Source: Acidobacteriota bacterium
GTDB lineage: Bacteria; Acidobacteriota; Vicinamibacteria; Vicinamibacterales; UBA8438
DNA length: 64,000 nucleotides
NCBI GenBank assembly: GCA_026708265.1
Contig: JAPOVI010000174.1
Location: 1 to 64,000 of the forward strand
Direction: 5' to 3'
Numbering within the stretch: position 1 is the stretch's first letter; each line of letters starts with the position of its first letter. A model generated the notes under the pieces. It did not search any database. It saw nothing but the letters and a program-made list of their open reading frames with translations, and had not been told where the DNA came from. Shown one piece after another: positions 1 through 64,000 of this stretch. Position numbers and translations under genes: made by a program.

Positions 1-987
1 AAGAGGGCCGCCAACTGCGCCGGCACGTCGAAGAAGGCGCTGGCCACGGCCTGCGCGTACGCGGCGGAGCGACAGCAGTTCGGCCGCCCCATCGCGAGCT
101 TCGGGCTGATCCAGGCCAAGCTGGCCGAGATGGCGGCACGCGCCTACGCGGCGGAGTCGGTCGCCTATCGCACCGCGGGCCTCGTCTACACGGCGCTCGG
201 CGCGCTCGACGACGGCGCGCGGGACTCGCTCGACGCCAAGCTCGCCGCGCTGGCCGAGTTCTCCGCCGAGTGCGCGATGGCGAAGGTCTTCGGCACCGAG
301 ACCTACCACGGTCTCGCCGACGAGGCGCTGCAGATCTTCGGCGGGAACGGCTTCAGCGAAGACTACCCGGTCGCCCGCATGTACCGCGACTCGCGGATCA
401 CGCGCATCTACGAGGGCACGAGCGAGATCTGCCGGCTGTCGATCGGCAAGGCGATTCTCAAGCGTCTCGACCGCGGGTCGCTCGAGCTTCCGCGCCCGAT
501 CCTGCCGCTCCGGCTCGAGGCTCCCGGCGATCCCGCCCGCTCCGCGGCGCTCCGCGGCCCCGTGGCCGGCCTGCGGGCAATCTGCCTCGACCTGCTGTCG
601 CAGGCGGTGGCGCGCTTCGGAACGGACCGGCTGCTCGACGACGACCGACAGGGCTATCTCGGCGGCATCGCCACGGTGGCCATCGAGCTCTACGCGGCGG
701 AGTCGACGGCCCTTCGCGTCCGCAGGCTCGAGGAGAGCCGGCCCGACGCCGACACCTCGCTCGCGGCGGCGCTCGCTCGTCTCGCATTCGAGCGGGCGGC
801 CGGCCGCGTCCGCCAGGAGGCCGCCGTGTTGCTCGGCGGGCTGCACGCCGGCGACGACCTGAGAGAGGCCCTCGCGTCCGTCGATCGGCGCCTGCCCCTG
901 CCGGCGGACCGCATCGCGCTCGACGGCCGGATCGCCCGCGCGCTCGTCGAACGGGGCGGTGCGCTTCCGGATTTTGCGGCGGCGTAG
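1..987 (+). CDS. Acyl-CoA dehydrogenase, C-terminal part (cut by window edge)
   Basis: The reading frame is open from base 1, so the gene starts left of the window; 328 residues are visible. The segment IYEGTSEI carries the Glu that is the catalytic base in most acyl-CoA dehydrogenases, preceded by the FAD-domain segment [20 protein letters not shown]. After this core come about 150 further residues (from about residue 165), an extension typical of the very-long-chain VLCAD/ACAD9-like branch rather than short- or medium-chain enzymes. The protein would oxidise acyl-CoA to trans-2-enoyl-CoA with FAD and pass electrons to ETF in beta-oxidation. The N-terminal half cannot be seen. Chain-length specificity is inferred only from the extension. 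Confidence 0.9.
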
Positions 988-1159
988 GAGCCTGAACCGT
1001 GGAAGCCGCGACGCACGACTCCGCGCCCGCGCAGATTCCCAACGCGCCCGCAAGGGCGCGCTAGTCCCGTCGCTTGATATAGTGGCGCCGGTCCGCGGGC
1101 CGCAATCCGCGAGCCCGACCAGGGCCGGGAGAACGCCCGCCGGGGAAGGAGCCGCAGAA

Positions 1160-1498
1160 ATGAAGCTGGTCACCGCGATCATCAAGCCGCACATGCTGGA
1201 CGAGGTTCGCGACGCCCTTTCGCGCCTCGGCGTCGCCGGCATGACGACTACCGAGGTCAAGGGCTTCGGCCGCCAGAAGGGCCACACGGAGATCTACCGC
1301 GGCGCCGAGTACTCGGTGGACTTCGTGCCGAAGATCAAGCTCGAGATCGTTGTCGCCGACGATCAGGCGGAGGCGATCGTCGACGCCGTCAAGACGTCCG
1401 GGCGCACGGGCCAGATCGGCGACGGCAAGATCTTCGTCAGCGACATGCAGCAGGTCGTTCGGATCCGAACCGGGGAATCGGGACCGGACGCGCTCTGA
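1160..1498 (+). CDS. glnK: P-II nitrogen regulatory protein
   Basis: 112 residues, the normal P-II length. The N-terminus [10 protein letters not shown] and the T-loop with Tyr46 and Tyr51 (Tyr51 is the classic uridylylation site) are intact, followed by the B-loop [12 protein letters not shown] that binds ATP/ADP and the C-terminal [11 protein letters not shown] proteins sense 2-oxoglutarate and adenylate charge and block AmtB when nitrogen is plentiful. amtB lies 122 bp downstream on the same strand, so this is best read as the GlnK-type partner. The ATG at 1160 was chosen because the family begins exactly there; upstream in-frame codons look non-coding. A TATAGT hexamer at 1078-1083 could be a -10 box; I could not find a convincing sigma-54 site. 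Confidence 0.95.
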
Positions 1499-1620
1499 CC
1501 GACCGGCGCGCTCCCGGATCGCGACGGCACGCGCCGGCGGCCGCGGAGGGCATACATCGGCGCCGTGAACCTGACGCCGCGGCCGGCCGCGCACGCCGTG
1601 GAGAGAGGGGCAGCATACGC

Positions 1621-2922
1621 ATGAGGTTCAAGTCGAAAGCCGTTCTGATCGGATTGGGCGGAGCGCTCGCCGTCGCCGTCCCGCGCACCGCCTGGGCTCA
1701 GGACGGCCTGAGCTCGGGAGACACGGCCTGGATGCTCACGTCGGCCGTGCTCGTTCTGTTCATGACGATTCCGGGTCTCTCGCTCTTCTACGCCGGCCTG
1801 GTCCGAGCCAAGAACGTCCTCTCGGTGATGATGCAGTGCTTCGCCATTACCTGCCTCGTCACGATCCTGTGGACCGTCTACGCGTACGGGCTGGCGTTCG
1901 GGGACGGCGGCGGCCTGAACGCGTTCGTGGGGATGGGCAAGTTCTTTCTCTCCGGGGTGAGCGTGGACTCGATGAACGGCACGATCCCGGAGACCGTGTT
2001 CCAGATGTTCCAGCTCACGTTCGCCATCATCACCCCGGCGCTCATCGTGGGCGCGTTCGCCGAGCGGATGCGGTTCTCGTCGATGATGGCGTTCATGGCG
2101 CTCTGGGTGACCATCGTCTACGCCCCGGTGGCCCACTGGGTGTGGGGGGGCGGCTGGCTCGGCGATCTGGGCGTCCTCGACTTCGCGGGCGGCACGGTCG
2201 TGCACATCAACGCGGGCGTGGCCGCGCTCGTCCTCTGCATCGTCCTCGGCCCGCGGTCCGGATACCCCACGACGCCGATGCCGCCGAACAGCCTCGTGCT
2301 CACGGTGGTCGGTGCGTCGATGCTCTGGGTGGGATGGTTCGGCTTCAACGCGGGCAGCCAGCTCGCCGCCGACGGGGTGGCGGGGATGGCCATGGCGGTG
2401 ACCCACATCGCCACCGCGACGGCCGCGCTCACCTGGATGATCGTGGAGTGGTTCTCGCACGGCAAGCCGAGCGCGCTCGGCATTGCCACGGGCGCGGTCG
2501 CCGGCCTCGTCGCCATCACCCCGGCGTCGGGAACGGTCGGCCCCGTCGGCGCCCTGGCCATCGGCCTCGCGTCCGGCGCCCTCTGCTACTGGGCGGCCAG
2601 CAGCCTGAAGCGGAAGCTGGGCTACGACGACTCCCTCGACGTGTTCGGCGTGCACGGTGTGGGCGGCTTCGTCGGCGCAATCCTGACCGGGGTGTTCACG
2701 GCGACGGCGTTCGGGGGAGCGGGCCTCGCCGAGGGCGTCGGCATCGGCCGGCAGGTCGGCCTCCAGTTCGCAGGCGCCGGCGCGACCATCGTCTACTCGG
2801 GCGTGCTCACCTTCGTGATCGCGAAGGTGCTCGACGTCGCGATGGGCTTGCGGGTGGACGCAGAGGAAGAGGGCGAAGGCCTCGACCTCGCGCTGCACGA
2901 CGAGCGCGGGTTCAACCTGTAG
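1621..2922 (+). CDS. amtB: Ammonium transporter AmtB
   Basis: 433 residues of polytopic inner-membrane channel conducting NH3/NH4+. It begins with a cleavable-looking signal peptide (about residues 1-27, ending AWA before QDG), as in several bacterial Amt proteins. The pore twin histidines are visible in VVHINAGVAALV and FGVHGVGGFVGAI, and the Asp-containing segment DFAGGTVVHIN is present. The cytoplasmic tail (RVDAEEEGEGLDLALHDERG) resembles the C-terminal regulatory region contacted by GlnK. Its position just after glnK supports a co-regulated nitrogen-uptake pair. A purine-rich GGAGAGAGG stretch ends about a dozen bases before the ATG and may serve as ribosome binding site. Confidence 0.95.
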   Translation: MRFKSKAVLIGLGGALAVAVPRTAWAQDGLSSGDTAWMLTSAVLVLFMTIPGLSLFYAGLVRAKNVLSVMMQCFAITCLVTILWTVYAYGLAFGDGGGLNAFVGMGKFFLSGVSVDSMNGTIPETVFQMFQLTFAIITPALIVGAFAERMRFSSMMAFMALWVTIVYAPVAHWVWGGGWLGDLGVLDFAGGTVVHINAGVAALVLCIVLGPRSGYPTTPMPPNSLVLTVVGASMLWVGWFGFNAGSQLAADGVAGMAMAVTHIATATAALTWMIVEWFSHGKPSALGIATGAVAGLVAITPASGTVGPVGALAIGLASGALCYWAASSLKRKLGYDDSLDVFGVHGVGGFVGAILTGVFTATAFGGAGLAEGVGIGRQVGLQFAGAGATIVYSGVLTFVIAKVLDVAMGLRVDAEEEGEGLDLALHDERGFNL

Positions 2923-2979
2923 CGGCGCGTCCGGCGAAGTCGGCGATCGCCTGCGGCGCGGCGCGGCCGCGGGCGATCG

Positions 2980-4050
2980 TCACGTCCCCTGCGCCACGCG
3001 TTCGGCGATCGCGGCGCCGAGCTCCGCGGTGCTCGCGGTTCCGCCGAGGTCGCGCGTCAGTCGCTCTCCGCCGGCCACCTGCTCCTCGACGGCCCGCACG
3101 ACGGCCGCCGCCGCCTCCCGCTCCCCCAGGTGGTCGAGCATCAGTGCGCCCGTCCAGATCTGCCCGATGGGGTTCGCGATGCCCTTGCCCGCGATGTCGG
3201 GGGCGGACCCGTGGACGGGCTCGAACATCGAGGGATGACTGCGCTCGGGGTTGATGTTCGCGCCGGGAGCCAGTCCTATCGAACCCGCGGCGGCCGGCCC
3301 GATGTCCGACAGGATGTCGCCGAACAGGTTGCTGGCCACGATGACGTCGAACCAGTCGGGGTGCTGTACCAGGTGCGCCGCGAGGATGTCGATGTGGAAC
3401 TGGTCGGTCCGGACGTCCGGGTACTCCGCGGCGATGGCGCGGAAGCGCTCGTCCCAGTACGGCATGCTGTGGATGATGCCGTTCGACTTCGTCGCCGAGG
3501 TGAGGTGACGGTCGGGCCGCCTGCGGGCGAGCTCGAACGCGTAGCGGATGATGCGGTCGGTTCCGCGCCGCGTGAAGACCGACTGCTGCACGACCAGCTC
3601 CTCGTCGGTCCCGGCGAACATCCGGCCGCCGATCTCGGAGTACTCGCCCTCCGTGTTCTCGCGCACCACCACGAAGTCGATCTCCTCGGGCGTGCGCCCC
3701 GCCAGCGGAGACGTCAGCCCGGACAGCAGGCGCACCGGGCGCAGATTGACGTACTGATCGAACGTCCGCCGGATCGGGATGAGCAGCCCCCAGAGCGACA
3801 CGTGGTCGGCCACACCCGGATAGCCGACCGCGCCCAGGTAAATGGCGTCGGCGCTGCGCAGCTCGTCGAGGTAGTCGGGGGCAGCCATGGCGCCGGCGCG
3901 CGCGTAGCGCTCGCAGCCCCAGTCGTAGCTGCGCCAGAGGCACGCGAACCCGTAGCGGCGCCCGGCCGCCTCCAGGACGCGCACCCCTTCGGGCACCACC
4001 TCCATCCCGATGCCGTCGCCGGGTATCAATGCGATCTCGTAGCTGCTCAT
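2980..4050 (-). CDS. Tartrate/D-malate-type decarboxylating dehydrogenase
   Basis: 356 residues of the isocitrate/isopropylmalate dehydrogenase superfamily. The start ATG at 4050 opens MSSYEIALIPGDGIG, the family N-terminus; a longer in-frame extension to 4209 would read through a repeat element and is rejected. VVRENTEGEYSEIGGRM identifies the tartrate dehydrogenase / D-malate dehydrogenase branch (TtuC, YeaU/DmlA) rather than LeuB. DILAAHLVQHPDWFDVIV and ASNLFGDILSDIGPA hold the metal-binding Asp residues, and EPVHGSAPDIAGKGIANP lies in the NAD-binding region. The reaction is NAD-dependent oxidation and decarboxylation of a 2-hydroxy dicarboxylate; the exact substrate cannot be read from sequence. 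It is convergent with amtB and downstream of the CoA-transferase gene on the same strand. Confidence 0.85.
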   Translation of the reverse strand: MSSYEIALIPGDGIGMEVVPEGVRVLEAAGRRYGFACLWRSYDWGCERYARAGAMAAPDYLDELRSADAIYLGAVGYPGVADHVSLWGLLIPIRRTFDQYVNLRPVRLLSGLTSPLAGRTPEEIDFVVVRENTEGEYSEIGGRMFAGTDEELVVQQSVFTRRGTDRIIRYAFELARRRPDRHLTSATKSNGIIHSMPYWDERFRAIAAEYPDVRTDQFHIDILAAHLVQHPDWFDVIVASNLFGDILSDIGPAAAGSIGLAPGANINPERSHPSMFEPVHGSAPDIAGKGIANPIGQIWTGALMLDHLGEREAAAAVVRAVEEQVAGGERLTRDLGGTASTAELGAAIAERVAQGT

Positions 4051-4146
4051 CTGGCGTCGTCCCCTCGCCCTGGCGCACCCTCGCGGCCGCGCAGGGGCAT
4101 GCGCCCCGCCGACGGACCTCGGTCGAGGGCCGCGGCGCAGTCCCCC

Positions 4147-4249
4147 GGCCCACCATTCATCGCCGCGACCGCAAGGTCGCGCTGCGGCCTCCGCCGGGTG
4201 CCCAACCAACCCTGCAGGAGTCCACGCCGTTCTACGGCGCAGACTCCTA
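4147..4249 (-). repeat. Dispersed two-hairpin repeat, copy 1
   Basis: The element fills the gap between the CoA-transferase stop and the dehydrogenase start. Hairpin A spans 4216-4248 with 15-nt arms (two mismatched positions) around a 3-nt loop. Hairpin B at 4165-4180 is GCGACC-GCAA-GGTCGC. Between them is a linker containing GGTGCCCAACCAACCC. The minus-strand TAG that ends the CoA-transferase gene (4247-4249) is the first base triplet of the element. The same layout recurs near 13.3, 27.2 and 44.8 kb. Confidence 0.8.
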
Positions 4250-5431
4250 GCGCGCGACGCCGTCCGCCCGCAGGGATGCGATCTCGCCGGCGTCGTACCC
4301 CGCTTCCCGCAGGACCTCGTCCGTGTGCTGGCCCAGGAGCGGCGCGGGCCGTCCCGGGGTGAGCGGTGTCGACGACAGCTTGATCGGCGTGCCGAGCGTC
4401 GAAATCGTTCCCAGGGTCGGGTGTTCGGTCTCGACCACCATCTCGCGCGCCCGGACCTGCGGATCGTCCATCACCTCGCGGTAGTCCTGGATGGGGCCGC
4501 AGGGAATGTCGTGGGCGTCGAGCTCGGCCAGCCAGTGGGCGCGGGGGCGCGTCGCGGTGACCGCCTCGATGGCGGCGGCGAGGCGCGTCCGATGCCGGAC
4601 CCGGCTGCCGTCGCTCGCGTAGGCCGGATCGTCCGCCCACTCCGGGTGGCCCAGAAGGCGCGAGAGACGCCCGAAGATGCGATCGTTGGCCGCGCCGAGC
4701 GTGATGAAGCCGTCGCTGCAGCGGACCGCCTGGTACGGCGCGCTCATCCGATGCGCGGACCCGAGCGGCCCGGGTACCCGTCCCGTCGAGAACAGCTCCG
4801 TCGCCTCCCATACCGAGAGCGCAACCCCCGCGTCGACGAGGGCGGTGTCGACGTGCTGGCCGCGGCCGGTGCGGGTCCGGTGCTGCAGGGCGGCCAGGAT
4901 GCCGATGACGGCGAACAGGCCGGCCCCGAGGTCGGTCAGCGGCACCCCGACCTTGACCGGCGGGCGGCCCTGCTCCCCGGTCACCGACATCAGCCCGGAG
5001 GCGCCCTGGGCGACCAGGTCGAAGCCTCCCTTGCCGGCGGCGGGTCCGGTCTGTCCGTACCCGGAGATGGAAGCGTAGACGAGGCCGGCGTTCGCCGCGG
5101 CGAGCGACGGGTAGTCGAGCCCGAAGCGGGCCATCACCCCCGGCCGGTAGTTCTCGACGAGCACGTCCGCCGCGGCCGCCAGCCGCCGGAGGAGCGCCTG
5201 CCCGCGCGGCGCCTTCAGGTCGACGACGATGCCCCGCTTGCCGCGGTTCACCGCGTTGAAGGCGGCGCTGTCGTCTCCCTCCGCGCCGGCCATGCGGCGC
5301 GACGAGTCGCCGGCGGGCGGCTCCACCTTGATCACGTCGGCGCCCATGTCGCACAGTACCATCGCGCAGTACGGCCCCGCCATGACCTGCGTCACGTCGA
5401 GCACGCGGATGCCGTCGAGCGGGGAGGTCAT
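4247..5431 (-). CDS. Family III CoA-transferase (CaiB/BaiF type)
   Basis: 394 residues from the ATG at 5431, which opens MTSPLDGIRVLDVTQVMAGP, the usual family N-terminus. A GTG 18 bases upstream (5449) is an alternative; neither has a clear Shine-Dalgarno sequence. The conserved segments GADVIKVEPP, NRGKRGIVVDLK and DVLVENYRPGVMARFGLDY are present, and the Asp of the YDLVAQGASGLMS-like region (FDLVAQGASGLM) matches the position that forms the acyl-CoA anhydride in this family. The enzyme would move CoA between carboxylic acids. The gene is divergent from the crotonase-fold gene at 5476, only 44 bp away, suggesting a shared pathway of acyl-CoA metabolism. Its stop codon lies in a dispersed repeat. 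The substrate is unknown. Confidence 0.88.
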   Translation of the reverse strand: MTSPLDGIRVLDVTQVMAGPYCAMVLCDMGADVIKVEPPAGDSSRRMAGAEGDDSAAFNAVNRGKRGIVVDLKAPRGQALLRRLAAAADVLVENYRPGVMARFGLDYPSLAAANAGLVYASISGYGQTGPAAGKGGFDLVAQGASGLMSVTGEQGRPPVKVGVPLTDLGAGLFAVIGILAALQHRTRTGRGQHVDTALVDAGVALSVWEATELFSTGRVPGPLGSAHRMSAPYQAVRCSDGFITLGAANDRIFGRLSRLLGHPEWADDPAYASDGSRVRHRTRLAAAIEAVTATRPRAHWLAELDAHDIPCGPIQDYREVMDDPQVRAREMVVETEHPTLGTISTLGTPIKLSSTPLTPGRPAPLLGQHTDEVLREAGYDAGEIASLRADGVAR

Positions 5432-5475
5432 GGCCGCGGGCGCCGCCACGCGTCACGGGACGGGAGGCTCCAATC

Positions 5476-6261
5476 GTGTCGACGCCGCACGTCGTTCGCA
5501 CCCAGGACGGCCCGATCGCCGTCGTCACCTTCAATCGGCCCGAGGCTCGCAACGCCATGACCTGGCCGATGTACGACGCGCTGGTCGAGCAGTGCGAGGA
5601 ACTCGACCGGGCGGACGACGTCCGCGTCGTCGTGTTGCAGGGAGCGGGGTCGAAGGCGTTCGTCGCCGGGACGGACATCGCGCAGTTCCGCACGTTCCGT
5701 ACGGCGGAGGACGGCGTGCGCTACGAGCGGCGCATCGACGCCGTCGTGGACCGACTGGAGAGGCTCGCCAAGCCGACCATCGCCGCCATCGACGGCGTGA
5801 CGACCGGCGGCGGCTGCGCGCTCGCCGCCGCCTGCGACCTGCGGATCTGCACCACGCGATCGCGCTTCGGCGTACCGATCGCACGGACGCTCGGCAACTG
5901 CCTCTCCGCCTCGAACCATGCCCGCTTCCTCGATCTGATCGGCCCGGCCCGCCTCAAGGAGCTGCTGTTCACCGGCCGTCTCCTGACCGCCTCGGAGGCC
6001 GCCGACGCGGGGCTCGTCAACCGCGTCGTCGAGCCCGACGGGCTCGTGGCGGTCGTCCGCGAGTATGCGCAGACGATCGCGGCGAACGCGCCGCTGACGG
6101 TCCGGGCGAGCAAGGAGATGATTCGACGGATTCAGGAGCACCGGCGGATCGATCCGGCGCTCGGCCGTGACCTGATCGTCACGTGCTATACGAGCGCCGA
6201 CTTCCACGAAGGCGTCGACTCGTTTCTCGAGAAGCGCGCGCCGCGCTGGACCGGAACCTAG
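5476..6261 (+). CDS. Enoyl-CoA hydratase/isomerase (crotonase) family protein lacking both catalytic Glu
   Basis: 261 residues, the normal crotonase length. The GTG at 5476 follows GGGAGGC and opens MSTPHVVRTQDGPIAVVTFNRP. The oxyanion-hole segments SKAFVAGTDIAQF and DGVTTGGGCALAAACDL are recognisable. Enoyl-CoA hydratases have Glu in GGGCE and PE; here these positions are Ala115 (GGGCALAAACDL) and Ile135 (FGVPIARTLGN). A normal hydratase reaction is therefore unlikely. Superfamily relatives do isomerase, thioesterase, decarboxylase or dehalogenase chemistry with other residues. The divergent CoA-transferase next door suggests both act on the same acyl-CoA. Fold assignment is firm; the activity is open. 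Confidence 0.85.
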   Translation: MSTPHVVRTQDGPIAVVTFNRPEARNAMTWPMYDALVEQCEELDRADDVRVVVLQGAGSKAFVAGTDIAQFRTFRTAEDGVRYERRIDAVVDRLERLAKPTIAAIDGVTTGGGCALAAACDLRICTTRSRFGVPIARTLGNCLSASNHARFLDLIGPARLKELLFTGRLLTASEAADAGLVNRVVEPDGLVAVVREYAQTIAANAPLTVRASKEMIRRIQEHRRIDPALGRDLIVTCYTSADFHEGVDSFLEKRAPRWTGT

Positions 6262-6311
6262 CGCCGCCAACCCGTCGCAGGCTTCGGGTCGGCCCCAGCC
6301 CCCACCGTCCC

Positions 6312-6364
6312 GGGAGCTTGCGCCGCGGCACGCACTCCGTTGGCGTTCTGCGGCGCAAGCTCCC
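6312..6364. terminator. Large hairpin between convergent genes
   Basis: A perfect 15-bp inverted repeat (GGGAGCTTGCGCCGC at 6312-6326 and its complement at 6350-6364) lies in the 154-bp gap between the crotonase and glucose-6-phosphate isomerase genes, which converge. There is no T-tract. The right arm resembles part of hairpin A of the dispersed repeat family. A bidirectional terminator or RNA 3'-end stabiliser is the simplest reading. Confidence 0.55.
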
Positions 6365-6415
6365 AGGAGCGCCCGCGAGAGCGCGCGAGCCGCCAACGGG
6401 ATCTGCGGCGCGATT

Positions 6416-8203
6416 CTACTCCGTCCCCGCGGGCTCGTCCGGCGTCGCGGCGGGGAGCGCGAGCGCGCGACGCCCGAGGTCGGCGAGGGCGGACAGCCCC
6501 GGGGCGACCGGCCCCGCCAGATGCAGGCGGAGCACGCGCCGGCCGCGCTCGGTGAGCACCGCGACGTCGCCGCGTGCCTGCGCCGTCTTCACGGCGCCGA
6601 AGGTGGACCCATGATCCGGCACGCGCAGGTCCCTCGCGTCGTCGCACGTCACCTGCAGGAAGACGCCGCTGTTCGAGCCCCCCTTGAACGCCTGCCCCGT
6701 GGAGTGCAGGAAGCGGGGTCCGAACCCCACCGTCGTCGCCACCCGCCTTGCGTCCCGAACGGCGCCGCGCAGCCGCGCGAGCGACGCCTCGTGCGCCTCG
6801 CAACGCTCGACGTAGGCCAGCACGCCGAAGTAGTCGCGCGGGCGAAGCCGGGCCGAGTGGGCGGCGAGCAGCTCGTCGAGGCGTTCCGATCCGGCCGCGT
6901 CCCGGAGCCACGCGGCTTGATCCCCGTCCGCGTAGGCCAGGATCTCGCCGCCCGCGTACGACCCGCGTGCGATCGGCGGGTCCTGCGGCCATTCGCCGCG
7001 TGCCGCGTGCTCGGCGGTCAGGCGGCGCGTGGCGACCTTGCTCGCCTCGACGTCCGGTTGATCGAACGGATTCACGCCCAGAACCGCGCCCGCCACGGCC
7101 GTCGCGATCTCCCAGCGGAAGAACTCGCCGGCGATGTCGTGGCGGTCGGGGAGCGACAGGCGGACGACCGGTTGGCCCGCCGTCTCGAGGCGGGCGAGCG
7201 CCGCGTCCCGTCCGGCGTCCGCGTCGCCGTCGAGGCGCACGGACACGAAGATCCGGTCGTCGCCGTAGACGCCCGGTGCGCCGAGCGGCTCCCCGTCTAT
7301 GGGCATGATGCCGGTTCCCCGCTTGCCCGTCGATTCGGCCAGCAGCTGCTCGAGCCACGCGCCGAGGCTGCGGATCGCCGGCGACAGGACGAGCGTGACC
7401 TTGTCGCGCCCCTGCCGGGCGCCGGCGCCGAGCAGCAGGCCGAGTCCGACCCCGGGGTTGCGTGCCGGCGGCACCTCGGCCGCGCACGCCCGGGCCATCC
7501 GTTCGGCGGCGGCCAGCAGCCGGCCGGGATCGAGGCCCATCGCGGCGGCCGGCACCAATCCGAACGGCGACAGGGCCGAGAATCGTCCGCCGATGCTCGG
7601 CTCGCCCCGGAACACGGCCCGATACCCGGACGCCGCGGCCCGCTCGTCGAGCGCCGAGCCCGGATCGGTGATCGCGACGAAGCGGGAGCCGGCCGCAGCG
7701 GCACCCACCCGCTCGGCGACCCGCGCGAAGAAGTAGCGTTCGAAGAGACTCGGCTCCAGCGTCGTGCCCGACTTGCTCGCCACCACGAACAGCGTGCGCC
7801 CGACGTCGAGCTGCCCCTCGAACGAGCGCACCTCGGACGGGTCGGTGGAATCCAGGACCCGGAGGTCCGGAGCCCCGGCGAGGTGCCCGAAGGTCTTGCG
7901 CAGCACCTCGGCGCAGAGGCTCGAGCCGCCCATTCCGAGCAGCCCGACGTGGCTGAAGCGCTCCGCGGCCACCCCTGCGCCGAAGCCTCGCAGGCGGTCG
8001 AGTTCGGGACGCATCCGGGCGGGCGCGTCGAGCCAGCCCAACCATCGCTCCTCGCCGGAGCCGGTCCAGAGCGACGCGTCCCTGCTCCAGAGGCGCGCCG
8101 AGCCGTTCCCGTGCTCCCAGTCGGCGGCCGCGTCGGCCTCCGCCGCACGGAGCTCCGGCGTCAACCGCGCGCCGCCCGCCCACGATTCCCCGACTGCAGC
8201 CAT
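6416..8203 (-). CDS. pgi: Glucose-6-phosphate isomerase
   Basis: 595 residues; the ATG at 8203 follows GGAAGGGCGGCG. The SIS-type phosphosugar fold is marked by HVGLLGMGGSSLCAEVLR, FVVASKSGTTLEPSLFERYF and AITDPGSALDE. The C-terminal part (GFGPRFLHSTGQAFKGGSN followed by GVFLQVTCDD and STFGAVKTAQARGD) matches the isomerase half of the bifunctional transaldolase/glucose-6-phosphate isomerases found in several phyla; here it is a stand-alone protein. It would interconvert glucose 6-phosphate and fructose 6-phosphate in the cytosol. It is longer at the N-terminus than minimal members, and the first 40 or so residues are poorly conserved. It is convergent with the crotonase gene and divergent from the ABC transporter genes. 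Confidence 0.88.
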   Translation of the reverse strand: MAAVGESWAGGARLTPELRAAEADAAADWEHGNGSARLWSRDASLWTGSGEERWLGWLDAPARMRPELDRLRGFGAGVAAERFSHVGLLGMGGSSLCAEVLRKTFGHLAGAPDLRVLDSTDPSEVRSFEGQLDVGRTLFVVASKSGTTLEPSLFERYFFARVAERVGAAAAGSRFVAITDPGSALDERAAASGYRAVFRGEPSIGGRFSALSPFGLVPAAAMGLDPGRLLAAAERMARACAAEVPPARNPGVGLGLLLGAGARQGRDKVTLVLSPAIRSLGAWLEQLLAESTGKRGTGIMPIDGEPLGAPGVYGDDRIFVSVRLDGDADAGRDAALARLETAGQPVVRLSLPDRHDIAGEFFRWEIATAVAGAVLGVNPFDQPDVEASKVATRRLTAEHAARGEWPQDPPIARGSYAGGEILAYADGDQAAWLRDAAGSERLDELLAAHSARLRPRDYFGVLAYVERCEAHEASLARLRGAVRDARRVATTVGFGPRFLHSTGQAFKGGSNSGVFLQVTCDDARDLRVPDHGSTFGAVKTAQARGDVAVLTERGRRVLRLHLAGPVAPGLSALADLGRRALALPAATPDEPAGTE

Positions 8204-8484
8204 CGCCGCCCTTCCGACGCCGGGCCGTCCCCCCGGCCTCCCCGCGGAGGGCCGGCGCGGCGTCATCCTACCACCGACTCCCCCCGGGACCGGGTGTGCG
8301 CGGTGTCCTGGCACGGGTCGGTCCGCGAGGGGCGCCGCGGGTCCGTTCTCGATGCTGGCGGTCAGCTTGCATGCGCCCGTTCGAGCGGCGGTGGCGGAGA
8401 CTCCTGCGAGCCGCCGGCATCGCGGGGGCGGGTGCCCGTGTACAGTGAGCGGCGCAGGCCGCGCGCTGCGGAGGATCCGAGGCC

Positions 8485-9462
8485 ATGAACGCAGCGGTCA
8501 GAATGACCGGCGTAACGAAGACCTTCGGGCCGCTGACGGCCGTCGGGGGGCTGGATCTGGAGGTTCCGCGGGGCGGGCTGTACGGCTTCATCGGTCCCAA
8601 CGGGGCGGGGAAGACAACCGCGATCCGCATGCTCATGTCCATCCTCTTCCCGGACGAGGGCACCATCTCGATCCTCGACCATGCGTCGGCGCTCGAGGCG
8701 AAGGACCGGATCGGGTATCTCCCCGAGGAGCGAGGACTGTACCGCAAGATGCGGGTACGACGGTTCCTGCGTTACATGGGACGCCTGAAGGGCCTCGCCG
8801 GCGCCGATCTCGAGCCTCGGATCTCGGCTGCGCTGGAGCGGGTCGGCCTCGCCGGTGTGGATCGCAAGCGTTGCGACGAGCTGTCCAAGGGAATGTCGCA
8901 GAAAGTGCAGTTCGTGGCCGCCACGCTGCACGAGCCCGACCTGTTGATTCTGGACGAACCGTTCAGCGGCCTCGATCCGGTCAGCATGCGGACGCTGCGC
9001 GGCATCATCCTCGAGGAGCATCACCGTGGGGCCACCGTGCTGCTCTCGACGCACGTCATGCCCCAGGCGGAGGAGATCTGTGAGCACATCGTCATGGTGC
9101 ACGAGGGCCGCAAGGTGCTCGACGACGACCTCGCGGCCATCCGCCGGGCATACGATCCGCGGACCGTGGAGCTCGAGCCGCTGAACGCCGATGCCGACCT
9201 ATCGCGGCTGGCGGCGATGCCGGAGGTGCAGCACGTGCGGCCGGCGGACAGGGCGCAGGAAGTACGGCTGCGGCCCGGGACGGATCCGGCCGAGGCGATG
9301 CGCCGGATCCTGGACCTCGTCCCCGCCGCCCGCATCGAGCTCTTCCGGCCGCGTCTCGAGGACGTCTTCGTCGATCTGGTCGGGGCCGCGCCCACCGGGC
9401 GCGACGGGGAGTCCGATGCCGCGGCGCCGCCCGAGCCGCGCCGGCCGGGAGGAGGAACGTGA
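8485..9462 (+). CDS. ABC exporter ATP-binding protein (NatA-like)
   Basis: 325 residues. Walker A is GPNGAGKTT (residues 37-45), the signature is LSKGMSQKVQ, and Walker B with an intact catalytic Glu is LLILDEPFSGLDP, followed by the switch histidine in LLSTHVMPQAEE. The region after about residue 225 is the extra domain (DUF4162-like) typical of NatA/YhaQ-type ATPases. The stop overlaps the next gene, an ABC-2 permease, so the two form an export system. Substrates for this subclass are often Na+, antibiotics or unknown. The ATG at 8485 follows GGAGGATCCGAGG. Confidence 0.92.
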   Translation: MNAAVRMTGVTKTFGPLTAVGGLDLEVPRGGLYGFIGPNGAGKTTAIRMLMSILFPDEGTISILDHASALEAKDRIGYLPEERGLYRKMRVRRFLRYMGRLKGLAGADLEPRISAALERVGLAGVDRKRCDELSKGMSQKVQFVAATLHEPDLLILDEPFSGLDPVSMRTLRGIILEEHHRGATVLLSTHVMPQAEEICEHIVMVHEGRKVLDDDLAAIRRAYDPRTVELEPLNADADLSRLAAMPEVQHVRPADRAQEVRLRPGTDPAEAMRRILDLVPAARIELFRPRLEDVFVDLVGAAPTGRDGESDAAAPPEPRRPGGGT

Positions 9463-10838
9463 TGCGCATCGTGCAGGTCGCCCTCCGGGACTTCCTGGCC
9501 GTGGTGGCGACCAAGGGCTTCCTGTTCGGCCTGGTGACGATGCCGGCGGTCGCGGGCATCATGGTGGTCGTCGGCCCGCGTCTCTTCGACGAACGCGACT
9601 ACCGGATCGTGGGGGAGTACGCGGTCGTCGATCCGACGGGCGACGTCGCGGCGAGGATACGTTCCGCGGTGGAGCCGGAGGCCGTCGCACGGCGCCGTCT
9701 GGCCGGTGTCCGGCGGGGCATGGCCCAGGTGCCGGAGGCGGTCCGCCGCGTGGCCGCCGACGCGGTCCCGCAGGCGCTTGCGGCCGCGACCGGCCCGTTG
9801 CCGGACGTGCGTCTCACGGTGCTTCCGACGGACACGGACCTCGATGCGGCCCGGGGGTGGTTGCAGGGGAGTGCGGCCGGGCCGGGCGAGCCGCGCCGCG
9901 TCGCGCTGATCGTGATTCACGACGATGCGGTTGCCGGGGTGGAGCCGGACAGCGAGTTGGGGACGTACGATCTCTACGTGCATCCCGGCCTCGACGATCG
10001 GGATATCGACTTCTGCCACGAGGTGGTCCGCGAGGCGATCGTGGACGCTCGCGCGGCGGCGCACGGGATCGATCGATCCGCAATCGATCGTCTGCTCGAC
10101 GTGCCGCGCCAGAGCTCGGTGACCGTGGGCGCCGGCGCCGACGGCGAGACGGTCGGGGGGCTCAACCGCTTCCTGCCGATGGCGTACATGATGCTCCTGT
10201 TCATCGGCATCATGGTCGGCGGCCAGAACATGCTGGCGTCCACGGTCGAGGAGAAGTCGAACCGCGTCGTCGAGGTGCTGTTGTCGGCCGTCTCCCCGAT
10301 GGAGCTGATGGCGGGCAAGCTGCTCGGCGCGGTCGCCGTCAGCCTTGTCATGATGGCCTTCTACGTCGGGATTGGACTGGCCCTGCTGGCGTCGTTCTCG
10401 CTGCTCGGCCTCATCGACCCGTGGTTGATCCTCTATCTCGCGATCTTCTTCCTGCTCGGCTTCCTCGTGATCGGCTCGCTCATGCTGGCGGCCGGGGCGG
10501 CGGTCAACGACATGAACGAGGCGGCGTCGCTGCAGGCGCCGCTGATGGTGGTGATCATGGTCCCGTGGCTCGTCTCGCCGGCGGTGGCCCGATCCCCGGA
10601 CTCGACGCTGGCGTACGTCGTCAGCTTCATGCCGCCACTCAACACCTTCGGGATGCTCATCCGGATGGCGTCGACCCAGCCGCCACCGTGGTGGCAGGTC
10701 TGGCTGTCGATCGCCATCGGTGCCGCGTCCGTGGTCGGCGCCGTGTGGGTCTCGGCGAAGGTCTTCCGGATCGGGCTCCTGATGTACGGCAAGCCGCCCG
10801 ACCTCAGGACGCTGGTCCGCTGGGTGCGGGCGGCGTAG
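9462..10838 (+). CDS. ABC-2 type permease (NatB-like)
   Basis: 458 residues from the ATG at 9462, which shares its A with the TGA of the upstream ATPase gene and is preceded by GGAGGA at the right distance; a GTG at 9459 is too close to that site. The N-terminus has one membrane span (KGFLFGLVTMPAVAGIMVVV), then a roughly 180-residue extracytoplasmic domain, then a bundle of about five spans starting near FLPMAYMMLLFIGIMVGG. The segment NMLASTVEEKSNRVVEVLLS is the conserved coupling region of the ABC-2/NatB family. It would form the membrane channel for the ATPase encoded just upstream. The substrate is unknown. Confidence 0.88.
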   Translation: MRIVQVALRDFLAVVATKGFLFGLVTMPAVAGIMVVVGPRLFDERDYRIVGEYAVVDPTGDVAARIRSAVEPEAVARRRLAGVRRGMAQVPEAVRRVAADAVPQALAAATGPLPDVRLTVLPTDTDLDAARGWLQGSAAGPGEPRRVALIVIHDDAVAGVEPDSELGTYDLYVHPGLDDRDIDFCHEVVREAIVDARAAAHGIDRSAIDRLLDVPRQSSVTVGAGADGETVGGLNRFLPMAYMMLLFIGIMVGGQNMLASTVEEKSNRVVEVLLSAVSPMELMAGKLLGAVAVSLVMMAFYVGIGLALLASFSLLGLIDPWLILYLAIFFLLGFLVIGSLMLAAGAAVNDMNEAASLQAPLMVVIMVPWLVSPAVARSPDSTLAYVVSFMPPLNTFGMLIRMASTQPPPWWQVWLSIAIGAASVVGAVWVSAKVFRIGLLMYGKPPDLRTLVRWVRAA

Positions 10839-10937
10839 GCGTCGGCGGAGCGGCAGGGCGCCGGCCCAGGGCGGGCGGCGAGCGCAGGGCTGGGATGTCG
10901 TGGAGGTGGCCGCCGGCTCGGCCAGGGAGGTTCGACA

Positions 10938-12239
10938 ATGGACTCGACGGGTGGTACGGAGATGCAGGGGCGGCGCAGTCGGTTCACGCGGCGGCAGGCG
11001 ATGCAGGGTCTCGGCGCGGTTCTCGGATCCGCGGCCGTTCTGCGGGAGACATCCACCTCCGCGCGGGCGGCGCTCGCGGGCGCGGCGCAGCCCGCCGCGG
11101 TCGGACCGTACGACCCGGACCGGCTCCCGGCCGGCGTCCGGTCGCGCTTCGTACGGGACGTCAACGGGCTGACGATGCACGTGCTGGAGGCTGGCTTCGA
11201 CCGCCGAGATCGCCCCGTGCTGTTGCTGCTGCACGGTTTCCCCGAGCTCGCGTACAGTTGGCGGCACGTCATGGTCCCGCTCGCGGACGCGGGCTATCAC
11301 GTCATCGCCCCCGACCAGCGCGGCTACGGTCGGACGACGGGCTGGAGCGCCGACTACGACGGCGATCTGCGTCCATTCAGTCGCCTGAACGCGGTGCGCG
11401 ATGCGCTCGCCCTCGTTGCCGCGTACGGCTATCGCACCGTCGACGCCGTCATCGGCCACGACTTCGGATCGCCCATCGCCGCCTGGTGCGCGGTGGCGCG
11501 GCCGGATGTGTTCCACGCGGTCGCGCTGATGAGCGCTCCGTTCGGCGGCACGCCCGAGTGGCCCTTCGGCACCGTGAACGGCGCGCCGCCCGCCGAGCCT
11601 CCGGACGGGCCCGACATCTACGAGGAGATGGCGCGCCTGCCGCGACCGCGCAAGCACTATCAGCGCTACTACCGCACGCGGGAGGCGAACGAGAACATGT
11701 GGCGCGCGTCGCAGGGGGTCCACGCGTTCCTGCGCGCCTACTACCACCACAAGAGCGCGGACTGGACGCAGAACCGGCCCTTCCGCCTCGCGGGGTGGAC
11801 GGCCGAGGACGTGGCGCAGATGCCGACGTACTACATCATGGACCTCGACATGGGCATGGCGGAGACGGTCGCCCGGGAGATGCCGACGGCGGACGAGATC
11901 GCCGCCAACCGCTGGCTCCCCGAGCGCGAGCTTCGCGTCTACAGCGAGGAGTACGGGCGCAACGGCTTCCAGGGCGGCCTGCAGTGGTACCGGTCGGGGG
12001 TCATCGCGGACGAGACGCTGACGTTCGCCGGACGGACGATCGACATTCCTTCCCTCTTCATCGCGGGTTCGAGCGACTGGGGCGCCTACCAGCGTCCGGG
12101 CTCGCTCGAGCGGATGCAGGAGCGCGCGTGCACGGACATGCGCGGCGTCCACTTCGTGGACGGGGCCGGGCACTGGGTGCAGCAAGAGCAGCCGGAGGCG
12201 ACGGTGCGTCTGCTGCTGGACTTCCTGCGAGCAGCGTAA
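10938..12239 (+). CDS. Tat-exported alpha/beta hydrolase, epoxide-hydrolase-like
   Basis: 433 residues. A twin-arginine signal (SRFTRRQAMQGLG followed by a hydrophobic run and an Ala-rich cleavage zone near residue 50) implies export in folded form. The hydrolase core shows LLLHGFPELAYSW (the HGxP oxyanion motif), the nucleophile elbow VIGHDFGS with Asp175, a late acid in IAGSSDWGAY and the C-terminal His in GAGHWVQQEQPE. An Asp nucleophile with HGFPE is typical of epoxide hydrolases and haloalkane dehalogenases. Start options are the ATG at 10938 (preceded by GGAGG) or an internal Met9. It stands alone between an ABC exporter and the initiator tRNA. The substrate is unknown. Confidence 0.85.
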   Translation: MDSTGGTEMQGRRSRFTRRQAMQGLGAVLGSAAVLRETSTSARAALAGAAQPAAVGPYDPDRLPAGVRSRFVRDVNGLTMHVLEAGFDRRDRPVLLLLHGFPELAYSWRHVMVPLADAGYHVIAPDQRGYGRTTGWSADYDGDLRPFSRLNAVRDALALVAAYGYRTVDAVIGHDFGSPIAAWCAVARPDVFHAVALMSAPFGGTPEWPFGTVNGAPPAEPPDGPDIYEEMARLPRPRKHYQRYYRTREANENMWRASQGVHAFLRAYYHHKSADWTQNRPFRLAGWTAEDVAQMPTYYIMDLDMGMAETVAREMPTADEIAANRWLPERELRVYSEEYGRNGFQGGLQWYRSGVIADETLTFAGRTIDIPSLFIAGSSDWGAYQRPGSLERMQERACTDMRGVHFVDGAGHWVQQEQPEATVRLLLDFLRAA

Positions 12240-12349
12240 GGGCAGGGCACGGATGGCGCTGGCGGACGGTGCCGCATCGCGCGTTCTGCGGCGCGGAGCC
12301 CCGGCGCGAAAGAGGGTAGGGAAGCGACGAGGGGCGTGCCGGAGAGGAT

Positions 12350-12426
12350 TGGTAGCGGGGGGGGGATTTGAACCCCCGACCTTTGGGTTATGAGCCCAAT
12401 GAGCTACCAGGCTGCTCCACCCCGCG
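12350..12426 (-). tRNA. Initiator tRNA-Met (CAU)
   Basis: 77 nt on the minus strand with a complete cloverleaf and encoded CCA. Diagnostic initiator features are visible: position 1 is C and cannot pair with position 72 (U), the anticodon stem carries three consecutive G-C pairs (GGG/CCC) next to the loop CTCATAA, and the T-loop reads GGTTCAAATCC. The anticodon is CAT. It lies downstream of the FtsB-like gene on the same strand. Confidence 0.97.
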
Positions 12427-12490
12427 ACACGGCGGCGGCATCGTCAAGTGTTGCCGCGAACCAATAGCGTAGCAGCGTGCGGCGGCCACG

Positions 12491-12865
12491 TCAACGGTGG
12501 GTCGCGGGAAGCGCCCGACCGGAGCCGCGCCGCGCATCCCGGAGCAGGAACACCGTCTCGCCGGGCTGGATCAGACCCAACTCCTCACGCGCCACCGCCT
12601 CGATGGTCGCGAGGTCGCCGCGGAGCCGTTCGCTGACGCGCCGCAGCCGGACGTTCTCGGCCCGGAGCGCGCTCACCTGCGCCGTCAGCAACCGGTGTAC
12701 GCGCCAGGTGTCGAGCGCGGATGCAAGACCCTGCTCGCCAATCAGGGCATGCGCCACGAGAAGCGACACCAGGAGGGCGAGGAGCATGCCGGGTCGGGAC
12801 GGCCACGAACGCCAGCCGGGCCGCTGCCGGGGTCGGGCGTGGACAGGTTGCGCTGCTTCGATCAT
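12491..12865 (-). CDS. FtsB/DivIC-family septum formation initiator
   Basis: 124 residues with the family layout: short cytoplasmic N-terminus rich in Arg and Pro, one membrane span (about residues 27-44, MLLALLVSLLVAHALIG), then a periplasmic coiled coil (HRLLTAQVSALRAENVRLRRVSERLRGD) and the conserved end ATIEAVAREELGLIQPGETVFLL. FtsB-type proteins join FtsL and FtsQ in the divisome. A tRNA gene follows 64 bp downstream, and cutA is divergent. Sequence alone does not separate FtsB from DivIC; the Gram-negative context favours FtsB. Confidence 0.85.
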   Translation of the reverse strand: MIEAAQPVHARPRQRPGWRSWPSRPGMLLALLVSLLVAHALIGEQGLASALDTWRVHRLLTAQVSALRAENVRLRRVSERLRGDLATIEAVAREELGLIQPGETVFLLRDARRGSGRALPATHR

Positions 12866-12978
12866 CGTTCCTTCTCGGAGCGCCGTTCGCGGGTCTGCCG
12901 CTTTTGCGCCGCCTGTTGGGCAGTTTCGGACAAAGAGAGGCCAGGCATTACCCCCGCGTCGAAGAGCAGGAGAGTATC

Positions 12979-13341
12979 GTGCAGGAGAACGACTGCGTGG
13001 TGGCGCTGACGACGCTTCCGTTGGAGATGGATGCCGCCGCCCTCGGCCGGACGCTGGTGACCGAGCGCCTGGCCGCCTGCGTCCAGGTGCAGGCGCCGGT
13101 CCGCTCGGTGTACCGCTGGCAGGGCGCGGTCGAGAGTGCCGCCGAGCAGCTCCTGTACATCAAGACGACGGCGCACCGCATTGAAGGCCTGCGCCGGCGC
13201 CTGCACGATCTCCATCCCTACGACGTGCCGGAGCTGGTCGTGCTGCCGATCGTCGACGGCCACCCCGGGTACCTGGCGTGGCTGGTGGAGTCGACCGCTC
13301 CCGGGCAGGGGTCCGCGGCGCAGAACGGCGCGGAGCCCTGA
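12979..13341 (+). CDS. cutA: CutA-family divalent-cation tolerance protein
   Basis: 120 residues from a GTG at 12979 preceded by GGAGAG; no ATG exists near the family N-terminus. The trimeric ferredoxin-like CutA fold is recognised from LVTERLAACVQVQAPVRSVYRWQG, EQLLYIKTTAHRIEGLRRRL and HPYDVPELVVLPIVDGHPGYLAWL. CutA was linked to copper tolerance in E. coli but its molecular role is unsettled. The last residues (QGSAAQNGAEP) and the TGA lie inside a dispersed repeat, so the C-terminus appears to have been rewritten by the insertion of that element. It is divergent from the FtsB-like gene. Confidence 0.9.
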   Translation: MQENDCVVALTTLPLEMDAAALGRTLVTERLAACVQVQAPVRSVYRWQGAVESAAEQLLYIKTTAHRIEGLRRRLHDLHPYDVPELVVLPIVDGHPGYLAWLVESTAPGQGSAAQNGAEP

Positions 13342-13411
13342 AGGATAGGGTTGGGCGCCGAGCGGAGGCCGCAGCGCGACCTTGCGGTCGCGGCGACGAA
13401 CGGCGGGCGAG
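13308..13411 (+). repeat. Dispersed two-hairpin repeat, copy 2
   Basis: This is a diverged copy of the family. Hairpin A (about 13308-13337) is imperfect, with GGGTCCGCG facing CGCGGAGCCC across CAGAACGG, and encodes the end of CutA. The linker GGTTGGGCGCCGAGCGGAGG follows, then hairpin B GCGACC-TTGC-GGTCGC near 13376-13391 and the tail GACGAACGGCGGGC. The orientation relative to the upstream gene (hairpin A first, after the gene) matches copies 1 and 4. Confidence 0.7.
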
Positions 13412-13455
13412 CACGCAGGGCTGCGGGCGAGCTCCCGGGCCCGGAGCGGAACCCC

Positions 13456-14466
13456 TCAGGCGCCGAGTCGGGACACGCTCCAGGAGGCGCCGAAGCCGGC
13501 GAGCACGAGCAGGGCGCCGCCGCCCGCCTGTCCCGGCGTCGGCAGGGTGCGCCGGCGCGGATGGTCCGCGGGGTCGATTGCCGCGACCATCTCCGGCGAG
13601 AGCATCTTCTGCCCTCCCACGACGTCGCCGACGCGGGGCTGGACGGGCGCCGTGAACGGCCACAGGCCGACGACCGCGCCGAGCAGGAGCCCGAGCAGGA
13701 AGCCGAGCGTGGCCCGTCGCCGCGCCGCCAGGAGCAGCCGCACGAGATTGCTCACGCCGGCGACGCCGATCACCACCCCCACCGTCACCGGGACCAGCAC
13801 GTGGAGCACCGGCCCGGCCGCGTCCCAGGCGCCCGCGCGGGCGATGGCAACGGCCTGCGCCACGGCGTCGATGATCGGTCTGTACTGGCCGAGCACCAGC
13901 AACAGATAGGCGCCGGAGACGCCGGGAAGGATCATCGCCGCGCCCCCGGACGCTCCTGCCGCGACGAGCAGGGCGTAGGTCGCCGGTCCCGGCTCCCCGG
14001 CGCGGTTGACGCGTTCCGGATCGAGGACGGCCAGCAGGACCATGCCCGCCATGGCGGCGGCGGCGCTCAGTGCGACCGTGCGATCCAGCGGCCGCACCAG
14101 ACGCCAGACGATCGGTATGCCCCCGGCCGCCAGCCCGATGAACAGGCTGTACATGACCCACGGATAGCCGTCGAGCACGACGCCGATCGCACGCGCACCT
14201 CCCGCGATGGCCAGCGCGGCGGAGCCGCCGACGCACGCGAGCATCAGGAGCACCGGCGCCCGCAGCTTCAGGGTCGATGCCTCGGCGACGCCCGCGATGA
14301 ACTGGGGGTAGAGGCCGACGGCCAGCAGCATCGTCCCACCGGAAACGCCCGGCACGAGGTTGGCGAGGCCCATGAGCGCGCCGCCGGCGATGCTGCGCGC
14401 CACGAGCGACCCTCCCCCGAATACGGGAGCCCCCGAGCCGAAGTCGGTCGCCGGGTCGTTGGGCAT
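13456..14466 (-). CDS. DUF368 membrane protein, probable polyprenyl-phosphate transporter
   Basis: 336 residues from the ATG at 14466 (a GTG at 14484 is an alternative). About nine hydrophobic segments make this a polytopic inner-membrane protein. The two halves repeat the DUF368 hallmark: ANLVPGVSGGTMLLAVGLY near residue 40 and MILPGVSGAYLLLVLGQY near residue 200. DUF368 proteins (PopT) have been reported to return undecaprenyl phosphate to the cytoplasmic leaflet, which supports cell-wall and glycan synthesis; that function is taken from the family. It is convergent with cutA, and a PP2C-type phosphatase gene is divergent from it. Confidence 0.85.
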   Translation of the reverse strand: MPNDPATDFGSGAPVFGGGSLVARSIAGGALMGLANLVPGVSGGTMLLAVGLYPQFIAGVAEASTLKLRAPVLLMLACVGGSAALAIAGGARAIGVVLDGYPWVMYSLFIGLAAGGIPIVWRLVRPLDRTVALSAAAAMAGMVLLAVLDPERVNRAGEPGPATYALLVAAGASGGAAMILPGVSGAYLLLVLGQYRPIIDAVAQAVAIARAGAWDAAGPVLHVLVPVTVGVVIGVAGVSNLVRLLLAARRRATLGFLLGLLLGAVVGLWPFTAPVQPRVGDVVGGQKMLSPEMVAAIDPADHPRRRTLPTPGQAGGGALLVLAGFGASWSVSRLGA

Positions 14467-14575
14467 GCGGGTGGGGCAATCCACCCCGCGCCGCCGGCCG
14501 GTCCGGCGCCCCGGGGTCGTCGCGCCGCACCGTAGCGTACGATGCGGTACACTGCAAAACTTCGGCAGGTCGCCG

Positions 14576-16594
14576 ATGGTTCGAGATCAATCGGGGGACG
14601 CGGTCCGGCCCCCGGCCGCGGCATGGCCGGTGCGGCTGCTCGTGGCCGGAGCGATCGTGAAGCTCGCCCTGATGCTGTTCGGGGGGGCGGTTCATCCGGC
14701 GACGGCGTGGCTCGACTCCCTGGCTTCGCTGGCCCTCGTGGCCGGACTCGGTCACATCCTCTGGCGCCTGCTGGCGCGCCTGCGACGGCGCCTGCTGTGG
14801 CGTGTGCGGCGGCGGCTCATCCTCTCCTACGTCTTCGTCGGCGTCGTTCCGATCGTCCTGGTCGTCACGTTCGTCGGTCTGGCCGGCGCCCTGACGATGC
14901 TCGTGACCGGCGCGTACATGGTCCGGTCCGAGCTGGATGACATCGTGGCGGATGCAGGCTCCATCGCCACGACCATCGGGAACCACCTGACGACCGGCGC
15001 CGACATCGACGGCGTGCTGGCCGGCTTCCGGGCCGAGTCCGGGGAGACCTTCCCGGTCGCGGCGGCCGTCATCGATGCGGAGGGCGGCCCCGTCCGGTCT
15101 GTCGGAGCGTGGCGCCACGCACCTCGCCCCGCGAAGCTCCCGACCTGGATCGGGAAGGCGGGGTTCACGGGGTTCGTCGAGCTCCCGGACGGCGCGGCGC
15201 TCGTCGCACGGGCCGCCCGCCAGGTGGACGGGGGCCCGGCCGTCATCGTGGACATTCCGCTCGGGCCGGGTGCGGTCGGGCGCATCGCGGCCGCGACGGG
15301 CATCGAGGTGACGGATCCGGCCTTCGTCGCCGGTGAGCGGGCCCGGCCCGCGGTCGGGGACGCGACGGCCGGGTTCGCGTCGGGCGTCGGGCTTGCGTGG
15401 GTGGCCTTTCTGGAGCGGACGGACTGGGACACCGGCTCGGCGGAGGCGGTCGGCCTCGGGATCCGGGTTCCTCCGAGCGCCCTCTACCAGCACCTGTTCG
15501 GCTCCCATGCCCGCATCGGGGAAGTCGACGTCGGCTCGATCTTCCTGTGGCTGCTGGCGGTCGTCGGCGCGCTCTTTCTCGTCATGCAGGGCGCCGCGCT
15601 CGTGATGGGCTTCGCGCTCGCGCGCTCGATCACGGGTTCGGTGCACGAGCTGTTCGCGGGCACGGAGCGTGTTCGACGCGGCGATTTCACGCACCGCATC
15701 CGGGTGGCCTCCGGGGACCAGCTCGGCGACCTCGCGGACTCGTTCAACGCGATGACGGCCAGCGTCGAGGGGCTGCTGGCGCAAGCCGCGGAGAAGAAGC
15801 GCCTGGAGGAGGAGCTGCGCATCGCCCGCGAGATGCAGATGTCGCTGCTGCCGCGCGATGCGGCCACGATTCCGGGACTGACGGTGGCTCCCTTCTCCCG
15901 TCCGGCGCGCGAGGTGGGCGGCGACTACTACGACGTGATCCGGCTGGCGGAACGGCGGCTCGGAGTGCTGGTGGCCGACGTGTCCGGAAAGGGGACCTCC
16001 GCCGCGTTCTACATGGCCGAGCTCAAGGGCCTCGTCCTGAGCCTGAGCCCCATCTACGAGTCGCCCCGCCGGTTGCTGATGGAGGTCAATCGCATCCTGT
16101 CGGCGAGCCTCGACGAGCAGAGCTTCATCACGATGACGTACGCCGTCATCGATCTCGACGCGCGCACCATCACGTACGCTCGGGCGGGGCACACGCCGTT
16201 CATCTACCTGCAGCCCGGCGAGCACGGCGGCGCCCGGATGCTCGCGCCGGACGGCCTCGTGCTGGGCCTGCGGGGCCTCGAAGGGCACTTCGACGCGCTC
16301 ATCGAGGAGCGGACGCAGCCCATCGGCACGGGAGACCTCGCCGTCCTGTTCACCGACGGCATCACCGAGGCGATGAACGAGGAGGCGGACATGTTCGGCG
16401 AGGAACGGCTCAGCCGCCTGCTCCAGGAGCACGCCGGCCTGCGCCCCACCGCGCTGCTCGACCGCGTCCTGCAGGACGTAGAGGCCTTCGTCGGCAGCGC
16501 CGACCAGCACGACGACATGACGATGGTGCTCGTCCGGGTCGACGAGCTTCCCGTCGCCCGGCGCGAGCCCCTGGTGTCCGTGGCCACCGCCTGA
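14576..16594 (+). CDS. Membrane-bound HAMP-PP2C (RsbU/SpoIIE-type) serine phosphatase
   Basis: 672 residues; the ATG at 14576 opens MVRDQSGDAV. Three hydrophobic segments lie in the first 110 residues, then an extracytoplasmic sensor region (about 110-320), a further membrane span (about 322-345, WLLAVVGALFLVMQGAALVM), a HAMP linker (VRRGDFTHRIRVASGDQLGDLADSF), a short coiled coil, and the PP2C_SIG domain from about 440. The metal-binding residues are visible in GGDYYDVI, LGVLVADVSGKGTSAAFYMA, DGITEAMNE and QHDDMTMVLV. Such proteins dephosphorylate anti-anti-sigma factors in partner-switching pathways in response to an envelope signal. No anti-sigma partner is encoded nearby, so its target is unknown. 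Confidence 0.9.
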   Translation: MVRDQSGDAVRPPAAAWPVRLLVAGAIVKLALMLFGGAVHPATAWLDSLASLALVAGLGHILWRLLARLRRRLLWRVRRRLILSYVFVGVVPIVLVVTFVGLAGALTMLVTGAYMVRSELDDIVADAGSIATTIGNHLTTGADIDGVLAGFRAESGETFPVAAAVIDAEGGPVRSVGAWRHAPRPAKLPTWIGKAGFTGFVELPDGAALVARAARQVDGGPAVIVDIPLGPGAVGRIAAATGIEVTDPAFVAGERARPAVGDATAGFASGVGLAWVAFLERTDWDTGSAEAVGLGIRVPPSALYQHLFGSHARIGEVDVGSIFLWLLAVVGALFLVMQGAALVMGFALARSITGSVHELFAGTERVRRGDFTHRIRVASGDQLGDLADSFNAMTASVEGLLAQAAEKKRLEEELRIAREMQMSLLPRDAATIPGLTVAPFSRPAREVGGDYYDVIRLAERRLGVLVADVSGKGTSAAFYMAELKGLVLSLSPIYESPRRLLMEVNRILSASLDEQSFITMTYAVIDLDARTITYARAGHTPFIYLQPGEHGGARMLAPDGLVLGLRGLEGHFDALIEERTQPIGTGDLAVLFTDGITEAMNEEADMFGEERLSRLLQEHAGLRPTALLDRVLQDVEAFVGSADQHDDMTMVLVRVDELPVARREPLVSVATA

Positions 16595-16603
16595 GCCTGC
16601 GCG

Positions 16604-17590
16604 ATGGCGGACCTCGCGGTGGTGTTCCGGACGCGGTCGGAGGTCGAAGCCAACGTGGTCCGGGGGTTGCTCCACACGCATGGGATCGAGGCCGTCCAGA
16701 GCCCGCCGGCCGGACTGACGGTGCCAGGCCTGTCGCGGGACGAGGCGGGCGAGGTGCGCGTGTCCGTGCCGCCCGAGCTCGCACGAACCGCGGCGCGCGT
16801 GATCGCCGAGGTGCGCAGCGAGGCTTCGCGCGCCGTGCTGCTGCGCGAGGCGTTCGGGACGCTGGAGTCGGCGCTCGGCTACCGCTTCACGGATCGCGGC
16901 CTGCTCGAGCAGGCCCTGACGCACCGGTCGCGGGCCCACGAGGATCCGAGCGGGGAGGTGGTGGACAACGAGCGGCTGGAGTTCCTCGGAGATGCCGTTC
17001 TCGGGCTCGTGGTGGCCGACCGCCTGGTACGGGAGTTCCCCGAGCGCGACGAGGGATGGACCTCGAAGGTGAAGGCGAAGCTCGTCTCGGCTCCTACGCT
17101 GGCGCGACTCGGCGAGCAGGTGGGGCTGGGCGACTACCTCCTGCTGGGACGCGGAGAGGAGAAGACCGGGGGGCGCCGCAAGCAATCGCTGATCGCCGAC
17201 ACGTTCGAGGCGGTGGTGGCCGCCATCTACCTCGACGGCGGTCTGGCCGCGGCCACCGCGTTTCTCGACGCGCTGCTGCGCGAGGCGCTCGACGGCCTGC
17301 GGGCGAACGGCATGGCGGCGGAGGCCCCCGCGGACTGGAAGTCGACGCTCCAGGAGTGGCTTCAGGCGCGCGGTCGGCCGCTGCCGGTCTACCGACTCAC
17401 GGCGGAGGAGGGCCCGGACCACCGCAAGACCTTCACGGTCGACGTGGCGGTGGGCGGGGACGAGCTCGCCCGCGGTGCGGGACACAGCAAGAAGGAGGCC
17501 GAGCAGAAGGCGGCCCGGCGGGCGCTGGAGGCCCTGCGGTCGGCGGCGGAGGGTTCCGGGGCGGATCCGGCGATCAGTCGATCTCGATGA
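16604..17590 (+). CDS. rnc: Ribonuclease III with N-terminal DUF2007-like domain
   Basis: 328 residues against about 225 for typical RNase III. Residues 85-215 are the RNase III domain: LESALGYRFTDRGLLEQALTHRS, the signature NERLEFLGDAVL (Glu123, Glu126, Asp130) and ADTFEAVVAAIYLDGG (Asp199, Glu202) keep all catalytic acids. Residues 245-318 are the dsRNA-binding domain (DWKSTLQEWLQARG to HSKKEAEQKAARRALEAL). The first 80 residues (VVFRTRSEVEANVVRGLLHTHGIEAVQS) look like a DUF2007 putative signal-transducing domain, normally a separate small protein. The frame is continuous, so this is a fusion, although an internal GTG (Val78) could give a classical enzyme. Its 3' end overlaps the convergent ATPase gene by 17 bp. 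Confidence 0.9.
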   Translation: MADLAVVFRTRSEVEANVVRGLLHTHGIEAVQSPPAGLTVPGLSRDEAGEVRVSVPPELARTAARVIAEVRSEASRAVLLREAFGTLESALGYRFTDRGLLEQALTHRSRAHEDPSGEVVDNERLEFLGDAVLGLVVADRLVREFPERDEGWTSKVKAKLVSAPTLARLGEQVGLGDYLLLGRGEEKTGGRRKQSLIADTFEAVVAAIYLDGGLAAATAFLDALLREALDGLRANGMAAEAPADWKSTLQEWLQARGRPLPVYRLTAEEGPDHRKTFTVDVAVGGDELARGAGHSKKEAEQKAARRALEALRSAAEGSGADPAISRSR

Positions 17591-18743
17591 GTCCCCACGA
17601 CCGCGGGGGACGGCGCGCCGGCTCGGCGGTCGCGGCCCGGGGTGTGGGAGCCGGCGGGGGGGGAGAATCCGCGCGCGGCAGGCGGGAGGCGGCGTACTCC
17701 CGCACTTCGCGCTCGAGCCTCGGGCCCTCCGGCGGTGCGGGTCGGCAGTGCAGGCGGACCCAGAGGCGCAGCAGGGGATCGGCAAAGCTGTAGCGCTTCT
17801 GCCGCACCCCGATCATGTCGACATCCTCGAGCCAGGAAAGATAGTCGCGCGTCGACCCCGGGGTGCGGCCGAGGCGCAGCGCGATCGCGGAGAGGGTGAG
17901 CGGCTCCTCGTCCGCCAGAACGCCCAGGATCGCCTTGAGCGCGCCGTACCCTCGCGCGCGATGGAGGCGGAGCTCGTAGCTGAAGCGGCAGATCCAGTAC
18001 AGCGGGGCTCCCGGCGCGAGCTCGGAGGCGAGGACTCGTTCCGGCGCAGGGGCTCTCCCGGCGCCGATCGCGCCCGCAATGCGGTCCACGTAAGCCGGAC
18101 GGCCGTCGGCCAGGGCATGCACTCTGCGCGCGATGTCGTTCCGCTCCGCATCCGTGCGCCCCAGGCGCCGCGCGGATAGCGCGGCCATCACCTCCGTCGG
18201 CGAGAGGCGCGGGAGGTGGACGACCTCGAAGCGATCCGGCCGACCGCGAAGCAGCTTGAGGGTCCGACCGACGTACCGGCTCGCCAACGCGAAGCGGTTC
18301 GGGCTCTCCTGCAACGCGTCGAGGAACTCGCCCAGCACGCTCCGCAGGCCGGGAAAGCTCTCGAAGGTGCGCAGCTCGAGGAGACCGTCCAACAGAAAGG
18401 CGGGCGTCGCGGAGCCCTGCCGACCCGGGCGACCGAGTAGCCGGAGCAGGGCGTCGAACGCGTCGCGCGCACTGCGCCGGCCGTCCCGGAAAACGTGCGG
18501 ATCGTCGCCGGAAGCGTATGGCGAGTCGGCAGTGACGGCGGCGAGGAAGCCCTCGGGCGTGGACGCCGTGCGCTCGACGTCGATGTACTGGCTGCCGCCC
18601 CGGGCCGCGAGGTGCAGGGCGACGCGGCGCAGCACCGACGTGCGGCCGCTGCCGCAGCCTCCGAGCACGACCGGAATGCGGGACGGCTCGGCGTCCAGCG
18701 CCGCGAGGACGCGTCGTTCGATCGGCGGGCGTTCCGGAAGCAC
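17574..18743 (-). CDS. P-loop ATPase with winged-helix-like C-terminal region; P-loop Lys replaced by Arg
   Basis: 389 residues from a GTG at 18743 (LPERPPIERRVLAAL follows); no ATG is available near the conserved start. The nucleotide-binding segment is VVLGGCGSGRTSVLRR: the Walker A lysine position is Arg34. The likely Walker B (AFLLDGLLELRTF) has Gly rather than Glu after Asp. The layout resembles STAND/AAA ATPases: a sensor region (RFALASRYVGRTLKLL), a small helical domain with LSPTEVMAALSARR, then a wHTH-like segment (LSAIALRLGRTPGSTRDYLSWLEDV) and a Pro/Ala-rich tail. I do not recognise a named family. It is divergent from purA with a 33-bp gap and overlaps rnc convergently. Confidence 0.7.
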   Translation of the reverse strand: MLPERPPIERRVLAALDAEPSRIPVVLGGCGSGRTSVLRRVALHLAARGGSQYIDVERTASTPEGFLAAVTADSPYASGDDPHVFRDGRRSARDAFDALLRLLGRPGRQGSATPAFLLDGLLELRTFESFPGLRSVLGEFLDALQESPNRFALASRYVGRTLKLLRGRPDRFEVVHLPRLSPTEVMAALSARRLGRTDAERNDIARRVHALADGRPAYVDRIAGAIGAGRAPAPERVLASELAPGAPLYWICRFSYELRLHRARGYGALKAILGVLADEEPLTLSAIALRLGRTPGSTRDYLSWLEDVDMIGVRQKRYSFADPLLRLWVRLHCRPAPPEGPRLEREVREYAASRLPRADSPPPPAPTPRAATAEPARRPPRSWGLIEID

Positions 18744-18762
18744 AGTTGTTATGATGAACTGT
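18742..18762. promoter_or_regulatory. Imperfect palindrome and -10-like box between divergent ATPase and purA genes
   Basis: The short space between the ATPase gene and purA holds ACAGTT-N9-AACTGT (18742-18762) with a TATGAT hexamer inside it (about 18750-18755). The hexamer is placed to serve purA. The palindrome could be an operator for both genes. No convincing -35 box was found. Confidence 0.35.
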
Positions 18763-18776
18763 TTGCGCAGTTGGCG

Positions 18777-20080
18777 ATGGTGATGAACAGGAATCTGGCG
18801 ATCGTCGGCGCCCAGTGGGGAGACGAGGGGAAGGGCAAGATCGTCGATCTGCTGGCGCCGGCGTTCTCCGTGGTGGCGCGCTCCCAGGGGGGACACAACG
18901 CCGGACACACCGTGCTCGTCGGAGACCGGCAGTTCATTCTGCACCTGATTCCGTCGGGCATCCTGCACCCGGGCGTCACCTGCGTGATCGGCAACGGGGT
19001 CGTGATCGACGTGCGGGCGCTCTTCGCGGAGCTGGACGGGCTGGCGGCGCAGGGGATCGACCTCGACGGCCGGCTCCTGGTGAGCGACCGCGCCCACGTG
19101 ATCCTGCCCTACCACCGCGAGATCGAGCGGCTGGCGGAGCAGCGCCGCGGCGCCCTGCGCATCGACACCACGTCCCGGGGGATCGGGCCGAGCTACGAGG
19201 ACAAGGCGGCGCGGCGGGGCATCCGCGTCGCGGATCTCGGCGGCGGTGCGCAGGGGGAGCGCCTGGTCGGCCTGGTGCGGGCGAACGTGGAGGCCCGCAA
19301 CCGACTCGTGACGGGCGAGCCCCTCGACTGGCGCGACGTGCATGCGGAAGCGGCGGAATCGTGGTCGCGGCTGCGGCCGATGGTCGGTGACGTCTCGGCG
19401 TTCCTGCAGGCGGCGCTGGACGGCGGTCGGCCCGTGCTGTTCGAGGGCGCCCAGGGCGCCATGCTCGACCTCGACCACGGCACGTACCCCTACGTGACCT
19501 CCTCGAACGCGACGATCGGAGGCGTGTGCACCGGGCTCGGCGTGGGGCCGCGGGCCATCGGCTCGGTGCTCGGCATCGCGAAGGCCTACACCACCCGCGT
19601 GGGGGCCGGCCCGCTGCCGACCGAGCTCGGGAGCGCCATGGCCGACAAGCTCCGGGAGGCGGGCAGGGAGTACGGCGCATCGACCGGGCGGCCCCGCCGG
19701 TGCGGCTGGTTCGATGCCGCGGTGGTCCGCCGGGCGGTACGCATCAACGGCATCGACGCGCTGGCCGTCACCAAGCTCGACGTGCTCGACGGCCTCGACG
19801 AGCTCCGCATCTGCACCGGATACCGATGCGGCGACGCCCGCCTCTCCGACCTGCCCGCCGACGTCGAGCGCCTCGAGGCCTGCGAACCGGTGTACGAGAC
19901 GGTGCCCGGCTGGTCGAGCGTCGGGGGAACGGCCGGGGTGCGGGACGAGGCCGGTCTGCCTCCCCCGGCGCGCGCCTATCTCGACCGGCTGGAGGCGCTC
20001 TGCGGCGTGCCGATCAGCGTCGTGTCCACGGGTTCGGAGCGGTCCGACACGATCGTGCGGCCCGGGTCTCTGGGGGCCCG

Positions 20081-20093
<13 letters not shown>
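18777..20093 (+). CDS. purA: Adenylosuccinate synthetase
   Basis: 438 residues. GAQWGDEGKGKIVDLL carries the GTP-binding loop with the catalytic Asp, and ARSQGGHNAGHTV the catalytic His; TTSRGIGPSYEDKAARRGIR, FEGAQGAMLDLDHGTYPYVTSSN and KAYTTRVGAGPLPTE are all as in functional enzymes. It joins IMP and aspartate with GTP to make adenylosuccinate, the first committed step to AMP. The start is either the ATG at 18777 or the one at 18783; neither has a strong ribosome-binding site. The 3' end overlaps the following ABC transporter gene by 13 bp. guaB, for the competing GMP branch, lies elsewhere in the window. Confidence 0.96.
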
Positions 20094-21059
<966 letters not shown>

Positions 21060-21067
<8 letters not shown>

Positions 21068-22106
21068 TCGGCGCCGGAGCCGGCATCCCGTCGTCGAGCT
21101 GACCCTCGCCCGCTTCCGGATCCTGGTGCGCGAGCCGGAGGCGCTCTTCTGGGCCTTCGTGTTCCCCATCCTGATGACGGTGGCGCTCGGCATCGCGTTT
21201 CGCTCCGCTCCCGCCGGCGTCGTGCCGGTCGCCGTGGTGCAGGATGCCCGAGCGGAGGACGTCGTGGCGGCGCTCCGGCACGCCCCGTCGGTCGAGGTCT
21301 TCACCATCGGGCCGGCCGAAGTGCCTGCCACGCTGCGCGACGGGCGCGCGCACCTCGTGGTGGAGCCGGGGACGCCTCCCGCCTACCGCTACGACCCGAC
21401 CCGCCCCGAGAGCCGGCTGGCCCGGCTGACCGTCGACGGAGCGCTGCAGCGCGCCGCCGGCCGGAGCGACCTCTGGGCGGCGCGGGACGAGCCGGTCGTC
21501 GTGCCGGGCGGGCGATACGTCGACTGGCTGGTGCCGGGCCTGCTCGGCATGAACATCATGAGCACCGGGATGTGGGGCGTGGGCTTCTCGGTGGTCATGC
21601 AGAGGAGCCGGAAGCTCCTCAAGCGCCTCGTCGCGACGCCGATGCTCCGCTCGCACTACCTCATCGCCCTGGTGGCGGCGCGACTCGCGTTCCTGGTGCT
21701 CGAGGTGGGAGTCCTGGTGGTGTTCGCGCGCTACGTCTTCGGAGTCCCGCTCGTGGGATCGCTCGGGGCGCTCGCCGCGGTCAGCGTCCTCGGCGCGATG
21801 GCGTTCGGCGGCGTCAGCCTGCTCACGGCCAGCCGCGCCCGGACCGCCGAGGGGGTCTCCGGGATCATGAACGTGGTCCAGGTGCCGATGTGGGTCTGCT
21901 CGGGCGTGTTCTTCGCCTCGTCCAACTTTCCGGACGCAGCGCAGCCGATCATCCAGGCGCTGCCGCTCACGGCGCTGATCGACGCGCTCCGCGGCGTGAT
22001 GCTGAACGGCGACAGCCTGGTCGCGCTGCGGGGGGAGCTCGGGCTGCTCGGCGGCTGGACGGTGGCGAGCTTCGCCGTGGCGCTGCGCATCTTCTCCTGG
22101 CGCTGA
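21060..22106 (+). CDS. ABC-2 type permease
   Basis: 348 residues with one N-terminal span (ALFWAFVFPILMTVALGIAF), an extracytoplasmic region of about 120 residues, and five C-terminal spans beginning at GRYVDWLVPGLLGMNIMSTGMWG. The segment RSRKLLKRLVATPMLRSHYL is the conserved coupling stretch of drug-type ABC-2 permeases (DrrB/YhhJ group), and SGVFFASSNFPDAAQPIIQALPLTALIDALR is a typical late segment. The ATG overlaps the end of the ATPase gene, giving translational coupling. Substrate unknown. Confidence 0.88.
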
Positions 22107-22147
22107 GATCGCGGGCCGGGCCGCCGCGGCCCGGGGCCGGGCGGCGT

Positions 22148-22153
22148 TATAAT
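22148..22153 (+). promoter_or_regulatory. TATAAT -10 box upstream of the ACE-like gene
   Basis: A perfect TATAAT hexamer stands out in this GC-rich sequence 40 bp before the ATG at 22193. No recognisable -35 hexamer lies 16-18 bp upstream, so promoter strength is uncertain. Confidence 0.4.
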
Positions 22154-22192
22154 CGCGGGGCTCGCCGCGGCGGGCCCCGTTCCGACTCTCCG

Positions 22193-24073
22193 ATGGCGTG
22201 CATCAGCCCCGCCCGCGCCCGCCGGCTGCGCTCCCTGGCGGTGGCCTGCCTGCTGGCGGCGGCGGGCGTCGCCTGCACCGATCCCGCACCGCCGTTGACC
22301 GCCGCGGACGCGGAGGCGTTTCTCGCCGACGCGGAGGCCCGCCTGCTCGAGCTCTGGAGCGCGCACCGGCGCGCGGCCTGGGTCGACCAGCGCTTCGCGA
22401 CCGGGGACACGGCGGACATCTCCGCGGCGGCCCGCGGGGAACGGCTCGACGGAACGGCCCGGCTGGCGCACGCCGCGGCGCCCTTCGACGACGTGGAGCT
22501 CGGCGCCGCCCTCCGGCGGAAGCTGCGGCTGCTGCGGACCGGCCCGGCGGCGGTCGGTCCGGCGGCACCCGAGCTCCGACAGGAACTGTCGGACGTTCTC
22601 GCCGGCATCGAGCGGACATACGACCGCGCCACCGCCTGCACCGTGCAGAGCGGCGCGTGCCTCGACCGGCCGGCCCTCGAACGGCTGTTCGCGGAGAGCC
22701 GGGAGACCGACGAGCGGCTCGACGCCTGGTTGGGATGGCGGCGTGCCGCGGCTCCCGGGGGGCCCGCGTACCGGCGCTTCGTCGAGCTGGCGAACGCCGG
22801 CGCCCGCGAGCTCGGCTTCTCCGACGCCGGAGCGCGCCGGCGCGCGGCCTACGACCTGCCTCCGGACGCGCTCGCGGCGGAGCTCGACCGGGTCTGGAAC
22901 GAACTTCGCCCGCTCTACGAGTCGGTGCACTGCCTGGTTCGCGAACGCCTGGGGGAGACCTACGGAACGGCCGTGGCGCCCCCGGGCGAGGCCATCCCGG
23001 CGCACCTTCTCGCCAGCCCCTGGGGCGGCCGGTGGGACGAGTTGCACGACCTCGTTCGCACTCGGGAGCGGGACCTCTGGGACGACCTGACGCGGAGCCT
23101 GGAACGCCGCCGCGTCGATGCCGCGTCGATGGCGCTCCTCGGGGAGCGCTTCTTCCGCTCCCTCGGGCTCGCTGCCCTTCCGGCCACCTTCCGGGAGCGT
23201 TCGCTGCTCGTCCCGCCGGCGGATCCGGCGCGCGCGTGCCGGCCTGGAGCGTGGCACATCGACGCCGGGGCCGACGTTCGCCTTCGGATGTGCGTCGAGG
23301 GCACCGGAGCCGACTTCGTCGCCGTGCACGAGATGCTCGGGCGCGCCCATTACCAGTGGGCGTATCGCTTCCAGGACCCGCTCTTCCGAATCGGCGCCGC
23401 CGCCGGCGCGTTCGAGGTCGCGGTCGGCGGCGCGATGGGGCTGTCGATGACGCCGGGGTACTTCGTCCGCGCCGGCCTGATCGAGCGCGCTCCCGCCGCG
23501 GACGACATCGACGTGCTGCTCCGCCGCGCGCTCGATACGCTGGCTTACGTACCGTTCGGCCTAGCGGTCGAGCGGTGGCGCTGGGGCGTCTTCTCCGGCG
23601 CGGCGGGGGTCGAGGCGTACAACCGGACCTGGTGGGACCTGCGTCGCGACTACCAGGGCGTGGGGCCCGCGGCGCCGCGCAGCGGGGCCGCGTTCGATCC
23701 CGGGGCGGAGGCGCCGGTAGCCTTGAACCGCCCGTTGCTGCCCGGGGTGATCGGTCGGATTCTGCAGTTCCAGTTGCACCGCGCGCTGTGCGAGGCGGCG
23801 GGCGACACCCGGCCCCTGCACCGTTGCACGGTCTTCGAGAGCCCGGAGGCGGGCGCGCGGCTGCGGGCGTTGATGGAGCTCGGGGCCAGCCGGCCCTGGC
23901 CCGACGCCCTGGAGGCGCTGGCGGGTACCCGCTCGCTCGACGCGGGTGCGATGCGCGAGTACTTCGCGCCGCTGGCGGCCTGGCTCGACGCCCGGAACGC
24001 GGGCCGCCGATGCGGCTGGGCGCGGCCCGAGGTCAGGTCGGGCGGGGGCCTTCGGGCGGCGCCTCGCGCGTGA
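22193..24073 (+). CDS. Exported peptidase M2 (ACE-like) homologue with lost zinc site
   Basis: 626 residues. The N-terminal signal (RLRSLAVACLLAAAGVACTDP) ends at a Cys that might be a lipidation site, though the lipobox is imperfect. The body resembles peptidyl-dipeptidase A (M2): WELRPLYESVHCLVRERL-like and HLLASPWGGRWDELHDLV segments and the end of the fold around YFVRAGLIERAP are recognisable. M2 enzymes need HEMGH and a downstream HEAIGD. Here the first is His379-Glu-Met-Leu-Gly-Arg-Ala-His386, with spacing broken, and the second aligns with FEVAVGG, where the zinc-ligand Glu is Val409. It is therefore probably a non-catalytic periplasmic or lipid-anchored relative, perhaps a binding protein. 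It overlaps the convergent TVP38-type gene by 41 bp. Confidence 0.75.
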   Translation: MACISPARARRLRSLAVACLLAAAGVACTDPAPPLTAADAEAFLADAEARLLELWSAHRRAAWVDQRFATGDTADISAAARGERLDGTARLAHAAAPFDDVELGAALRRKLRLLRTGPAAVGPAAPELRQELSDVLAGIERTYDRATACTVQSGACLDRPALERLFAESRETDERLDAWLGWRRAAAPGGPAYRRFVELANAGARELGFSDAGARRRAAYDLPPDALAAELDRVWNELRPLYESVHCLVRERLGETYGTAVAPPGEAIPAHLLASPWGGRWDELHDLVRTRERDLWDDLTRSLERRRVDAASMALLGERFFRSLGLAALPATFRERSLLVPPADPARACRPGAWHIDAGADVRLRMCVEGTGADFVAVHEMLGRAHYQWAYRFQDPLFRIGAAAGAFEVAVGGAMGLSMTPGYFVRAGLIERAPAADDIDVLLRRALDTLAYVPFGLAVERWRWGVFSGAAGVEAYNRTWWDLRRDYQGVGPAAPRSGAAFDPGAEAPVALNRPLLPGVIGRILQFQLHRALCEAAGDTRPLHRCTVFESPEAGARLRALMELGASRPWPDALEALAGTRSLDAGAMREYFAPLAAWLDARNAGRRCGWARPEVRSGGGLRAAPRA

Positions 24074-24803
24074 TCTCGGCCAGCGACCGGCGGGCGAGGC
24101 GGGTGATGTAGACGATTCCGGCGATGGTGGCCGCGAGCCCCGCCAGGATCAGCGCCCACTCCGCCGGGTTGCGGGCGCGCCCCGCCACCGCCTCGGCTCC
24201 CGCGTAGCCGAGATAGACGTACGTGAAGGTGCCGGGCAGGGTGAAGATGCCGCTCGTCACCAGGTACGGCAGGAACGCGACGCCGGTCGCTCCGAACAGG
24301 TAGTTGCTGGCGCTGTAGGGGACGGCGGGGTTCAGGCGGAGGAGGGCGACGATGCGCCAGCCGGCCTGCGCCACGGCCAGGTCGACGGCCCGCGCGCGCG
24401 GGTAGCGGGCCGCAAGACGTTCCACGGCGCGGCGGCCGATGTGGCGCGCTACGAGGAAGGCGAGCGCGTCGGCCACCGAGGTGGCGATGGCGACGATGAT
24501 GACCCCGCGCGCCAGTCCGAACAGCGCGCCGGCCGCGAGAGTCGGCGCGACGCCCGGGACGAGCAGCAGGACGAGCGCCACGTAGAGGCCCCCGAAGGCG
24601 ACCGCGCCGACGGCTCCGCGGGAGTCCACCCAGGCGCGCAGCGACGTGAGCGACGGCTCGAGCTCGACCGTCCGGGCCAGGACGAAAGCCGCGACGAGCA
24701 ACCCCACCGCCGCCGCGAGCCCGAACCCGAGGCGACGGCGGCTCTGTGCCGTCGCGGCCCCCGGGGCGGGCGACTCCTGCCGATCACTCCGGGGGTCAGC
24801 CAA
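24033..24803 (-). CDS. TVP38/TMEM64 (DedA-superfamily) membrane protein
   Basis: 256 residues with about six hydrophobic segments. The SNARE-associated/VTT domain is marked by LAAGALFGLARGVIIVAIATSVADALAFLVARHIGRR, by RIVALLRLNPAVPYSASNYLFGATGV and by LVTSGIFTLPGTFTYVYLGY. Relatives act in lipid scrambling, including undecaprenyl-phosphate transport by some DedA proteins; for the TVP38 branch the substrate is not settled. The gene is last in a minus-strand series lactate permease, cupin, this gene (36-bp gap). Its 3' end runs 41 bp into the convergent ACE-like gene. Confidence 0.85.
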   Translation of the reverse strand: MADPRSDRQESPAPGAATAQSRRRLGFGLAAAVGLLVAAFVLARTVELEPSLTSLRAWVDSRGAVGAVAFGGLYVALVLLLVPGVAPTLAAGALFGLARGVIIVAIATSVADALAFLVARHIGRRAVERLAARYPRARAVDLAVAQAGWRIVALLRLNPAVPYSASNYLFGATGVAFLPYLVTSGIFTLPGTFTYVYLGYAGAEAVAGRARNPAEWALILAGLAATIAGIVYITRLARRSLAEITREAPPEGPRPT

Positions 24804-24839
24804 CGCGTTCCGGCCGGGCCGGCCGCCGGCTCACCACGG

Positions 24840-25229
24840 TCACAGCCCCTCGTACTCCGAATCGCTCACCGGGCCGAACCAGGTGGTGGCGGAGTCGACG
24901 TTGAGGGCCAGGTGCGCCATCGGTCCGTCCGCACCGGCGCCGTGCCAGTGCCGTTCGCCGGCCGCGATCGAGACCACGTCGCCCGCGGCCGCCACCTGCA
25001 CCGGCTCGCCCTCCCGCTGCACGCGGCAGCGCCCGGACAGCACGACCAGCAGTTGCAGGCCGCTGTGCAGATGCCAGGCCGTGCGCGCCCGCGGCTCGAA
25101 CTCGACCCGATAGGCGTTGACCGCCGGGTCGTCCGCCACGCCCGGCATGCGCGTGACGCGCGCGGCGCCGGTGAACGTGGCCGGGTCCGCCGGCGCCGGG
25201 CGGAGGTCGGCGAGGCGGAGCAGGCGCAC
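24840..25229 (-). CDS. Small cupin-domain protein
   Basis: 129 residues from a GTG at 25229 with GAGG at suitable distance upstream. One conserved cupin barrel is visible: AWHLHSGLQLLVVLSGRCRVQREGEPVQVAAAGD (motif 1 with two His) and IAAGERHWHGAGADGPMAHLAL (motif 2 with His). The residues can bind a divalent metal. Single-domain cupins of this size act as small dioxygenases, isomerases or sensors. The 9-bp gap to the lactate permease stop suggests co-transcription. No specific function can be assigned. Confidence 0.8.
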   Translation of the reverse strand: MRLLRLADLRPAPADPATFTGAARVTRMPGVADDPAVNAYRVEFEPRARTAWHLHSGLQLLVVLSGRCRVQREGEPVQVAAAGDVVSIAAGERHWHGAGADGPMAHLALNVDSATTWFGPVSDSEYEGL

Positions 25230-25238
25230 CGGCCGTCC

Positions 25239-27008
25239 TCACCCCGCCGCGGCCGGCGTGTCCTCGCGGCGCGCGATCAGGTACGCCGCCATGGCGGCGA
25301 TGAGCGCGACGAGGAGCGCCCCCACGTTCATGACGCCGCTCGCGCCGTAGGAGATGATGAGATAACCGACCGCGCCGGGCAGCAGGGCGTAGTAGACGAA
25401 CGGAATGACCGTCATGCGGATGACGGCGCCCTCGCGTCCCAGCAGGCCGACGACGGCCGAGGCCGCCACGACGTTGTGCACGCAGATCATGTTGCCGGCG
25501 GCGCCCCCGACGGCCTGCAGGGCGACGATCCAGGTCGGGTCGGCCGCGATGCGCTCGCCCATGTTGAACTGGAACAGCGAGAACATCATGTTGCTGACGG
25601 TGTTGCTGCCGGCCACCGCGGCGCCGATGCCGCCGATGAACGGGGCGAAGATCGGCCACGCGCCGCCGGCAATCGCCGCCACGCCTTCCGCCAGGACGAT
25701 GGGCATCCGCTCGTAGCCGGCCTCGCCGCCGTAGCTGTTGAGGAACACCTGCACCATCGGGACGGTGAAGATGAGCGCGACGGAGGCGGAGGCAGTGACG
25801 CGGAACGAGGTCGACCAGGCGCGGCGGTAGGCGTCGCCCGGGATGCGGTGGATGAGGTACGTGATCAGCGAGGTGGTGATGAACAGGGCGCCCGGGAGGA
25901 AGAGCGGCTGCACCGCGTTGGCCGAGATCGACGTGCCGAACATGTCGGGCCAGGTGATGGTCCAGGCTGTCAGCGCGGTGCGGAGCGGGTCGAACAGCCG
26001 CGACCCGAGCAGCAGCAGGGCGACGATGGCGTAGGGCGACCAGGCCCGCAGCATCCCCATCGAGCCGCCGGCGGGCGCGGTGTCCTTGACCTCGATGGTC
26101 CCGGTCCACTCGGCCGGCCAGTTCTCCTTGCGGTCGAACTCCCAGGCCTCCTCGGCGCGCGGTACCAGGAAGCCGGCGCGGGCCGCCGCCACCACGACGA
26201 CGAGGCCGACGACGCTCCCGATCAGGGCCGGGAACTCCGGTCCCAGGAAGTAGCCGGCCGCGAAGTAGGGGATGGTCATCGCCAGCGCCGCGAAGATGGC
26301 GAACGGCCAGACGCGCAGCCCGTCGGTCAGCGAGCGGCTCGCGCCGAAGAAGCGCGTCATGAACGCGACGAGGATCAGCGGAATCAGCGTGCCGGCAACC
26401 GCGTGCAGGACGGCCACCTTCAGGCCGATGAAGGCCAGGAAGTCGGTCCATTCCGCGAAGCCGAGGCCGGCCGCGTACTCCGCGATGGCCGGCTCGGCGG
26501 AGAGCCCCGTGTTGACGCCGACGAGGATCGGCGTTCCGGCGGCGCCGAAGCTGACCGGCGTGCTCTGGATGATCATGCCGGCCGTGACGGCGGCCATGCC
26601 GGGGAAGCCGAGCCCGACGAGCAGCGGCACCGCCACCGCGGCCGGCGTGCCGAAGCCGGCCGAGCCCTCGATGAAGGCGCCGAACAGCCAGGCGATGATG
26701 ATCACCTGCACGCGCCGGTCCGGCGTGATGTCGGTGAAGCCCTGCCGGATCGTCCGGATGGCGCCGCTCTCCTGCAGCGTGTTCAGCAGCAGGATGGCGC
26801 CGAAGATGATGTAGAGCAGCGTGAGGGTGACGATGAGCCCGTTCACGCTGGCCGCCAGGACCTGCACGAACGGCACCTGCCAGACGAAGAGCGCGAGCAG
26901 GAACGCCACCACGTACGAGAGCGGCATCGCCCGGCTCGCCGGCCACCGCAGGCCGACGAGGAACACCGCCACCGTGATGATCGGAAGTAGCGCCAGCAGA
27001 GTCAGCAT
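25239..27008 (-). CDS. L-lactate permease family transporter (LctP)
   Basis: 589 residues; the ATG at 27008 is preceded by AAGGAGAGA. About thirteen hydrophobic segments form the LctP fold. Conserved stretches include [80 protein letters not shown] and [24 protein letters not shown], all typical of lactate/glycolate permeases. It would import lactate or a related 2-hydroxy acid with protons. It heads the series with the cupin and TVP38-type genes. No lactate dehydrogenase gene is in the window, so the substrate is a family inference. Confidence 0.88.
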
Positions 27009-27238
27009 GGGATGCGTCTCTCCTTCAGGCGCCCCGTCGGGCGCCGGTCGCCGCCGCGGGTTCGCGCCGGAAACGAGCCGCGTGCGTCCGCCGTGCGGCG
27101 TCCGCCGCCGGCGACGACATGACGGCGACATTGTAGCGCAGCCGCCTGCAGGCCCTTGGCGCCGGTGCGTCCGGTCGGTCCGGGCCACCGCGCAGCGGTC
27201 GCCGGGCCGGGGCCCGGAGTGCCCCGTATCCCGCCCGG
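27009..27238. other. Intergenic leader of the lactate permease operon
   Basis: This is the first part of the 335-bp gap before the Rieske gene. In-frame codons upstream of the permease ATG extend to 27188 but show Arg/Pro-rich non-coding composition. I see no convincing promoter hexamers. The rest of the gap is occupied by copy 3 of the dispersed repeat. Confidence 0.4.
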
Positions 27239-27329
27239 ACTACCAGGAGTCCGCGCCGTAGAACGGCGCGGACTCCTGGTAGTCTTGGTTGGGCACCAGG
27301 CGGAGCCGTCAGGGGACGAATGGTGGGCC
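27239..27329 (+). repeat. Dispersed two-hairpin repeat, copy 3 (perfect 21-bp palindrome)
   Basis: The inverted repeat arms 27239-27259 and 27263-27283 are perfectly complementary over 21 bp around a 3-nt loop (AGA), the best conserved hairpin A in the window. The linker GGTTGGGCACCAGGCGGAG follows, ending in GACGAATGGTGGGCC. Hairpin B is not conserved here. Unlike the other copies it lies between divergent genes (lactate permease and Rieske protein) rather than after a stop codon. Confidence 0.85.
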
Positions 27330-27343
27330 AGCATCGGCGAACG

Positions 27344-27667
27344 ATGGGTCGAACCGTGACCGTGGCCCGGGCAGATCGCTTCGGCCCCGGCAAGCGCAAG
27401 CTGGTCTTCGCCGGCGACCGGCGCATCGCGGTGTTCAACGACGGCGGCACCCTGCACGCCGTCGACGATCGCTGCACCCACCACGGCGGGCCGCTCTCGG
27501 AGGGCCCGTGCGAGGACGGGGTGGTGACCTGCCCCTGGCACAACGGCCGGTTCCGCCTCGCCGACGGGAAGCCGCTCGGCCCGCCGGCGTATCGCACGGC
27601 GACGGTCTATCCCGTGCGGGTGACGGACGGGATGATCGAGGTGCACGTGCCGGACGACGTCGTCTGA
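27344..27667 (+). CDS. Small Rieske-type [2Fe-2S] ferredoxin
   Basis: 107 residues. The iron-sulfur ligands are in CTHHGGPLSEG and CPWHNGRF, the CxH-N-CxxH pattern of Rieske proteins, with 16 to 17 residues between. The size and soluble character fit NirD-like or dioxygenase-type Rieske ferredoxins that pass single electrons to oxygenases or reductases. An ATG at 27320 is in frame but lies inside the dispersed repeat, so the ATG at 27344 is preferred. No partner oxygenase is adjacent, so its electron acceptor is unknown. Confidence 0.88.
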   Translation: MGRTVTVARADRFGPGKRKLVFAGDRRIAVFNDGGTLHAVDDRCTHHGGPLSEGPCEDGVVTCPWHNGRFRLADGKPLGPPAYRTATVYPVRVTDGMIEVHVPDDVV

Positions 27668-28097
27668 CCCCGGTCGACGGGCGAGAGGCTCGGGCGACCG
27701 GCGGCCGTTTGCTGGCCGGTAGCTCCGCCGCGTGTGTCGCCGCCGGTTTCCCTCGCCACAGCATGCGTCGGGAGTGCCCGGGCCGCCCGCGCGACGTCCT
27801 CCGCTGCACCGTGCCGTGCGCCCCGTGGTGCGCCCTCCGCCGCCGGCCGCGAGTCCCGCGTGGCGCGGCCGCGTCGCCTCCCGGCAACGCGGGTGGTCAT
27901 CCCTGCGCGACTGCACGCCAGGGCTGCCGCGGTGCGTTGTGGAGGCAGGCTGGCACTCGCCTTGCTTACTCGTTGCGCCGGCCCCGTCGAAGAGCCGGGC
28001 GCCCATCCGGCCTGCCACTCGCCACGCTGCTTCGCGCGGGGTCGTCCGACGAGGCCGGAACCAGGGGGCGACCGTCAGCCACTACCCGGAGGGATCG
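27668..28097. other. 430-bp intergenic region with no recognised gene
   Basis: Open frames on both strands here are Arg/Pro/Ala-rich and lack recognisable domains, as expected for antisense shadows in GC-rich DNA. I see no tRNA, terminator or clear promoter. The region ends with the GGAGGG ribosome-binding site of the ComEA-like gene. Confidence 0.5.
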
Positions 28098-28433
28098 ATG
28101 AGACGCTTCGTGACAGGAATCGCAGTATTGTGCGCGTTGCTCGGCGCCGGCGCCGAGGGCGGTGCGTGGGAGGCGCAGGACGCGCGGTCGGAGCCGACGG
28201 TCGAGAGGGCGACACCGGGCGCGGATCTGGTGGACATCAATCGAGCGACGCTTGCGGAACTGGACACGCTGCCGGGCGTGGGTCCGCGCACCGCCCAGCG
28301 GATTCTGGAGTACCGCGAGGAGAACGATGGCTTCACCCGAATCGAGGAGTTGATGAACGTTCGCGGAATCGGCGAGAGAACCTTCCTGCGGCTGAAGCCC
28401 CTCGTGACCGTGGGGCCTTCCGACGAACGTTAG
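28098..28433 (+). CDS. ComEA-like helix-hairpin-helix protein
   Basis: 111 residues; the ATG at 28098 follows GGAGGG. A signal peptide or anchor (FVTGIAVLCALLGAGAEGG) precedes a linker and a tandem helix-hairpin-helix domain: VDINRATLAELDTLPGVGPRTAQRILEYREENDGFTRIEELMNVRGIGERTFLRLKPLVTV (residues about 46-106). ComEA proteins bind incoming DNA in the periplasm during transformation. It is followed by a pseudopilin gene, and ComM is encoded at 45.8 kb, consistent with a DNA-uptake capacity, although many non-competent bacteria also have such small proteins. Confidence 0.88.
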   Translation: MRRFVTGIAVLCALLGAGAEGGAWEAQDARSEPTVERATPGADLVDINRATLAELDTLPGVGPRTAQRILEYREENDGFTRIEELMNVRGIGERTFLRLKPLVTVGPSDER

Positions 28434-28508
28434 GGGCAGCGACCGGGGAGGTGCCGGCGCCGGTCGACACCTCCCGCGGGCGCGCCTCGCCGAGTGGATG
28501 ACGGGTGG

Positions 28509-29099
28509 ATGATGCGAGACGCACGAGGTGTGACGCTGATCGAGGTGACGCTGGCGGTGGCTCTGGTCGCCGTGCTCCTCGGCCTGTCGCTTCCGGCCCT
28601 GACGGCGCGCGGGGAAGCGGTAGAGGTCCTCGGGGCCGCGCGGTACCTGGCGGGAGAGGTCGCCCGCGCCCGGGCGATCGCAGTGCGGCGCGGCACCGCA
28701 GTCGGTCTGCGGTTCGTTCCCGAGGACGACGGCTTCCGCGTGCAGGCTCACGCGGACGGTAACGGAAACGGCGTTCGGCAGACGGACATCGCACGCGGAA
28801 TCGACGAGCCCGTGGACGCGTCCTTCCGACTTTCCGAGCGCTTTCCCGGCGTCCGTGTCGCACGGAACGTGGCGGTCCCGTCCATCGGGAGCCAAGTCGC
28901 GGGTGCCGCGGACGCCCGCGCCGTGCGTCTGGGAGCCGGGGGGACCCTGACCATGAGTCCGCTCGGGACGGCCACGGGCGGTACGATCTACCTTCTGGGG
29001 CGGAGCGGCCGTCAGGCTGCGGTGCGCGTGCTCGCGGCGACGGGGCGCGTGCGGGTGATGACCTTCGATGCGGGGGCCGGTGAATGGCGCTCCCGGTAG
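28509..29099 (+). CDS. GspH/FimT-type pseudopilin
   Basis: 196 residues from the ATG at 28509 (a GTG at 28494 and an ATG at 28512 are alternatives). The leader MMRDARG is cut before VTLIEVTLAVALVAVLLGLSLP, with Glu at +5. The C-terminal region (APRALRLGAGGTLTMSPLGTATGG-like, here VRLGAGGTLTMSPLG with GGTIYLLGRSGRQAAVRVLAATGRVRV) is the GspH domain. Minor pseudopilins of this type cap type II secretion or type IV pilus fibres. It is followed by an overlapping PilZ gene (16 bp). Confidence 0.85.
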   Translation: MMRDARGVTLIEVTLAVALVAVLLGLSLPALTARGEAVEVLGAARYLAGEVARARAIAVRRGTAVGLRFVPEDDGFRVQAHADGNGNGVRQTDIARGIDEPVDASFRLSERFPGVRVARNVAVPSIGSQVAGAADARAVRLGAGGTLTMSPLGTATGGTIYLLGRSGRQAAVRVLAATGRVRVMTFDAGAGEWRSR

Positions 29100-29458
29100 G
29101 GAAGGCGGCCGCCGAACGCCGCCGCGCCCCTCGACAGCCCCGCCGCGCCCTGCGCTGGCTCGCCGCGGCACGGCTGTGGCCCGGTCGGCGCGTGCGTATC
29201 ATCAACTGGTCCGCGGTTGGCGTGTTGATGGAGGCCGGCGTGCGGTTTGCCCCCGGCCGCACCGTGACGCTCCAGTTGCTGGCAGAGCGCGGACACCTGT
29301 TGGTCCGAGGGGAGATCGTGCGCGCAGCGGTGGCCGCCATCGGCCCCGGAGGTATTCGCTATCGGGCCGCGGTCGCGTTCGACAAGCCGGTGGATTTCGG
29401 TCGTCCGCGTCCGGCTCCCCATCGGACGGGCGACAGCGAGGTAACGGTGGAAGGGTAG
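29084..29458 (+). CDS. PilZ-domain protein
   Basis: 124 residues starting inside the end of the pseudopilin gene. ERRRAPRQPRRALRW supplies the RxxxR-type arginines, and RIINWSAVGVLMEAG the [D/N]xSxxG motif, both used by PilZ domains to bind cyclic di-GMP; GIRYRAAVAFDKP closes the barrel. Coupling with a pseudopilin suggests c-di-GMP control of a pilus-like machine. The stop codon TAG lies within the inverted repeat at 29451-29470. Ligand binding is inferred from motifs; the first motif is offset by an Ala/Pro-rich stretch. Confidence 0.8.
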   Translation: MALPVGKAAAERRRAPRQPRRALRWLAAARLWPGRRVRIINWSAVGVLMEAGVRFAPGRTVTLQLLAERGHLLVRGEIVRAAVAAIGPGGIRYRAAVAFDKPVDFGRPRPAPHRTGDSEVTVEG

Positions 29459-29470
29459 TTGCTTACCCTT
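29451..29470. promoter_or_regulatory. Inverted repeat AAGGGTA-N6-TACCCTT before the regulator gene
   Basis: Seven-base arms (29451-29457 and 29464-29470) flank GTTGCT. The TAG stop of the PilZ gene is inside it. A near-identical element, GGGTA-GTTGCC-TACCC, lies at the end of the next gene (30586-30601). The spacing and symmetry suit a dimeric DNA-binding protein; the adjacent regulator is an obvious candidate. Confidence 0.45.
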
Positions 29471-29535
29471 GGCGGCTGCGGAGCGACGCACATGGCGTGC
29501 GCGGCTTCGGTCGGCGTCCGTATTCACGCGTCGCG

Positions 29536-30591
29536 ATGCGGATGGCACCGAGTTTGATTGTCACTCCGCCGCCGGCAGGCACGACTGCCGCACGAGCCAT
29601 GGTACAGAGCTCCGACTCGTCGCCGCTCATCGGAACCAGCCCTTCGATGGTCCGTCTCCGACACGAGATCGGGCGGATGGCGACGACCAGCTTCACGGTG
29701 CTCGTCAAGGGTGAGAGCGGGTCGGGCAAGGAGCTCGTGGCGCGGGCGATTCACCAGCAGAGCTCCCGGTCCAAGGGACCGTTCGTCGCGGTCAACTGCG
29801 CCGCGCTCGTCGAGACGCTGTTGGAGGCGGAGCTCTTCGGCATCGAGGATCGGACGGCAACCGGTGTCCGGGGACGTCCCGGCAAGTTCGAGCTCGCCGA
29901 CGGGGGCACGCTGCTTCTCGACGAGGTCGCCGACCTGTCCCTGCCGGCCCAGGCAAAGCTGCTGCGCGCGATACAGGAGATGGCGGTCGAGCGCGTGGGC
30001 GGCCACGTCACGCGCACGCTGGACACGCGCCTGGTGGTCGCGACCAATCAGTGCCTGGGCGACCTGGTGGCGGCGGACCGCTTCCGGGCCGACCTGTTCT
30101 ATCGCTTGAGCGGTCTCGAGATCCGCGTTCCTCCGCTGCGCGAGCGACGCTCGGACATCCTGCTGCTGGCGGATCACTTCGTCCAACGCCACCCCGGTCG
30201 TCAGAGCATCCACCTGTCTCCGGCGGCCGTCGATGCGCTGATGACCTACGACTGGCCCGGCAACGTCCGCGAGCTCGAGCGGGTCATCGAGCGGGCGGTC
30301 ACGCTGTCGCCGACGGGACGCATCGCTCCCGAGGACCTGCCGCCGCGGGTCACGGGGGAGTACGCCGAGCGGCTGATGCCTTCGTTGGTGCGGGACGACA
30401 CGATGCGAGCGTGGGGTAGCCGCTACGCGCGGCTGGTGCTCGACCGCTGCGACAACAACAAGCGCCGGGCCTGCCGGGTGCTCGGGATCAGCTACCACAC
30501 GCTGCAGTCCTACCTGCGCTACCCCCGCCCCGCCTCCGGCGGCCGGCCGCGGAAGCGCAAGGGACCGCCGCCGGAACCGACCGATGGGTAG
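29536..30591 (+). CDS. AAA+ sigma-54-type response regulator lacking GAFTGA
   Basis: 351 residues from the ATG at 29536 (alternatives at 29542 and 29599). No receiver domain is present. The AAA+ domain begins near residue 31: Walker A GESGSGKE (59-66), Walker B LLLDE (126-130), sensor motifs in RLVVATNQCL and FRADLFYRLSGLEIRVPPLRER, and TYDWPGNVRELERVIERAV. At the sigma-54-contacting GAFTGA position (106-111) it has RTATGV, so it probably does not open sigma-54 promoters in the normal way. The C-terminal Fis-like HTH is visible (NNKRRACRVLGISYHTLQSYL), with a basic tail. Its TAG lies in an inverted repeat. Neighbours suggest control of pilin or competence genes. Confidence 0.85.
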   Translation: MRMAPSLIVTPPPAGTTAARAMVQSSDSSPLIGTSPSMVRLRHEIGRMATTSFTVLVKGESGSGKELVARAIHQQSSRSKGPFVAVNCAALVETLLEAELFGIEDRTATGVRGRPGKFELADGGTLLLDEVADLSLPAQAKLLRAIQEMAVERVGGHVTRTLDTRLVVATNQCLGDLVAADRFRADLFYRLSGLEIRVPPLRERRSDILLLADHFVQRHPGRQSIHLSPAAVDALMTYDWPGNVRELERVIERAVTLSPTGRIAPEDLPPRVTGEYAERLMPSLVRDDTMRAWGSRYARLVLDRCDNNKRRACRVLGISYHTLQSYLRYPRPASGGRPRKRKGPPPEPTDG

Positions 30592-30601
30592 TTGCCTACC
30601 C
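30586..30601. promoter_or_regulatory. Inverted repeat GGGTA-N6-TACCC after the regulator gene
   Basis: This is the second copy of the element seen at 29451-29470; 14 of 16 core bases and the spacer GTTGC(C/T) agree. It includes the TAG stop of the regulator gene and lies about 210 bp before the small membrane-protein gene. Confidence 0.4.
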
Positions 30602-30809
30602 GACGGTACAGGCATACTGGGCAGTGGCGACGTCGCGGGCAGCCCCGGACAGATCGACTCGGCGGCTTCCGGGTCCGGCTTCCTCACGCGTGTCGCGGGC
30701 GTCCGGGACCGACGGTCGGCGCAGCGGTGGAGCGGCGCGGCCACGGGTAGGGCAACTGACGGGTGCGCTGGGCCGCGAGGCCTGCCGTTGAGAGGTGGTG
30801 GTTCTACAG

Positions 30810-31079
30810 ATGGGTAGCGTGGCGAGCGTGCTGCGGATCCTGAGCGATTTCGGCGACGCGGCCGGGTGGCTGATTGCGGCCCTCGTGCTGCTGGCCTACG
30901 GGCGACGCATCCTCAAGGAGAACGAGGCCGCGCACGCGGCAAACAGGGAGAACGTCGCGGCACTCACAGAACGCGTTCAAGAGAATCGGAACCGGCTTGA
31001 CGAGTTCGGCGGGACACTTCACGCCATCGCCCGCGACGTCGCGGTTCTGCGCGACCGGTCCGACCGCGCAGGCACCTGA
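30810..31079 (+). CDS. Small membrane protein with coiled coil
   Basis: 89 residues from the ATG at 30810; in-frame GTG codons at 30795 and 30798 are possible starts. One membrane span (about residues 13-31, GWLIAALVLLAYG) is followed by a charged heptad-like region (KENEAAHAANRENVAALTERVQENRNRLDEF) that looks like a coiled coil. I do not recognise a family. It lies downstream of the regulator and the second GGGTA-N6-TACCC repeat, and is convergent with the glycine cleavage operon. Coding is supported by the clean transmembrane-plus-coil pattern only. Confidence 0.55.
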   Translation: MGSVASVLRILSDFGDAAGWLIAALVLLAYGRRILKENEAAHAANRENVAALTERVQENRNRLDEFGGTLHAIARDVAVLRDRSDRAGT

Positions 31080-31136
31080 GCCGCACGGCAACCCGCACGT
31101 CCAGCGCGGGAGCCCATCCCTCGTCGCGGGACGGCT

Positions 31137-34031
31137 TCAGTCCTCCGCGTACTCCGCGACCGGCGGGCAGGCGCACACGAGATTGCGGTCGCCGTGGGCG
31201 TTGTCGATGCGCCCGACGGGGGGCCAGAACTTGTCGTCGCCGACGAACGGGAGCGGGAAGGCGGCCGCGCGCCGGCTGTAGGGGTGCCGCCATTCGTCGG
31301 CCGTGACCTCGCGGGCGGTGTGCGGGGCCCCCTTCAGCACGTTGTCGTCCGCGTCGGCGCGGCCGTCGGCCACCGCCTGGATCTCCTCCCGAATCTGCAG
31401 CATCGCGTCGCAGAAGCGGTCGAGCTCGTCGAGGGGCTCGCTCTCCGTCGGCTCGACCATTAGCGTGCCCGGGACCGGGAACGACACCGTCGGGGCGTGG
31501 AACCCGAAGTCGAGGAGGCGCTTGGCGACGTCCTCCTCGGTGATGCCGGTGGCCGCGCGCAGCGGGCGCAGGTCGAAGATCAGCTCGTGCGCCACCCGGC
31601 CGTTGGCGCGGGTGTAGAGCACGTCGTAGCGGCCCTCCAGACGCGCCTTGACGTAGTTGGCGTTGAGGATGGCGATCTCGGTCGCCGCCCGCACGCCGCG
31701 GCCCCCCAGCAGCCGGATGTAGGCGTGCGCGATCAGCAGGATGCTGGCGCTGCCCCACGGCGCCGCCGCCACCGGGGCGATCGCCCGCCCGTCGGGCGCG
31801 GCCGCGCGCGGGTGGCCCGGGAGGTACGGCGCGAGGTGCGCGGCCACCGCGATCGGGCCCATCCCGGGGCCGCCGCCGCCGTGGGGGATGGCGAACGTCT
31901 TGTGCAGGTTGAGGTGGCAGACGTCCGCCCCGATCCGCGCGGGGCTCGTCAGCCCGACCTGCGCGTTCATGTTGGCGCCGTCCATGTACACCTGGCCGCC
32001 GTGCTCGTGGACGACGGCGCAGATCTCGGTGATGGCGTCCTCGTACACGCCGTGCGTCGACGGGTAGGTGACCATGAGCGCGCTCAGGCGCTCGCCGTGC
32101 TCGCGCGCCTTCGCGCGCAGGTCCGCGACGTCGACGTCGCCGTTCTCCGCGCAGCGGACGACGACCACGCGCATGCCGGCCATGACGGCGCTCGCCGGGT
32201 TGGTGCCGTGGGCCGAGGCCGGTATCAGCACCACGTCGCGCCCGGTTTCGCCGCGGTCCCGGTGGTAGGCGCGGATCACGAGCAGGCCGGCCAGCTCGCC
32301 CTGGGCGCCCGAGTTGGGCTGCAGCGAGACGGCGTCGAAGCCGGTGATCGCGCACAGGGCGCGCTCGAGCTCGTCGATCACCTGCCGGTAGCCGGCCGCC
32401 TGCCCGGCCGGGACGAAGGGGTGCAGGCGGCCGAACTCGGGCCAGGTCACGGGACGCAGCTCGGCGGCGGCGTTGAGCTTCATCGTGCACGACCCGAGCG
32501 GGATCATCGACCGGTCGAGCCCGATGTCCTTCCGTTCCAGCCGCCGCAGGTAGCGCATCATCTGCAGCTCGGACCGGTGGCGGTGGAAGACCGGGTGGGT
32601 CAGGAAGGGCGTCGTGCGCCGCAGGGGTTCCGAGAGGCCGCCCCGAGGCAGCCCGCCGTCCTTCGACGGCGGGCCTTCGCCGCCCGCCGCTTCCGCGAAC
32701 AGGCCGGCCAGCGCCTCGACGTCGTCCTCGCTCGACGTCTCGTCGAAGGCGATGCCGATGTCCCCGTCCGCGTGGTAGCAGAGGTTGATGCGGGCGCGCT
32801 CGGCGGCCGAACGCACGCGCACCGCGCGGGGGTCGTCCTCGGAGCGGACGGTTATCGTGTCGAAGAACGCGTCGCTGCGCAGGGCGAAGCCGAGCGCGTC
32901 GAGCCGTTCCGCGAGGCCGCGCGCGAGGCCGTGCACGCGCCCGGCGAGCCGCGCCAGCCCGTCCGGGCCGTGGTAGACGGCGTAGAAGGCGGCGATGTTG
33001 GCCAGCAGCGCCTGCGCCGTGCAGATGTTCGAGGTCGCCCGCTCGCGGCGGATGTGCTGCTCCCGGGTCTGGAGCGCCATGCGGTACGCCGGCCGCCCGT
33101 GCGCGTCCACCGAGACGCCGATGAGGCGGCCGGGCATCTGCCGGACGTACGCGTTCCGGGTGGCGAAGAAGGCGGCGTGCGGGCCCCCGTAGCCCAGCGG
33201 CACGCCGAAGCGCTGCGCGTTGCCGACGACGACGTCGGCCCCCGCCTCGCCGGGCGGCCGCACGAGGGTGAGCGCGAGCAGATCGCTGGCGACGATGACC
33301 AGCGCGCCCGCCTGGTGCGCCCGTTCCGCGACCGCCCCGACGTCCCGCACGGCGCCGAACGTATCCGGAGACTGGACGAGCACGCCGAACGTCTCCCCGC
33401 CGGCCTCGCCAAGCACCCGGTCGAGCGCGTCGGGCTCGGCCACCACGACCTCGATGCCGAGCGGCTCGGCCCGGCCGCGAACGACCGCGACGGTCTGGGG
33501 GAAGCAGCTCGCGGCGACGACGAAGCGGTTCGCAGGACCCGGCCGGCGAGCGCGAATCCGATGGGCGAGGGTCATCGCCTCGGCCGCCGCGGTCGCCTCG
33601 TCGAGCAGGGACGCGTTCGCGACCTCCATCGCGGTCAGGTCCTCGACCACGGTCTGGAAGGTCAGCAGCCCCTCGATGCGCCCCTGCGCGGCCTCGGCCT
33701 GGTACGGGGTGTAGGGCGTGTACCAGCCGGGGTTCTCGAGCACGTTCCGCAGGATCACGCTCGGCGTGACGCAGTCGTGGTACCCCTGCCCGATGAACGA
33801 GCGCCACCGCTCGTTCCGGGCCCCGACCGCCCGCAGGCGATCGAGGTACTGCGCCTCCGGCTCCGCGTCGGGCAGGTCGAGCGGCGCCGCCAGGCGGATG
33901 CCGGCCGGCACCGCCTGGTCGATGAGCGCCTCCAGCGAGGGGGCGCCCACGACGTCGAGCATGCGGTCCACGTCCGCCGGCCGCGGACCGACATGCCGGT
34001 GTTCGAAGAGGTCGGGGGCAGCGTCGCTCAT
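31137..34031 (-). CDS. gcvP: Glycine dehydrogenase (decarboxylating), P-protein
   Basis: 964 residues, the full single-chain P-protein with both halves fused. The N-terminal half has [20 protein letters not shown] and [15 protein letters not shown]; the C-terminal half has the PLP-lysine segment [19 protein letters not shown] and [11 protein letters not shown]. The enzyme decarboxylates glycine and passes aminomethyl to the lipoyl arm of GcvH. It is the last gene of gcvT-gcvH-gcvP, 27 bp after gcvH. A Gly/Pro insert ([14 protein letters not shown]) near residue 465 lies between the halves. Confidence 0.97.
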
Positions 34032-34058
34032 GCGGCGGCGCCCGCTGGGAGAACCCGG

Positions 34059-34430
34059 CTACGCAACGTGGGCACCGTAGCCGCCGGCGTCGAGCAGGGC
34101 GTCGAGCTCGCCGGGATCGCTCAGCTTGACGACGATCAGCCAGGTCCCGTGCGGATCGTGGTTGATCGTCTCGGGACGGTCGGCCAGCGCCTCGTTGACC
34201 TGCACGACCTCGCCGCTGACGGGGCAGTAGAGGTCGGAGACCGCCTTGACCGACTCGACCGCCCCGAACTGCTCGCCCTGCGCGAAGGCGCGCCCGACGG
34301 CGGGCAACTCGACGTAGACGACGTCGCCGAGCTGCTCCTGCGCGTAGTCGGTGATGCCCACGTGCCCCTGCCCGTCGGCGACGCGGATCCACTCGTGGTC
34401 TTTCGTGTACTTCAGATCCGCCGGGTACAT
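34059..34430 (-). CDS. gcvH: Glycine cleavage system H protein
   Basis: 123 residues; the ATG at 34430 follows AGGAG within the end of gcvT. The lipoyl-lysine motif is GAVESVKAVSDLYCPVSGEV, and TKDHEWIRV and GITDYAQEQLGDVVYVELP are typical. It shuttles the aminomethyl group between P, T and L proteins. A 4-nt gap separates it from gcvT, so translation is probably coupled. The L-protein gene is not in the window. Confidence 0.97.
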   Translation of the reverse strand: MYPADLKYTKDHEWIRVADGQGHVGITDYAQEQLGDVVYVELPAVGRAFAQGEQFGAVESVKAVSDLYCPVSGEVVQVNEALADRPETINHDPHGTWLIVVKLSDPGELDALLDAGGYGAHVA

Positions 34431-34434
34431 CGGC

Positions 34435-35553
34435 TCAGCTCCTGGCCCGCCGGTAGAAGGGCATGCGGACGATGCGCGCCTGCGCCCGCCGGCCTCGTAT
34501 CTCGACGGCAATCCCGGTGTCGACGGCGCTCGCCGCGGGCGGGAGGTACGCCATGCCGATGGCCTTGCCGAGCGACGGCGCCCACGTCCCGCTCGTGACC
34601 CGCCCGACGCGCTCGCCGTCGGCGTAGACGTCGTACCCCGCGCGGGCGATGCCCGGGTCGAGCATCTCGAAGCCGACGAGGCGCCGCTCGACGCCCGTCG
34701 CGCGCTGGGCGGCGAGGGCCTCGCGGCCCGTGAACTCTCCCTTGTCCCACGCGACGATCCACCCGAGCCCCGCCTCGAGGAGCGTCGTCGTCTCGTCTAT
34801 GTCCTGGCCGTGCAGGCGCATCGACGCCTCGAGGCGCAGCGTGTCCCGGGCCCCGAGGCCGGCCGGCCGCAACCCGGCGGGCGCGCCGGCCTGGAGCAGC
34901 GCCGTCCACACGGCCTCGGCCACCTGGGGAGCGACGAACAGCTCGAAGCCGTCCTCGCCGGTGTAGCCGGTGCGGGAGATCGTCGCGCGCACGCCGGCCA
35001 CCTCGCCGTTCGCGAAGGTGTAGTAGCGGACCGTGTCGAGCTCGACCGCGGTCAGCGCCTGCAGGATCTCCCGCGAACGCGGCCCCTGGAGGGCCAACAG
35101 CGCGTAGCGCCGGCTCGTATCCACGACCACCGCGTCGCCCGCCCCCTCGAGTGCGGACGTGATCCAGTCCCGGGCCCTGAGCGCATTGGTTGCGTTGACC
35201 ACGAGCAGGAAGTGCTCCGGGGCGAGGCGGTAGACCAGCAGGTCGTCGACCGGCGTGCCGGCCGGCGTCGTCAGGGCCGAGTACTGTGCCTGACCGACGT
35301 CGAGCCGCCCCGCGTCGTTGCAGGTGATCCGCTGCACCGCGGCCAGCGCGTCGCGGCCCGCGATCTCGATCTCGCCCATGTGGCTGACGTCGAAGAGACC
35401 GGCGGCGGTGCGCACGGCGCGATGCTCGTCGCCAATGCCGGTGTACTGCACCGGCATCTCCCATCCGCCGAACGTCGTCATGCGGGCGCCGAGCGCGCGG
35501 TGCCGGGCGTGCAGCGGGGTTGTCCTGGGGGCGGCGGACGGAGCTTGCGTCAT
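34435..35553 (-). CDS. gcvT: Aminomethyltransferase (glycine cleavage T protein)
   Basis: 372 residues from the ATG at 35553; a TTG further out (35574) is less likely. The folate-binding T-protein is marked by TTPLHARHRALGARMTTFGGWEMPVQY, FDVSHMGEIEI, RYALLALQGPRS, ISRTGYTGEDGFELFV and ASMRLHGQDIDETTTLLEAGLGW. It releases ammonia and forms 5,10-methylene-THF from the H-protein intermediate. First gene of the operon, with a promoter-like sequence just upstream. Confidence 0.97.
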   Translation of the reverse strand: MTQAPSAAPRTTPLHARHRALGARMTTFGGWEMPVQYTGIGDEHRAVRTAAGLFDVSHMGEIEIAGRDALAAVQRITCNDAGRLDVGQAQYSALTTPAGTPVDDLLVYRLAPEHFLLVVNATNALRARDWITSALEGAGDAVVVDTSRRYALLALQGPRSREILQALTAVELDTVRYYTFANGEVAGVRATISRTGYTGEDGFELFVAPQVAEAVWTALLQAGAPAGLRPAGLGARDTLRLEASMRLHGQDIDETTTLLEAGLGWIVAWDKGEFTGREALAAQRATGVERRLVGFEMLDPGIARAGYDVYADGERVGRVTSGTWAPSLGKAIGMAYLPPAASAVDTGIAVEIRGRRAQARIVRMPFYRRARS

Positions 35554-35574
35554 GGCGGCGCGGCGTGGATCCAA

Positions 35575-35603
35575 ACCGTACTATGCGCCTGCCGGAGGGT
35601 CAA
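35575..35603 (-). promoter_or_regulatory. Candidate sigma-70 promoter of gcvTHP
   Basis: On the minus strand TTGACC (35598-35603) and TACGGT (35575-35580) are separated by 17 bp. The -10 box is weak (three of six consensus bases). A start point around 35568 would leave a leader of about 15 nt before gcvT, too short for a glycine riboswitch. Confidence 0.35.
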
Positions 35604-35743
35604 GGCGGCGCCGCTGCGCGGAGTCCGGGGCGATTCGCCGCAGGGCGCCCCGTTCCGCGTCCGTCCCGCGGAGGAGCGCCGGCGGGACGGGAGACCCGCG
35701 GCCGTTCGGAAGGTACAGTACCCGTGAGACCGCCGGGGGCGCC

Positions 35744-36211
35744 ATGACCGACGAGGAGATCCGCACGTGGGCGGCGGCGGAGACGCGGCGGCGGACCGCC
35801 GAGGAGCGGCCCGCCGCAGAGGAGGCGGACCTCGGCCCCCTCGAGTGGTACGACGACGAATACACGCCGCCCGAGATTCTCGCCGCGTTCCGGCCGGGCG
35901 CCGATGCGGCTGCCACCGGGCCGCGGTCGCAGACCGTGCGAGGGATCATCTGCGGCAGTTGCGCCGGCTGGCCGAACCCGCCGACGAGCGATGAGGTATA
36001 CGAGGCCATGCGGGCGGAACGGCCCACGCCGCGGCAACGGAACGCCGCCGGCGTCCTGGTGAACGAGGCCGACTTCGACGAGCTGATGAACGCGCACCTG
36101 GAGGGAGCGTTCACCTGGCGGCAACTGGCACGGGCGTTCCAGGAGCACGGTCCGCTGCCCGGCGAGCGCACGGCCTTCCTGAAGCGTCTGGCACGACCCG
36201 CCGGGGCATGA
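35744..36211 (+). CDS. Hypothetical protein, possible partner of a decayed toxin-like gene
   Basis: 155 residues, acidic and Ala-rich at the N-terminus (EEIRTWAAAETRRRTAEERPAAEEADLGPLEWYDDEYTPPE split over the first 50 residues), then GIICGSCAGWPNPPTSDEVYEAM, and a C-terminal half ending TWRQLARAFQEHGPLPGERTAFLKRLA. I do not recognise the family. Codon usage and the ATG with a following complete frame support coding. The next frame starts 1 bp after its stop and begins like a nucleotidyltransferase-type toxin, so this could be the upstream partner (antitoxin) of a type IV-like pair. That role is speculation. Confidence 0.5.
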   Translation: MTDEEIRTWAAAETRRRTAEERPAAEEADLGPLEWYDDEYTPPEILAAFRPGADAAATGPRSQTVRGIICGSCAGWPNPPTSDEVYEAMRAERPTPRQRNAAGVLVNEADFDELMNAHLEGAFTWRQLARAFQEHGPLPGERTAFLKRLARPAGA

Positions 36212-36212
36212 T

Positions 36213-36546
36213 GTGGAGACGCTGACGCTCCCGGAGCCCGCGCGCACGTTGTGGCGCGCCGTGCGGGACGTCATCCGCGGCGTGGCCCCGGAAGCGACGG
36301 GCCGGGTCGTGAGACCTCATCTGGGTGGCGGAACGGTCCTCGCGGCCCGGCTCGGGGGCCGGCGCGGCAGCTCGACCGGACGACGCAGAGCGCGGCGTCG
36401 TGGCGTCAGGCATCGGAGGCTACCTCAACAACCACGGACCGGTCGACGAACCGTACCTGATACAGAGGATCCGCCGGGCGCAGGACCGGGCGGAAGGCTG
36501 GGTGTTCGACAGCCAGGATCCGTGGCCGGCGGGAGGGGCAGGCTGA
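36213..36546 (+). pseudogene. Possible decayed AbiEii-like nucleotidyltransferase gene
   Basis: A GTG right after the previous stop opens METLTLPEPARTLWRAVRDVIRGVAP, leading to HLGGGTVLAARLGG, which resembles the glycine-rich start of AbiEii-type nucleotidyltransferases (LGGGTAL-LRLGHR). From about 36360 the frame turns into Arg-rich sequence with no expected Asp-x-Asp motif. A protein-like segment (GGYLNNHGPVDEPYLIQRIRR) continues in another frame and stops at 36546. The most likely reading is a gene broken by a deletion or frameshift. The assignment rests on one short motif. Confidence 0.35.
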
Positions 36547-36601
36547 ACGCCGCCGTCACCGCCCGTCCGGCGGCTTGGAAGCTGCCACCGGGGCTGCTGG
36601 G

Positions 36602-36751
36602 TCAGATTCCCACGGCCCGGAACAACGTGAACCCCAGGACGATCCCGAGGCATACGAGCCCGAAGATCACGGCTGCCCGATCCTCGCGCTTCTTCGTCCA
36701 GTACCGCTCGGCGCGTCGTGCCAGCTCGAACTCGCCAATCGGGTTCAACAT
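36602..36751 (-). CDS. 49-residue single-span membrane protein
   Basis: A short frame (ATG at 36751, TGA at 36602-36604) preceded by GAGGGGGCGAGG, a purine-rich ribosome-binding site. The peptide opens MLNPIGEFELARRAERYWTK, is rich in charged residues (KKREDR) and then has one hydrophobic helix (about residues 27-45, AVIFGLVCLGIVLGFTLF). Basic residues before the helix predict an N-in orientation. No family is recognised. Evidence is the ribosome-binding site, complete frame and clean membrane-protein pattern, in a region otherwise without genes. Confidence 0.55.
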   Translation of the reverse strand: MLNPIGEFELARRAERYWTKKREDRAAVIFGLVCLGIVLGFTLFRAVGI

Positions 36752-37299
36752 CCTCGCCCCCTCGCCTCGTCGACGCCGCCGATTCCTGGACGCGCACGCG
36801 CTGCATCTCGTCCGGCATCGCGGCCACGTCGCACCCCGGTTGACCGAACGGCCCCGTGCCCCAGGGCTGCACCTTCTGCGTAGGCAACCGGGGAGATTCT
36901 AGCCAATCTGGGATCCTGACGGCCAGCCCGCGGTCACCTGCCCGAGAAACCCCGCCGGCCGGCCTGTCCTGTCGCTCGAGTCCCCTTGACACGTTTGGGC
37001 GCCGGGCGCGGAGCTTCACAGGCGCCATTGCTCGTCGCGCTGGTGAACCCGCCACCGCACAGGAACGGACGGAGATTCAGGTGGGCGTCAGGCCGGCCGC
37101 TGCGCAGCGCCCCCGGATGCGGTCCGCAGGGGCGCGGGAGCGTCGTCGAGAGGGCGGTCGGTGGTCACTGGTCGGGAGGAGGGTTCGCCCCCGCCACGGC
37201 ACTGGCGCCGTTCGTCGGGAGGCGCGTGTTCCGGAAGCAGGGCGCCAACCGACCTGCGGGGCTTTGCACGTCACGCCGTCAAGGAGGCGCGCAACTACC
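36752..37299. other. 548-bp region with no recognised gene
   Basis: Frames on both strands give Arg/Pro-rich shadow peptides. A TAGAAT hexamer read on the minus strand (36896-36901) could be a -10 box for the small membrane-protein gene. A TTGACA hexamer occurs near 36985 but without a matching -10. Half of the GGGTAGTTGC motif is seen in reverse at 37291-37300, directly at the aminotransferase stop. Confidence 0.4.
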
Positions 37300-38172
37300 C
37301 TACGGTGCGCTCCGAGCCCTCCACCGGAACGCCTCGGCGAGCGCACGCGTGACCGGTCCCGGGACGCCGGATCCGACCGGCCGGCCGTCGAGCGTCGTCA
37401 CGGGGAGCACTTCCCGCGTGGTGCTCGTGATGAAGATCTCGTCGGCGGTCCCCACCTCCTCGAGCCGCAGCGTGCGCTCCCGGACCGCGATCCCGATCGC
37501 CGGGCCGATCTCGAACAGCAGGTTGCGCGTCACGCCTTCCAGCAGGCCGGTCGCGAGCGGCGGCGTCAGCGCCTCGCCGTCACGGACCAGGAAGACGTTC
37601 GACTGGGCGCACTCCGCGATCTCGCCGCGGTAGTTGCACATCAGGGCCTCGTCCGCCCCGGCGCGCAAGGCTTCCTGCATCGCCAGCGCGTTGTTGAGGA
37701 GGTTGTTCGACTTGATGCGGGGGCTCAGGGCATCCGGGTGGTTGCGCAGGCGGGAGGAGACGACGACCTTGACTCCCCGCTCGCGCACGGCCCCGGCGAT
37801 CTCCCGGTGGGGTCGAGCGATGATGACCAGCGACGGCTCGGGGCACGACTCGGGGTCGTAGCTGAGATCGCCGACGCCGCGGGTGAGCACCAGGCGGATG
37901 TAGCGCTCCGGCGGGTCCGCCACGTCGACGGCCGCCATCGTGGCGTCGATGCGCGCGGCGAACGCGGCGTCGTCCAGCGGCACGGCGAGGCCGATCGCGG
38001 CGGCGGACGCGCGAAGGCGGTTCAGGTGGCGATCGAGCAGGAAGGGGCGCCGGTCGTACGTCCGCAGCGTCTCGTAGACGCCCTCCCCATAGAGGAAGCC
38101 GTGGTCGAAGACCGAGATGGTGGCATGGCCGTCATCCGAGAGGCGGCCGTTGACGTTGACGGCGATGCGCAT
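37300..38172 (-). CDS. Class IV aminotransferase (branched-chain / D-amino-acid / ADC-lyase type)
   Basis: 290 residues. The fold-type IV PLP enzyme is shown by ISVFDHGFLYGEGVYETLRTY, the lysine segment LSPRIKSNNLLNNALAMQEAL, EALMCNYRGEIAECAQSNVFLV and LLEGVTRNLLFEI. Size and motifs are compatible with branched-chain aminotransferase, D-amino-acid aminotransferase or 4-amino-4-deoxychorismate lyase; the EALMCNYRGEIAECAQSNVF stretch is common in IlvE/Dat-like annotations but not decisive. It is divergent from nnr with a 50-bp gap containing AT-rich CATAAT. No pabA/pabB or ilv genes are adjacent. Confidence 0.88.
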   Translation of the reverse strand: MRIAVNVNGRLSDDGHATISVFDHGFLYGEGVYETLRTYDRRPFLLDRHLNRLRASAAAIGLAVPLDDAAFAARIDATMAAVDVADPPERYIRLVLTRGVGDLSYDPESCPEPSLVIIARPHREIAGAVRERGVKVVVSSRLRNHPDALSPRIKSNNLLNNALAMQEALRAGADEALMCNYRGEIAECAQSNVFLVRDGEALTPPLATGLLEGVTRNLLFEIGPAIGIAVRERTLRLEEVGTADEIFITSTTREVLPVTTLDGRPVGSGVPGPVTRALAEAFRWRARSAP

Positions 38173-38222
38173 GCTGCATTCGTAACATAATCCCTTGCCG
38201 GAGGCTGTCCGAAGCGACCGTC

Positions 38223-39773
38223 ATGCGCGTTCTCGATACCGCCCAGATGCGGGAAGCCGACCGTCGCACGATCGACGAGATCGGCATCCCGTCGATCGTC
38301 CTCATGGAGAACGCCGGCCGGGCCGTGGCCGGCGCTATCGAGGCGCGGTTCGCGGCGGCGGCGCGCGGGCGTCTGGCGTTGCTGTGCGGGCGTGGCAGCA
38401 ACGGGGGAGACGGGCTCGTGGCGGCTCGCGCGCTGGCGGAGCGGGGAGCGGCGGTGGCGATCGTCCTCCTCGCCCGCGGAGAGGACGTCCGGGGTGACGC
38501 CCGCACCAACCTCGACGTCGCCCGCCGGCTCGGCCTCCCGGTGGCCGAGGCCCCCGACGAGGCGGCCTGGCAGGCGTGCCGGCCGGACGTCGCGGCGGCG
38601 GACCTGGTCGTCGACGCGCTCGTCGGAACCGGGCTGCGGGCGCCGCTCGACGGCTTGCCGGCCACCGTGGCGGCCGACGTGAACGCGGCCCGGCGGCCCG
38701 TCGTGGCCGTCGACCTCCCCAGCGGTCTCTCGGCGGACACGGGGGCGTGCATCGGGGCCTCGGTCGACGCACGGGTCACGGTCACCCTCGGCGCGCCGAA
38801 GATCCCGCTGGTCGTCACGCCGGCCGCGGAGCGGGCGGGCGAGATGGTCGTCGCCGACATCGGAATCCCGTCGCGCGTCATGGACGAGCTAGGCGGGCCG
38901 CGCGTCGAGCTGCTCACCGGCGACGTCGTGCGGGCGTGGCTGCCGGCGCGGGGCCGCGATGCGCACAAGGGCGATCACGGGCGGATCGTGGTGGTGGCGG
39001 GCTCGCCGGGCAAGACCGGCGCGGCGCGTCTGGCCGGCACCGGCGCCCTGCGCTCGGGGGCCGGCCTCGTGACGGTGGCGACGCCGGCGTCGTGCGTCGG
39101 CCCGGTCGCGACGGTGCCCGAATACATGACCGCGGCGCTGCCGGAGACGGAGAGCGGCACGGCCCGCCGCACCGCGGTGGACGTGGTGCTGGCCCTCGGC
39201 GCGGACGTCGTCGCCGTCGGCCCGGGCCTTGGGGTGGGAACCGAACCGCGTGCGCTGGTGCGGGCCCTCGTGGAGCGGGTCCCGGGACCGCTGGTGCTCG
39301 ATGCGGACGCCCTGACCGCGCTGGCGGACGACCCGGGGGCGCTGGCCCTCCGCCGCGACCGCATCACGGTCGCGACGCCGCACCCGGGGGAGATGGCGCG
39401 GCTGGCCGGGACGACGGTGGGCGAGGTGCAGGGGAACCGCCTCGACGCGGCGCGGCGGTTCGCCGCCGATCACGGGGTGCACGTCGTGCTGAAGGGCGCG
39501 CGGACCGTCATCGCGGCGCCGTCCGGGTCGGTACGAGTCAATGCCTCCGGGAACCCGGGGATGGCGACCGGCGGCACGGGCGACGTGCTCACGGGGGCGG
39601 TGGCCGCCTGGCTCGCGCAGGCCGCCGACACGGAGGCGGCGATGTCCCTCGCCGTGCACCTGCACGGTCGGGCCGGCGATCTGGCGGCCGACCGCGTCGG
39701 CGAGACCGCCCTCGTGGCCGGCGACGTGGCGAACCATCTGGGGGCCGCCGCCGTCGAGTTGGCCGGCCACTGA
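38223..39773 (+). CDS. nnr: Bifunctional NAD(P)HX epimerase/dehydratase
   Basis: 516 residues joining two repair enzymes. Residues 1-215 are the YjeF_N epimerase (MENAGRAVA, LLCGRGSNGGDGLVAARAL, VVDALVGTGLRAPL, AVDLPSGLSADTG). Residues 225-510 are the ADP-dependent dehydratase (HKGDHGRIVVVAGSPGKTGAA, GPGLGVGTEPRALV, ATPHPGEMARL, VLKGARTVIAAP, NPGMATGGTGDVLTGAVAAWLAQ). They repair hydrated NADH/NADPH. tsaE follows after 6 bp, a pairing seen in many bacteria. Confidence 0.95.
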   Translation: MRVLDTAQMREADRRTIDEIGIPSIVLMENAGRAVAGAIEARFAAAARGRLALLCGRGSNGGDGLVAARALAERGAAVAIVLLARGEDVRGDARTNLDVARRLGLPVAEAPDEAAWQACRPDVAAADLVVDALVGTGLRAPLDGLPATVAADVNAARRPVVAVDLPSGLSADTGACIGASVDARVTVTLGAPKIPLVVTPAAERAGEMVVADIGIPSRVMDELGGPRVELLTGDVVRAWLPARGRDAHKGDHGRIVVVAGSPGKTGAARLAGTGALRSGAGLVTVATPASCVGPVATVPEYMTAALPETESGTARRTAVDVVLALGADVVAVGPGLGVGTEPRALVRALVERVPGPLVLDADALTALADDPGALALRRDRITVATPHPGEMARLAGTTVGEVQGNRLDAARRFAADHGVHVVLKGARTVIAAPSGSVRVNASGNPGMATGGTGDVLTGAVAAWLAQAADTEAAMSLAVHLHGRAGDLAADRVGETALVAGDVANHLGAAAVELAGH

Positions 39774-39779
39774 ACCGTC

Positions 39780-40211
39780 ATGCAGAAGACCTACGAGAGC
39801 CGCTCGGAAGTGGAGACGGCGGATATCGCCCGCCGCCTCGCCGGCGAGCTGCCGCGCCGCTCCGCGGTGTTGCTCTATGGTGACCTCGGCGCCGGCAAGA
39901 CGGCGTTCGTGCGGGGTCTCGTCGCCGGCGCGGGCGGGGAGCCGGACGACGTCAGTAGTCCGACGTTCGTGCTGATCCAGGAGTACGGCGGCGACCGGCC
40001 CGTCGACCACGTCGACCTCTACCGCCTGCGCGGGCCGGAGGTCGACGACTTCGCGGACCAGTTGGCGGACCGGCTGGCGGGCGACGGCATCGTCGCCATC
40101 GAGTGGGCCGACCGCCTGACGCGGCGGATCGAGGGCGCCGTCCACGTGCGGATCGAGGACCTGGGGGGCGACGCGCGCCGGATTCGCATCGAACACCCCT
40201 CGCCGGGCTAG
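39780..40211 (+). CDS. tsaE: tRNA threonylcarbamoyladenosine biosynthesis ATPase TsaE
   Basis: 143 residues. Walker A LLYGDLGAGKTAFVRGL, SSPTFVLIQEYGG and VDHVDLYRLRGPEVDDF, and AIEWADRL are the TsaE signatures. TsaE works with TsaB and TsaD to add t6A to ANN-decoding tRNAs. It is coupled to nnr. Its TAG abuts the guaB stop (CTA on this strand), so the two convergent genes share no intergenic base. Confidence 0.95.
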   Translation: MQKTYESRSEVETADIARRLAGELPRRSAVLLYGDLGAGKTAFVRGLVAGAGGEPDDVSSPTFVLIQEYGGDRPVDHVDLYRLRGPEVDDFADQLADRLAGDGIVAIEWADRLTRRIEGAVHVRIEDLGGDARRIRIEHPSPG

Positions 40212-41741
40212 CTACTCGCTCCGGTAGTTCGGTGCTTCCTTGGTAATCACCACGTCGTGCACGTGGCTCTCGCGGACGCCCGCGGGCGTGATGCGCACCA
40301 GCTCCGCCTGCCGCTGCAGCGTCGGGAGGTCGGCGGCGCCGCAGTAGCCCATGCCGGCGCGCAGCCCGCCGACGAGCTGGTGGATCATCGCTCCGACGCT
40401 GCCCTTGTAGGGGACGCGCCCCTCGATGCCCTCCGGCACGAGCTTCGACGGCTCCTCCCCGGACGGCACGCCGGTATCGACGTCTTCCTGGAAGTAGCGG
40501 TCGCCGCTCCCGCGGCGCATCGCGCCGATCGAGCCCATGCCGCGGTAGTCCTTGAAGCTGCGGCCCTGGTACAGGATGAGCTCGCCGGGGCTCTCGTCGG
40601 TACCGGCGAAGAGGCTGCCGATCATCACGGCGCCGGCGCCGACCGCCGCCGCCTTCGTCAGATCCCCCGAGTAGCGCACGCCCCCGTCGGCCACGATGGG
40701 TACGCCCTGCGCCGCGGCGGCGCGGCTGCATTCGGCAACGGCGGTCACCATCGGGACCCCGATCCCCGCGACGATGCGCGTGGTGCAGATCGAGCCCGAG
40801 CCGATGCCCACCTTGACACCGTCGACGCCGAGGTCGATGAGGGCCCGCGTGCCGTCCGCCGTGGCGACGTTGCCGGCCATCAGATCGACGGACGGAAACT
40901 CCGCCCGCAGCCGGCGCGCCATCTCCAGCACGTTCCTCGAGTGCCCGTGCGCGCTGTCGAGGACGAGCAGATCGACGTGGGCGGCGACCAGCGCCTCGGC
41001 GCGCTCGATGGTGTCGCCCGCGACCCCGACCGCCGCCCCGACGCGCAGGCGGCCCAGCGAGTCCTTGCACGCGTTCGGGTACTTGATCGCCTTCTGGATG
41101 TCCTTGACGGTGATCAGGCCGCGGAGGTTGAAGTCCCGGTCGACGACGAGCAGCTTCTCGACGCGGTGCCGGTGCAGGATTTCGCGGGCCTGGGCCAGCG
41201 TCGTGCCGACGGGAACGGTGATCAGCCGCTCCCGCGTCATCACCTCCGAAATCGGCCGCTGCACGTCCCCGTGGAAGCGGAGGTCGCGATTCGTGAGGAT
41301 GCCGACCAGCCGCCCCTCGTTCCGGCCGTCCTCGGTGATCGGGACGCCGGAGATGCGGTACTTCTTCATCAGCGCCAACGCCTGGTAGACGCTGCTGTGG
41401 GGAGCGAGCGTGATCGGGTTGACGATCATGCCGCTCTCCGACCGCTTCACCCGGTCGACCTCGGACGCCTGATCCGCGATGTCGAGGTTCTTGTGGATGA
41501 CCCCCAGTCCGCCGAGCTGGGCCATGGCGATGGCCATGCGCGACTCGGTGACCGTGTCCATGGCGGCGCTGACGAGCGGCACGTTCAGCGCGATGTTGCG
41601 GGTCAGGCGGGTCGAGACGTCAACCTCGTTCGGCAGCACCGCCGAGTGGCGAGGCTTCAGCGACACGTCGTCGAAGGTCAGGGCGACGGGGAGCGCGGCC
41701 ACTGCCTGGACGCCCGTCAGTGCCTCGGTCTTGACACTCAT
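40212..41741 (-). CDS. guaB: Inosine-5'-monophosphate dehydrogenase
   Basis: 509 residues. The barrel is interrupted by two CBS domains (about residues 95-225: [27 protein letters not shown]). The catalytic loop [19 protein letters not shown] holds the active Cys, and [23 protein letters not shown] is the flap. NAD-dependent oxidation of IMP to XMP commits flux to GMP. It is 3 bp downstream of secA on the same strand. Confidence 0.97.
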
Positions 41742-41744
41742 CCG

Positions 41745-44639
<2,895 letters not shown>

Positions 44640-44756
44640 CAGCGAACCAGAGGCGGGCTGAGGTCAGGCGACAACTACCGAAATCGTAGCCACGCGCGTT
44701 GGCAGACGCAAGCCGGCCGCCTCCCGCGGAGAGGCGGTGCTGTTGTACGGTCCTGA

Positions 44757-44856
44757 CCCGCCGTTCGTCGCCTGCCCGCCGTTCGTCGCGTGCGGCTCCG
44801 CTCGGCGCCCAACCAGCCCTCCAGGAGTCCGCGCCGTTCTACGGCGCAGACTCCTA
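44757..44856 (-). repeat. Dispersed two-hairpin repeat, copy 4
   Basis: Hairpin A (44823-44855) has 15-nt arms with one mismatch around TCT. Its edge supplies the TAG stop (44854-44856, minus strand) of the M23 peptidase gene. The linker GGTTGGGCGCCGAGCGGAG follows on the minus strand. The far end has a 15-bp direct duplication of CCCGCCGTTCGTCGC (starting near 44757 and at 44775). Hairpin B is lost. The rest of the 214-bp gap to secA holds nothing I recognise. Confidence 0.8.
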
Positions 44857-45744
44857 GTTGGCGGCGAGATCGGACTGCCGGTCGACGAGCAGACGAAGGG
44901 GGTTGACGTGGCGGCCGTCGGCCAGCACCTCGTAGTGCACGTGGGAGCCCGTCGCGCGCCCCGTCGCCCCGACGTAGCCGATCAGGTCGCCGCGTCGCAC
45001 GGTCGTCCCCGGGAGGACGGCGAACTCCGACAGATGACCGTAGCGGGTCTGGATCCCGAATCCGTGGTCGATCTCGATCAGATTGCCGTAATTGCCGCTG
45101 CGCCGGGCCGAGATGACGCGCCCGTGCGCCGTCGCGTACACCGGATCGCCGCTGCGGGTGGAGATGTCGACCGCGGCGTGGAATTCCCGATCTCCCGTGA
45201 ACGGGTCGCGACGATATCCGTAGCCGCCCGACACCCACCCGTCCGCCGGCCACAGGGTCGGCAGCGCGCCCGCGATCGCCTCGCGCCGGGCCACGTCGTA
45301 CCGCAGCAGGCGAATCCGATGGTCGAGAGTTCCGAGCAGGTCGGTGAGCAGCTCGAAAGCGGGAGGAGGCACGTGGTTCGCGTCCCGGTGGCCGACGGCC
45401 GTGCGCAAGGCCCGCGGGATTCTCTCGATCGGCGGCTCGGAGGAGTTGGTCAGGGCAATGCGCGCAGATACCTGTCCTATCGCCGACTGCAGCGAGGCGA
45501 TGTCGCGGCTGAGCGCGAGCGCCGCGTAGCGGTAGCGGGCATTCTCGATCTCCAGCCGGGCCTGTTCCGCCTGTAGTCGGTTGATCTCGTGGAGGGCCGC
45601 GCTGTGGCGTAGCAGGGCCCAGCCGATCGGCAGCGCGATCGCCAGCGTCACGAGCGACGTCACGAGCCGGACCCGAAGCGTGAAACGACGCACATGCCCC
45701 GTCGCACGGTCGGCGACGATGAACGAGTAGCGGGTGGGCGGCAT
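44854..45744 (-). CDS. M23/LytM-family metallo-endopeptidase, membrane anchored
   Basis: 296 residues. A short basic cytoplasmic end, one membrane span (about 28-46, LVTSLVTLAIALPIGWALL), a coiled coil (about 50-90), then the LytM domain from about 175: WVSGGYGYRRDPFTGDREFHAAVDIS with the first zinc His and Asp, and the catalytic segment GSHVHYEVLADG with the HxH pair. All expected zinc ligands are present, so it can be an active peptidoglycan endopeptidase rather than an EnvC/NlpD-type activator. Its stop codon lies in a dispersed repeat. It is transcribed in the same direction as comM, 99 bp downstream of that gene. Confidence 0.9.
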   Translation of the reverse strand: MPPTRYSFIVADRATGHVRRFTLRVRLVTSLVTLAIALPIGWALLRHSAALHEINRLQAEQARLEIENARYRYAALALSRDIASLQSAIGQVSARIALTNSSEPPIERIPRALRTAVGHRDANHVPPPAFELLTDLLGTLDHRIRLLRYDVARREAIAGALPTLWPADGWVSGGYGYRRDPFTGDREFHAAVDISTRSGDPVYATAHGRVISARRSGNYGNLIEIDHGFGIQTRYGHLSEFAVLPGTTVRRGDLIGYVGATGRATGSHVHYEVLADGRHVNPLRLLVDRQSDLAAN

Positions 45745-45843
45745 GGTCAGTTCAGGGGAACGGCGGCCAGTCCGGGGGAGTCTAGCACAAGTGCCGCGGC
45801 TGGCCGGTGACGCTCCGGCATCCGCCGCGGGCCGCTCGACAGG

Positions 45844-47361
45844 TCAAGTCCACTCGGTGCTCCGATACTGCAGGGCCTCGGCGACGTGCGCCGCCTCGAT
45901 CCGGTCCGTGGCGTCGAGGTCCGCGATCGTGCGTGCGACCCGCAGCACGCGATCGTAGGCGCGGCCGCTCAACGCCAGGCGCTCCGCCGCGGTGGCGAGC
46001 AGCCGCAGCGCATCCGGATCCGGCCGGCAGTGCCGGCGCAGGGCTCGCCCGGCGAGGTCGGCGTTGAGCAGCACGGGGCCGTCGCGGAAGCGGCCGGCCT
46101 GCCGCCGGCGGGCCGCGGCCACCCGTCCTCGGACGGTGGCGGAGCCCTCCGCGACGGGCTCTGCGGCCAGCTCGTCCAGGCGCAGCGCGGGGACCGCGAC
46201 CACGAGGTCCACGCGATCGACCAGAGGACCCGACATCCGGCTCCGATAGCGCTGGAGCTGCAGGGGAGTGCACCGGCAGGCCCGCCGCCGATCGCCACGC
46301 TGGCCGCAGGGGCAGGGGTTCGTCGCCGCGACCAGCATCAGCCGGGCGGGAAACTCGACGCTCCGCGCCGCCCGGGCCACGCGCACGACGCCTTCCTCGA
46401 GGGGCTCGCGCAGCGCGTCGAGGGATCGCCGATCGAACTCCAGCAGCTCGTCGAGGAAGAGCACCCCGTTGTGCGCGAGGCTCACCTCGCCGGGCCGGGG
46501 GTCGCGCCCGCCCCCGACCAGCGCCACGTCGGAGATTGTGTGGTGCGGTGCCCGAAAGGGTCTGTCGGTCAGGAGTCGGGTCGGCAGGGCCAGCAGGCCC
46601 GCAACCGAATGGACCGCCGTCGTCTCGACCGCCTCCTCGAAGCTCGGCGGCGGAAGCAGGCCCGGCAACCGGCGGGCGAGCAGGGTCTTGCCGGCGCCGG
46701 GCGGTCCGATGAGGAGCAGGTGGTGCCGGCCCGCCGCCGCGATCTCCAGCGCCCGCCGCGCCACGGGCTGACCCTTGATGTCGGCGAGGTCCGGAGCATC
46801 CGGGCCCGGCGCGAAGGCACCGACCGCGGCGGCCTGCGGGTCGCGCACCGGAGCCCTGCCGGTGAGGGTCTCGACCGCTTCGCCGAGGGTGTCGACCGGC
46901 ACCAGCCGCAGCTCGGACACCGCGGCCGCCTCTGCCGCGTTCGATCCGGGCAGGACGAGCCGCCGGCCTGCGCTGCGCGCGGCAAGGGCCATCGGCAGCA
47001 CGCCGGGTGTCGGCTGGATGGCCCCGTCGAGGGAGAGCTCGCCCACGACCAGCGTGTTCTCCAGGCAGGGGGGAGGCAGGTGGCCGGCCGCGGCGAGCAC
47101 TCCGATCGCGATGGGGAGGTCGAACGCGGTGCCTCGCTTGCGGACGTCCGCGGGCGCGAGGTTCACGATGACACGGTGATCCGGGAACGCCAGCCCGGAG
47201 TTGCGGATGGCGCTGCGCACGCGGTCGCGGCTCTCCCGCACGGTGGAGTCCGGCAAGCCGACCACGACGAACGTGGGCAGACCGAAGGAGACGTCGACCT
47301 CCACCTGCACCTCCGTGGCGTCGACGCCGACGAGCGTGGCCGACTGTACGTGCGCGAGCAC
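45844..47361 (-). CDS. comM: ComM/YifB-family Mg-chelatase-like AAA+ helicase
   Basis: 505 residues from the GTG at 47361, which opens LAHVQSATLVGVDATEVQVEV, the family start. The N-terminal Lon-like/ChlI domain (FVVVGLPDSTVRESRDRV, VNLAPADVRKRGTAFDLPIA) is followed by the AAA+ domain with Walker A LIGPPGAGKTLLARRLPGLLPP, Walker B LFLDELLEFDRRSLDALREPLEEG, the zinc-binding CPCG...CRC segment and SGRAYDRVLRVARTIADL. ComM drives branch migration of recombination intermediates during transformation. Divergent from a glycosyltransferase gene with a 201-bp gap that shows nothing I can assign. Confidence 0.93.
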   Translation of the reverse strand: MLAHVQSATLVGVDATEVQVEVDVSFGLPTFVVVGLPDSTVRESRDRVRSAIRNSGLAFPDHRVIVNLAPADVRKRGTAFDLPIAIGVLAAAGHLPPPCLENTLVVGELSLDGAIQPTPGVLPMALAARSAGRRLVLPGSNAAEAAAVSELRLVPVDTLGEAVETLTGRAPVRDPQAAAVGAFAPGPDAPDLADIKGQPVARRALEIAAAGRHHLLLIGPPGAGKTLLARRLPGLLPPPSFEEAVETTAVHSVAGLLALPTRLLTDRPFRAPHHTISDVALVGGGRDPRPGEVSLAHNGVLFLDELLEFDRRSLDALREPLEEGVVRVARAARSVEFPARLMLVAATNPCPCGQRGDRRRACRCTPLQLQRYRSRMSGPLVDRVDLVVAVPALRLDELAAEPVAEGSATVRGRVAAARRRQAGRFRDGPVLLNADLAGRALRRHCRPDPDALRLLATAAERLALSGRAYDRVLRVARTIADLDATDRIEAAHVAEALQYRSTEWT

Positions 47362-47562
47362 CGTTTCCGACCGCAGCAAGGATCGGGCCACCCGGCGGCC
47401 TGAACGCCCGGGCGCGGGGGGTGGCCCGCTGCGACGCCGGGCACGCAGGAAGTGCGACCTTCGGAAAGCGGGGGCGGTGCGGGAACCTCCACCCGGTGCA
47501 CGCATTCCGGGAGCCGTGCGGCCCGCGTATGATCGGGCGCGTCGGCGGAGGGCGCGGGCTGC

Positions 47563-48240
47563 ATGCGGCTGTCGGTCATCATTCCCGTCTTCAACGAGCG
47601 CGCAACCATCCAGGAGCTGCTGCGGCGGGTCGACGCCGTCGATCTGGACATGGAGGTCGTCGTCGTCGACGACGGCTCGACGGATGGCACCCGGGAGGCC
47701 CTGGCGCGGCTCGGCGAGGCGGGCCCGACCGTGCTGCTGCACGACGCCAATCGAGGAAAGGGCGCCGCCATACGGACCGGACTGCGACGCGTGACGGGCG
47801 AGTTCGTGCTCGTGCAGGACGCCGATCTGGAGTACGACCCCGAGGACTACCATCGACTCCTGCGGTCGCTCGAGGAGCGGGGCGCGGACGCCGTCTACGG
47901 GTCGCGCTTCGCCGGCGGCCCCCCACGGATGACACTGAGCCACCGGATCGGCAACCGGCTGCTGACCGGCATCACGAACGTCCTGTTCGGGTCCGACCTG
48001 ACCGACATGGAGACCTGCTACAAGCTGATTCGCCGGAGCGTGCTCGCCGATATCGACCTCACGTCCAACGGCTTCAGCGTGGAGCCGGAGATCACCGCGA
48101 AGCTTCTCCGGAGGGGGATCGCCATCCACGAGGTTCCCATCCGCTACGTGGGGCGGAGCTTCGCCGAGGGCAAGAAGATCTCCTGGAGGGACTTCCTCAC
48201 CGCCGTCTGGACGTTGCTCCGGCTCCGCGTGACCGGATGA
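47563..48240 (+). CDS. Family 2 glycosyltransferase (dolichol-phosphate mannosyltransferase-like)
   Basis: 225 residues without membrane spans. GT-A features: LSVIIPVFNERATIQELLRRV, VVVDDGSTDGTREAL, GKGAAIRTGL, and the DXD-type VQDADLEYDPEDYHRLL, followed by YGSRFAGG and the DPM1-like KLIRRSVLADIDLTSNGF with PEITAKLLRRG and VPIRYVGRSFAEGKKISWRDF. Such enzymes transfer a sugar from a nucleotide sugar to a polyprenyl phosphate. It stands alone. Confidence 0.88.
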   Translation: MRLSVIIPVFNERATIQELLRRVDAVDLDMEVVVVDDGSTDGTREALARLGEAGPTVLLHDANRGKGAAIRTGLRRVTGEFVLVQDADLEYDPEDYHRLLRSLEERGADAVYGSRFAGGPPRMTLSHRIGNRLLTGITNVLFGSDLTDMETCYKLIRRSVLADIDLTSNGFSVEPEITAKLLRRGIAIHEVPIRYVGRSFAEGKKISWRDFLTAVWTLLRLRVTG

Positions 48241-48254
48241 GCCCCGGGAGGCCG

Positions 48255-48282
48255 GCCGGCGGCTCCGGCGGGAGCCGCCGGC
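48255..48282. terminator. GC-rich hairpin between convergent genes
   Basis: A perfect 12-bp stem (48255-48266 with 48271-48282) around GGCG follows the glycosyltransferase stop by 15 bp. No T-tract is present. A second hairpin, AGTCTGCGC at 48311-48319 with GCGCAGACT at 48351-48359, lies before the aldehyde dehydrogenase stop and resembles hairpin A of the dispersed repeat. Confidence 0.5.
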
Positions 48283-48363
48283 GCCGGCGTGCCCTTGCGG
48301 GCGCGTCGGGAGTCTGCGCGGGCCGGAGTGCGTGCGCCGCCGGTTCCACGGCGCAGACTGCGG

Positions 48364-50136
48364 TTACCGGCCGCCGCCGTCGATCTCGAGCAGGACGTCG
48401 CGCCCCGCGGCGAGGTCCCGGGCCGCAGGCGTGACGATGGTTCTCCTGTCGATGCGTATGGGCCGCCCGGCGTCGAGCGCGCCGCGGACGTCCGCCTCGC
48501 ACACGAAGGCCGCCGGCCCCCGGGGAGCCGCGGGCTCCACGCCCGCCGCCTTGCCGGTGCCCGGGGAGCCCGAGGGCGGGGCGGCGCCGGGGGACCCGGC
48601 GGCGGTCGCCGCGCCGGACTCTCGGCCCCGGGCCTCGTTCGTCGGGGCCGTTCCGAGGAAACCGTCGATTCGCGCCGCGAGCCTGGCGGGCTGGAGGGCT
48701 GGGGGCCTCGCGGTGCGAGCCGGCCCGGACTGCCGGGGCGAGGCGGCCGGCGGCCCCGCGCCGGTCGAGAGCGGCCGCAACTCGTACGCCAATCGCTTGA
48801 CGTTCAGCAGGTGCCGCGGCGAGATGTTGTCGGACGTGATGTTGCCGCCGAGGCCTCCGCAGCCGAGAGTCAGCGCGGGATCGAGGCCGGTGGTCATGCC
48901 GATCGAGCCGTGCGTGGTCGGGCTGTTGACGACGATGCGGAAGGCAGGCTTCTGCAACCCGAACTCGAGGATCACGGCGTCGTTCCGCGAATGGATGGCC
49001 ATCGTGTGGCCCATGCCTCCGTAGCCGAGGATCTCCTTGCACCGCTCGCAGGCTGCGCGCCAGTCCGCGACTTCGTAGAAGGCGAGCACCGGGCAGAGCT
49101 TCTCGATCGAGAGGGGGTGATCGCGGCCGACGCCGGTGAGCGGGGCGATGAGCACGCGCGTCCCGGGCGGCGCGTCGATGCCCGCCCGGCGTGCGATCTC
49201 GAGCGCCGAACGGCCGACCAGGTCGGGACGTGGCAGCCGTTGCGGAGTCACGAGGGCGGCGGCCACCGCCGCTCGCTCCGCCTCGTTCAGGAAGTGACCG
49301 CCGGCGGCCCGGAACGTGCGCCGAACCTCCTCGGCGATCGCCGCGTCCACGATGACGGCGTTCTCGGAGGAGCAGAGCAGGCCGTTGTCGAAGGCCTTGC
49401 CGGCGACGATGTCGCGCACCGCCTTCGCGACGTCCGCGGAGCGCTCGATGTAGGCGGGCGCATTCCCCGGTCCGACACCGTATGCCGGCTTGCCCGCGGA
49501 GTAGGCCGCCCGCACCAGGCCGAGGCCTCCGGTCGCGAGAATGACGGAGATCTCCCGCTGGCGCATGAGGGCCTGGGTGCCGGCCACGGTGACCGTCGTG
49601 AGCCAGGAGATGGAGCCTTCGGGCGCGCCCGCGGCCCGCGCCGCCGCCGCCAGGAGCTCCGCGGTGCGGGTGATGCAGCTCCGGGCGGCCGGATGGGGGC
49701 TCAGCACGATCGCGCAACGCGCCTTGAGGGCGATCAGCAACTTGTAGATGGCGGTCGATGTGGGATTGGTCGACGGCACGATCGCCGCGACCGGGCCGAA
49801 CGGCTCCGCAATCTCGACGACGCGGCGTTCCGCGTGGCGGGCGATCACGCCGACCGTCGTCATCGGGCGGATGAAGGCGTGCACGTCGCGCGCGGCGAAG
49901 AGGTTCTTCCGGACCTTGTCGGCCACGACACCGTAGCCGGTCTCGTCGACCGCGGCCGCGGCCAGCGCCTCGGCGTGATCCTCCGCGGCGCGAGCCATCG
50001 CGTCGACGATGGCGTCCGTCCGCGCCTGGGAGAGCTCTCCGAGCAGACGCTGGGCACCCGCCGCGCGGGCCGCCTGCCGCGCCGCGTCCGCCACGGAGCG
50101 GGCATCGCCGTCCGCGCCTTCCGTTGCGTCAACCAT
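48364..50136 (-). CDS. Microcompartment-type CoA-acylating aldehyde dehydrogenase with C-terminal extension
   Basis: 590 residues; the ATG at 50136 opens MVDATEGADG. Residues 20-455 match EutE/PduP-type CoA-dependent aldehyde dehydrogenases: PFGPVAAIVPSTNPTSTAIY, GPGNAPAYIERSADV, the catalytic Cys255 in NGLLCSSENAVIVD, EKLCPVLAFYE and GLGGNITSDNISPRHLLNVKRLAYE. A Pro/Ala/Gly-rich linker (about 458-541) contains a short amphipathic-helix candidate (ARLAARIDGFLG, 484-495). The tail at 543-590 contains IRIDRRTIVTPAARDLA, a TPxAR motif also met in other microcompartment proteins. Located 37 bp downstream of a BMC shell gene, it would convert an aldehyde to acyl-CoA inside a shell. The aldehyde is unknown. 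Confidence 0.88.
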   Translation of the reverse strand: MVDATEGADGDARSVADAARQAARAAGAQRLLGELSQARTDAIVDAMARAAEDHAEALAAAAVDETGYGVVADKVRKNLFAARDVHAFIRPMTTVGVIARHAERRVVEIAEPFGPVAAIVPSTNPTSTAIYKLLIALKARCAIVLSPHPAARSCITRTAELLAAAARAAGAPEGSISWLTTVTVAGTQALMRQREISVILATGGLGLVRAAYSAGKPAYGVGPGNAPAYIERSADVAKAVRDIVAGKAFDNGLLCSSENAVIVDAAIAEEVRRTFRAAGGHFLNEAERAAVAAALVTPQRLPRPDLVGRSALEIARRAGIDAPPGTRVLIAPLTGVGRDHPLSIEKLCPVLAFYEVADWRAACERCKEILGYGGMGHTMAIHSRNDAVILEFGLQKPAFRIVVNSPTTHGSIGMTTGLDPALTLGCGGLGGNITSDNISPRHLLNVKRLAYELRPLSTGAGPPAASPRQSGPARTARPPALQPARLAARIDGFLGTAPTNEARGRESGAATAAGSPGAAPPSGSPGTGKAAGVEPAAPRGPAAFVCEADVRGALDAGRPIRIDRRTIVTPAARDLAAGRDVLLEIDGGGR

Positions 50137-50173
50137 GGAACGAGTGGGACCCGCGAGGCGGCGCCCGCCGGGC

Positions 50174-50461
50174 TCAGCCCTGGCGCGGAGCGCTCGGCAG
50201 CATCGAGTCGACCTCGTCGTGCGGCCGCGGAATGACGTGGACCGAGACGAGCTCTCCGACCCGCCGCGCCGCGGCGGCGCCGGCGTCGGTGGCCGCCTTG
50301 ACGGCCCCGACGTCACCGCGCACGAGCACGGTAACGTAGCCGGCGCCGATGTACTCCTTGCCGATGAGCACGACGTTGGCCGCCTTCACCATGGCGTCGG
50401 CGGCCTCGACCGAGCCGACGAGACCCTTTGTCTCCACAAGGCCTAGCGCTTCACGGGACAT
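50174..50461 (-). CDS. BMC-H bacterial microcompartment shell protein
   Basis: 95 residues, a single BMC domain: [26 protein letters not shown], then [30 protein letters not shown] around the central pore, and [15 protein letters not shown]. It closely matches PduA/EutM/CcmK-type hexamers. The short tail [14 protein letters not shown] is variable in the family. It is the first gene before the aldehyde dehydrogenase. No pentameric vertex (EutN/CcmL) gene and no further shell genes are in the window. Confidence 0.95.
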
Positions 50462-50519
50462 GGCGGTACGCTGGATCGGGCGGCCTCCGGTATCGCGCGC
50501 CTGCGGGCGCGAACCACGG

Positions 50520-50528
50520 TACTATAAC
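50520..50528 (+). promoter_or_regulatory. TACTATAAC -10-like box immediately before an ATG
   Basis: TACTAT/TATAAC lies only 3-6 bp before the ATG at 50532. If it is a -10 box, transcription would begin at or very near the start codon, giving a leaderless mRNA. No Shine-Dalgarno sequence precedes the ATG. Confidence 0.35.
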
Positions 50529-50531
50529 GAC

Positions 50532-51449
50532 ATGACCGCAGCAAACGAGCCCGTCCGCCGTCGGCCCCGGGCGGGAGGACGGCCCGTGCGCGGCCTCGCA
50601 CGCCTGGGCCTCGCGCTTCTCGCGGGTTGGGTGTTGCCCGCCGCGTGCGCGAACCCCCCGCCTCCGGTGGCGACGCCGACCCTCGGCGTGGACCGGGCCG
50701 CGGTCCCCCTCGGCGGACCGCTGGCTCTCACCATACGCTTCGATACCGCCCCCGACATTGCGCCCGTCGCCGAGGGCTTCCGGGTCCTGCTTCATTTCCT
50801 CGATCCGGACGGCGCCCTGTTGTGGGCCGACGACCACGATCCACCCCGGCCGGTCGCGGAGTGGCAGCCGGGCGAGCGGGTCGAGTACGAGCGTCGGACC
50901 GTCGTCCCGATGTACCCCTACATCGGCGAGGTGACCGTCGCACTCGGGCTCTACGCGGCGGACACCGGCGAGCGGCTCTCGCTCGCCGGCAGCGAGGTCG
51001 GCGACCGCACGTATCGGGTGGCCACCGTGAGTTTGGAGCCGCAACCCGAAACCGCCTTCCTGGCATACGGCGACGGATGGTACCGGTCCGAGATCGCCGA
51101 CGGCGCGAGCTGGCGCTGGACAGCCGGCAGGGCGGTCGTCAGCTTCCGCAACCCGCGGTCGGACGTTGAGCTCGCGATGGAGCTCGACGGGCGCGCCGGC
51201 GCCGCGGGCGAGCCGCAGCGCGTGTCGCTGACGATCGACGAACGCCCCCTGCACGGATTCGAGCTCGATGGACAGGGCCCGACCTTCGTGCGGCGGCGTC
51301 TGAGCGCCGGCGAGCTCGGCGCGAAGGACATCGTCGAGCTGATGCTCGAGGTCGACCCGACGTTCGTGCCTGCGGAGCGCAATCCCGGCTCCATCGACAC
51401 GCGTGAGCTGGGCGTGCGGGTCTTCTATCTCTTCGTCGAACCGCGCTGA
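50532..51449 (+). CDS. Exported hypothetical protein at head of the secretion operon
   Basis: 305 residues. A basic N-terminus (RRRPRAGGRPVRG) and hydrophobic run (LARLGLALLAGWVLPAACA) form a signal peptide; the Cys may be lipidated, though the residue at -3 is Pro. The mature part appears rich in beta strands (PLALTIRFDTAPDIAPV, FRVLLHFLDPDGALLWADDHDPP, VPMYPYIGEVTVALGLYAADTGERL) and may be two Ig-like domains. No family recognised. It lies 27 bp upstream of gspF on the same strand, so it may be an envelope component or cargo of that system. Confidence 0.7.
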   Translation: MTAANEPVRRRPRAGGRPVRGLARLGLALLAGWVLPAACANPPPPVATPTLGVDRAAVPLGGPLALTIRFDTAPDIAPVAEGFRVLLHFLDPDGALLWADDHDPPRPVAEWQPGERVEYERRTVVPMYPYIGEVTVALGLYAADTGERLSLAGSEVGDRTYRVATVSLEPQPETAFLAYGDGWYRSEIADGASWRWTAGRAVVSFRNPRSDVELAMELDGRAGAAGEPQRVSLTIDERPLHGFELDGQGPTFVRRRLSAGELGAKDIVELMLEVDPTFVPAERNPGSIDTRELGVRVFYLFVEPR

Positions 51450-51476
51450 GCGACGCGCCCCGGGACCGCCGCGGCC

Positions 51477-52685
51477 ATGGAGTTCCGCTGTCGACTCGGC
51501 ACCGCGACCGGCGAGATCCTCGCTGCGACCTACACGGCCGAGACCGAGGCGCAACTGCGCCGCGACCTCGAGGAGCAGGGCCTCTGCGTCCTCTCGATGC
51601 GCAGGCGCGGCCTGTCGGGGTTGCCCGCGCTCCGGCTTCCACGCCGCCGGCGGGTGCCGTCCCGGGAGTTCATCGTCTTCAACCAGGAGCTCGCGGCGCT
51701 GCTGCGGGCCGGAATGCCCCTCGTCCAGTCGCTCGACATCGTTCGCCAGCGGGTCGAGAACCCGGTCTTCAAGGCGGTGCTCGATGACGTGTACGAGCGG
51801 GTGCGCAGCGGGGCGGCGCTCTCCGCCGCCTTCGAAGCGCAGGGGGACCTGTTTCCGGGCGTGTACACCGCGTCCGTCCTGGCCGGGGAGAAGAGCGGCG
51901 GTCTCGAGGAGGTCCTGCGACGCTACATCGCCTACGCGCGCGTCATCACCGGTGTCCGCCGCCGAACGATATCCGCCCTTGTCTATCCCGGCATCCTGCT
52001 CCTGCTGTCCCTGCTCGTGGTTGCCGTCATCGTGCTGCAGGTCGTTCCGGAGTTCGGCGACTTCTATGCGGGAATGGGCGCCGAGCTGCCGTTCGCGACC
52101 CGGCTGCTGACGGGCGCGTCCACGACCCTGCGCGAGGCCTGGCTGCCGGCCCTCGCCGTCGCGGCTGCCGTCGCGGGCGCCCTTTGGCGCTGGGTCGCGC
52201 TTCCGGGCCGGCGCACCCTGCTCGACCGGTTGGTCCTGCGCGCCCCCGCCGTCGGCTCCCTCGCGCGCAAGTTCGCCACCTCGCAGCTCGCCCGGACCCT
52301 CGCGACGCTGCTCGGCGGCGGCATTCCCCTGGTGGGGGCGCTCGACGTCGCCGCGCGATCCATCGGCAACCGGTACGTGGCCGAGCAGGTGGAGGGGGTG
52401 TCGCGCGAGGTCCGCGAGGGCCGCTCGCTGGCCGACTCGATGGCGGCTCGCGGGGTGTTCCCGCCGGTCGCGGTGCGGTTGGTGGAGGTCGGCGAGTCGA
52501 GCGGGGCGCTCCGGGACATGCTGAACAGCGCCGCCGACTTCTTCGACGAGGAGATCGAGACGACTCTCTCCCGCTTCATGACGCTGATCGAGCCACTTCT
52601 CCTCGTGGTCATGGGCGTGGTGATCGCGGCGCTGCTTCTTGCGCTCTACTGGCCGATGCTGCAGCTCGGGAGCGTGGTGCAATGA
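51477..52685 (+). CDS. gspF: Type II secretion / type IV pilus inner-membrane protein GspF/PilC
   Basis: 402 residues with the two-repeat GspF layout: FNQELAALLRAGMPLVQSLDIV with FPGVYTASVLAGEKSGGLEEVLRRY in the first half, TSQLARTLATLLGGGIPLVGALDV with VRLVEVGESSGALRDMLNSAADF in the second, and three membrane spans (about 165-190, 220-240 and 370-395). It forms the platform coupled to the GspE ATPase. The N-terminal 60 residues resemble the cytoplasmic N-domain. The next gene overlaps by 4 bp (ATGA). Confidence 0.92.
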   Translation: MEFRCRLGTATGEILAATYTAETEAQLRRDLEEQGLCVLSMRRRGLSGLPALRLPRRRRVPSREFIVFNQELAALLRAGMPLVQSLDIVRQRVENPVFKAVLDDVYERVRSGAALSAAFEAQGDLFPGVYTASVLAGEKSGGLEEVLRRYIAYARVITGVRRRTISALVYPGILLLLSLLVVAVIVLQVVPEFGDFYAGMGAELPFATRLLTGASTTLREAWLPALAVAAAVAGALWRWVALPGRRTLLDRLVLRAPAVGSLARKFATSQLARTLATLLGGGIPLVGALDVAARSIGNRYVAEQVEGVSREVREGRSLADSMAARGVFPPVAVRLVEVGESSGALRDMLNSAADFFDEEIETTLSRFMTLIEPLLLVVMGVVIAALLLALYWPMLQLGSVVQ

Positions 52686-54334
52686 GTCGGGCGGAGACGG
52701 GCGACGGCGTGGCACCGGCGGCGGGCGAGCCGACGGCCGACGCCGTGACGGACGCGGGGGACGAGCTCGAGCGGGCGCGGCGCCTCGCGGAGCGCTACCG
52801 CCTCGACTTCGTCGACCTGACGCGCCTGCGCATCGATCAGGACTTGCTGCGGACGATCCCGGCCGAGCTGATGCTGAGCTACGGCTTCGTACCCTGCCGG
52901 CGGGACGGGGAAGCACTGGTCATCGCCGTCTCCGATCCGACCGACCTGCCGCGGATCGACGAGCTGGCCCTGCTCCTCGGTTCGCCCATCTCCGTATGCG
53001 TATCCACGCCGTCGGCGATCCGGTCGATCCTGACGCGAAGCGAGGGCTCGCAGCGCGTGCTCGACGAGGCCACCGAGGGATTCGCGCTGCAGTTGCTGCG
53101 CGAGGAGGAGCGGGGCGACGACAGCCTGACGGTGGAACGCCTGACGGCGGACGCGAGCCCGGTCATCCGGCTCGTCAACTCGATGATCTACACGGCGATC
53201 CAGCGGCGGGCGAGCGACATCCACGTCGAGACGCAGGACGACGCCGTGCACGTGAAGTACCGCATCGACGGCGTCCTGCAGGCGGCCATGCAACCGATCG
53301 ACCGGCAGCACCAGGGCGCCCTGCTGTCGCGCATCAAGGTGATGGCGGAGCTCGACATCGCGGAGAAGCGCATCCCGCAGGACGGTCGCTTCCGCCTGCG
53401 CATGCCCGGCAAGACGGTCGACTTCCGCGTCTCGGTCATGCCCAGCGTGCACGGCGAGGACGCCGTGATCCGCATCCTGGACAAGCAGTCGATCAGCGAG
53501 CAGTTCAGCGAGCTCACGCTCGACATCGTCGGCTTCGCGGAGGACGAGCTTCGCCGCTTCCGGCGCTACATCGCCGAGCCGTACGGCATGGTGCTGGTGA
53601 CCGGACCGACCGGCAGCGGCAAGACCACCACCCTGTACGCGGCCCTGTCGGAGATCAACTCGCCCGAGGACAAGATCATCACCATCGAGGATCCGGTGGA
53701 GTACCAACTGAAGGGCATCACGCAGATTCCCATCAACGAGCGCAAGGGCCTCACCTTCGCGCGCGGGCTCCGCTCCATCCTGCGGCACGACCCGGACAAG
53801 ATCATGGTCGGCGAGATCCGCGATCCGGAGACGGCGCAGATCGCGATCCAGTCGGCGCTGACCGGGCATCTCGTCTTCACGACCGTCCATGCCAACAACG
53901 TCGTCGACGTGCTGGGACGGTTCCTCAACATGGGGGTCGAGGCGTATCAGTTCGTCTCCGCCCTCAACTGCGTGCTGGCGCAGAGGCTGGTACGAACGAT
54001 CTGCCGGCACTGCCGCAGGCCCGTCGAGATCCCGGCGCGGCAACTCGCCGAATCGGCCATCGATCCCGGCCTCGTGGGGAAGCGGCGATTCCACGAGGGG
54101 GGCGGCTGCGTGGAGTGCGGGGGGACCGGCTACCGCGGGCGGACCGCCATCTGCGAGCTCCTGGACCTGAGCGACCGCATCCGCGAGATGATCCTCGATC
54201 GGCGTCCGGCGTCCGAGATCAGGAGGGCCGCGCGGGACGAAGGGATGCGCTTCCTCCGGGAGTCGGCGGTGGAGCAGGTGCTGCGGGGAACGACCACGCT
54301 CCGCGAGATCAACAAGGTGACGTTCGTTGAATAG
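52682..54334 (+). CDS. gspE: Type II secretion / type IV pilus assembly ATPase GspE/PilB
   Basis: 550 residues. An N-terminal GspE_N domain (about 35-130), then the secretion-ATPase core: DIHVETQDDAVHVKYRIDG, Walker A TGPTGSGKTTTLYAAL, the Asp box TIEDPVEYQLKGITQ, Walker B ILRHDPDKIMVGEIRDPETA, and the His box TGHLVFTTVHANN. The tetracysteine zinc element is CRHC...CVECGGTGYRGR. It powers pseudopilus or pilus assembly. Coupled by overlaps to gspF before and pilM after. Confidence 0.95.
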   Translation: MSRAETGDGVAPAAGEPTADAVTDAGDELERARRLAERYRLDFVDLTRLRIDQDLLRTIPAELMLSYGFVPCRRDGEALVIAVSDPTDLPRIDELALLLGSPISVCVSTPSAIRSILTRSEGSQRVLDEATEGFALQLLREEERGDDSLTVERLTADASPVIRLVNSMIYTAIQRRASDIHVETQDDAVHVKYRIDGVLQAAMQPIDRQHQGALLSRIKVMAELDIAEKRIPQDGRFRLRMPGKTVDFRVSVMPSVHGEDAVIRILDKQSISEQFSELTLDIVGFAEDELRRFRRYIAEPYGMVLVTGPTGSGKTTTLYAALSEINSPEDKIITIEDPVEYQLKGITQIPINERKGLTFARGLRSILRHDPDKIMVGEIRDPETAQIAIQSALTGHLVFTTVHANNVVDVLGRFLNMGVEAYQFVSALNCVLAQRLVRTICRHCRRPVEIPARQLAESAIDPGLVGKRRFHEGGGCVECGGTGYRGRTAICELLDLSDRIREMILDRRPASEIRRAARDEGMRFLRESAVEQVLRGTTTLREINKVTFVE

Positions 54335-55325
54335 GGCCGCAATCCGACCGGCCGCACTGCTGTCGACGCCCGGTCCGTCGGCCGCCGTTGCGGTGAGCGC
54401 GGAGTCCGTGGACGCGGTGCAGGCCGCGTGGGCCGGCGACGGGCCGGCGATCACGGGGCGCGCGCATGGGCGGCTCCGTCCGGGGATCGTGATGCCGAAT
54501 GTGACCGGCACCAACGTGACGGACGCGGAGGCCGTGGCGGAGGTGCTCGGCAACGTCCTGGAGCGGCTCCCGCGCCGTCCGTCGCGCGTCGCGCTCGTGG
54601 TCCCGGACCGCGCGGCCAAGGTGTCGATCCTGCGCTTCGACACGCTGCCGTCGCGGGCCGGCGACCTCGACGCCCTGGTGCGCTGGCGCGCCGCCGGTAC
54701 GGCGCCGTTCGCGCTCGACGAGGCGCAGGTGTCGTACACCGCGGGCACCGCCGTCGGCGACGAGGGGCGCGAGCTGGTCGTTGCCGTCATGCACCGCGAG
54801 GTGGTCGAGTCGTACGAGCGGGTGTGCACGATGGCGGGGGCGCATGCCGGCGTGGTCGACCTGGCGAGCTTCAACCTGATAAACGCCGTGCTCGTCACCG
54901 CACCGGATGCCGCGGCGGGGGACTGGCTGCTGGTGCACGCCGCGGCCGGTGCAAGCACGCTCGCCATCGTCCGCCGCGGCGCCCTCGTGTTCTACCGGAA
55001 CCGCGCCGCGGACGGTGCGGGGGTCCTCGCGGACCTCGTGCACCAGACGGCGATGTACTACGAGGACCGCCTGGACGGGCGCGGGTTCCGGCGTGCGGTC
55101 CTCGCCGGCGAGCCGCGCCTGGAGGCGGCGGGCACGGGAGGGGCCGCGTCGCGGCGCTCCCTCGAGGCCCGGCTCGGCACCGGACTGGAATGGCTCGGAG
55201 CGGTGCTGGCGCCCGGCGTGACGGATGGCACGGGCGCGGACCGGACCGCGCTCGACGCCCTGGCCGCCCCGGTCGGCATCCTCCTGCGCGGCGCGCGGCG
55301 CGAGCCGCCGGGAGCCGCGGGCTGA
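54327..55325 (+). CDS. PilM/GspL-like actin-fold assembly protein
   Basis: 332 residues from a TTG at 54327 inside the end of gspE; no better start exists in frame before the conserved region. Features of the actin-like PilM/GspL fold are VALVVPDRAAKVSILRFDTLPSR, ALVRWRAAGTAPFALDEAQVSY, VVVAVMHREVVESYERVCTMAGA (as LVVAVMHREVVESYERVC) and VVDLASFNLINAVL. PilM recruits PilN at the cytoplasmic face. The order pilM-pilN-pilO supports this. The nucleotide-binding motifs are less clear than in standard PilM. Confidence 0.75.
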   Translation: MNRAAIRPAALLSTPGPSAAVAVSAESVDAVQAAWAGDGPAITGRAHGRLRPGIVMPNVTGTNVTDAEAVAEVLGNVLERLPRRPSRVALVVPDRAAKVSILRFDTLPSRAGDLDALVRWRAAGTAPFALDEAQVSYTAGTAVGDEGRELVVAVMHREVVESYERVCTMAGAHAGVVDLASFNLINAVLVTAPDAAAGDWLLVHAAAGASTLAIVRRGALVFYRNRAADGAGVLADLVHQTAMYYEDRLDGRGFRRAVLAGEPRLEAAGTGGAASRRSLEARLGTGLEWLGAVLAPGVTDGTGADRTALDALAAPVGILLRGARREPPGAAG

Positions 55326-55912
55326 TGCTGAGGACGAATCTGGCGACACGTCCGTTCTACAACGAGCGGGCCGTGCACGTCGTCCTCGCCCTGGCCGGCG
55401 CTGCCGCGCTGGTCGGGCTGGCGGCGGGCATCGCCCGTGCGGTCGACGTGGTCCGGTCGCAGGCGGCGCTGACAACGGCCGCGGAGGCGGCCGAGCGCGA
55501 TGCGGCGCAGCTCGCCGGCCGGGCTGCGACCGTGCGACAGGCGATCGCCGCCGGCGAGGTCGAGTCGATCGCCGAGGCGGTCGCCGAGGCCAATCGGCTC
55601 GTGGATCGCCGGACGTTCTCCTGGACGGCGTTCTTCAACGTGATCGATCGGACGCTCCCCGCCGGGGTGATGCTGACCGCGATCCGGCCGCAGCACGGCG
55701 ACGACGGCGTCGCGGTCGCGGTCGGCGTCATCGGCCGTCGACTGGCGGACATCGACGCGTTCATCGAGCTCCTCGAGGCAACGGGCGCCTTCGCCGACGT
55801 GCTGGCACGGGAAGAGGAAATGCTCGCCGACGGCACGTACCGCGCCCGCCTGACGGGCCGCTACCGTCCGGATCGCGGAGGGGGCCGAGCGGCGGGGGAG
55901 GCGGCGTCATGA
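55325..55912 (+). CDS. PilN-like assembly protein
   Basis: 195 residues. The PilN N-terminus is visible in MLRTNLATRPFYNERAVHVV, with the conserved NLATRPF. One span (about 18-40) is followed by a periplasmic coiled coil and a small ferredoxin-like domain (PAGVMLTAIRPQHGDDGVAVAVGVIGRRLADIDAFIELLEATGAF). The ATG overlaps the pilM stop (TGATG). It would link PilM to PilO. Confidence 0.85.
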   Translation: MLRTNLATRPFYNERAVHVVLALAGAAALVGLAAGIARAVDVVRSQAALTTAAEAAERDAAQLAGRAATVRQAIAAGEVESIAEAVAEANRLVDRRTFSWTAFFNVIDRTLPAGVMLTAIRPQHGDDGVAVAVGVIGRRLADIDAFIELLEATGAFADVLAREEEMLADGTYRARLTGRYRPDRGGGRAAGEAAS

Positions 55913-56496
55913 CGTTGGCGCGGCGGATCCTCGCCGAGAAGCGCCTGCCGGTGCTGCTCGTGGCGGCGGCGCTGGCCGTCGATGCCGCGCTCTACGCGCT
56001 GGTCGTCCATCCCTCGGCCAGGGCCCGCGCGGCGGCGGAGGAGCGCGCCGCACGGGCCGAGCGCGCGCGCGACGACGCAGGACGCAGCCTGGCCGCGGCG
56101 GAGGCGGCCCTGGCCGGCACGACGGACGCGGCGCAGGCGGTCGAGACCTTCTACCTGGACGTGCTGCCGCTCGACCTGGCCGACGCTCGGGCCCGGACCT
56201 CGCGGCGTCTGGCGGAGCTTGCGGCGCAGCACGGGCTCATCCTCGAGCAGCGCAGCATGATGCCGGAGCACGACGGGGACAGCCTGCTCGGGCGGCTGCG
56301 CATGACGATGCGGCTCGAGGGGGAGTACGTCAACCTTCGCCGCTTCGTCTACGCCCTGGAGACCGGCGCCGAGTTCATCGTGATCGAGGAGATCTCGCTG
56401 CGGGACGGCGAGCGGGACGACGCGGCGCAGGTGCTCACGATCGGGCTTGCCACCTACTACGGGGCGGAGCGCGCGGCGACGAGCGGAGACGGTTGA
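55909..56496 (+). CDS. PilO-like assembly protein
   Basis: 195 residues: short cytoplasmic segment, one span (about 12-33, LPVLLVAAALAVDAALYALVV), a long Ala/Glu/Arg coiled coil (about 38-75), and a periplasmic domain with GEYVNLRRFVYALETGAEFIVIEEISL. The order and topology fit PilO, partner of PilN. The ATG overlaps the pilN stop by 4 bp. Confidence 0.8.
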   Translation: MTLARRILAEKRLPVLLVAAALAVDAALYALVVHPSARARAAAEERAARAERARDDAGRSLAAAEAALAGTTDAAQAVETFYLDVLPLDLADARARTSRRLAELAAQHGLILEQRSMMPEHDGDSLLGRLRMTMRLEGEYVNLRRFVYALETGAEFIVIEEISLRDGERDDAAQVLTIGLATYYGAERAATSGDG

Positions 56497-56536
56497 GGGC
56501 CGGCGGGAATCGAGCCGGCCCGTGGAGGGCGTCGCG

Positions 56537-57016
56537 ATGCCGAGGTGGCTTCGAGCTCGCCGGGGCTACTCCCTGGTCGAGCTGCTCGTCGTCACCGTCA
56601 TACTGCTGGTGCTGGCCTCGGCCATCGCGCCGCTGAGCCGGGTCGCCGTGCAGCGGCAGCGCGAGGTCGAGCTGCGGCGGGCGCTTCGGGAGTTGCGCAC
56701 CGCCATCGACGGCTACAAGGATGCGGTGGACCTGGGGGTCATCGGGGGTACGGACCTCGACCCCGACAACGCCGGCTATCCGCCCGATCTCGAGACCCTG
56801 GTGACGGGTGTCGAGCCCGTGGACGCACCCGACGGGCAACGGCTGCGCTTCCTCCGCCGCATTCCGATCGATCCGCTGACTCGCAGCGCGGACTGGGGCC
56901 TGCGCGCGTACGACGACGATCCGGACGCGCAGACCTGGGGAGGGGGTAACGTCTATGACGTGTATACGCGGGCGCAGGGGATGGCCCTGGACGGGACCCG
57001 GTACCGGGACTGGTGA
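56537..57016 (+). CDS. GspG-like pseudopilin 1
   Basis: 159 residues; the ATG at 56537 follows GGAGGGC. Prepilin leader MPRWLRARRG is cut before YSLVELLVVTVILLVLASAIAP, with Glu at +5. The mature part has GspG features: QREVELRRALRELRTAIDGYKDA, YPPDLETLVTGV and FLRRIPIDPLT, WGLRAYDDDPD, VYDVYTRAQGMALDGT. It probably builds the pseudopilus of this operon. Confidence 0.9.
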   Translation: MPRWLRARRGYSLVELLVVTVILLVLASAIAPLSRVAVQRQREVELRRALRELRTAIDGYKDAVDLGVIGGTDLDPDNAGYPPDLETLVTGVEPVDAPDGQRLRFLRRIPIDPLTRSADWGLRAYDDDPDAQTWGGGNVYDVYTRAQGMALDGTRYRDW

Positions 57017-57428
57017 AGCCCGACGCAGCGCGCCGATCCGGGGGGGGCGCACGGGCGGCTGGACGCTCATCGAGCTGACGATCGTCGTGGCGCTCATCAG
57101 CGTGCTGGCGGGCCTGGCGATGGCCGGCTACCGGACGGCCGTCACCCGCGCCCGCGAAGCCGTGTTGAAGGAGGACCTCTTCCGAATGCGCGATGCGATC
57201 GATCAGTTCTACGCGGACCGCGGCGCCTATCCGGCCGCGCTGGCCGATCTGGAGACGTACGGCTACGTGCGCGCCATTCCGGTCGATCCGATCACCAACT
57301 CCGCCGCGACCTGGCAGGTGGTCCCCGCTCCCCTGGATCCGGCCGATCCGCTGGCCACCGGCGTCTACGATGTCCGCAGCGGCGCCGACGGCACCGCGCT
57401 CGACGGGACGCCGTACGCGGCATGGTGA
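56955..57428 (+). CDS. GspG-like pseudopilin 2
   Basis: 157 residues if translation starts at the only in-frame ATG, 56955, which overlaps the previous gene by 62 bp and gives an unusually long leader of 35 residues. The leader ends RTGG before WTLIELTIVVALISVLAGLAMAGY, with Trp at +1 instead of Phe and Glu at +5. The rest is a clear GspG-like paralogue: VLKEDLFRMRDAIDQFYADRGAYPAALADLETYGYVRAIPVDPIT and VYDVRSGADGTALDGTPYAAW. A frameshift near 57016 or a non-standard start is possible. Confidence 0.85.
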   Translation: MTCIRGRRGWPWTGPGTGTGEARRSAPIRGGRTGGWTLIELTIVVALISVLAGLAMAGYRTAVTRAREAVLKEDLFRMRDAIDQFYADRGAYPAALADLETYGYVRAIPVDPITNSAATWQVVPAPLDPADPLATGVYDVRSGADGTALDGTPYAAW

Positions 57429-58138
57429 GGACCGGCACCCGACGGGGTCGCGGGCCCGACGTCCGGCCGGCGGGGAGCCGCGGGGAGGCGGGCTTCGCGA
57501 TGGCCGCGCTCCTCGTCAGCCTGTCATTGATGGGGCTTCTCATGTCGATGGCGCTGCCGGTGTGGAGCCAGCAGGCGCGGCGCGAGCGCGAGGCCGAGCT
57601 GATCTTCCGCGGGGAGCAGTACGCACGGGCGATCGTTCTCTATCAGCGGCGCCAGCCGGGCGCGTTCCCGAGCGACCTCGACACCCTGGTCGAGGGGCGC
57701 TACCTGCGCCGCAAGTACGGGGATCCGATGCGGGGGGGCGCCGAGTTCCGCGTCCTGCGGCAGACGGATCAGGACGCGCCCGGCAGCGCCGCATTCGGAG
57801 AGGGCGCTTCCGGTTCCGGGGCGGAGCCGGGAGCCGACCGCGGCAGCGGCGCGTCGAGTCGGGGTGGCGGCCGTGACCGGGACGACGGCGGGGGCGGCAT
57901 CGAGGGCGGCATCATCGGCGTCGTCAGCCGGAGCACCGAGGCGTCGCTCCGCGCCTACAACGGCCGGCGGCGGTACGACGAGTGGGAGTTCACGTACCTT
58001 GGCGCCGGCACGGAAGGGGCCGGCGACCCGACGCCCGGCTCCGGGGCGGAGGCCCTCGGCGGCCGGCGGGGGGGAGGCGGCTCGAACCGGCTCGGATCGG
58101 GTCTCGGGCGCGGCGATCCGCTCGGACCGGACCGGTGA
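57422..58138 (+). CDS. Atypical pseudopilin with Gly-rich low-complexity insert
   Basis: 238 residues, overlapping the previous gene by 7 bp. The leader ends SRGEAG before FAMAALLVSLSLMGLLMSMALPVW; residue +5 is Ala29, not Glu. The helix continues with QQARREREAELIFRGEQYARAIVLYQRR and PGAFPSDLDTLVEGRYLRRKYGDPM, recalling GspG-like members. From about residue 120 it is dominated by Gly/Ser/Asp low complexity. YDEWEFTYLGAGTEG closes a folded part before a Gly-rich tail. It could be a minor pseudopilin or an adaptor. It is the last gene of the operon; no secretin gene follows. Confidence 0.75.
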   Translation: MVRTGTRRGRGPDVRPAGSRGEAGFAMAALLVSLSLMGLLMSMALPVWSQQARREREAELIFRGEQYARAIVLYQRRQPGAFPSDLDTLVEGRYLRRKYGDPMRGGAEFRVLRQTDQDAPGSAAFGEGASGSGAEPGADRGSGASSRGGGRDRDDGGGGIEGGIIGVVSRSTEASLRAYNGRRRYDEWEFTYLGAGTEGAGDPTPGSGAEALGGRRGGGGSNRLGSGLGRGDPLGPDR

Positions 58139-58143
58139 TGCGA

Positions 58144-59196
58144 TCAGCCCGCGAGGGCCGCCATGACGGCGTCGTGGAACGCCGGCCGGATCGCGAGAAT
58201 CGCGTCGTTGGCGCGCGTCGGGTGCACGCGGTTGGTGAGCAACGCGACGTAGGCCCCGGCATCCGGATCGAGCCAGAGTGAAGTCCCCGTGAATCCGGTG
58301 TGGCCGAAGGCCAGGGAGGACATGCGCGTGCCGCACGACGACGTGGGCAGCATCGTGTCCCAGCCCAGCGCCCGCGAGCTGCCCGGCACCGTCGACTTCC
58401 GGAGGAAGCGGGTGAGGGTGGAAGGCGCGACCAGCGAGCCGTCGCCGCGCCAGCCTCGCAGGAGGTCGCGGGCGAAGGCGCCGACCGCCCGCACGCTGCC
58501 GAAGAGGCCCGCGTGACCCGCGACCCCGCCGAGGGCCCAGGCGTTCTCGTCGTGCACCTCGCCCCGCACGAGGCGCCCCCGCCACGCATCGAACTCCGTC
58601 GGGGCGATGCGGTCGCGCCAGTCCGCCGGCGGGCGGAAGCGGAGGTCGCCCCACCGCCGGGCCTCGGCCAGCTCCCGGAACTGCCGGTCGAGAGGCCGCC
58701 CCTCGGCGCTGTCGGCGAGGACGAAGCCCAGCAGCATGAAGCCGAGGTCGCTGTAGAGGGCCCGCGTGCGCGGCGGGTACTCCAGGGCGAGGGTGCAGAT
58801 CGCGTGCTCGAACTCGGCCCGACCGCGGTGATCGCGGTAGAAGGGCAGGTGGGCGGTGAGGCCGCCCGAATGGGTCAGCAGATCCTCGACCGTCACCCCG
58901 TCACGGTCGTCCCCGCGCCAGGCCGGAAACCAGCGGCGGACGCGATCGGTGAGCCCGATCCGGTCGTCGTCGACGGCTCGCATGACGAGCGTGGTCGTGG
59001 CGACGACCTTCGTCAGCGACGCGAGGTCGAACACCGTGTCGACGGTAGCTTCGCGGCCGGTCCCGGGCTCAAGGCGCCCGCAGGAGCTCGACCACACGAT
59101 CGCCTCGTGGGTCCCCACTTCCGCGGACGCCGCCGGAAAGGCGCCGGCGGCCACCCCCGCGGCCAGGATGTCGCCCGCGCCGCGCAGGTCAGGCAT
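58144..59196 (-). CDS. Serine hydrolase of the beta-lactamase (class C/PBP-like) fold
   Basis: 350 residues. The active-site SxxK is in FDLASLTKVVATTTLV; the YxN-like triad position reads YSD (RALYSDLGFMLLG), and the third motif is HTG in AFGHTGFTGTSLWLD. ALGGVAGHAGLFGSVRAVGAFARDLL is typical of this group. No signal peptide is evident, so a cytoplasmic role is likely. It overlaps the murQ stop by 8 bp, a linkage that suggests a role in muropeptide or anhydro-sugar recycling rather than antibiotic resistance. It converges with the pseudopilin operon with a 5-bp gap. Confidence 0.85.
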   Translation of the reverse strand: MPDLRGAGDILAAGVAAGAFPAASAEVGTHEAIVWSSSCGRLEPGTGREATVDTVFDLASLTKVVATTTLVMRAVDDDRIGLTDRVRRWFPAWRGDDRDGVTVEDLLTHSGGLTAHLPFYRDHRGRAEFEHAICTLALEYPPRTRALYSDLGFMLLGFVLADSAEGRPLDRQFRELAEARRWGDLRFRPPADWRDRIAPTEFDAWRGRLVRGEVHDENAWALGGVAGHAGLFGSVRAVGAFARDLLRGWRGDGSLVAPSTLTRFLRKSTVPGSSRALGWDTMLPTSSCGTRMSSLAFGHTGFTGTSLWLDPDAGAYVALLTNRVHPTRANDAILAIRPAFHDAVMAALAG

Positions 59197-60157
59197 GCGG
59201 TCCGGGGCGTCCCTGGCGCCCGCGCAGCATCTCGCGCAGGCGCGGCTCGACGTCGCGTCCGAGGGCTGACCGCACGACGTTGTCGGAGCGCCGGAGACGG
59301 GCGAGCGCGGCCGGATAGCTGTCGCCGGTGGCGTGCATCACGATGGCGGCCTTGACGTTCCAGCGCGCCCGGCGCAACAGGCGCTCGGGGTCCTCGCCCT
59401 CGAGCCCGGTGACGATGGCGATGATCCGGCGGGCTCGGTCGCGCGCCTTCTCGTTGTTGGCCTTCACGTCGACCATCAGGTTGCCGTAGGTCTTGCCGAT
59501 GCGCACCATGGCGATGGTGGTCAGCATGTTCAGGACCATCTTGGTGGCCGTTCCGGCCTTCAGCCGCGTCGAGCCGGCGATGACCTCGGGCCCCACGGCC
59601 GGGGCGATGACGACGTCGACGAACGTCTGCAGCTCGGTCCCCGGCCAGCAGGTCACGAAGACGACTCGAGAACCTCCGCTCCGGGCGCGGGTGAGCGCCC
59701 CCCGTACGAACCGGGTCATCCCGCTCGCGGACACGCCGATGAGCACGTCCCGGCGCGTCGGTCGGAGGCGGGCGACGGCGCGGCTGCCTTCCTCGTAGCG
59801 GTCCTCGACTCCCTCCTTCGGATCGAAGAAGGCCGCCCGCCCGCCGGGCATGATCGCCTGCACCTGCTTCGGGGGCGTGCTGAACGTGGTGATCATCTCT
59901 GCGGCCTCGAGCACGCCGAGGCGGCCGCTCGTGCCCGCTCCGACGAGGATCACCCGGCCGCCCCGCCGCAGGGCGCCCGTCAGCAGCTCGACCGCGGTGG
60001 AGATCCGGGACCGCTCGCGCTGGACCGCGGCTACGACCTTGCGGTCTTCGCCGAGCATGAGCCCGACGAGATCTTCCGTCGACGCCCGATCCATCGCGAG
60101 CGAGGACGGGTTGATCGCCTCCGTCGGGAGGTCCTTCCACTTCGACGGCGTAGGCAT
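59189..60157 (-). CDS. murQ: N-acetylmuramic acid 6-phosphate etherase
   Basis: 322 residues from the ATG at 60157, preceded by CCGGAG. TEAINPSSLAMDRASTEDLVGLML is the family N-terminus; the SIS domain shows LVGAGTSGRLGVLEAAEM and GVSASGMTRFVRGAL, and EVIAGSTRLKAGTATKMVLNML and KTYGNLMVDVKANNEKA are signature stretches. It splits the lactyl ether of MurNAc 6-phosphate in peptidoglycan recycling. The upstream AT-rich TTATATATTG (about 60198-60207) can hold a -10 box for it. It is divergent from hom. Confidence 0.95.
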   Translation of the reverse strand: MPTPSKWKDLPTEAINPSSLAMDRASTEDLVGLMLGEDRKVVAAVQRERSRISTAVELLTGALRRGGRVILVGAGTSGRLGVLEAAEMITTFSTPPKQVQAIMPGGRAAFFDPKEGVEDRYEEGSRAVARLRPTRRDVLIGVSASGMTRFVRGALTRARSGGSRVVFVTCWPGTELQTFVDVVIAPAVGPEVIAGSTRLKAGTATKMVLNMLTTIAMVRIGKTYGNLMVDVKANNEKARDRARRIIAIVTGLEGEDPERLLRRARWNVKAAIVMHATGDSYPAALARLRRSDNVVRSALGRDVEPRLREMLRGRQGRPGPHA

Positions 60158-60178
60158 GTGCTCCGGCTCGCGGGTCGT

Positions 60179-60208
60179 TTGACTTGGTTCGAACGCGCAA
60201 TATATAAC
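60179..60208 (+). promoter_or_regulatory. Sigma-70-like promoter of hom-thrC
   Basis: TTGACT (60179-60184) and TATAAC (60203-60208) are 18 bp apart; TATATA at 60201-60206 gives 16 bp. This is the most consensus-like promoter in the window and points toward hom. Transcription would begin near 60215, giving a leader of about 200 nt. Confidence 0.5.
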
Positions 60209-60214
60209 TATTCC

Positions 60215-60354
60215 TACTGCGTACATGCGTTCCGGGCCGATCGCTGAGGCAGCGCAGGGCGGTCACTCGTCGCCTGGTCACGATGCGTCGGTCGGCGTGT
60301 CCGACCCTGGCCGGAGGCGGGTGCGGTAGCCGGCGCGAGTCGAGCGACTCTCAC
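60215..60354 (+). promoter_or_regulatory. Structured leader upstream of hom, candidate attenuator or riboswitch
   Basis: The stretch between the promoter and the terminator has several short hairpins, for example CGCTG/CAGCG near 60242-60254, GTCGG/CCGAC near 60291-60305 and GAGTC/GACTC near 60337-60350. The small frames inside it encode no run of Thr, Ile or Met. I could not match it to a known riboswitch class. Confidence 0.4.
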
Positions 60355-60392
60355 GGGCCATCATCTGCCGTCGGATGATGGCCCTTTTCTTT
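60355..60392 (+). terminator. Intrinsic terminator just before hom
   Basis: An 11-bp perfect stem, GGGCCATCATC (60355-60365) with GATGATGGCCC (60374-60384), an 8-nt loop, then TTTTCTTT. It ends 23 nt before the TTG start of hom and points along hom. Lying between the hom promoter and hom, it is best explained as an attenuator. Confidence 0.85.
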
Positions 60393-60415
60393 GGCAGACG
60401 GATCGGGACAGGCTC

Positions 60416-61684
60416 TTGCTCAAGGTCGCCCTCGTGGGGTTCGGCACGGTCGGGCAGTCCGTGGCTCGCATCCTGTGCGCGCGGCCCGCGGCCGGGTTGG
60501 TGCTCACCCATATCGCCAATCGCCGCGTGGAGCGGAAGCGGGTCGGCTGGGTGCCTCCGGACGTGATCTGGACCGACGACTTCGAGCAGGTTGTGAGTTC
60601 CGACGCCGACGTCGTGGTGGAGCTCATCGGGGGCGTCGACCCGGCCGCCGAATGGATTCGCCGTGCGCTCGCGGCGGGAAAGTCGGTGGTCACCGCGAAC
60701 AAGCAGGTCATCGCGCAGTGCGGGGAAGGGCTGCTGGCTCTGGCCCGCGAACAGCGGCGCCACCTGCTGTTCGAGGCGGCCGTGGCCGGGGGGATCCCTG
60801 TCGTTCGCGGTTTGCGGGAGGGTCTTGCGGGCGACCGGCTGGTCCGGGTCGAGGGCGTGCTCAACGGCACGTGCAACTACATCCTGACGCGCATGGCGGA
60901 TGCCCAGGTGTCCTTTGCGGCCGGTCTCTCGGAGGCCCAGGAGCTCGGCTACGCGGAGGCGGACCCGAGCGCCGACCTCGACGGCGCGGACGCGCGCGCC
61001 AAGCTTGCCATCCTCGCGCTGGTGGGCCTGCGCCGACGAATCGACGTCGAGGCCGTGCCGCTCGCCTCGATTCGGGAGATCGATCCGATCGACTTCGTCT
61101 ACGCACGGCGCCTGGGATGCACCATTCGACAGGTGGCGCGGGCGGAGCTGCTCCCGGACGAGCGGCTGCTCGCCTTCGTCCGACCGGCGCTGGTGCCGCT
61201 CACCTCCAACCTCGCCCGAATCGAGGGGAACCAGAACACCGTGGTCGTCGAGGGCGCGTTCGGCGGAGAGGCATCGTTCTCCGGAGCCGGCGCGGGAGGC
61301 GGTCCGACGGCCGTCTCGGTCGTGTCGGACCTCGAGGCGATCGCGCGAGCGGACGAGGCACGGCACGCGGGATGGCCGACCCCATCGTCCGCCGAGGCGG
61401 TCGAGCGCGAGTTCGAGGCCCCGCACTACGTCCGGTTCATCGTCGCCGACCGTCCCGGCATCATCGCATCTCTCGCCGGCGTCTTCTCGCGCCACGGCGT
61501 CAACGTCGATGCGGTGCTGCAGGAGCCCGGATGGTCGAAGTCGGAGTTGCCCTTCGTCGTCACGCTCGAGCGGTGCGGCTCGGCCGTGGTGAGCGACGCC
61601 CTCACCGAGATCGGGTCGTTCGACTTCCACGCGCGGCGTCCCGTCTGGATGCCGATCCTGGCCAGCGGGAGAGGCCCCTCATGA
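60416..61684 (+). CDS. hom: Homoserine dehydrogenase
   Basis: 422 residues from a TTG at 60416. The NAD(P)-binding start LKVALVGFGTVGQSVARIL, VVVELIGGVDPAAEWIRRAL, TANKQVIAQ, the catalytic segment FEAAVAGGIPVVRGLREGL and VLNGTCNYILTRM, YAEADPSADLDGADARAKLAILA are typical. The C-terminal ACT domain (YVRFIVADRPGIIASLAGVFSRHGVNVDAVLQ) binds threonine for feedback control. It reduces aspartate semialdehyde to homoserine. A promoter and terminator upstream suggest attenuation; thrC overlaps by 4 bp. Confidence 0.96.
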   Translation: MLKVALVGFGTVGQSVARILCARPAAGLVLTHIANRRVERKRVGWVPPDVIWTDDFEQVVSSDADVVVELIGGVDPAAEWIRRALAAGKSVVTANKQVIAQCGEGLLALAREQRRHLLFEAAVAGGIPVVRGLREGLAGDRLVRVEGVLNGTCNYILTRMADAQVSFAAGLSEAQELGYAEADPSADLDGADARAKLAILALVGLRRRIDVEAVPLASIREIDPIDFVYARRLGCTIRQVARAELLPDERLLAFVRPALVPLTSNLARIEGNQNTVVVEGAFGGEASFSGAGAGGGPTAVSVVSDLEAIARADEARHAGWPTPSSAEAVEREFEAPHYVRFIVADRPGIIASLAGVFSRHGVNVDAVLQEPGWSKSELPFVVTLERCGSAVVSDALTEIGSFDFHARRPVWMPILASGRGPS

Positions 61685-62937
61685 GCTACGTCACGGGGCT
61701 CGAATGCTCGATGTGCCGTGCGCCGTTTCCGCCCCGCGCGCTGTATGTGTGCGATCAGTGCCTCGGCCCGCTCGAGGTGACCTACGACCGGGACCGCATC
61801 CGCCGCACGCTCACGCGCGAGCTCATCGAGTCGCGGCCGGCGAGCCTGTGGCGCTATCGCGAGTTGCTGCCTATCGACGGCGATCCCCGGACCGGCCTCG
61901 AATCGGGTTTCACGCCCCTGCTGCGGGCCGACCGCCTCGGGGCCGAGCTCGGGCTTCGCGAGCTGTGGGTGAAGGACGATTCCGTCAACCATCCGACGCT
62001 GTCGTACAAGGACCGCGTGGTGCCCGTCGCCGCGACCCGCGCCGTCGAGCTGGGCTTCCGCATGTTCGGCTGCGCCTCGACCGGCAACCTGGCGAACAGC
62101 GTGGCCGCCCACGCGGCGCGTCTGGGCCTGTCCTGCTACGTCTTCATCCCCCGCACCCTCGAGCCGGGAAAGATTCGAGCCTCCGCCGTCCTCGGTTCCG
62201 AGGTGGTCGCCATCGACGGAACGTACGACGACGTCAATCGCCTGTGCACGCAGGTAGGGGATCGCTACGGCTGGGGCTTCGCCAACATCAACCTCCGCAG
62301 CTACTACGCCGAGGGCGCCAAGACCTGCGGCTTCGAGATCGTCGAGCAGCTCGGATGGCGCTTTCCGCGCCACGTCGTCTCGCCGGTCGCGGGCGGGACG
62401 CTCCTGCCGCGCATCGGTCGCGGCTTCGACGAGCTGCGGGACGCGGGACTCGTCGACGGCGAGTTGCCGCGCATCCACGCCGCGCAGGCCGCGGGTTGCG
62501 CGCCGGTCATCCAGGCGCTGGACGCGGGCCTCGACCATCCGGAGCCCGTACGGCCGAACACGATCGCCAAGTCGATCGCGATCGGCAATCCTGCGGACGG
62601 CTACTACGTGCTCCGCACGGTGCGAGAGACAGGCGGGTCGGGCGCGGCTGCCACGGACGAGGAGATCCTCGACGGCATCCGCCTGCTGGCTCGCACCGAA
62701 GGGGTGTTCACGGAGCCGGCGGGCGGGACCACGGTCGCGGTCACCCGGAAGCTCGTGCGGGACGGAGTCATCGGCGCCGACGAGGCGACCGTCATCTGCA
62801 TCACGGGCAGCGGCTACAAGACCTCGGACGCGATTGCCGACAGCCTTCCTCCGCCGGCCCAGCTCGGGCGCTCCCTGTCCGAGATGGACGCGTTCGTGGC
62901 GGAACGGGACCGGCGCCACCAGGAGGTGGGCGGCTGA
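61681..62937 (+). CDS. thrC: Threonine synthase
   Basis: 418 residues. A small N-terminal zinc-ribbon-like segment (CSMCRAPFPPRALYVCDQC) precedes the PLP fold-type II core: WVKDDSVNHPTLSYKDRVV with the PLP lysine, CASTGNLANSVAAHAARLGL, VSPVAGGTLLPRIGRGFDEL and ICITGSGYKT. It turns O-phosphohomoserine into threonine. It is translationally coupled to hom; the homoserine kinase gene is not in the window. Confidence 0.95.
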   Translation: MSYVTGLECSMCRAPFPPRALYVCDQCLGPLEVTYDRDRIRRTLTRELIESRPASLWRYRELLPIDGDPRTGLESGFTPLLRADRLGAELGLRELWVKDDSVNHPTLSYKDRVVPVAATRAVELGFRMFGCASTGNLANSVAAHAARLGLSCYVFIPRTLEPGKIRASAVLGSEVVAIDGTYDDVNRLCTQVGDRYGWGFANINLRSYYAEGAKTCGFEIVEQLGWRFPRHVVSPVAGGTLLPRIGRGFDELRDAGLVDGELPRIHAAQAAGCAPVIQALDAGLDHPEPVRPNTIAKSIAIGNPADGYYVLRTVRETGGSGAAATDEEILDGIRLLARTEGVFTEPAGGTTVAVTRKLVRDGVIGADEATVICITGSGYKTSDAIADSLPPPAQLGRSLSEMDAFVAERDRRHQEVGG

Positions 62938-62938
62938 G

Positions 62939-64000
62939 ATGACCACGCCCCGCCTCGAGGTGGCGAGCCGGCCCGACTTCAGCGAGGTCGTCGAGGCCGA
63001 GGGGCACCTCGTCGACTCGCACCTGCTCAACGCCATCTTCGACAAGGTCATCGAACGCCGGGCGACGTTCGAGGTGCTGCGCTTCGACATCGGACGCACC
63101 AACGACGAGTACTCCCGGTTGACGTTGCGGGTGGCGGCCCCGGATCGACGCCGCCTGCAGGGTCTGCTCGAGGACCTCGTCCCGCTCGGCTGCCAGGTCG
63201 TATCGGCGCAGGAGGTGCGGCTGAAGCCGGCTGACGGCGTGGGGTGCGTGCCGGACGACTTCTACTCGACGACGAACCACCGCACCTTCGTCCGCTGCGG
63301 CGGGCGGTGGGTCGAGGTCGGCCGGCAGCGCATGGACGCCGTAATCGTGGTGACCGCCGACGGCCCGGTCTGCCGCAAGCTGCGGGACATCCGGCCCGGC
63401 GACGAGGTGGTCTGCGGGGTGGAGGGAATCCGCGTGTCGCCGGAGTTTCGCGAGCGCGACCGCCTGGGCTTCGCGTTCATGACGAACGACGTGTCGACGG
63501 AACGGCGCGTCGAGGTCAGCGTGCGCAAGGTGCTCGCGATGATGCGCGACGTCAAGGCGACGGGAGGACGAATCGTCTTCGTTGCGGGTCCCGTGGTGGT
63601 CCACAGCGGCGGCGGCGAGTACTTCGCCGATCTCATCCGGCGCGGCTACGTCGACGGGTTGCTGGCCGGCAACGCCCTCGCGGTTCACGACGTCGAGCGC
63701 GCGTTGTTCGGGACGTCGCTCGGCATAGATCTCGACGCCGGGGTCGCGGTCGACGAGGGCCACCGGAATCACATGCGGGCCATCAACGCGATCAACCGCG
63801 CCGGAGGGTTGCGCGCGGCCGTCGCGGCCGGGGTGGTCCGGTCGGGGATCATGTACGAAGCGATCCGCCACGGCGTCGACTTCGTGCTCGCGGGCAGCAT
63901 CCGCGACGACGGCCCGCTGCCGGACACGGAGATGGACCTCCTGGCGGCGCAGGAGCGCTACGCGGCGGTTCTCGAGAACGCCCGGATGGTGGTCATGCTG
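62939..64000 (+). CDS. TIGR00300-family (LOR/SDH-domain, ornithine-cyclodeaminase-like) protein, cut by right edge
   Basis: 354 codons are visible with no stop. The ATG at 62939 lies 1 bp after the thrC stop. The N-terminal LOR/SDH-type domain has VEAEGHLVDSHLLNAIFDKVIE and CVPDDFYSTTNHRTFVRCGGRWV. A following catalytic/NAD-binding part has IVFVAGPVVVHSGGGEYFADLI, GYVDGLLAGNALAVHDVERALFGTSLG and GHRNHMRAINAINRAGGL. Related proteins in archaea and in cyanobacterial arginine-degrading enzymes convert ornithine to proline with NAD; that activity is a family inference. Its place after thrC suggests an amino-acid role. Confidence 0.85.
   Translation, partial: MTTPRLEVASRPDFSEVVEAEGHLVDSHLLNAIFDKVIERRATFEVLRFDIGRTNDEYSRLTLRVAAPDRRRLQGLLEDLVPLGCQVVSAQEVRLKPADGVGCVPDDFYSTTNHRTFVRCGGRWVEVGRQRMDAVIVVTADGPVCRKLRDIRPGDEVVCGVEGIRVSPEFRERDRLGFAFMTNDVSTERRVEVSVRKVLAMMRDVKATGGRIVFVAGPVVVHSGGGEYFADLIRRGYVDGLLAGNALAVHDVERALFGTSLGIDLDAGVAVDEGHRNHMRAINAINRAGGLRAAVAAGVVRSGIMYEAIRHGVDFVLAGSIRDDGPLPDTEMDLLAAQERYAAVLENARMVVML

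Follow-up and report, generated by a model that had tools for sequence, protein, structure and literature searches.

The enterobacterial thr operon is controlled by a ribosome-mediated threonine/isoleucine attenuator with the leader peptide ThrL. According to PMC2965389, almost none of the attenuators in Acidobacteria had been assigned a function. A search of the literature returned no paper joining attenuation, leader peptides and Acidobacteria or Acidobacteriota; an earlier prediction may exist in Lopatovskaya et al. (2010), a work on attenuation in bacteria that is cited in PMC4833913. The present analysis concerns a leader upstream of hom in an Acidobacteriota genome, situated in a 64,000-nt stretch of DNA that was analysed as a whole and is referred to below as the window. 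Like the thr operon attenuator, the system in the window would control the homoserine/threonine pathway.

Organization of the hom promoter, leader and terminator

The hom gene (60416–61684, forward strand, TTG start) encodes a homoserine dehydrogenase with an ACT domain as judged from Pfam, and is followed on the same strand by a gene for a PALP-family enzyme (61681–62937; family from Pfam, limit from the end of the ORF), which by position is thrC. A sigma-70-like promoter was recognized in the sequence upstream of hom (60179–60208, forward strand), comprising TTGACT at 60179–60184, an 18-nt spacer and TATAAC at 60203–60208. The leader RNA would extend on the forward strand from a predicted start at about 60215 to the end of the U-tract at 60392, and includes a terminator hairpin (60355–60384, forward strand) with a 4-nt loop, the 5' arm of which is designated region 3. 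The U-tract, TTTTCTTT (60385–60392, forward strand), ends 23 nt before the TTG at 60416. The promoter, a leader of ~140 nt and a terminator at this distance from hom had all been described in the original prediction and are all present in the sequence; the terminator stem has 13 pairs as opposed to the 11 first counted. A single copy of the terminator sequence is present in the window, and none was encountered in 100 shuffles with up to three mismatches allowed.

A mechanical scan called no promoter at this position because its rule demands a T at the last position of the -10 box. Each of the 11 aligned hom leaders, three from the window's genus and eight from sister genera, has a TTGAC box together with a TATA-like box, and the promoter (60179–60208) is identical over its full length in the alignment of three species of the window's genus. 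The neighbouring gene on the other side, which encodes a murQ-like SIS-domain protein (Pfam) and starts near 60157, is divergent, and hom should therefore be transcribed from the promoter at 60179 through the terminator.

Threonine-rich leader peptides upstream of hom in sister genera

When 60 related genomes were searched at the protein level, 58 gave hom-like matches, and 30 loci were taken further. A terminator with the core CCATCAYC was located upstream of hom in 23 of the 30 oriented loci, the seven loci that have no such core being left out of both the threonine ORF count and the leader alignment. Each of the 20 core-bearing leaders outside the window's genus contains an ATG-initiated ORF of 21–29 codons, ending 29–37 nt before the core, at UGA in 18 cases and at UAG in two. 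Threonine accounts for 89 of the 500 codons in these ORFs, the most threonine-rich having been chosen where several fitted, as against 17/480 and 6/480 when the same bases are read in the two alternative frames and a threonine share of 3–6% within hom itself. Examples of the predicted peptides include MVTTKTTPTTPTMAPAVRGLRG (L010), MTENMTTPVVTTTMAPAPRGHSG (L019) and, from another family, MTIPATTTIGLGPTPGRGAGVM (L026).

The stop codon of these ORFs sits in a conserved strand designated region 2, typically GGGUGAUGUAGC. This strand is able to pair with the terminator 5' arm, GGCCAUCAUCC, in competition with the terminator 3' arm. Across nine sister genera, each represented by a single leader, this antiterminator pairing is stronger than in shuffled sequences (combined p 7e-6), with p values for single leaders ranging from 0.011 to 0.37. 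Within the alignment of 23 leaders, the antiterminator columns are 92% paired with no double changes and do not rise above shuffles, because those columns hardly vary; the terminator is 96.4% paired, and of the five measures applied to it two lie above shuffles. Since every one of the core-bearing sister leaders has a threonine-rich ORF that ends in the antiterminator strand, the ancestral device is, on the evidence of these alignments, classic ribosome-mediated threonine attenuation. A ribosome stalled at the threonine codons would permit the antiterminator to form, and a ribosome reaching the stop codon would cover region 2, with the result that the terminator forms.

Termination before hom in the window is likewise likely to be conditional, as was originally proposed. 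This is well supported because the leader and terminator are conserved in relatives, an outcome on which the proposal had been made to depend, because the 23-nt gap between U-tract and start codon is too small to house a promoter, and because the sister leaders carry an antiterminator.

Breadth of the attenuator family

Among the 60 relatives, 33 contain the pattern GCCATCAYC..GGNTGATGG..TTTT, and the reversed pattern, used as a control, was absent from all of them. Applied to 193 genomes of the class, a covariance model prepared from the hom leaders matched 97, which with a single exception belong to the window's order. Of 396 genomes sampled across the phylum, 44 gave matches, and 22 of the 44 are from other classes. 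The window leader itself scores 72.1 bits (E 1.8e-16) against this model, having been part of the training set. Twenty loci were examined from the phylum-level matches, and in most of them an ORF ends at the expected position, although at least two (L188 and L189) look like chance; these loci, and those examined before other genes, were picked among the stronger model matches as opposed to at random.

The composition of the leader peptide fits the downstream operon, with threonine at 31 of 100 codons before aspartokinase, valine at 98 of 526 before ilvD and isoleucine at 21 of 90 before ilvB. These codon pools are restricted to loci followed by a gene that fits one of five sequence motifs, and they take in two threonine-less ORFs from the window's genus. 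NCBIfam names were checked for ten of the downstream genes. Two hom leaders of family f11 have methionine-rich in place of threonine-rich peptides (MGMAMRMRSMAAMSMRRRAGG in L150, and L160; genomes G047 and G057), which is a switch of control codon. The open frame of hom at these two loci is about 347 aa and seems too short for an ACT domain.

Several further associations were noted. Prephenate dehydratase genes (L057, L138, L141, L147 and L157) are preceded by attenuators with peptides that are valine-rich (34 of 142 codons) and not phenylalanine-rich (7 of 142), and genes for LysR-type regulators (L056, L060, L149 and L153) are also preceded by this type of attenuator, with valine/leucine-rich peptides. 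Similar attenuators with isoleucine-rich peptides were observed in other classes of the phylum (L171, L173, L174, L176–L178, L182 and L183), with a UGA, UAG or UAA stop codon in region 2. The genes that follow them carry YDTTLRDGTQ-type motifs, and are judged from this motif to be leuA/cimA-like.

Probable loss of the leader peptide

The window-type leader precedes hom in three species of the window's genus (L001–L003), whereas a fourth (G003) has only a distant hom match (E 3.7e-21) that is uninformative with regard to the leader. Alignment reveals that GGUGAUG of the sister leaders has become GGUGCGG or GGUGCAG in the genus, with loss of the UGA stop, and no threonine-rich ORF was found in the leaders of the three species, from which the threonine codons and a conserved start codon are also missing. 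The window's genus is nested inside threonine-peptide lineages in the hom tree, with support of only 82/81 at the joining fork, and for this reason the peptide has probably been lost from a leader that once encoded one. The earlier statement that no threonine leader peptide is seen accordingly holds for the window genome, but was misleading as to the origin of the leader, given the threonine-rich ORFs in 20 of 20 core-bearing relatives outside the genus. An ilvD attenuator is found across the family, but none was seen before this gene in any of the genus's four species (G000–G003; L088–L091).

Window-type leaders were found in no more than the three species among 28 genomes of the family, apart from one weak 50-nt hit in G014, and no further example was found in the 60 relatives, where other hits were short or confined to the terminator, or in viral contigs. 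A scan of genome contigs identified five loci, two of which are on the same contigs as L002 and L003.

Region 2 of the window leader (GGCGGGTGCGGTAGCC; 60316–60331, forward strand), the putative antiterminator strand, was placed by alignment as the homologue of GCGGGTGATGTAGCC in the sister genera. Eleven of the 13 homologous pairs between regions 2 and 3 are retained in the genus, as read from the alignment, and the duplex between the two regions in the window leader has an energy of -26.2. The window antiterminator can additionally be lengthened toward the loop side by pairing of GGCGGGUG with CAUCUGCC. In the window's genus this pairing does not clearly exceed chance: one comparison with shuffles gave p values of 0.19 and 0.32, and in another 99 of 1000 shuffles were as strong.

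Conservation and structure of the window leader

From the -35 box through the U-tract, 209 of 216 positions are identical in L001 and L003, as against 149 of 240 (62%) fourfold sites in hom. Of all 216-nt segments in the 34 kb that align between the window and the L003 contig, this block scores highest (0.968, compared with a mean of 0.852 and standard deviation of 0.055). The next most conserved segments of the same length lie at 43902–44117 and 35345–35560 of the window (0.958). The 5' part of the leader is 93–96% identical within the genus, versus 69–74% in pairs from other genera (fourfold identity about 0.61–0.65), and conservation drops both upstream of the -35 box and in the spacer between the U-tract and hom. 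The peptide is absent from the window leader, although nothing in the surrounding sequence equals this leader in conservation. An antisense GTG-initiated ORF (60215–60345, minus strand) shows mostly synonymous changes among the three species.

The description of the leader as hairpin-rich was not borne out, its folding energy being no better than chance (z -1.13, with 27 of 200 shuffles folding equally well), and sub-domains of the leader were similarly unremarkable against shuffles (z from -1.32 to +1.93). A candidate region 1 (CACTCGTC; 60264–60271, forward strand), weakly defined from the minimum-energy fold, may pair with region 2. The helix formed by regions 1 and 2 appeared attractive as the closing stem of an aptamer, and was rejected in that role, with 340 of 1000 shuffles as strong.

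The comparison with Rfam that had been suggested as a check yielded no family for the leader at the gathering threshold or at E values up to 10, except for two terminator-like chance hits, and identity with a T-box or a known riboswitch was rejected given the lack of a covariance-model match at E up to 10. Searches with 13 hom loci returned only tRNAs and sub-threshold hits; a tRNA gene at 12353–12426 (minus strand) is the only Rfam match in the window. Alignment of leaders, a further check proposed, did uncover an antiterminator in the sister leaders, but no covariation within the window's genus, where three near-identical sequences cannot show any.

Possible sensors in the window's genus

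These observations are somewhat in favour of the hom attenuator, which probably also serves thrC, having descended from a ribosome-mediated threonine attenuator in which the ribosome as sensor was replaced by direct sensing by RNA or protein. Termination in the window's genus would remain conditional, with the choice between the terminator and the retained antiterminator made by a small molecule, a protein or a tRNA that attaches directly to the leader RNA. The likeliest substitute for the ribosome would be direct sensing by RNA or protein. Binding of a metabolite or protein to the leader, which was the original suggestion, may occur and gains weight from the extreme conservation of what appears to be non-coding sequence, although ligand, structure and covariation lend it no support. 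A narrower version, in which the threonine attenuator has turned into a riboswitch-like or protein-binding RNA that directly senses a product of the homoserine pathway, with terminator and antiterminator kept, can be advanced only tentatively.

It is unlikely, albeit conceivable, that control is still exerted by the ribosome, via translation of a 34-codon ORF (60225–60329, forward strand) that is the sole remaining ORF to end in region 2, with either new control codons, such as glycine or serine, or a read-out of general translation. This ORF crosses region 1 and terminates at a UAG kept from GGUGAUGUAGC, and control amino acids do shift between families, as in the methionine-rich leaders before hom in f11. 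However, the UAG, although kept in region 2, is in the frame of an ORF that is itself doubtful: it contains no threonine codons, its ATG is ACG in one of the three species, and every change among the three is non-synonymous. Moreover, its start lacks Shine-Dalgarno pairing (+1.4, compared with -0.2 to -9.9 in the sisters) and is situated about 9 nt from the predicted 5' end of the RNA, and the leader ORFs of the sisters do not hold their nucleotides so tightly. No ORF ending in region 2 is retained in all three species; a second leader ORF, which begins with ATG in each of them, extends into the terminator and includes one threonine codon.

The trp leader RNA of Sinorhizobium, rnTrpL, provides a precedent for a leader RNA that acts in trans, and production of a small RNA by termination within a leader is mentioned in PMC9373788. 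The frozen sequence could feasibly be explained in the same manner, with the terminated leader acting as a small RNA elsewhere and leakage through the terminator sufficing for hom, and the conservation is limited by promoter and terminator, as in a stand-alone RNA gene. Nevertheless, a trans-acting RNA would not alone account for the terminator having been kept before hom, no second copy was found in the relatives searched, and this explanation is considered quite improbable.

Decay of the attenuator, such that the peptide is gone and the terminator merely cuts hom expression by a fixed amount, would be in keeping with the loss of the threonine codons and the UGA stop, and with the failure to see the ilvD attenuator in the same genus. 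A relic should drift, however, and decay is very doubtful for a leader that surpasses every other 216-nt segment of the 34 kb in conservation. It is barely credible that the conservation reflects a protein encoded by the 46-codon GTG ORF antisense to the leader, since, despite six of its changed codons being synonymous and two not, and 7 of 11 differences falling in one codon phase (p 0.039 for a given phase, uncorrected for the number of phases tried), neither a start signal nor a promoter was seen, nor any homologue, and the conservation extends beyond it to the hom promoter and terminator.

The window's genus and its sisters constitute a natural experiment, in which the same terminator and gene are accompanied by a peptide sensor in the sisters and by none in the genus. 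If the leader does bind a ligand, a ribosome-based sensor would be shown to be replaceable by RNA sensing with the switch kept, and, if the sensor has indeed been exchanged, the exchange has been caught between sister genera. The attenuator class in Acidobacteria can, in addition, now be given a likely function.

Comparison with known systems

Leaders with a competing antiterminator and terminator before amino acid genes are also typical of T-box riboswitches, but no Rfam T-box match was obtained for the window leader at E up to 10 and neither a specifier loop nor a UGGN bulge was recognized by eye. The window leader has in common with termination-type metabolite riboswitches a conserved 5' domain, apparently non-coding, which might compete with an antiterminator; it differs from them in that it has no Rfam match and a fold not above chance, with neither ligand nor covariation found among three sequences. 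The enterobacterial thr operon attenuator belongs to a different phylum and differs in RNA sequence, the present system having no Rfam match and, in the window's genus, no peptide. Conversely, the sister leaders resemble it, with a threonine-rich peptide, a stop codon in region 2 and mutually exclusive antiterminator and terminator structures, and leaders of family f2 before aspartokinase (e.g. MLIVPVRPTMTRTTTITTGDSSGG) resemble ThrL. From the features by which a leader-peptide attenuator is recognized, the window's genus has the intrinsic terminator between promoter and gene, and lacks the ORF rich in the regulatory amino acid. Judged as a peptide sensor the window system therefore falls outside the group, yet it would work like an amino acid attenuator and probably descends from one.
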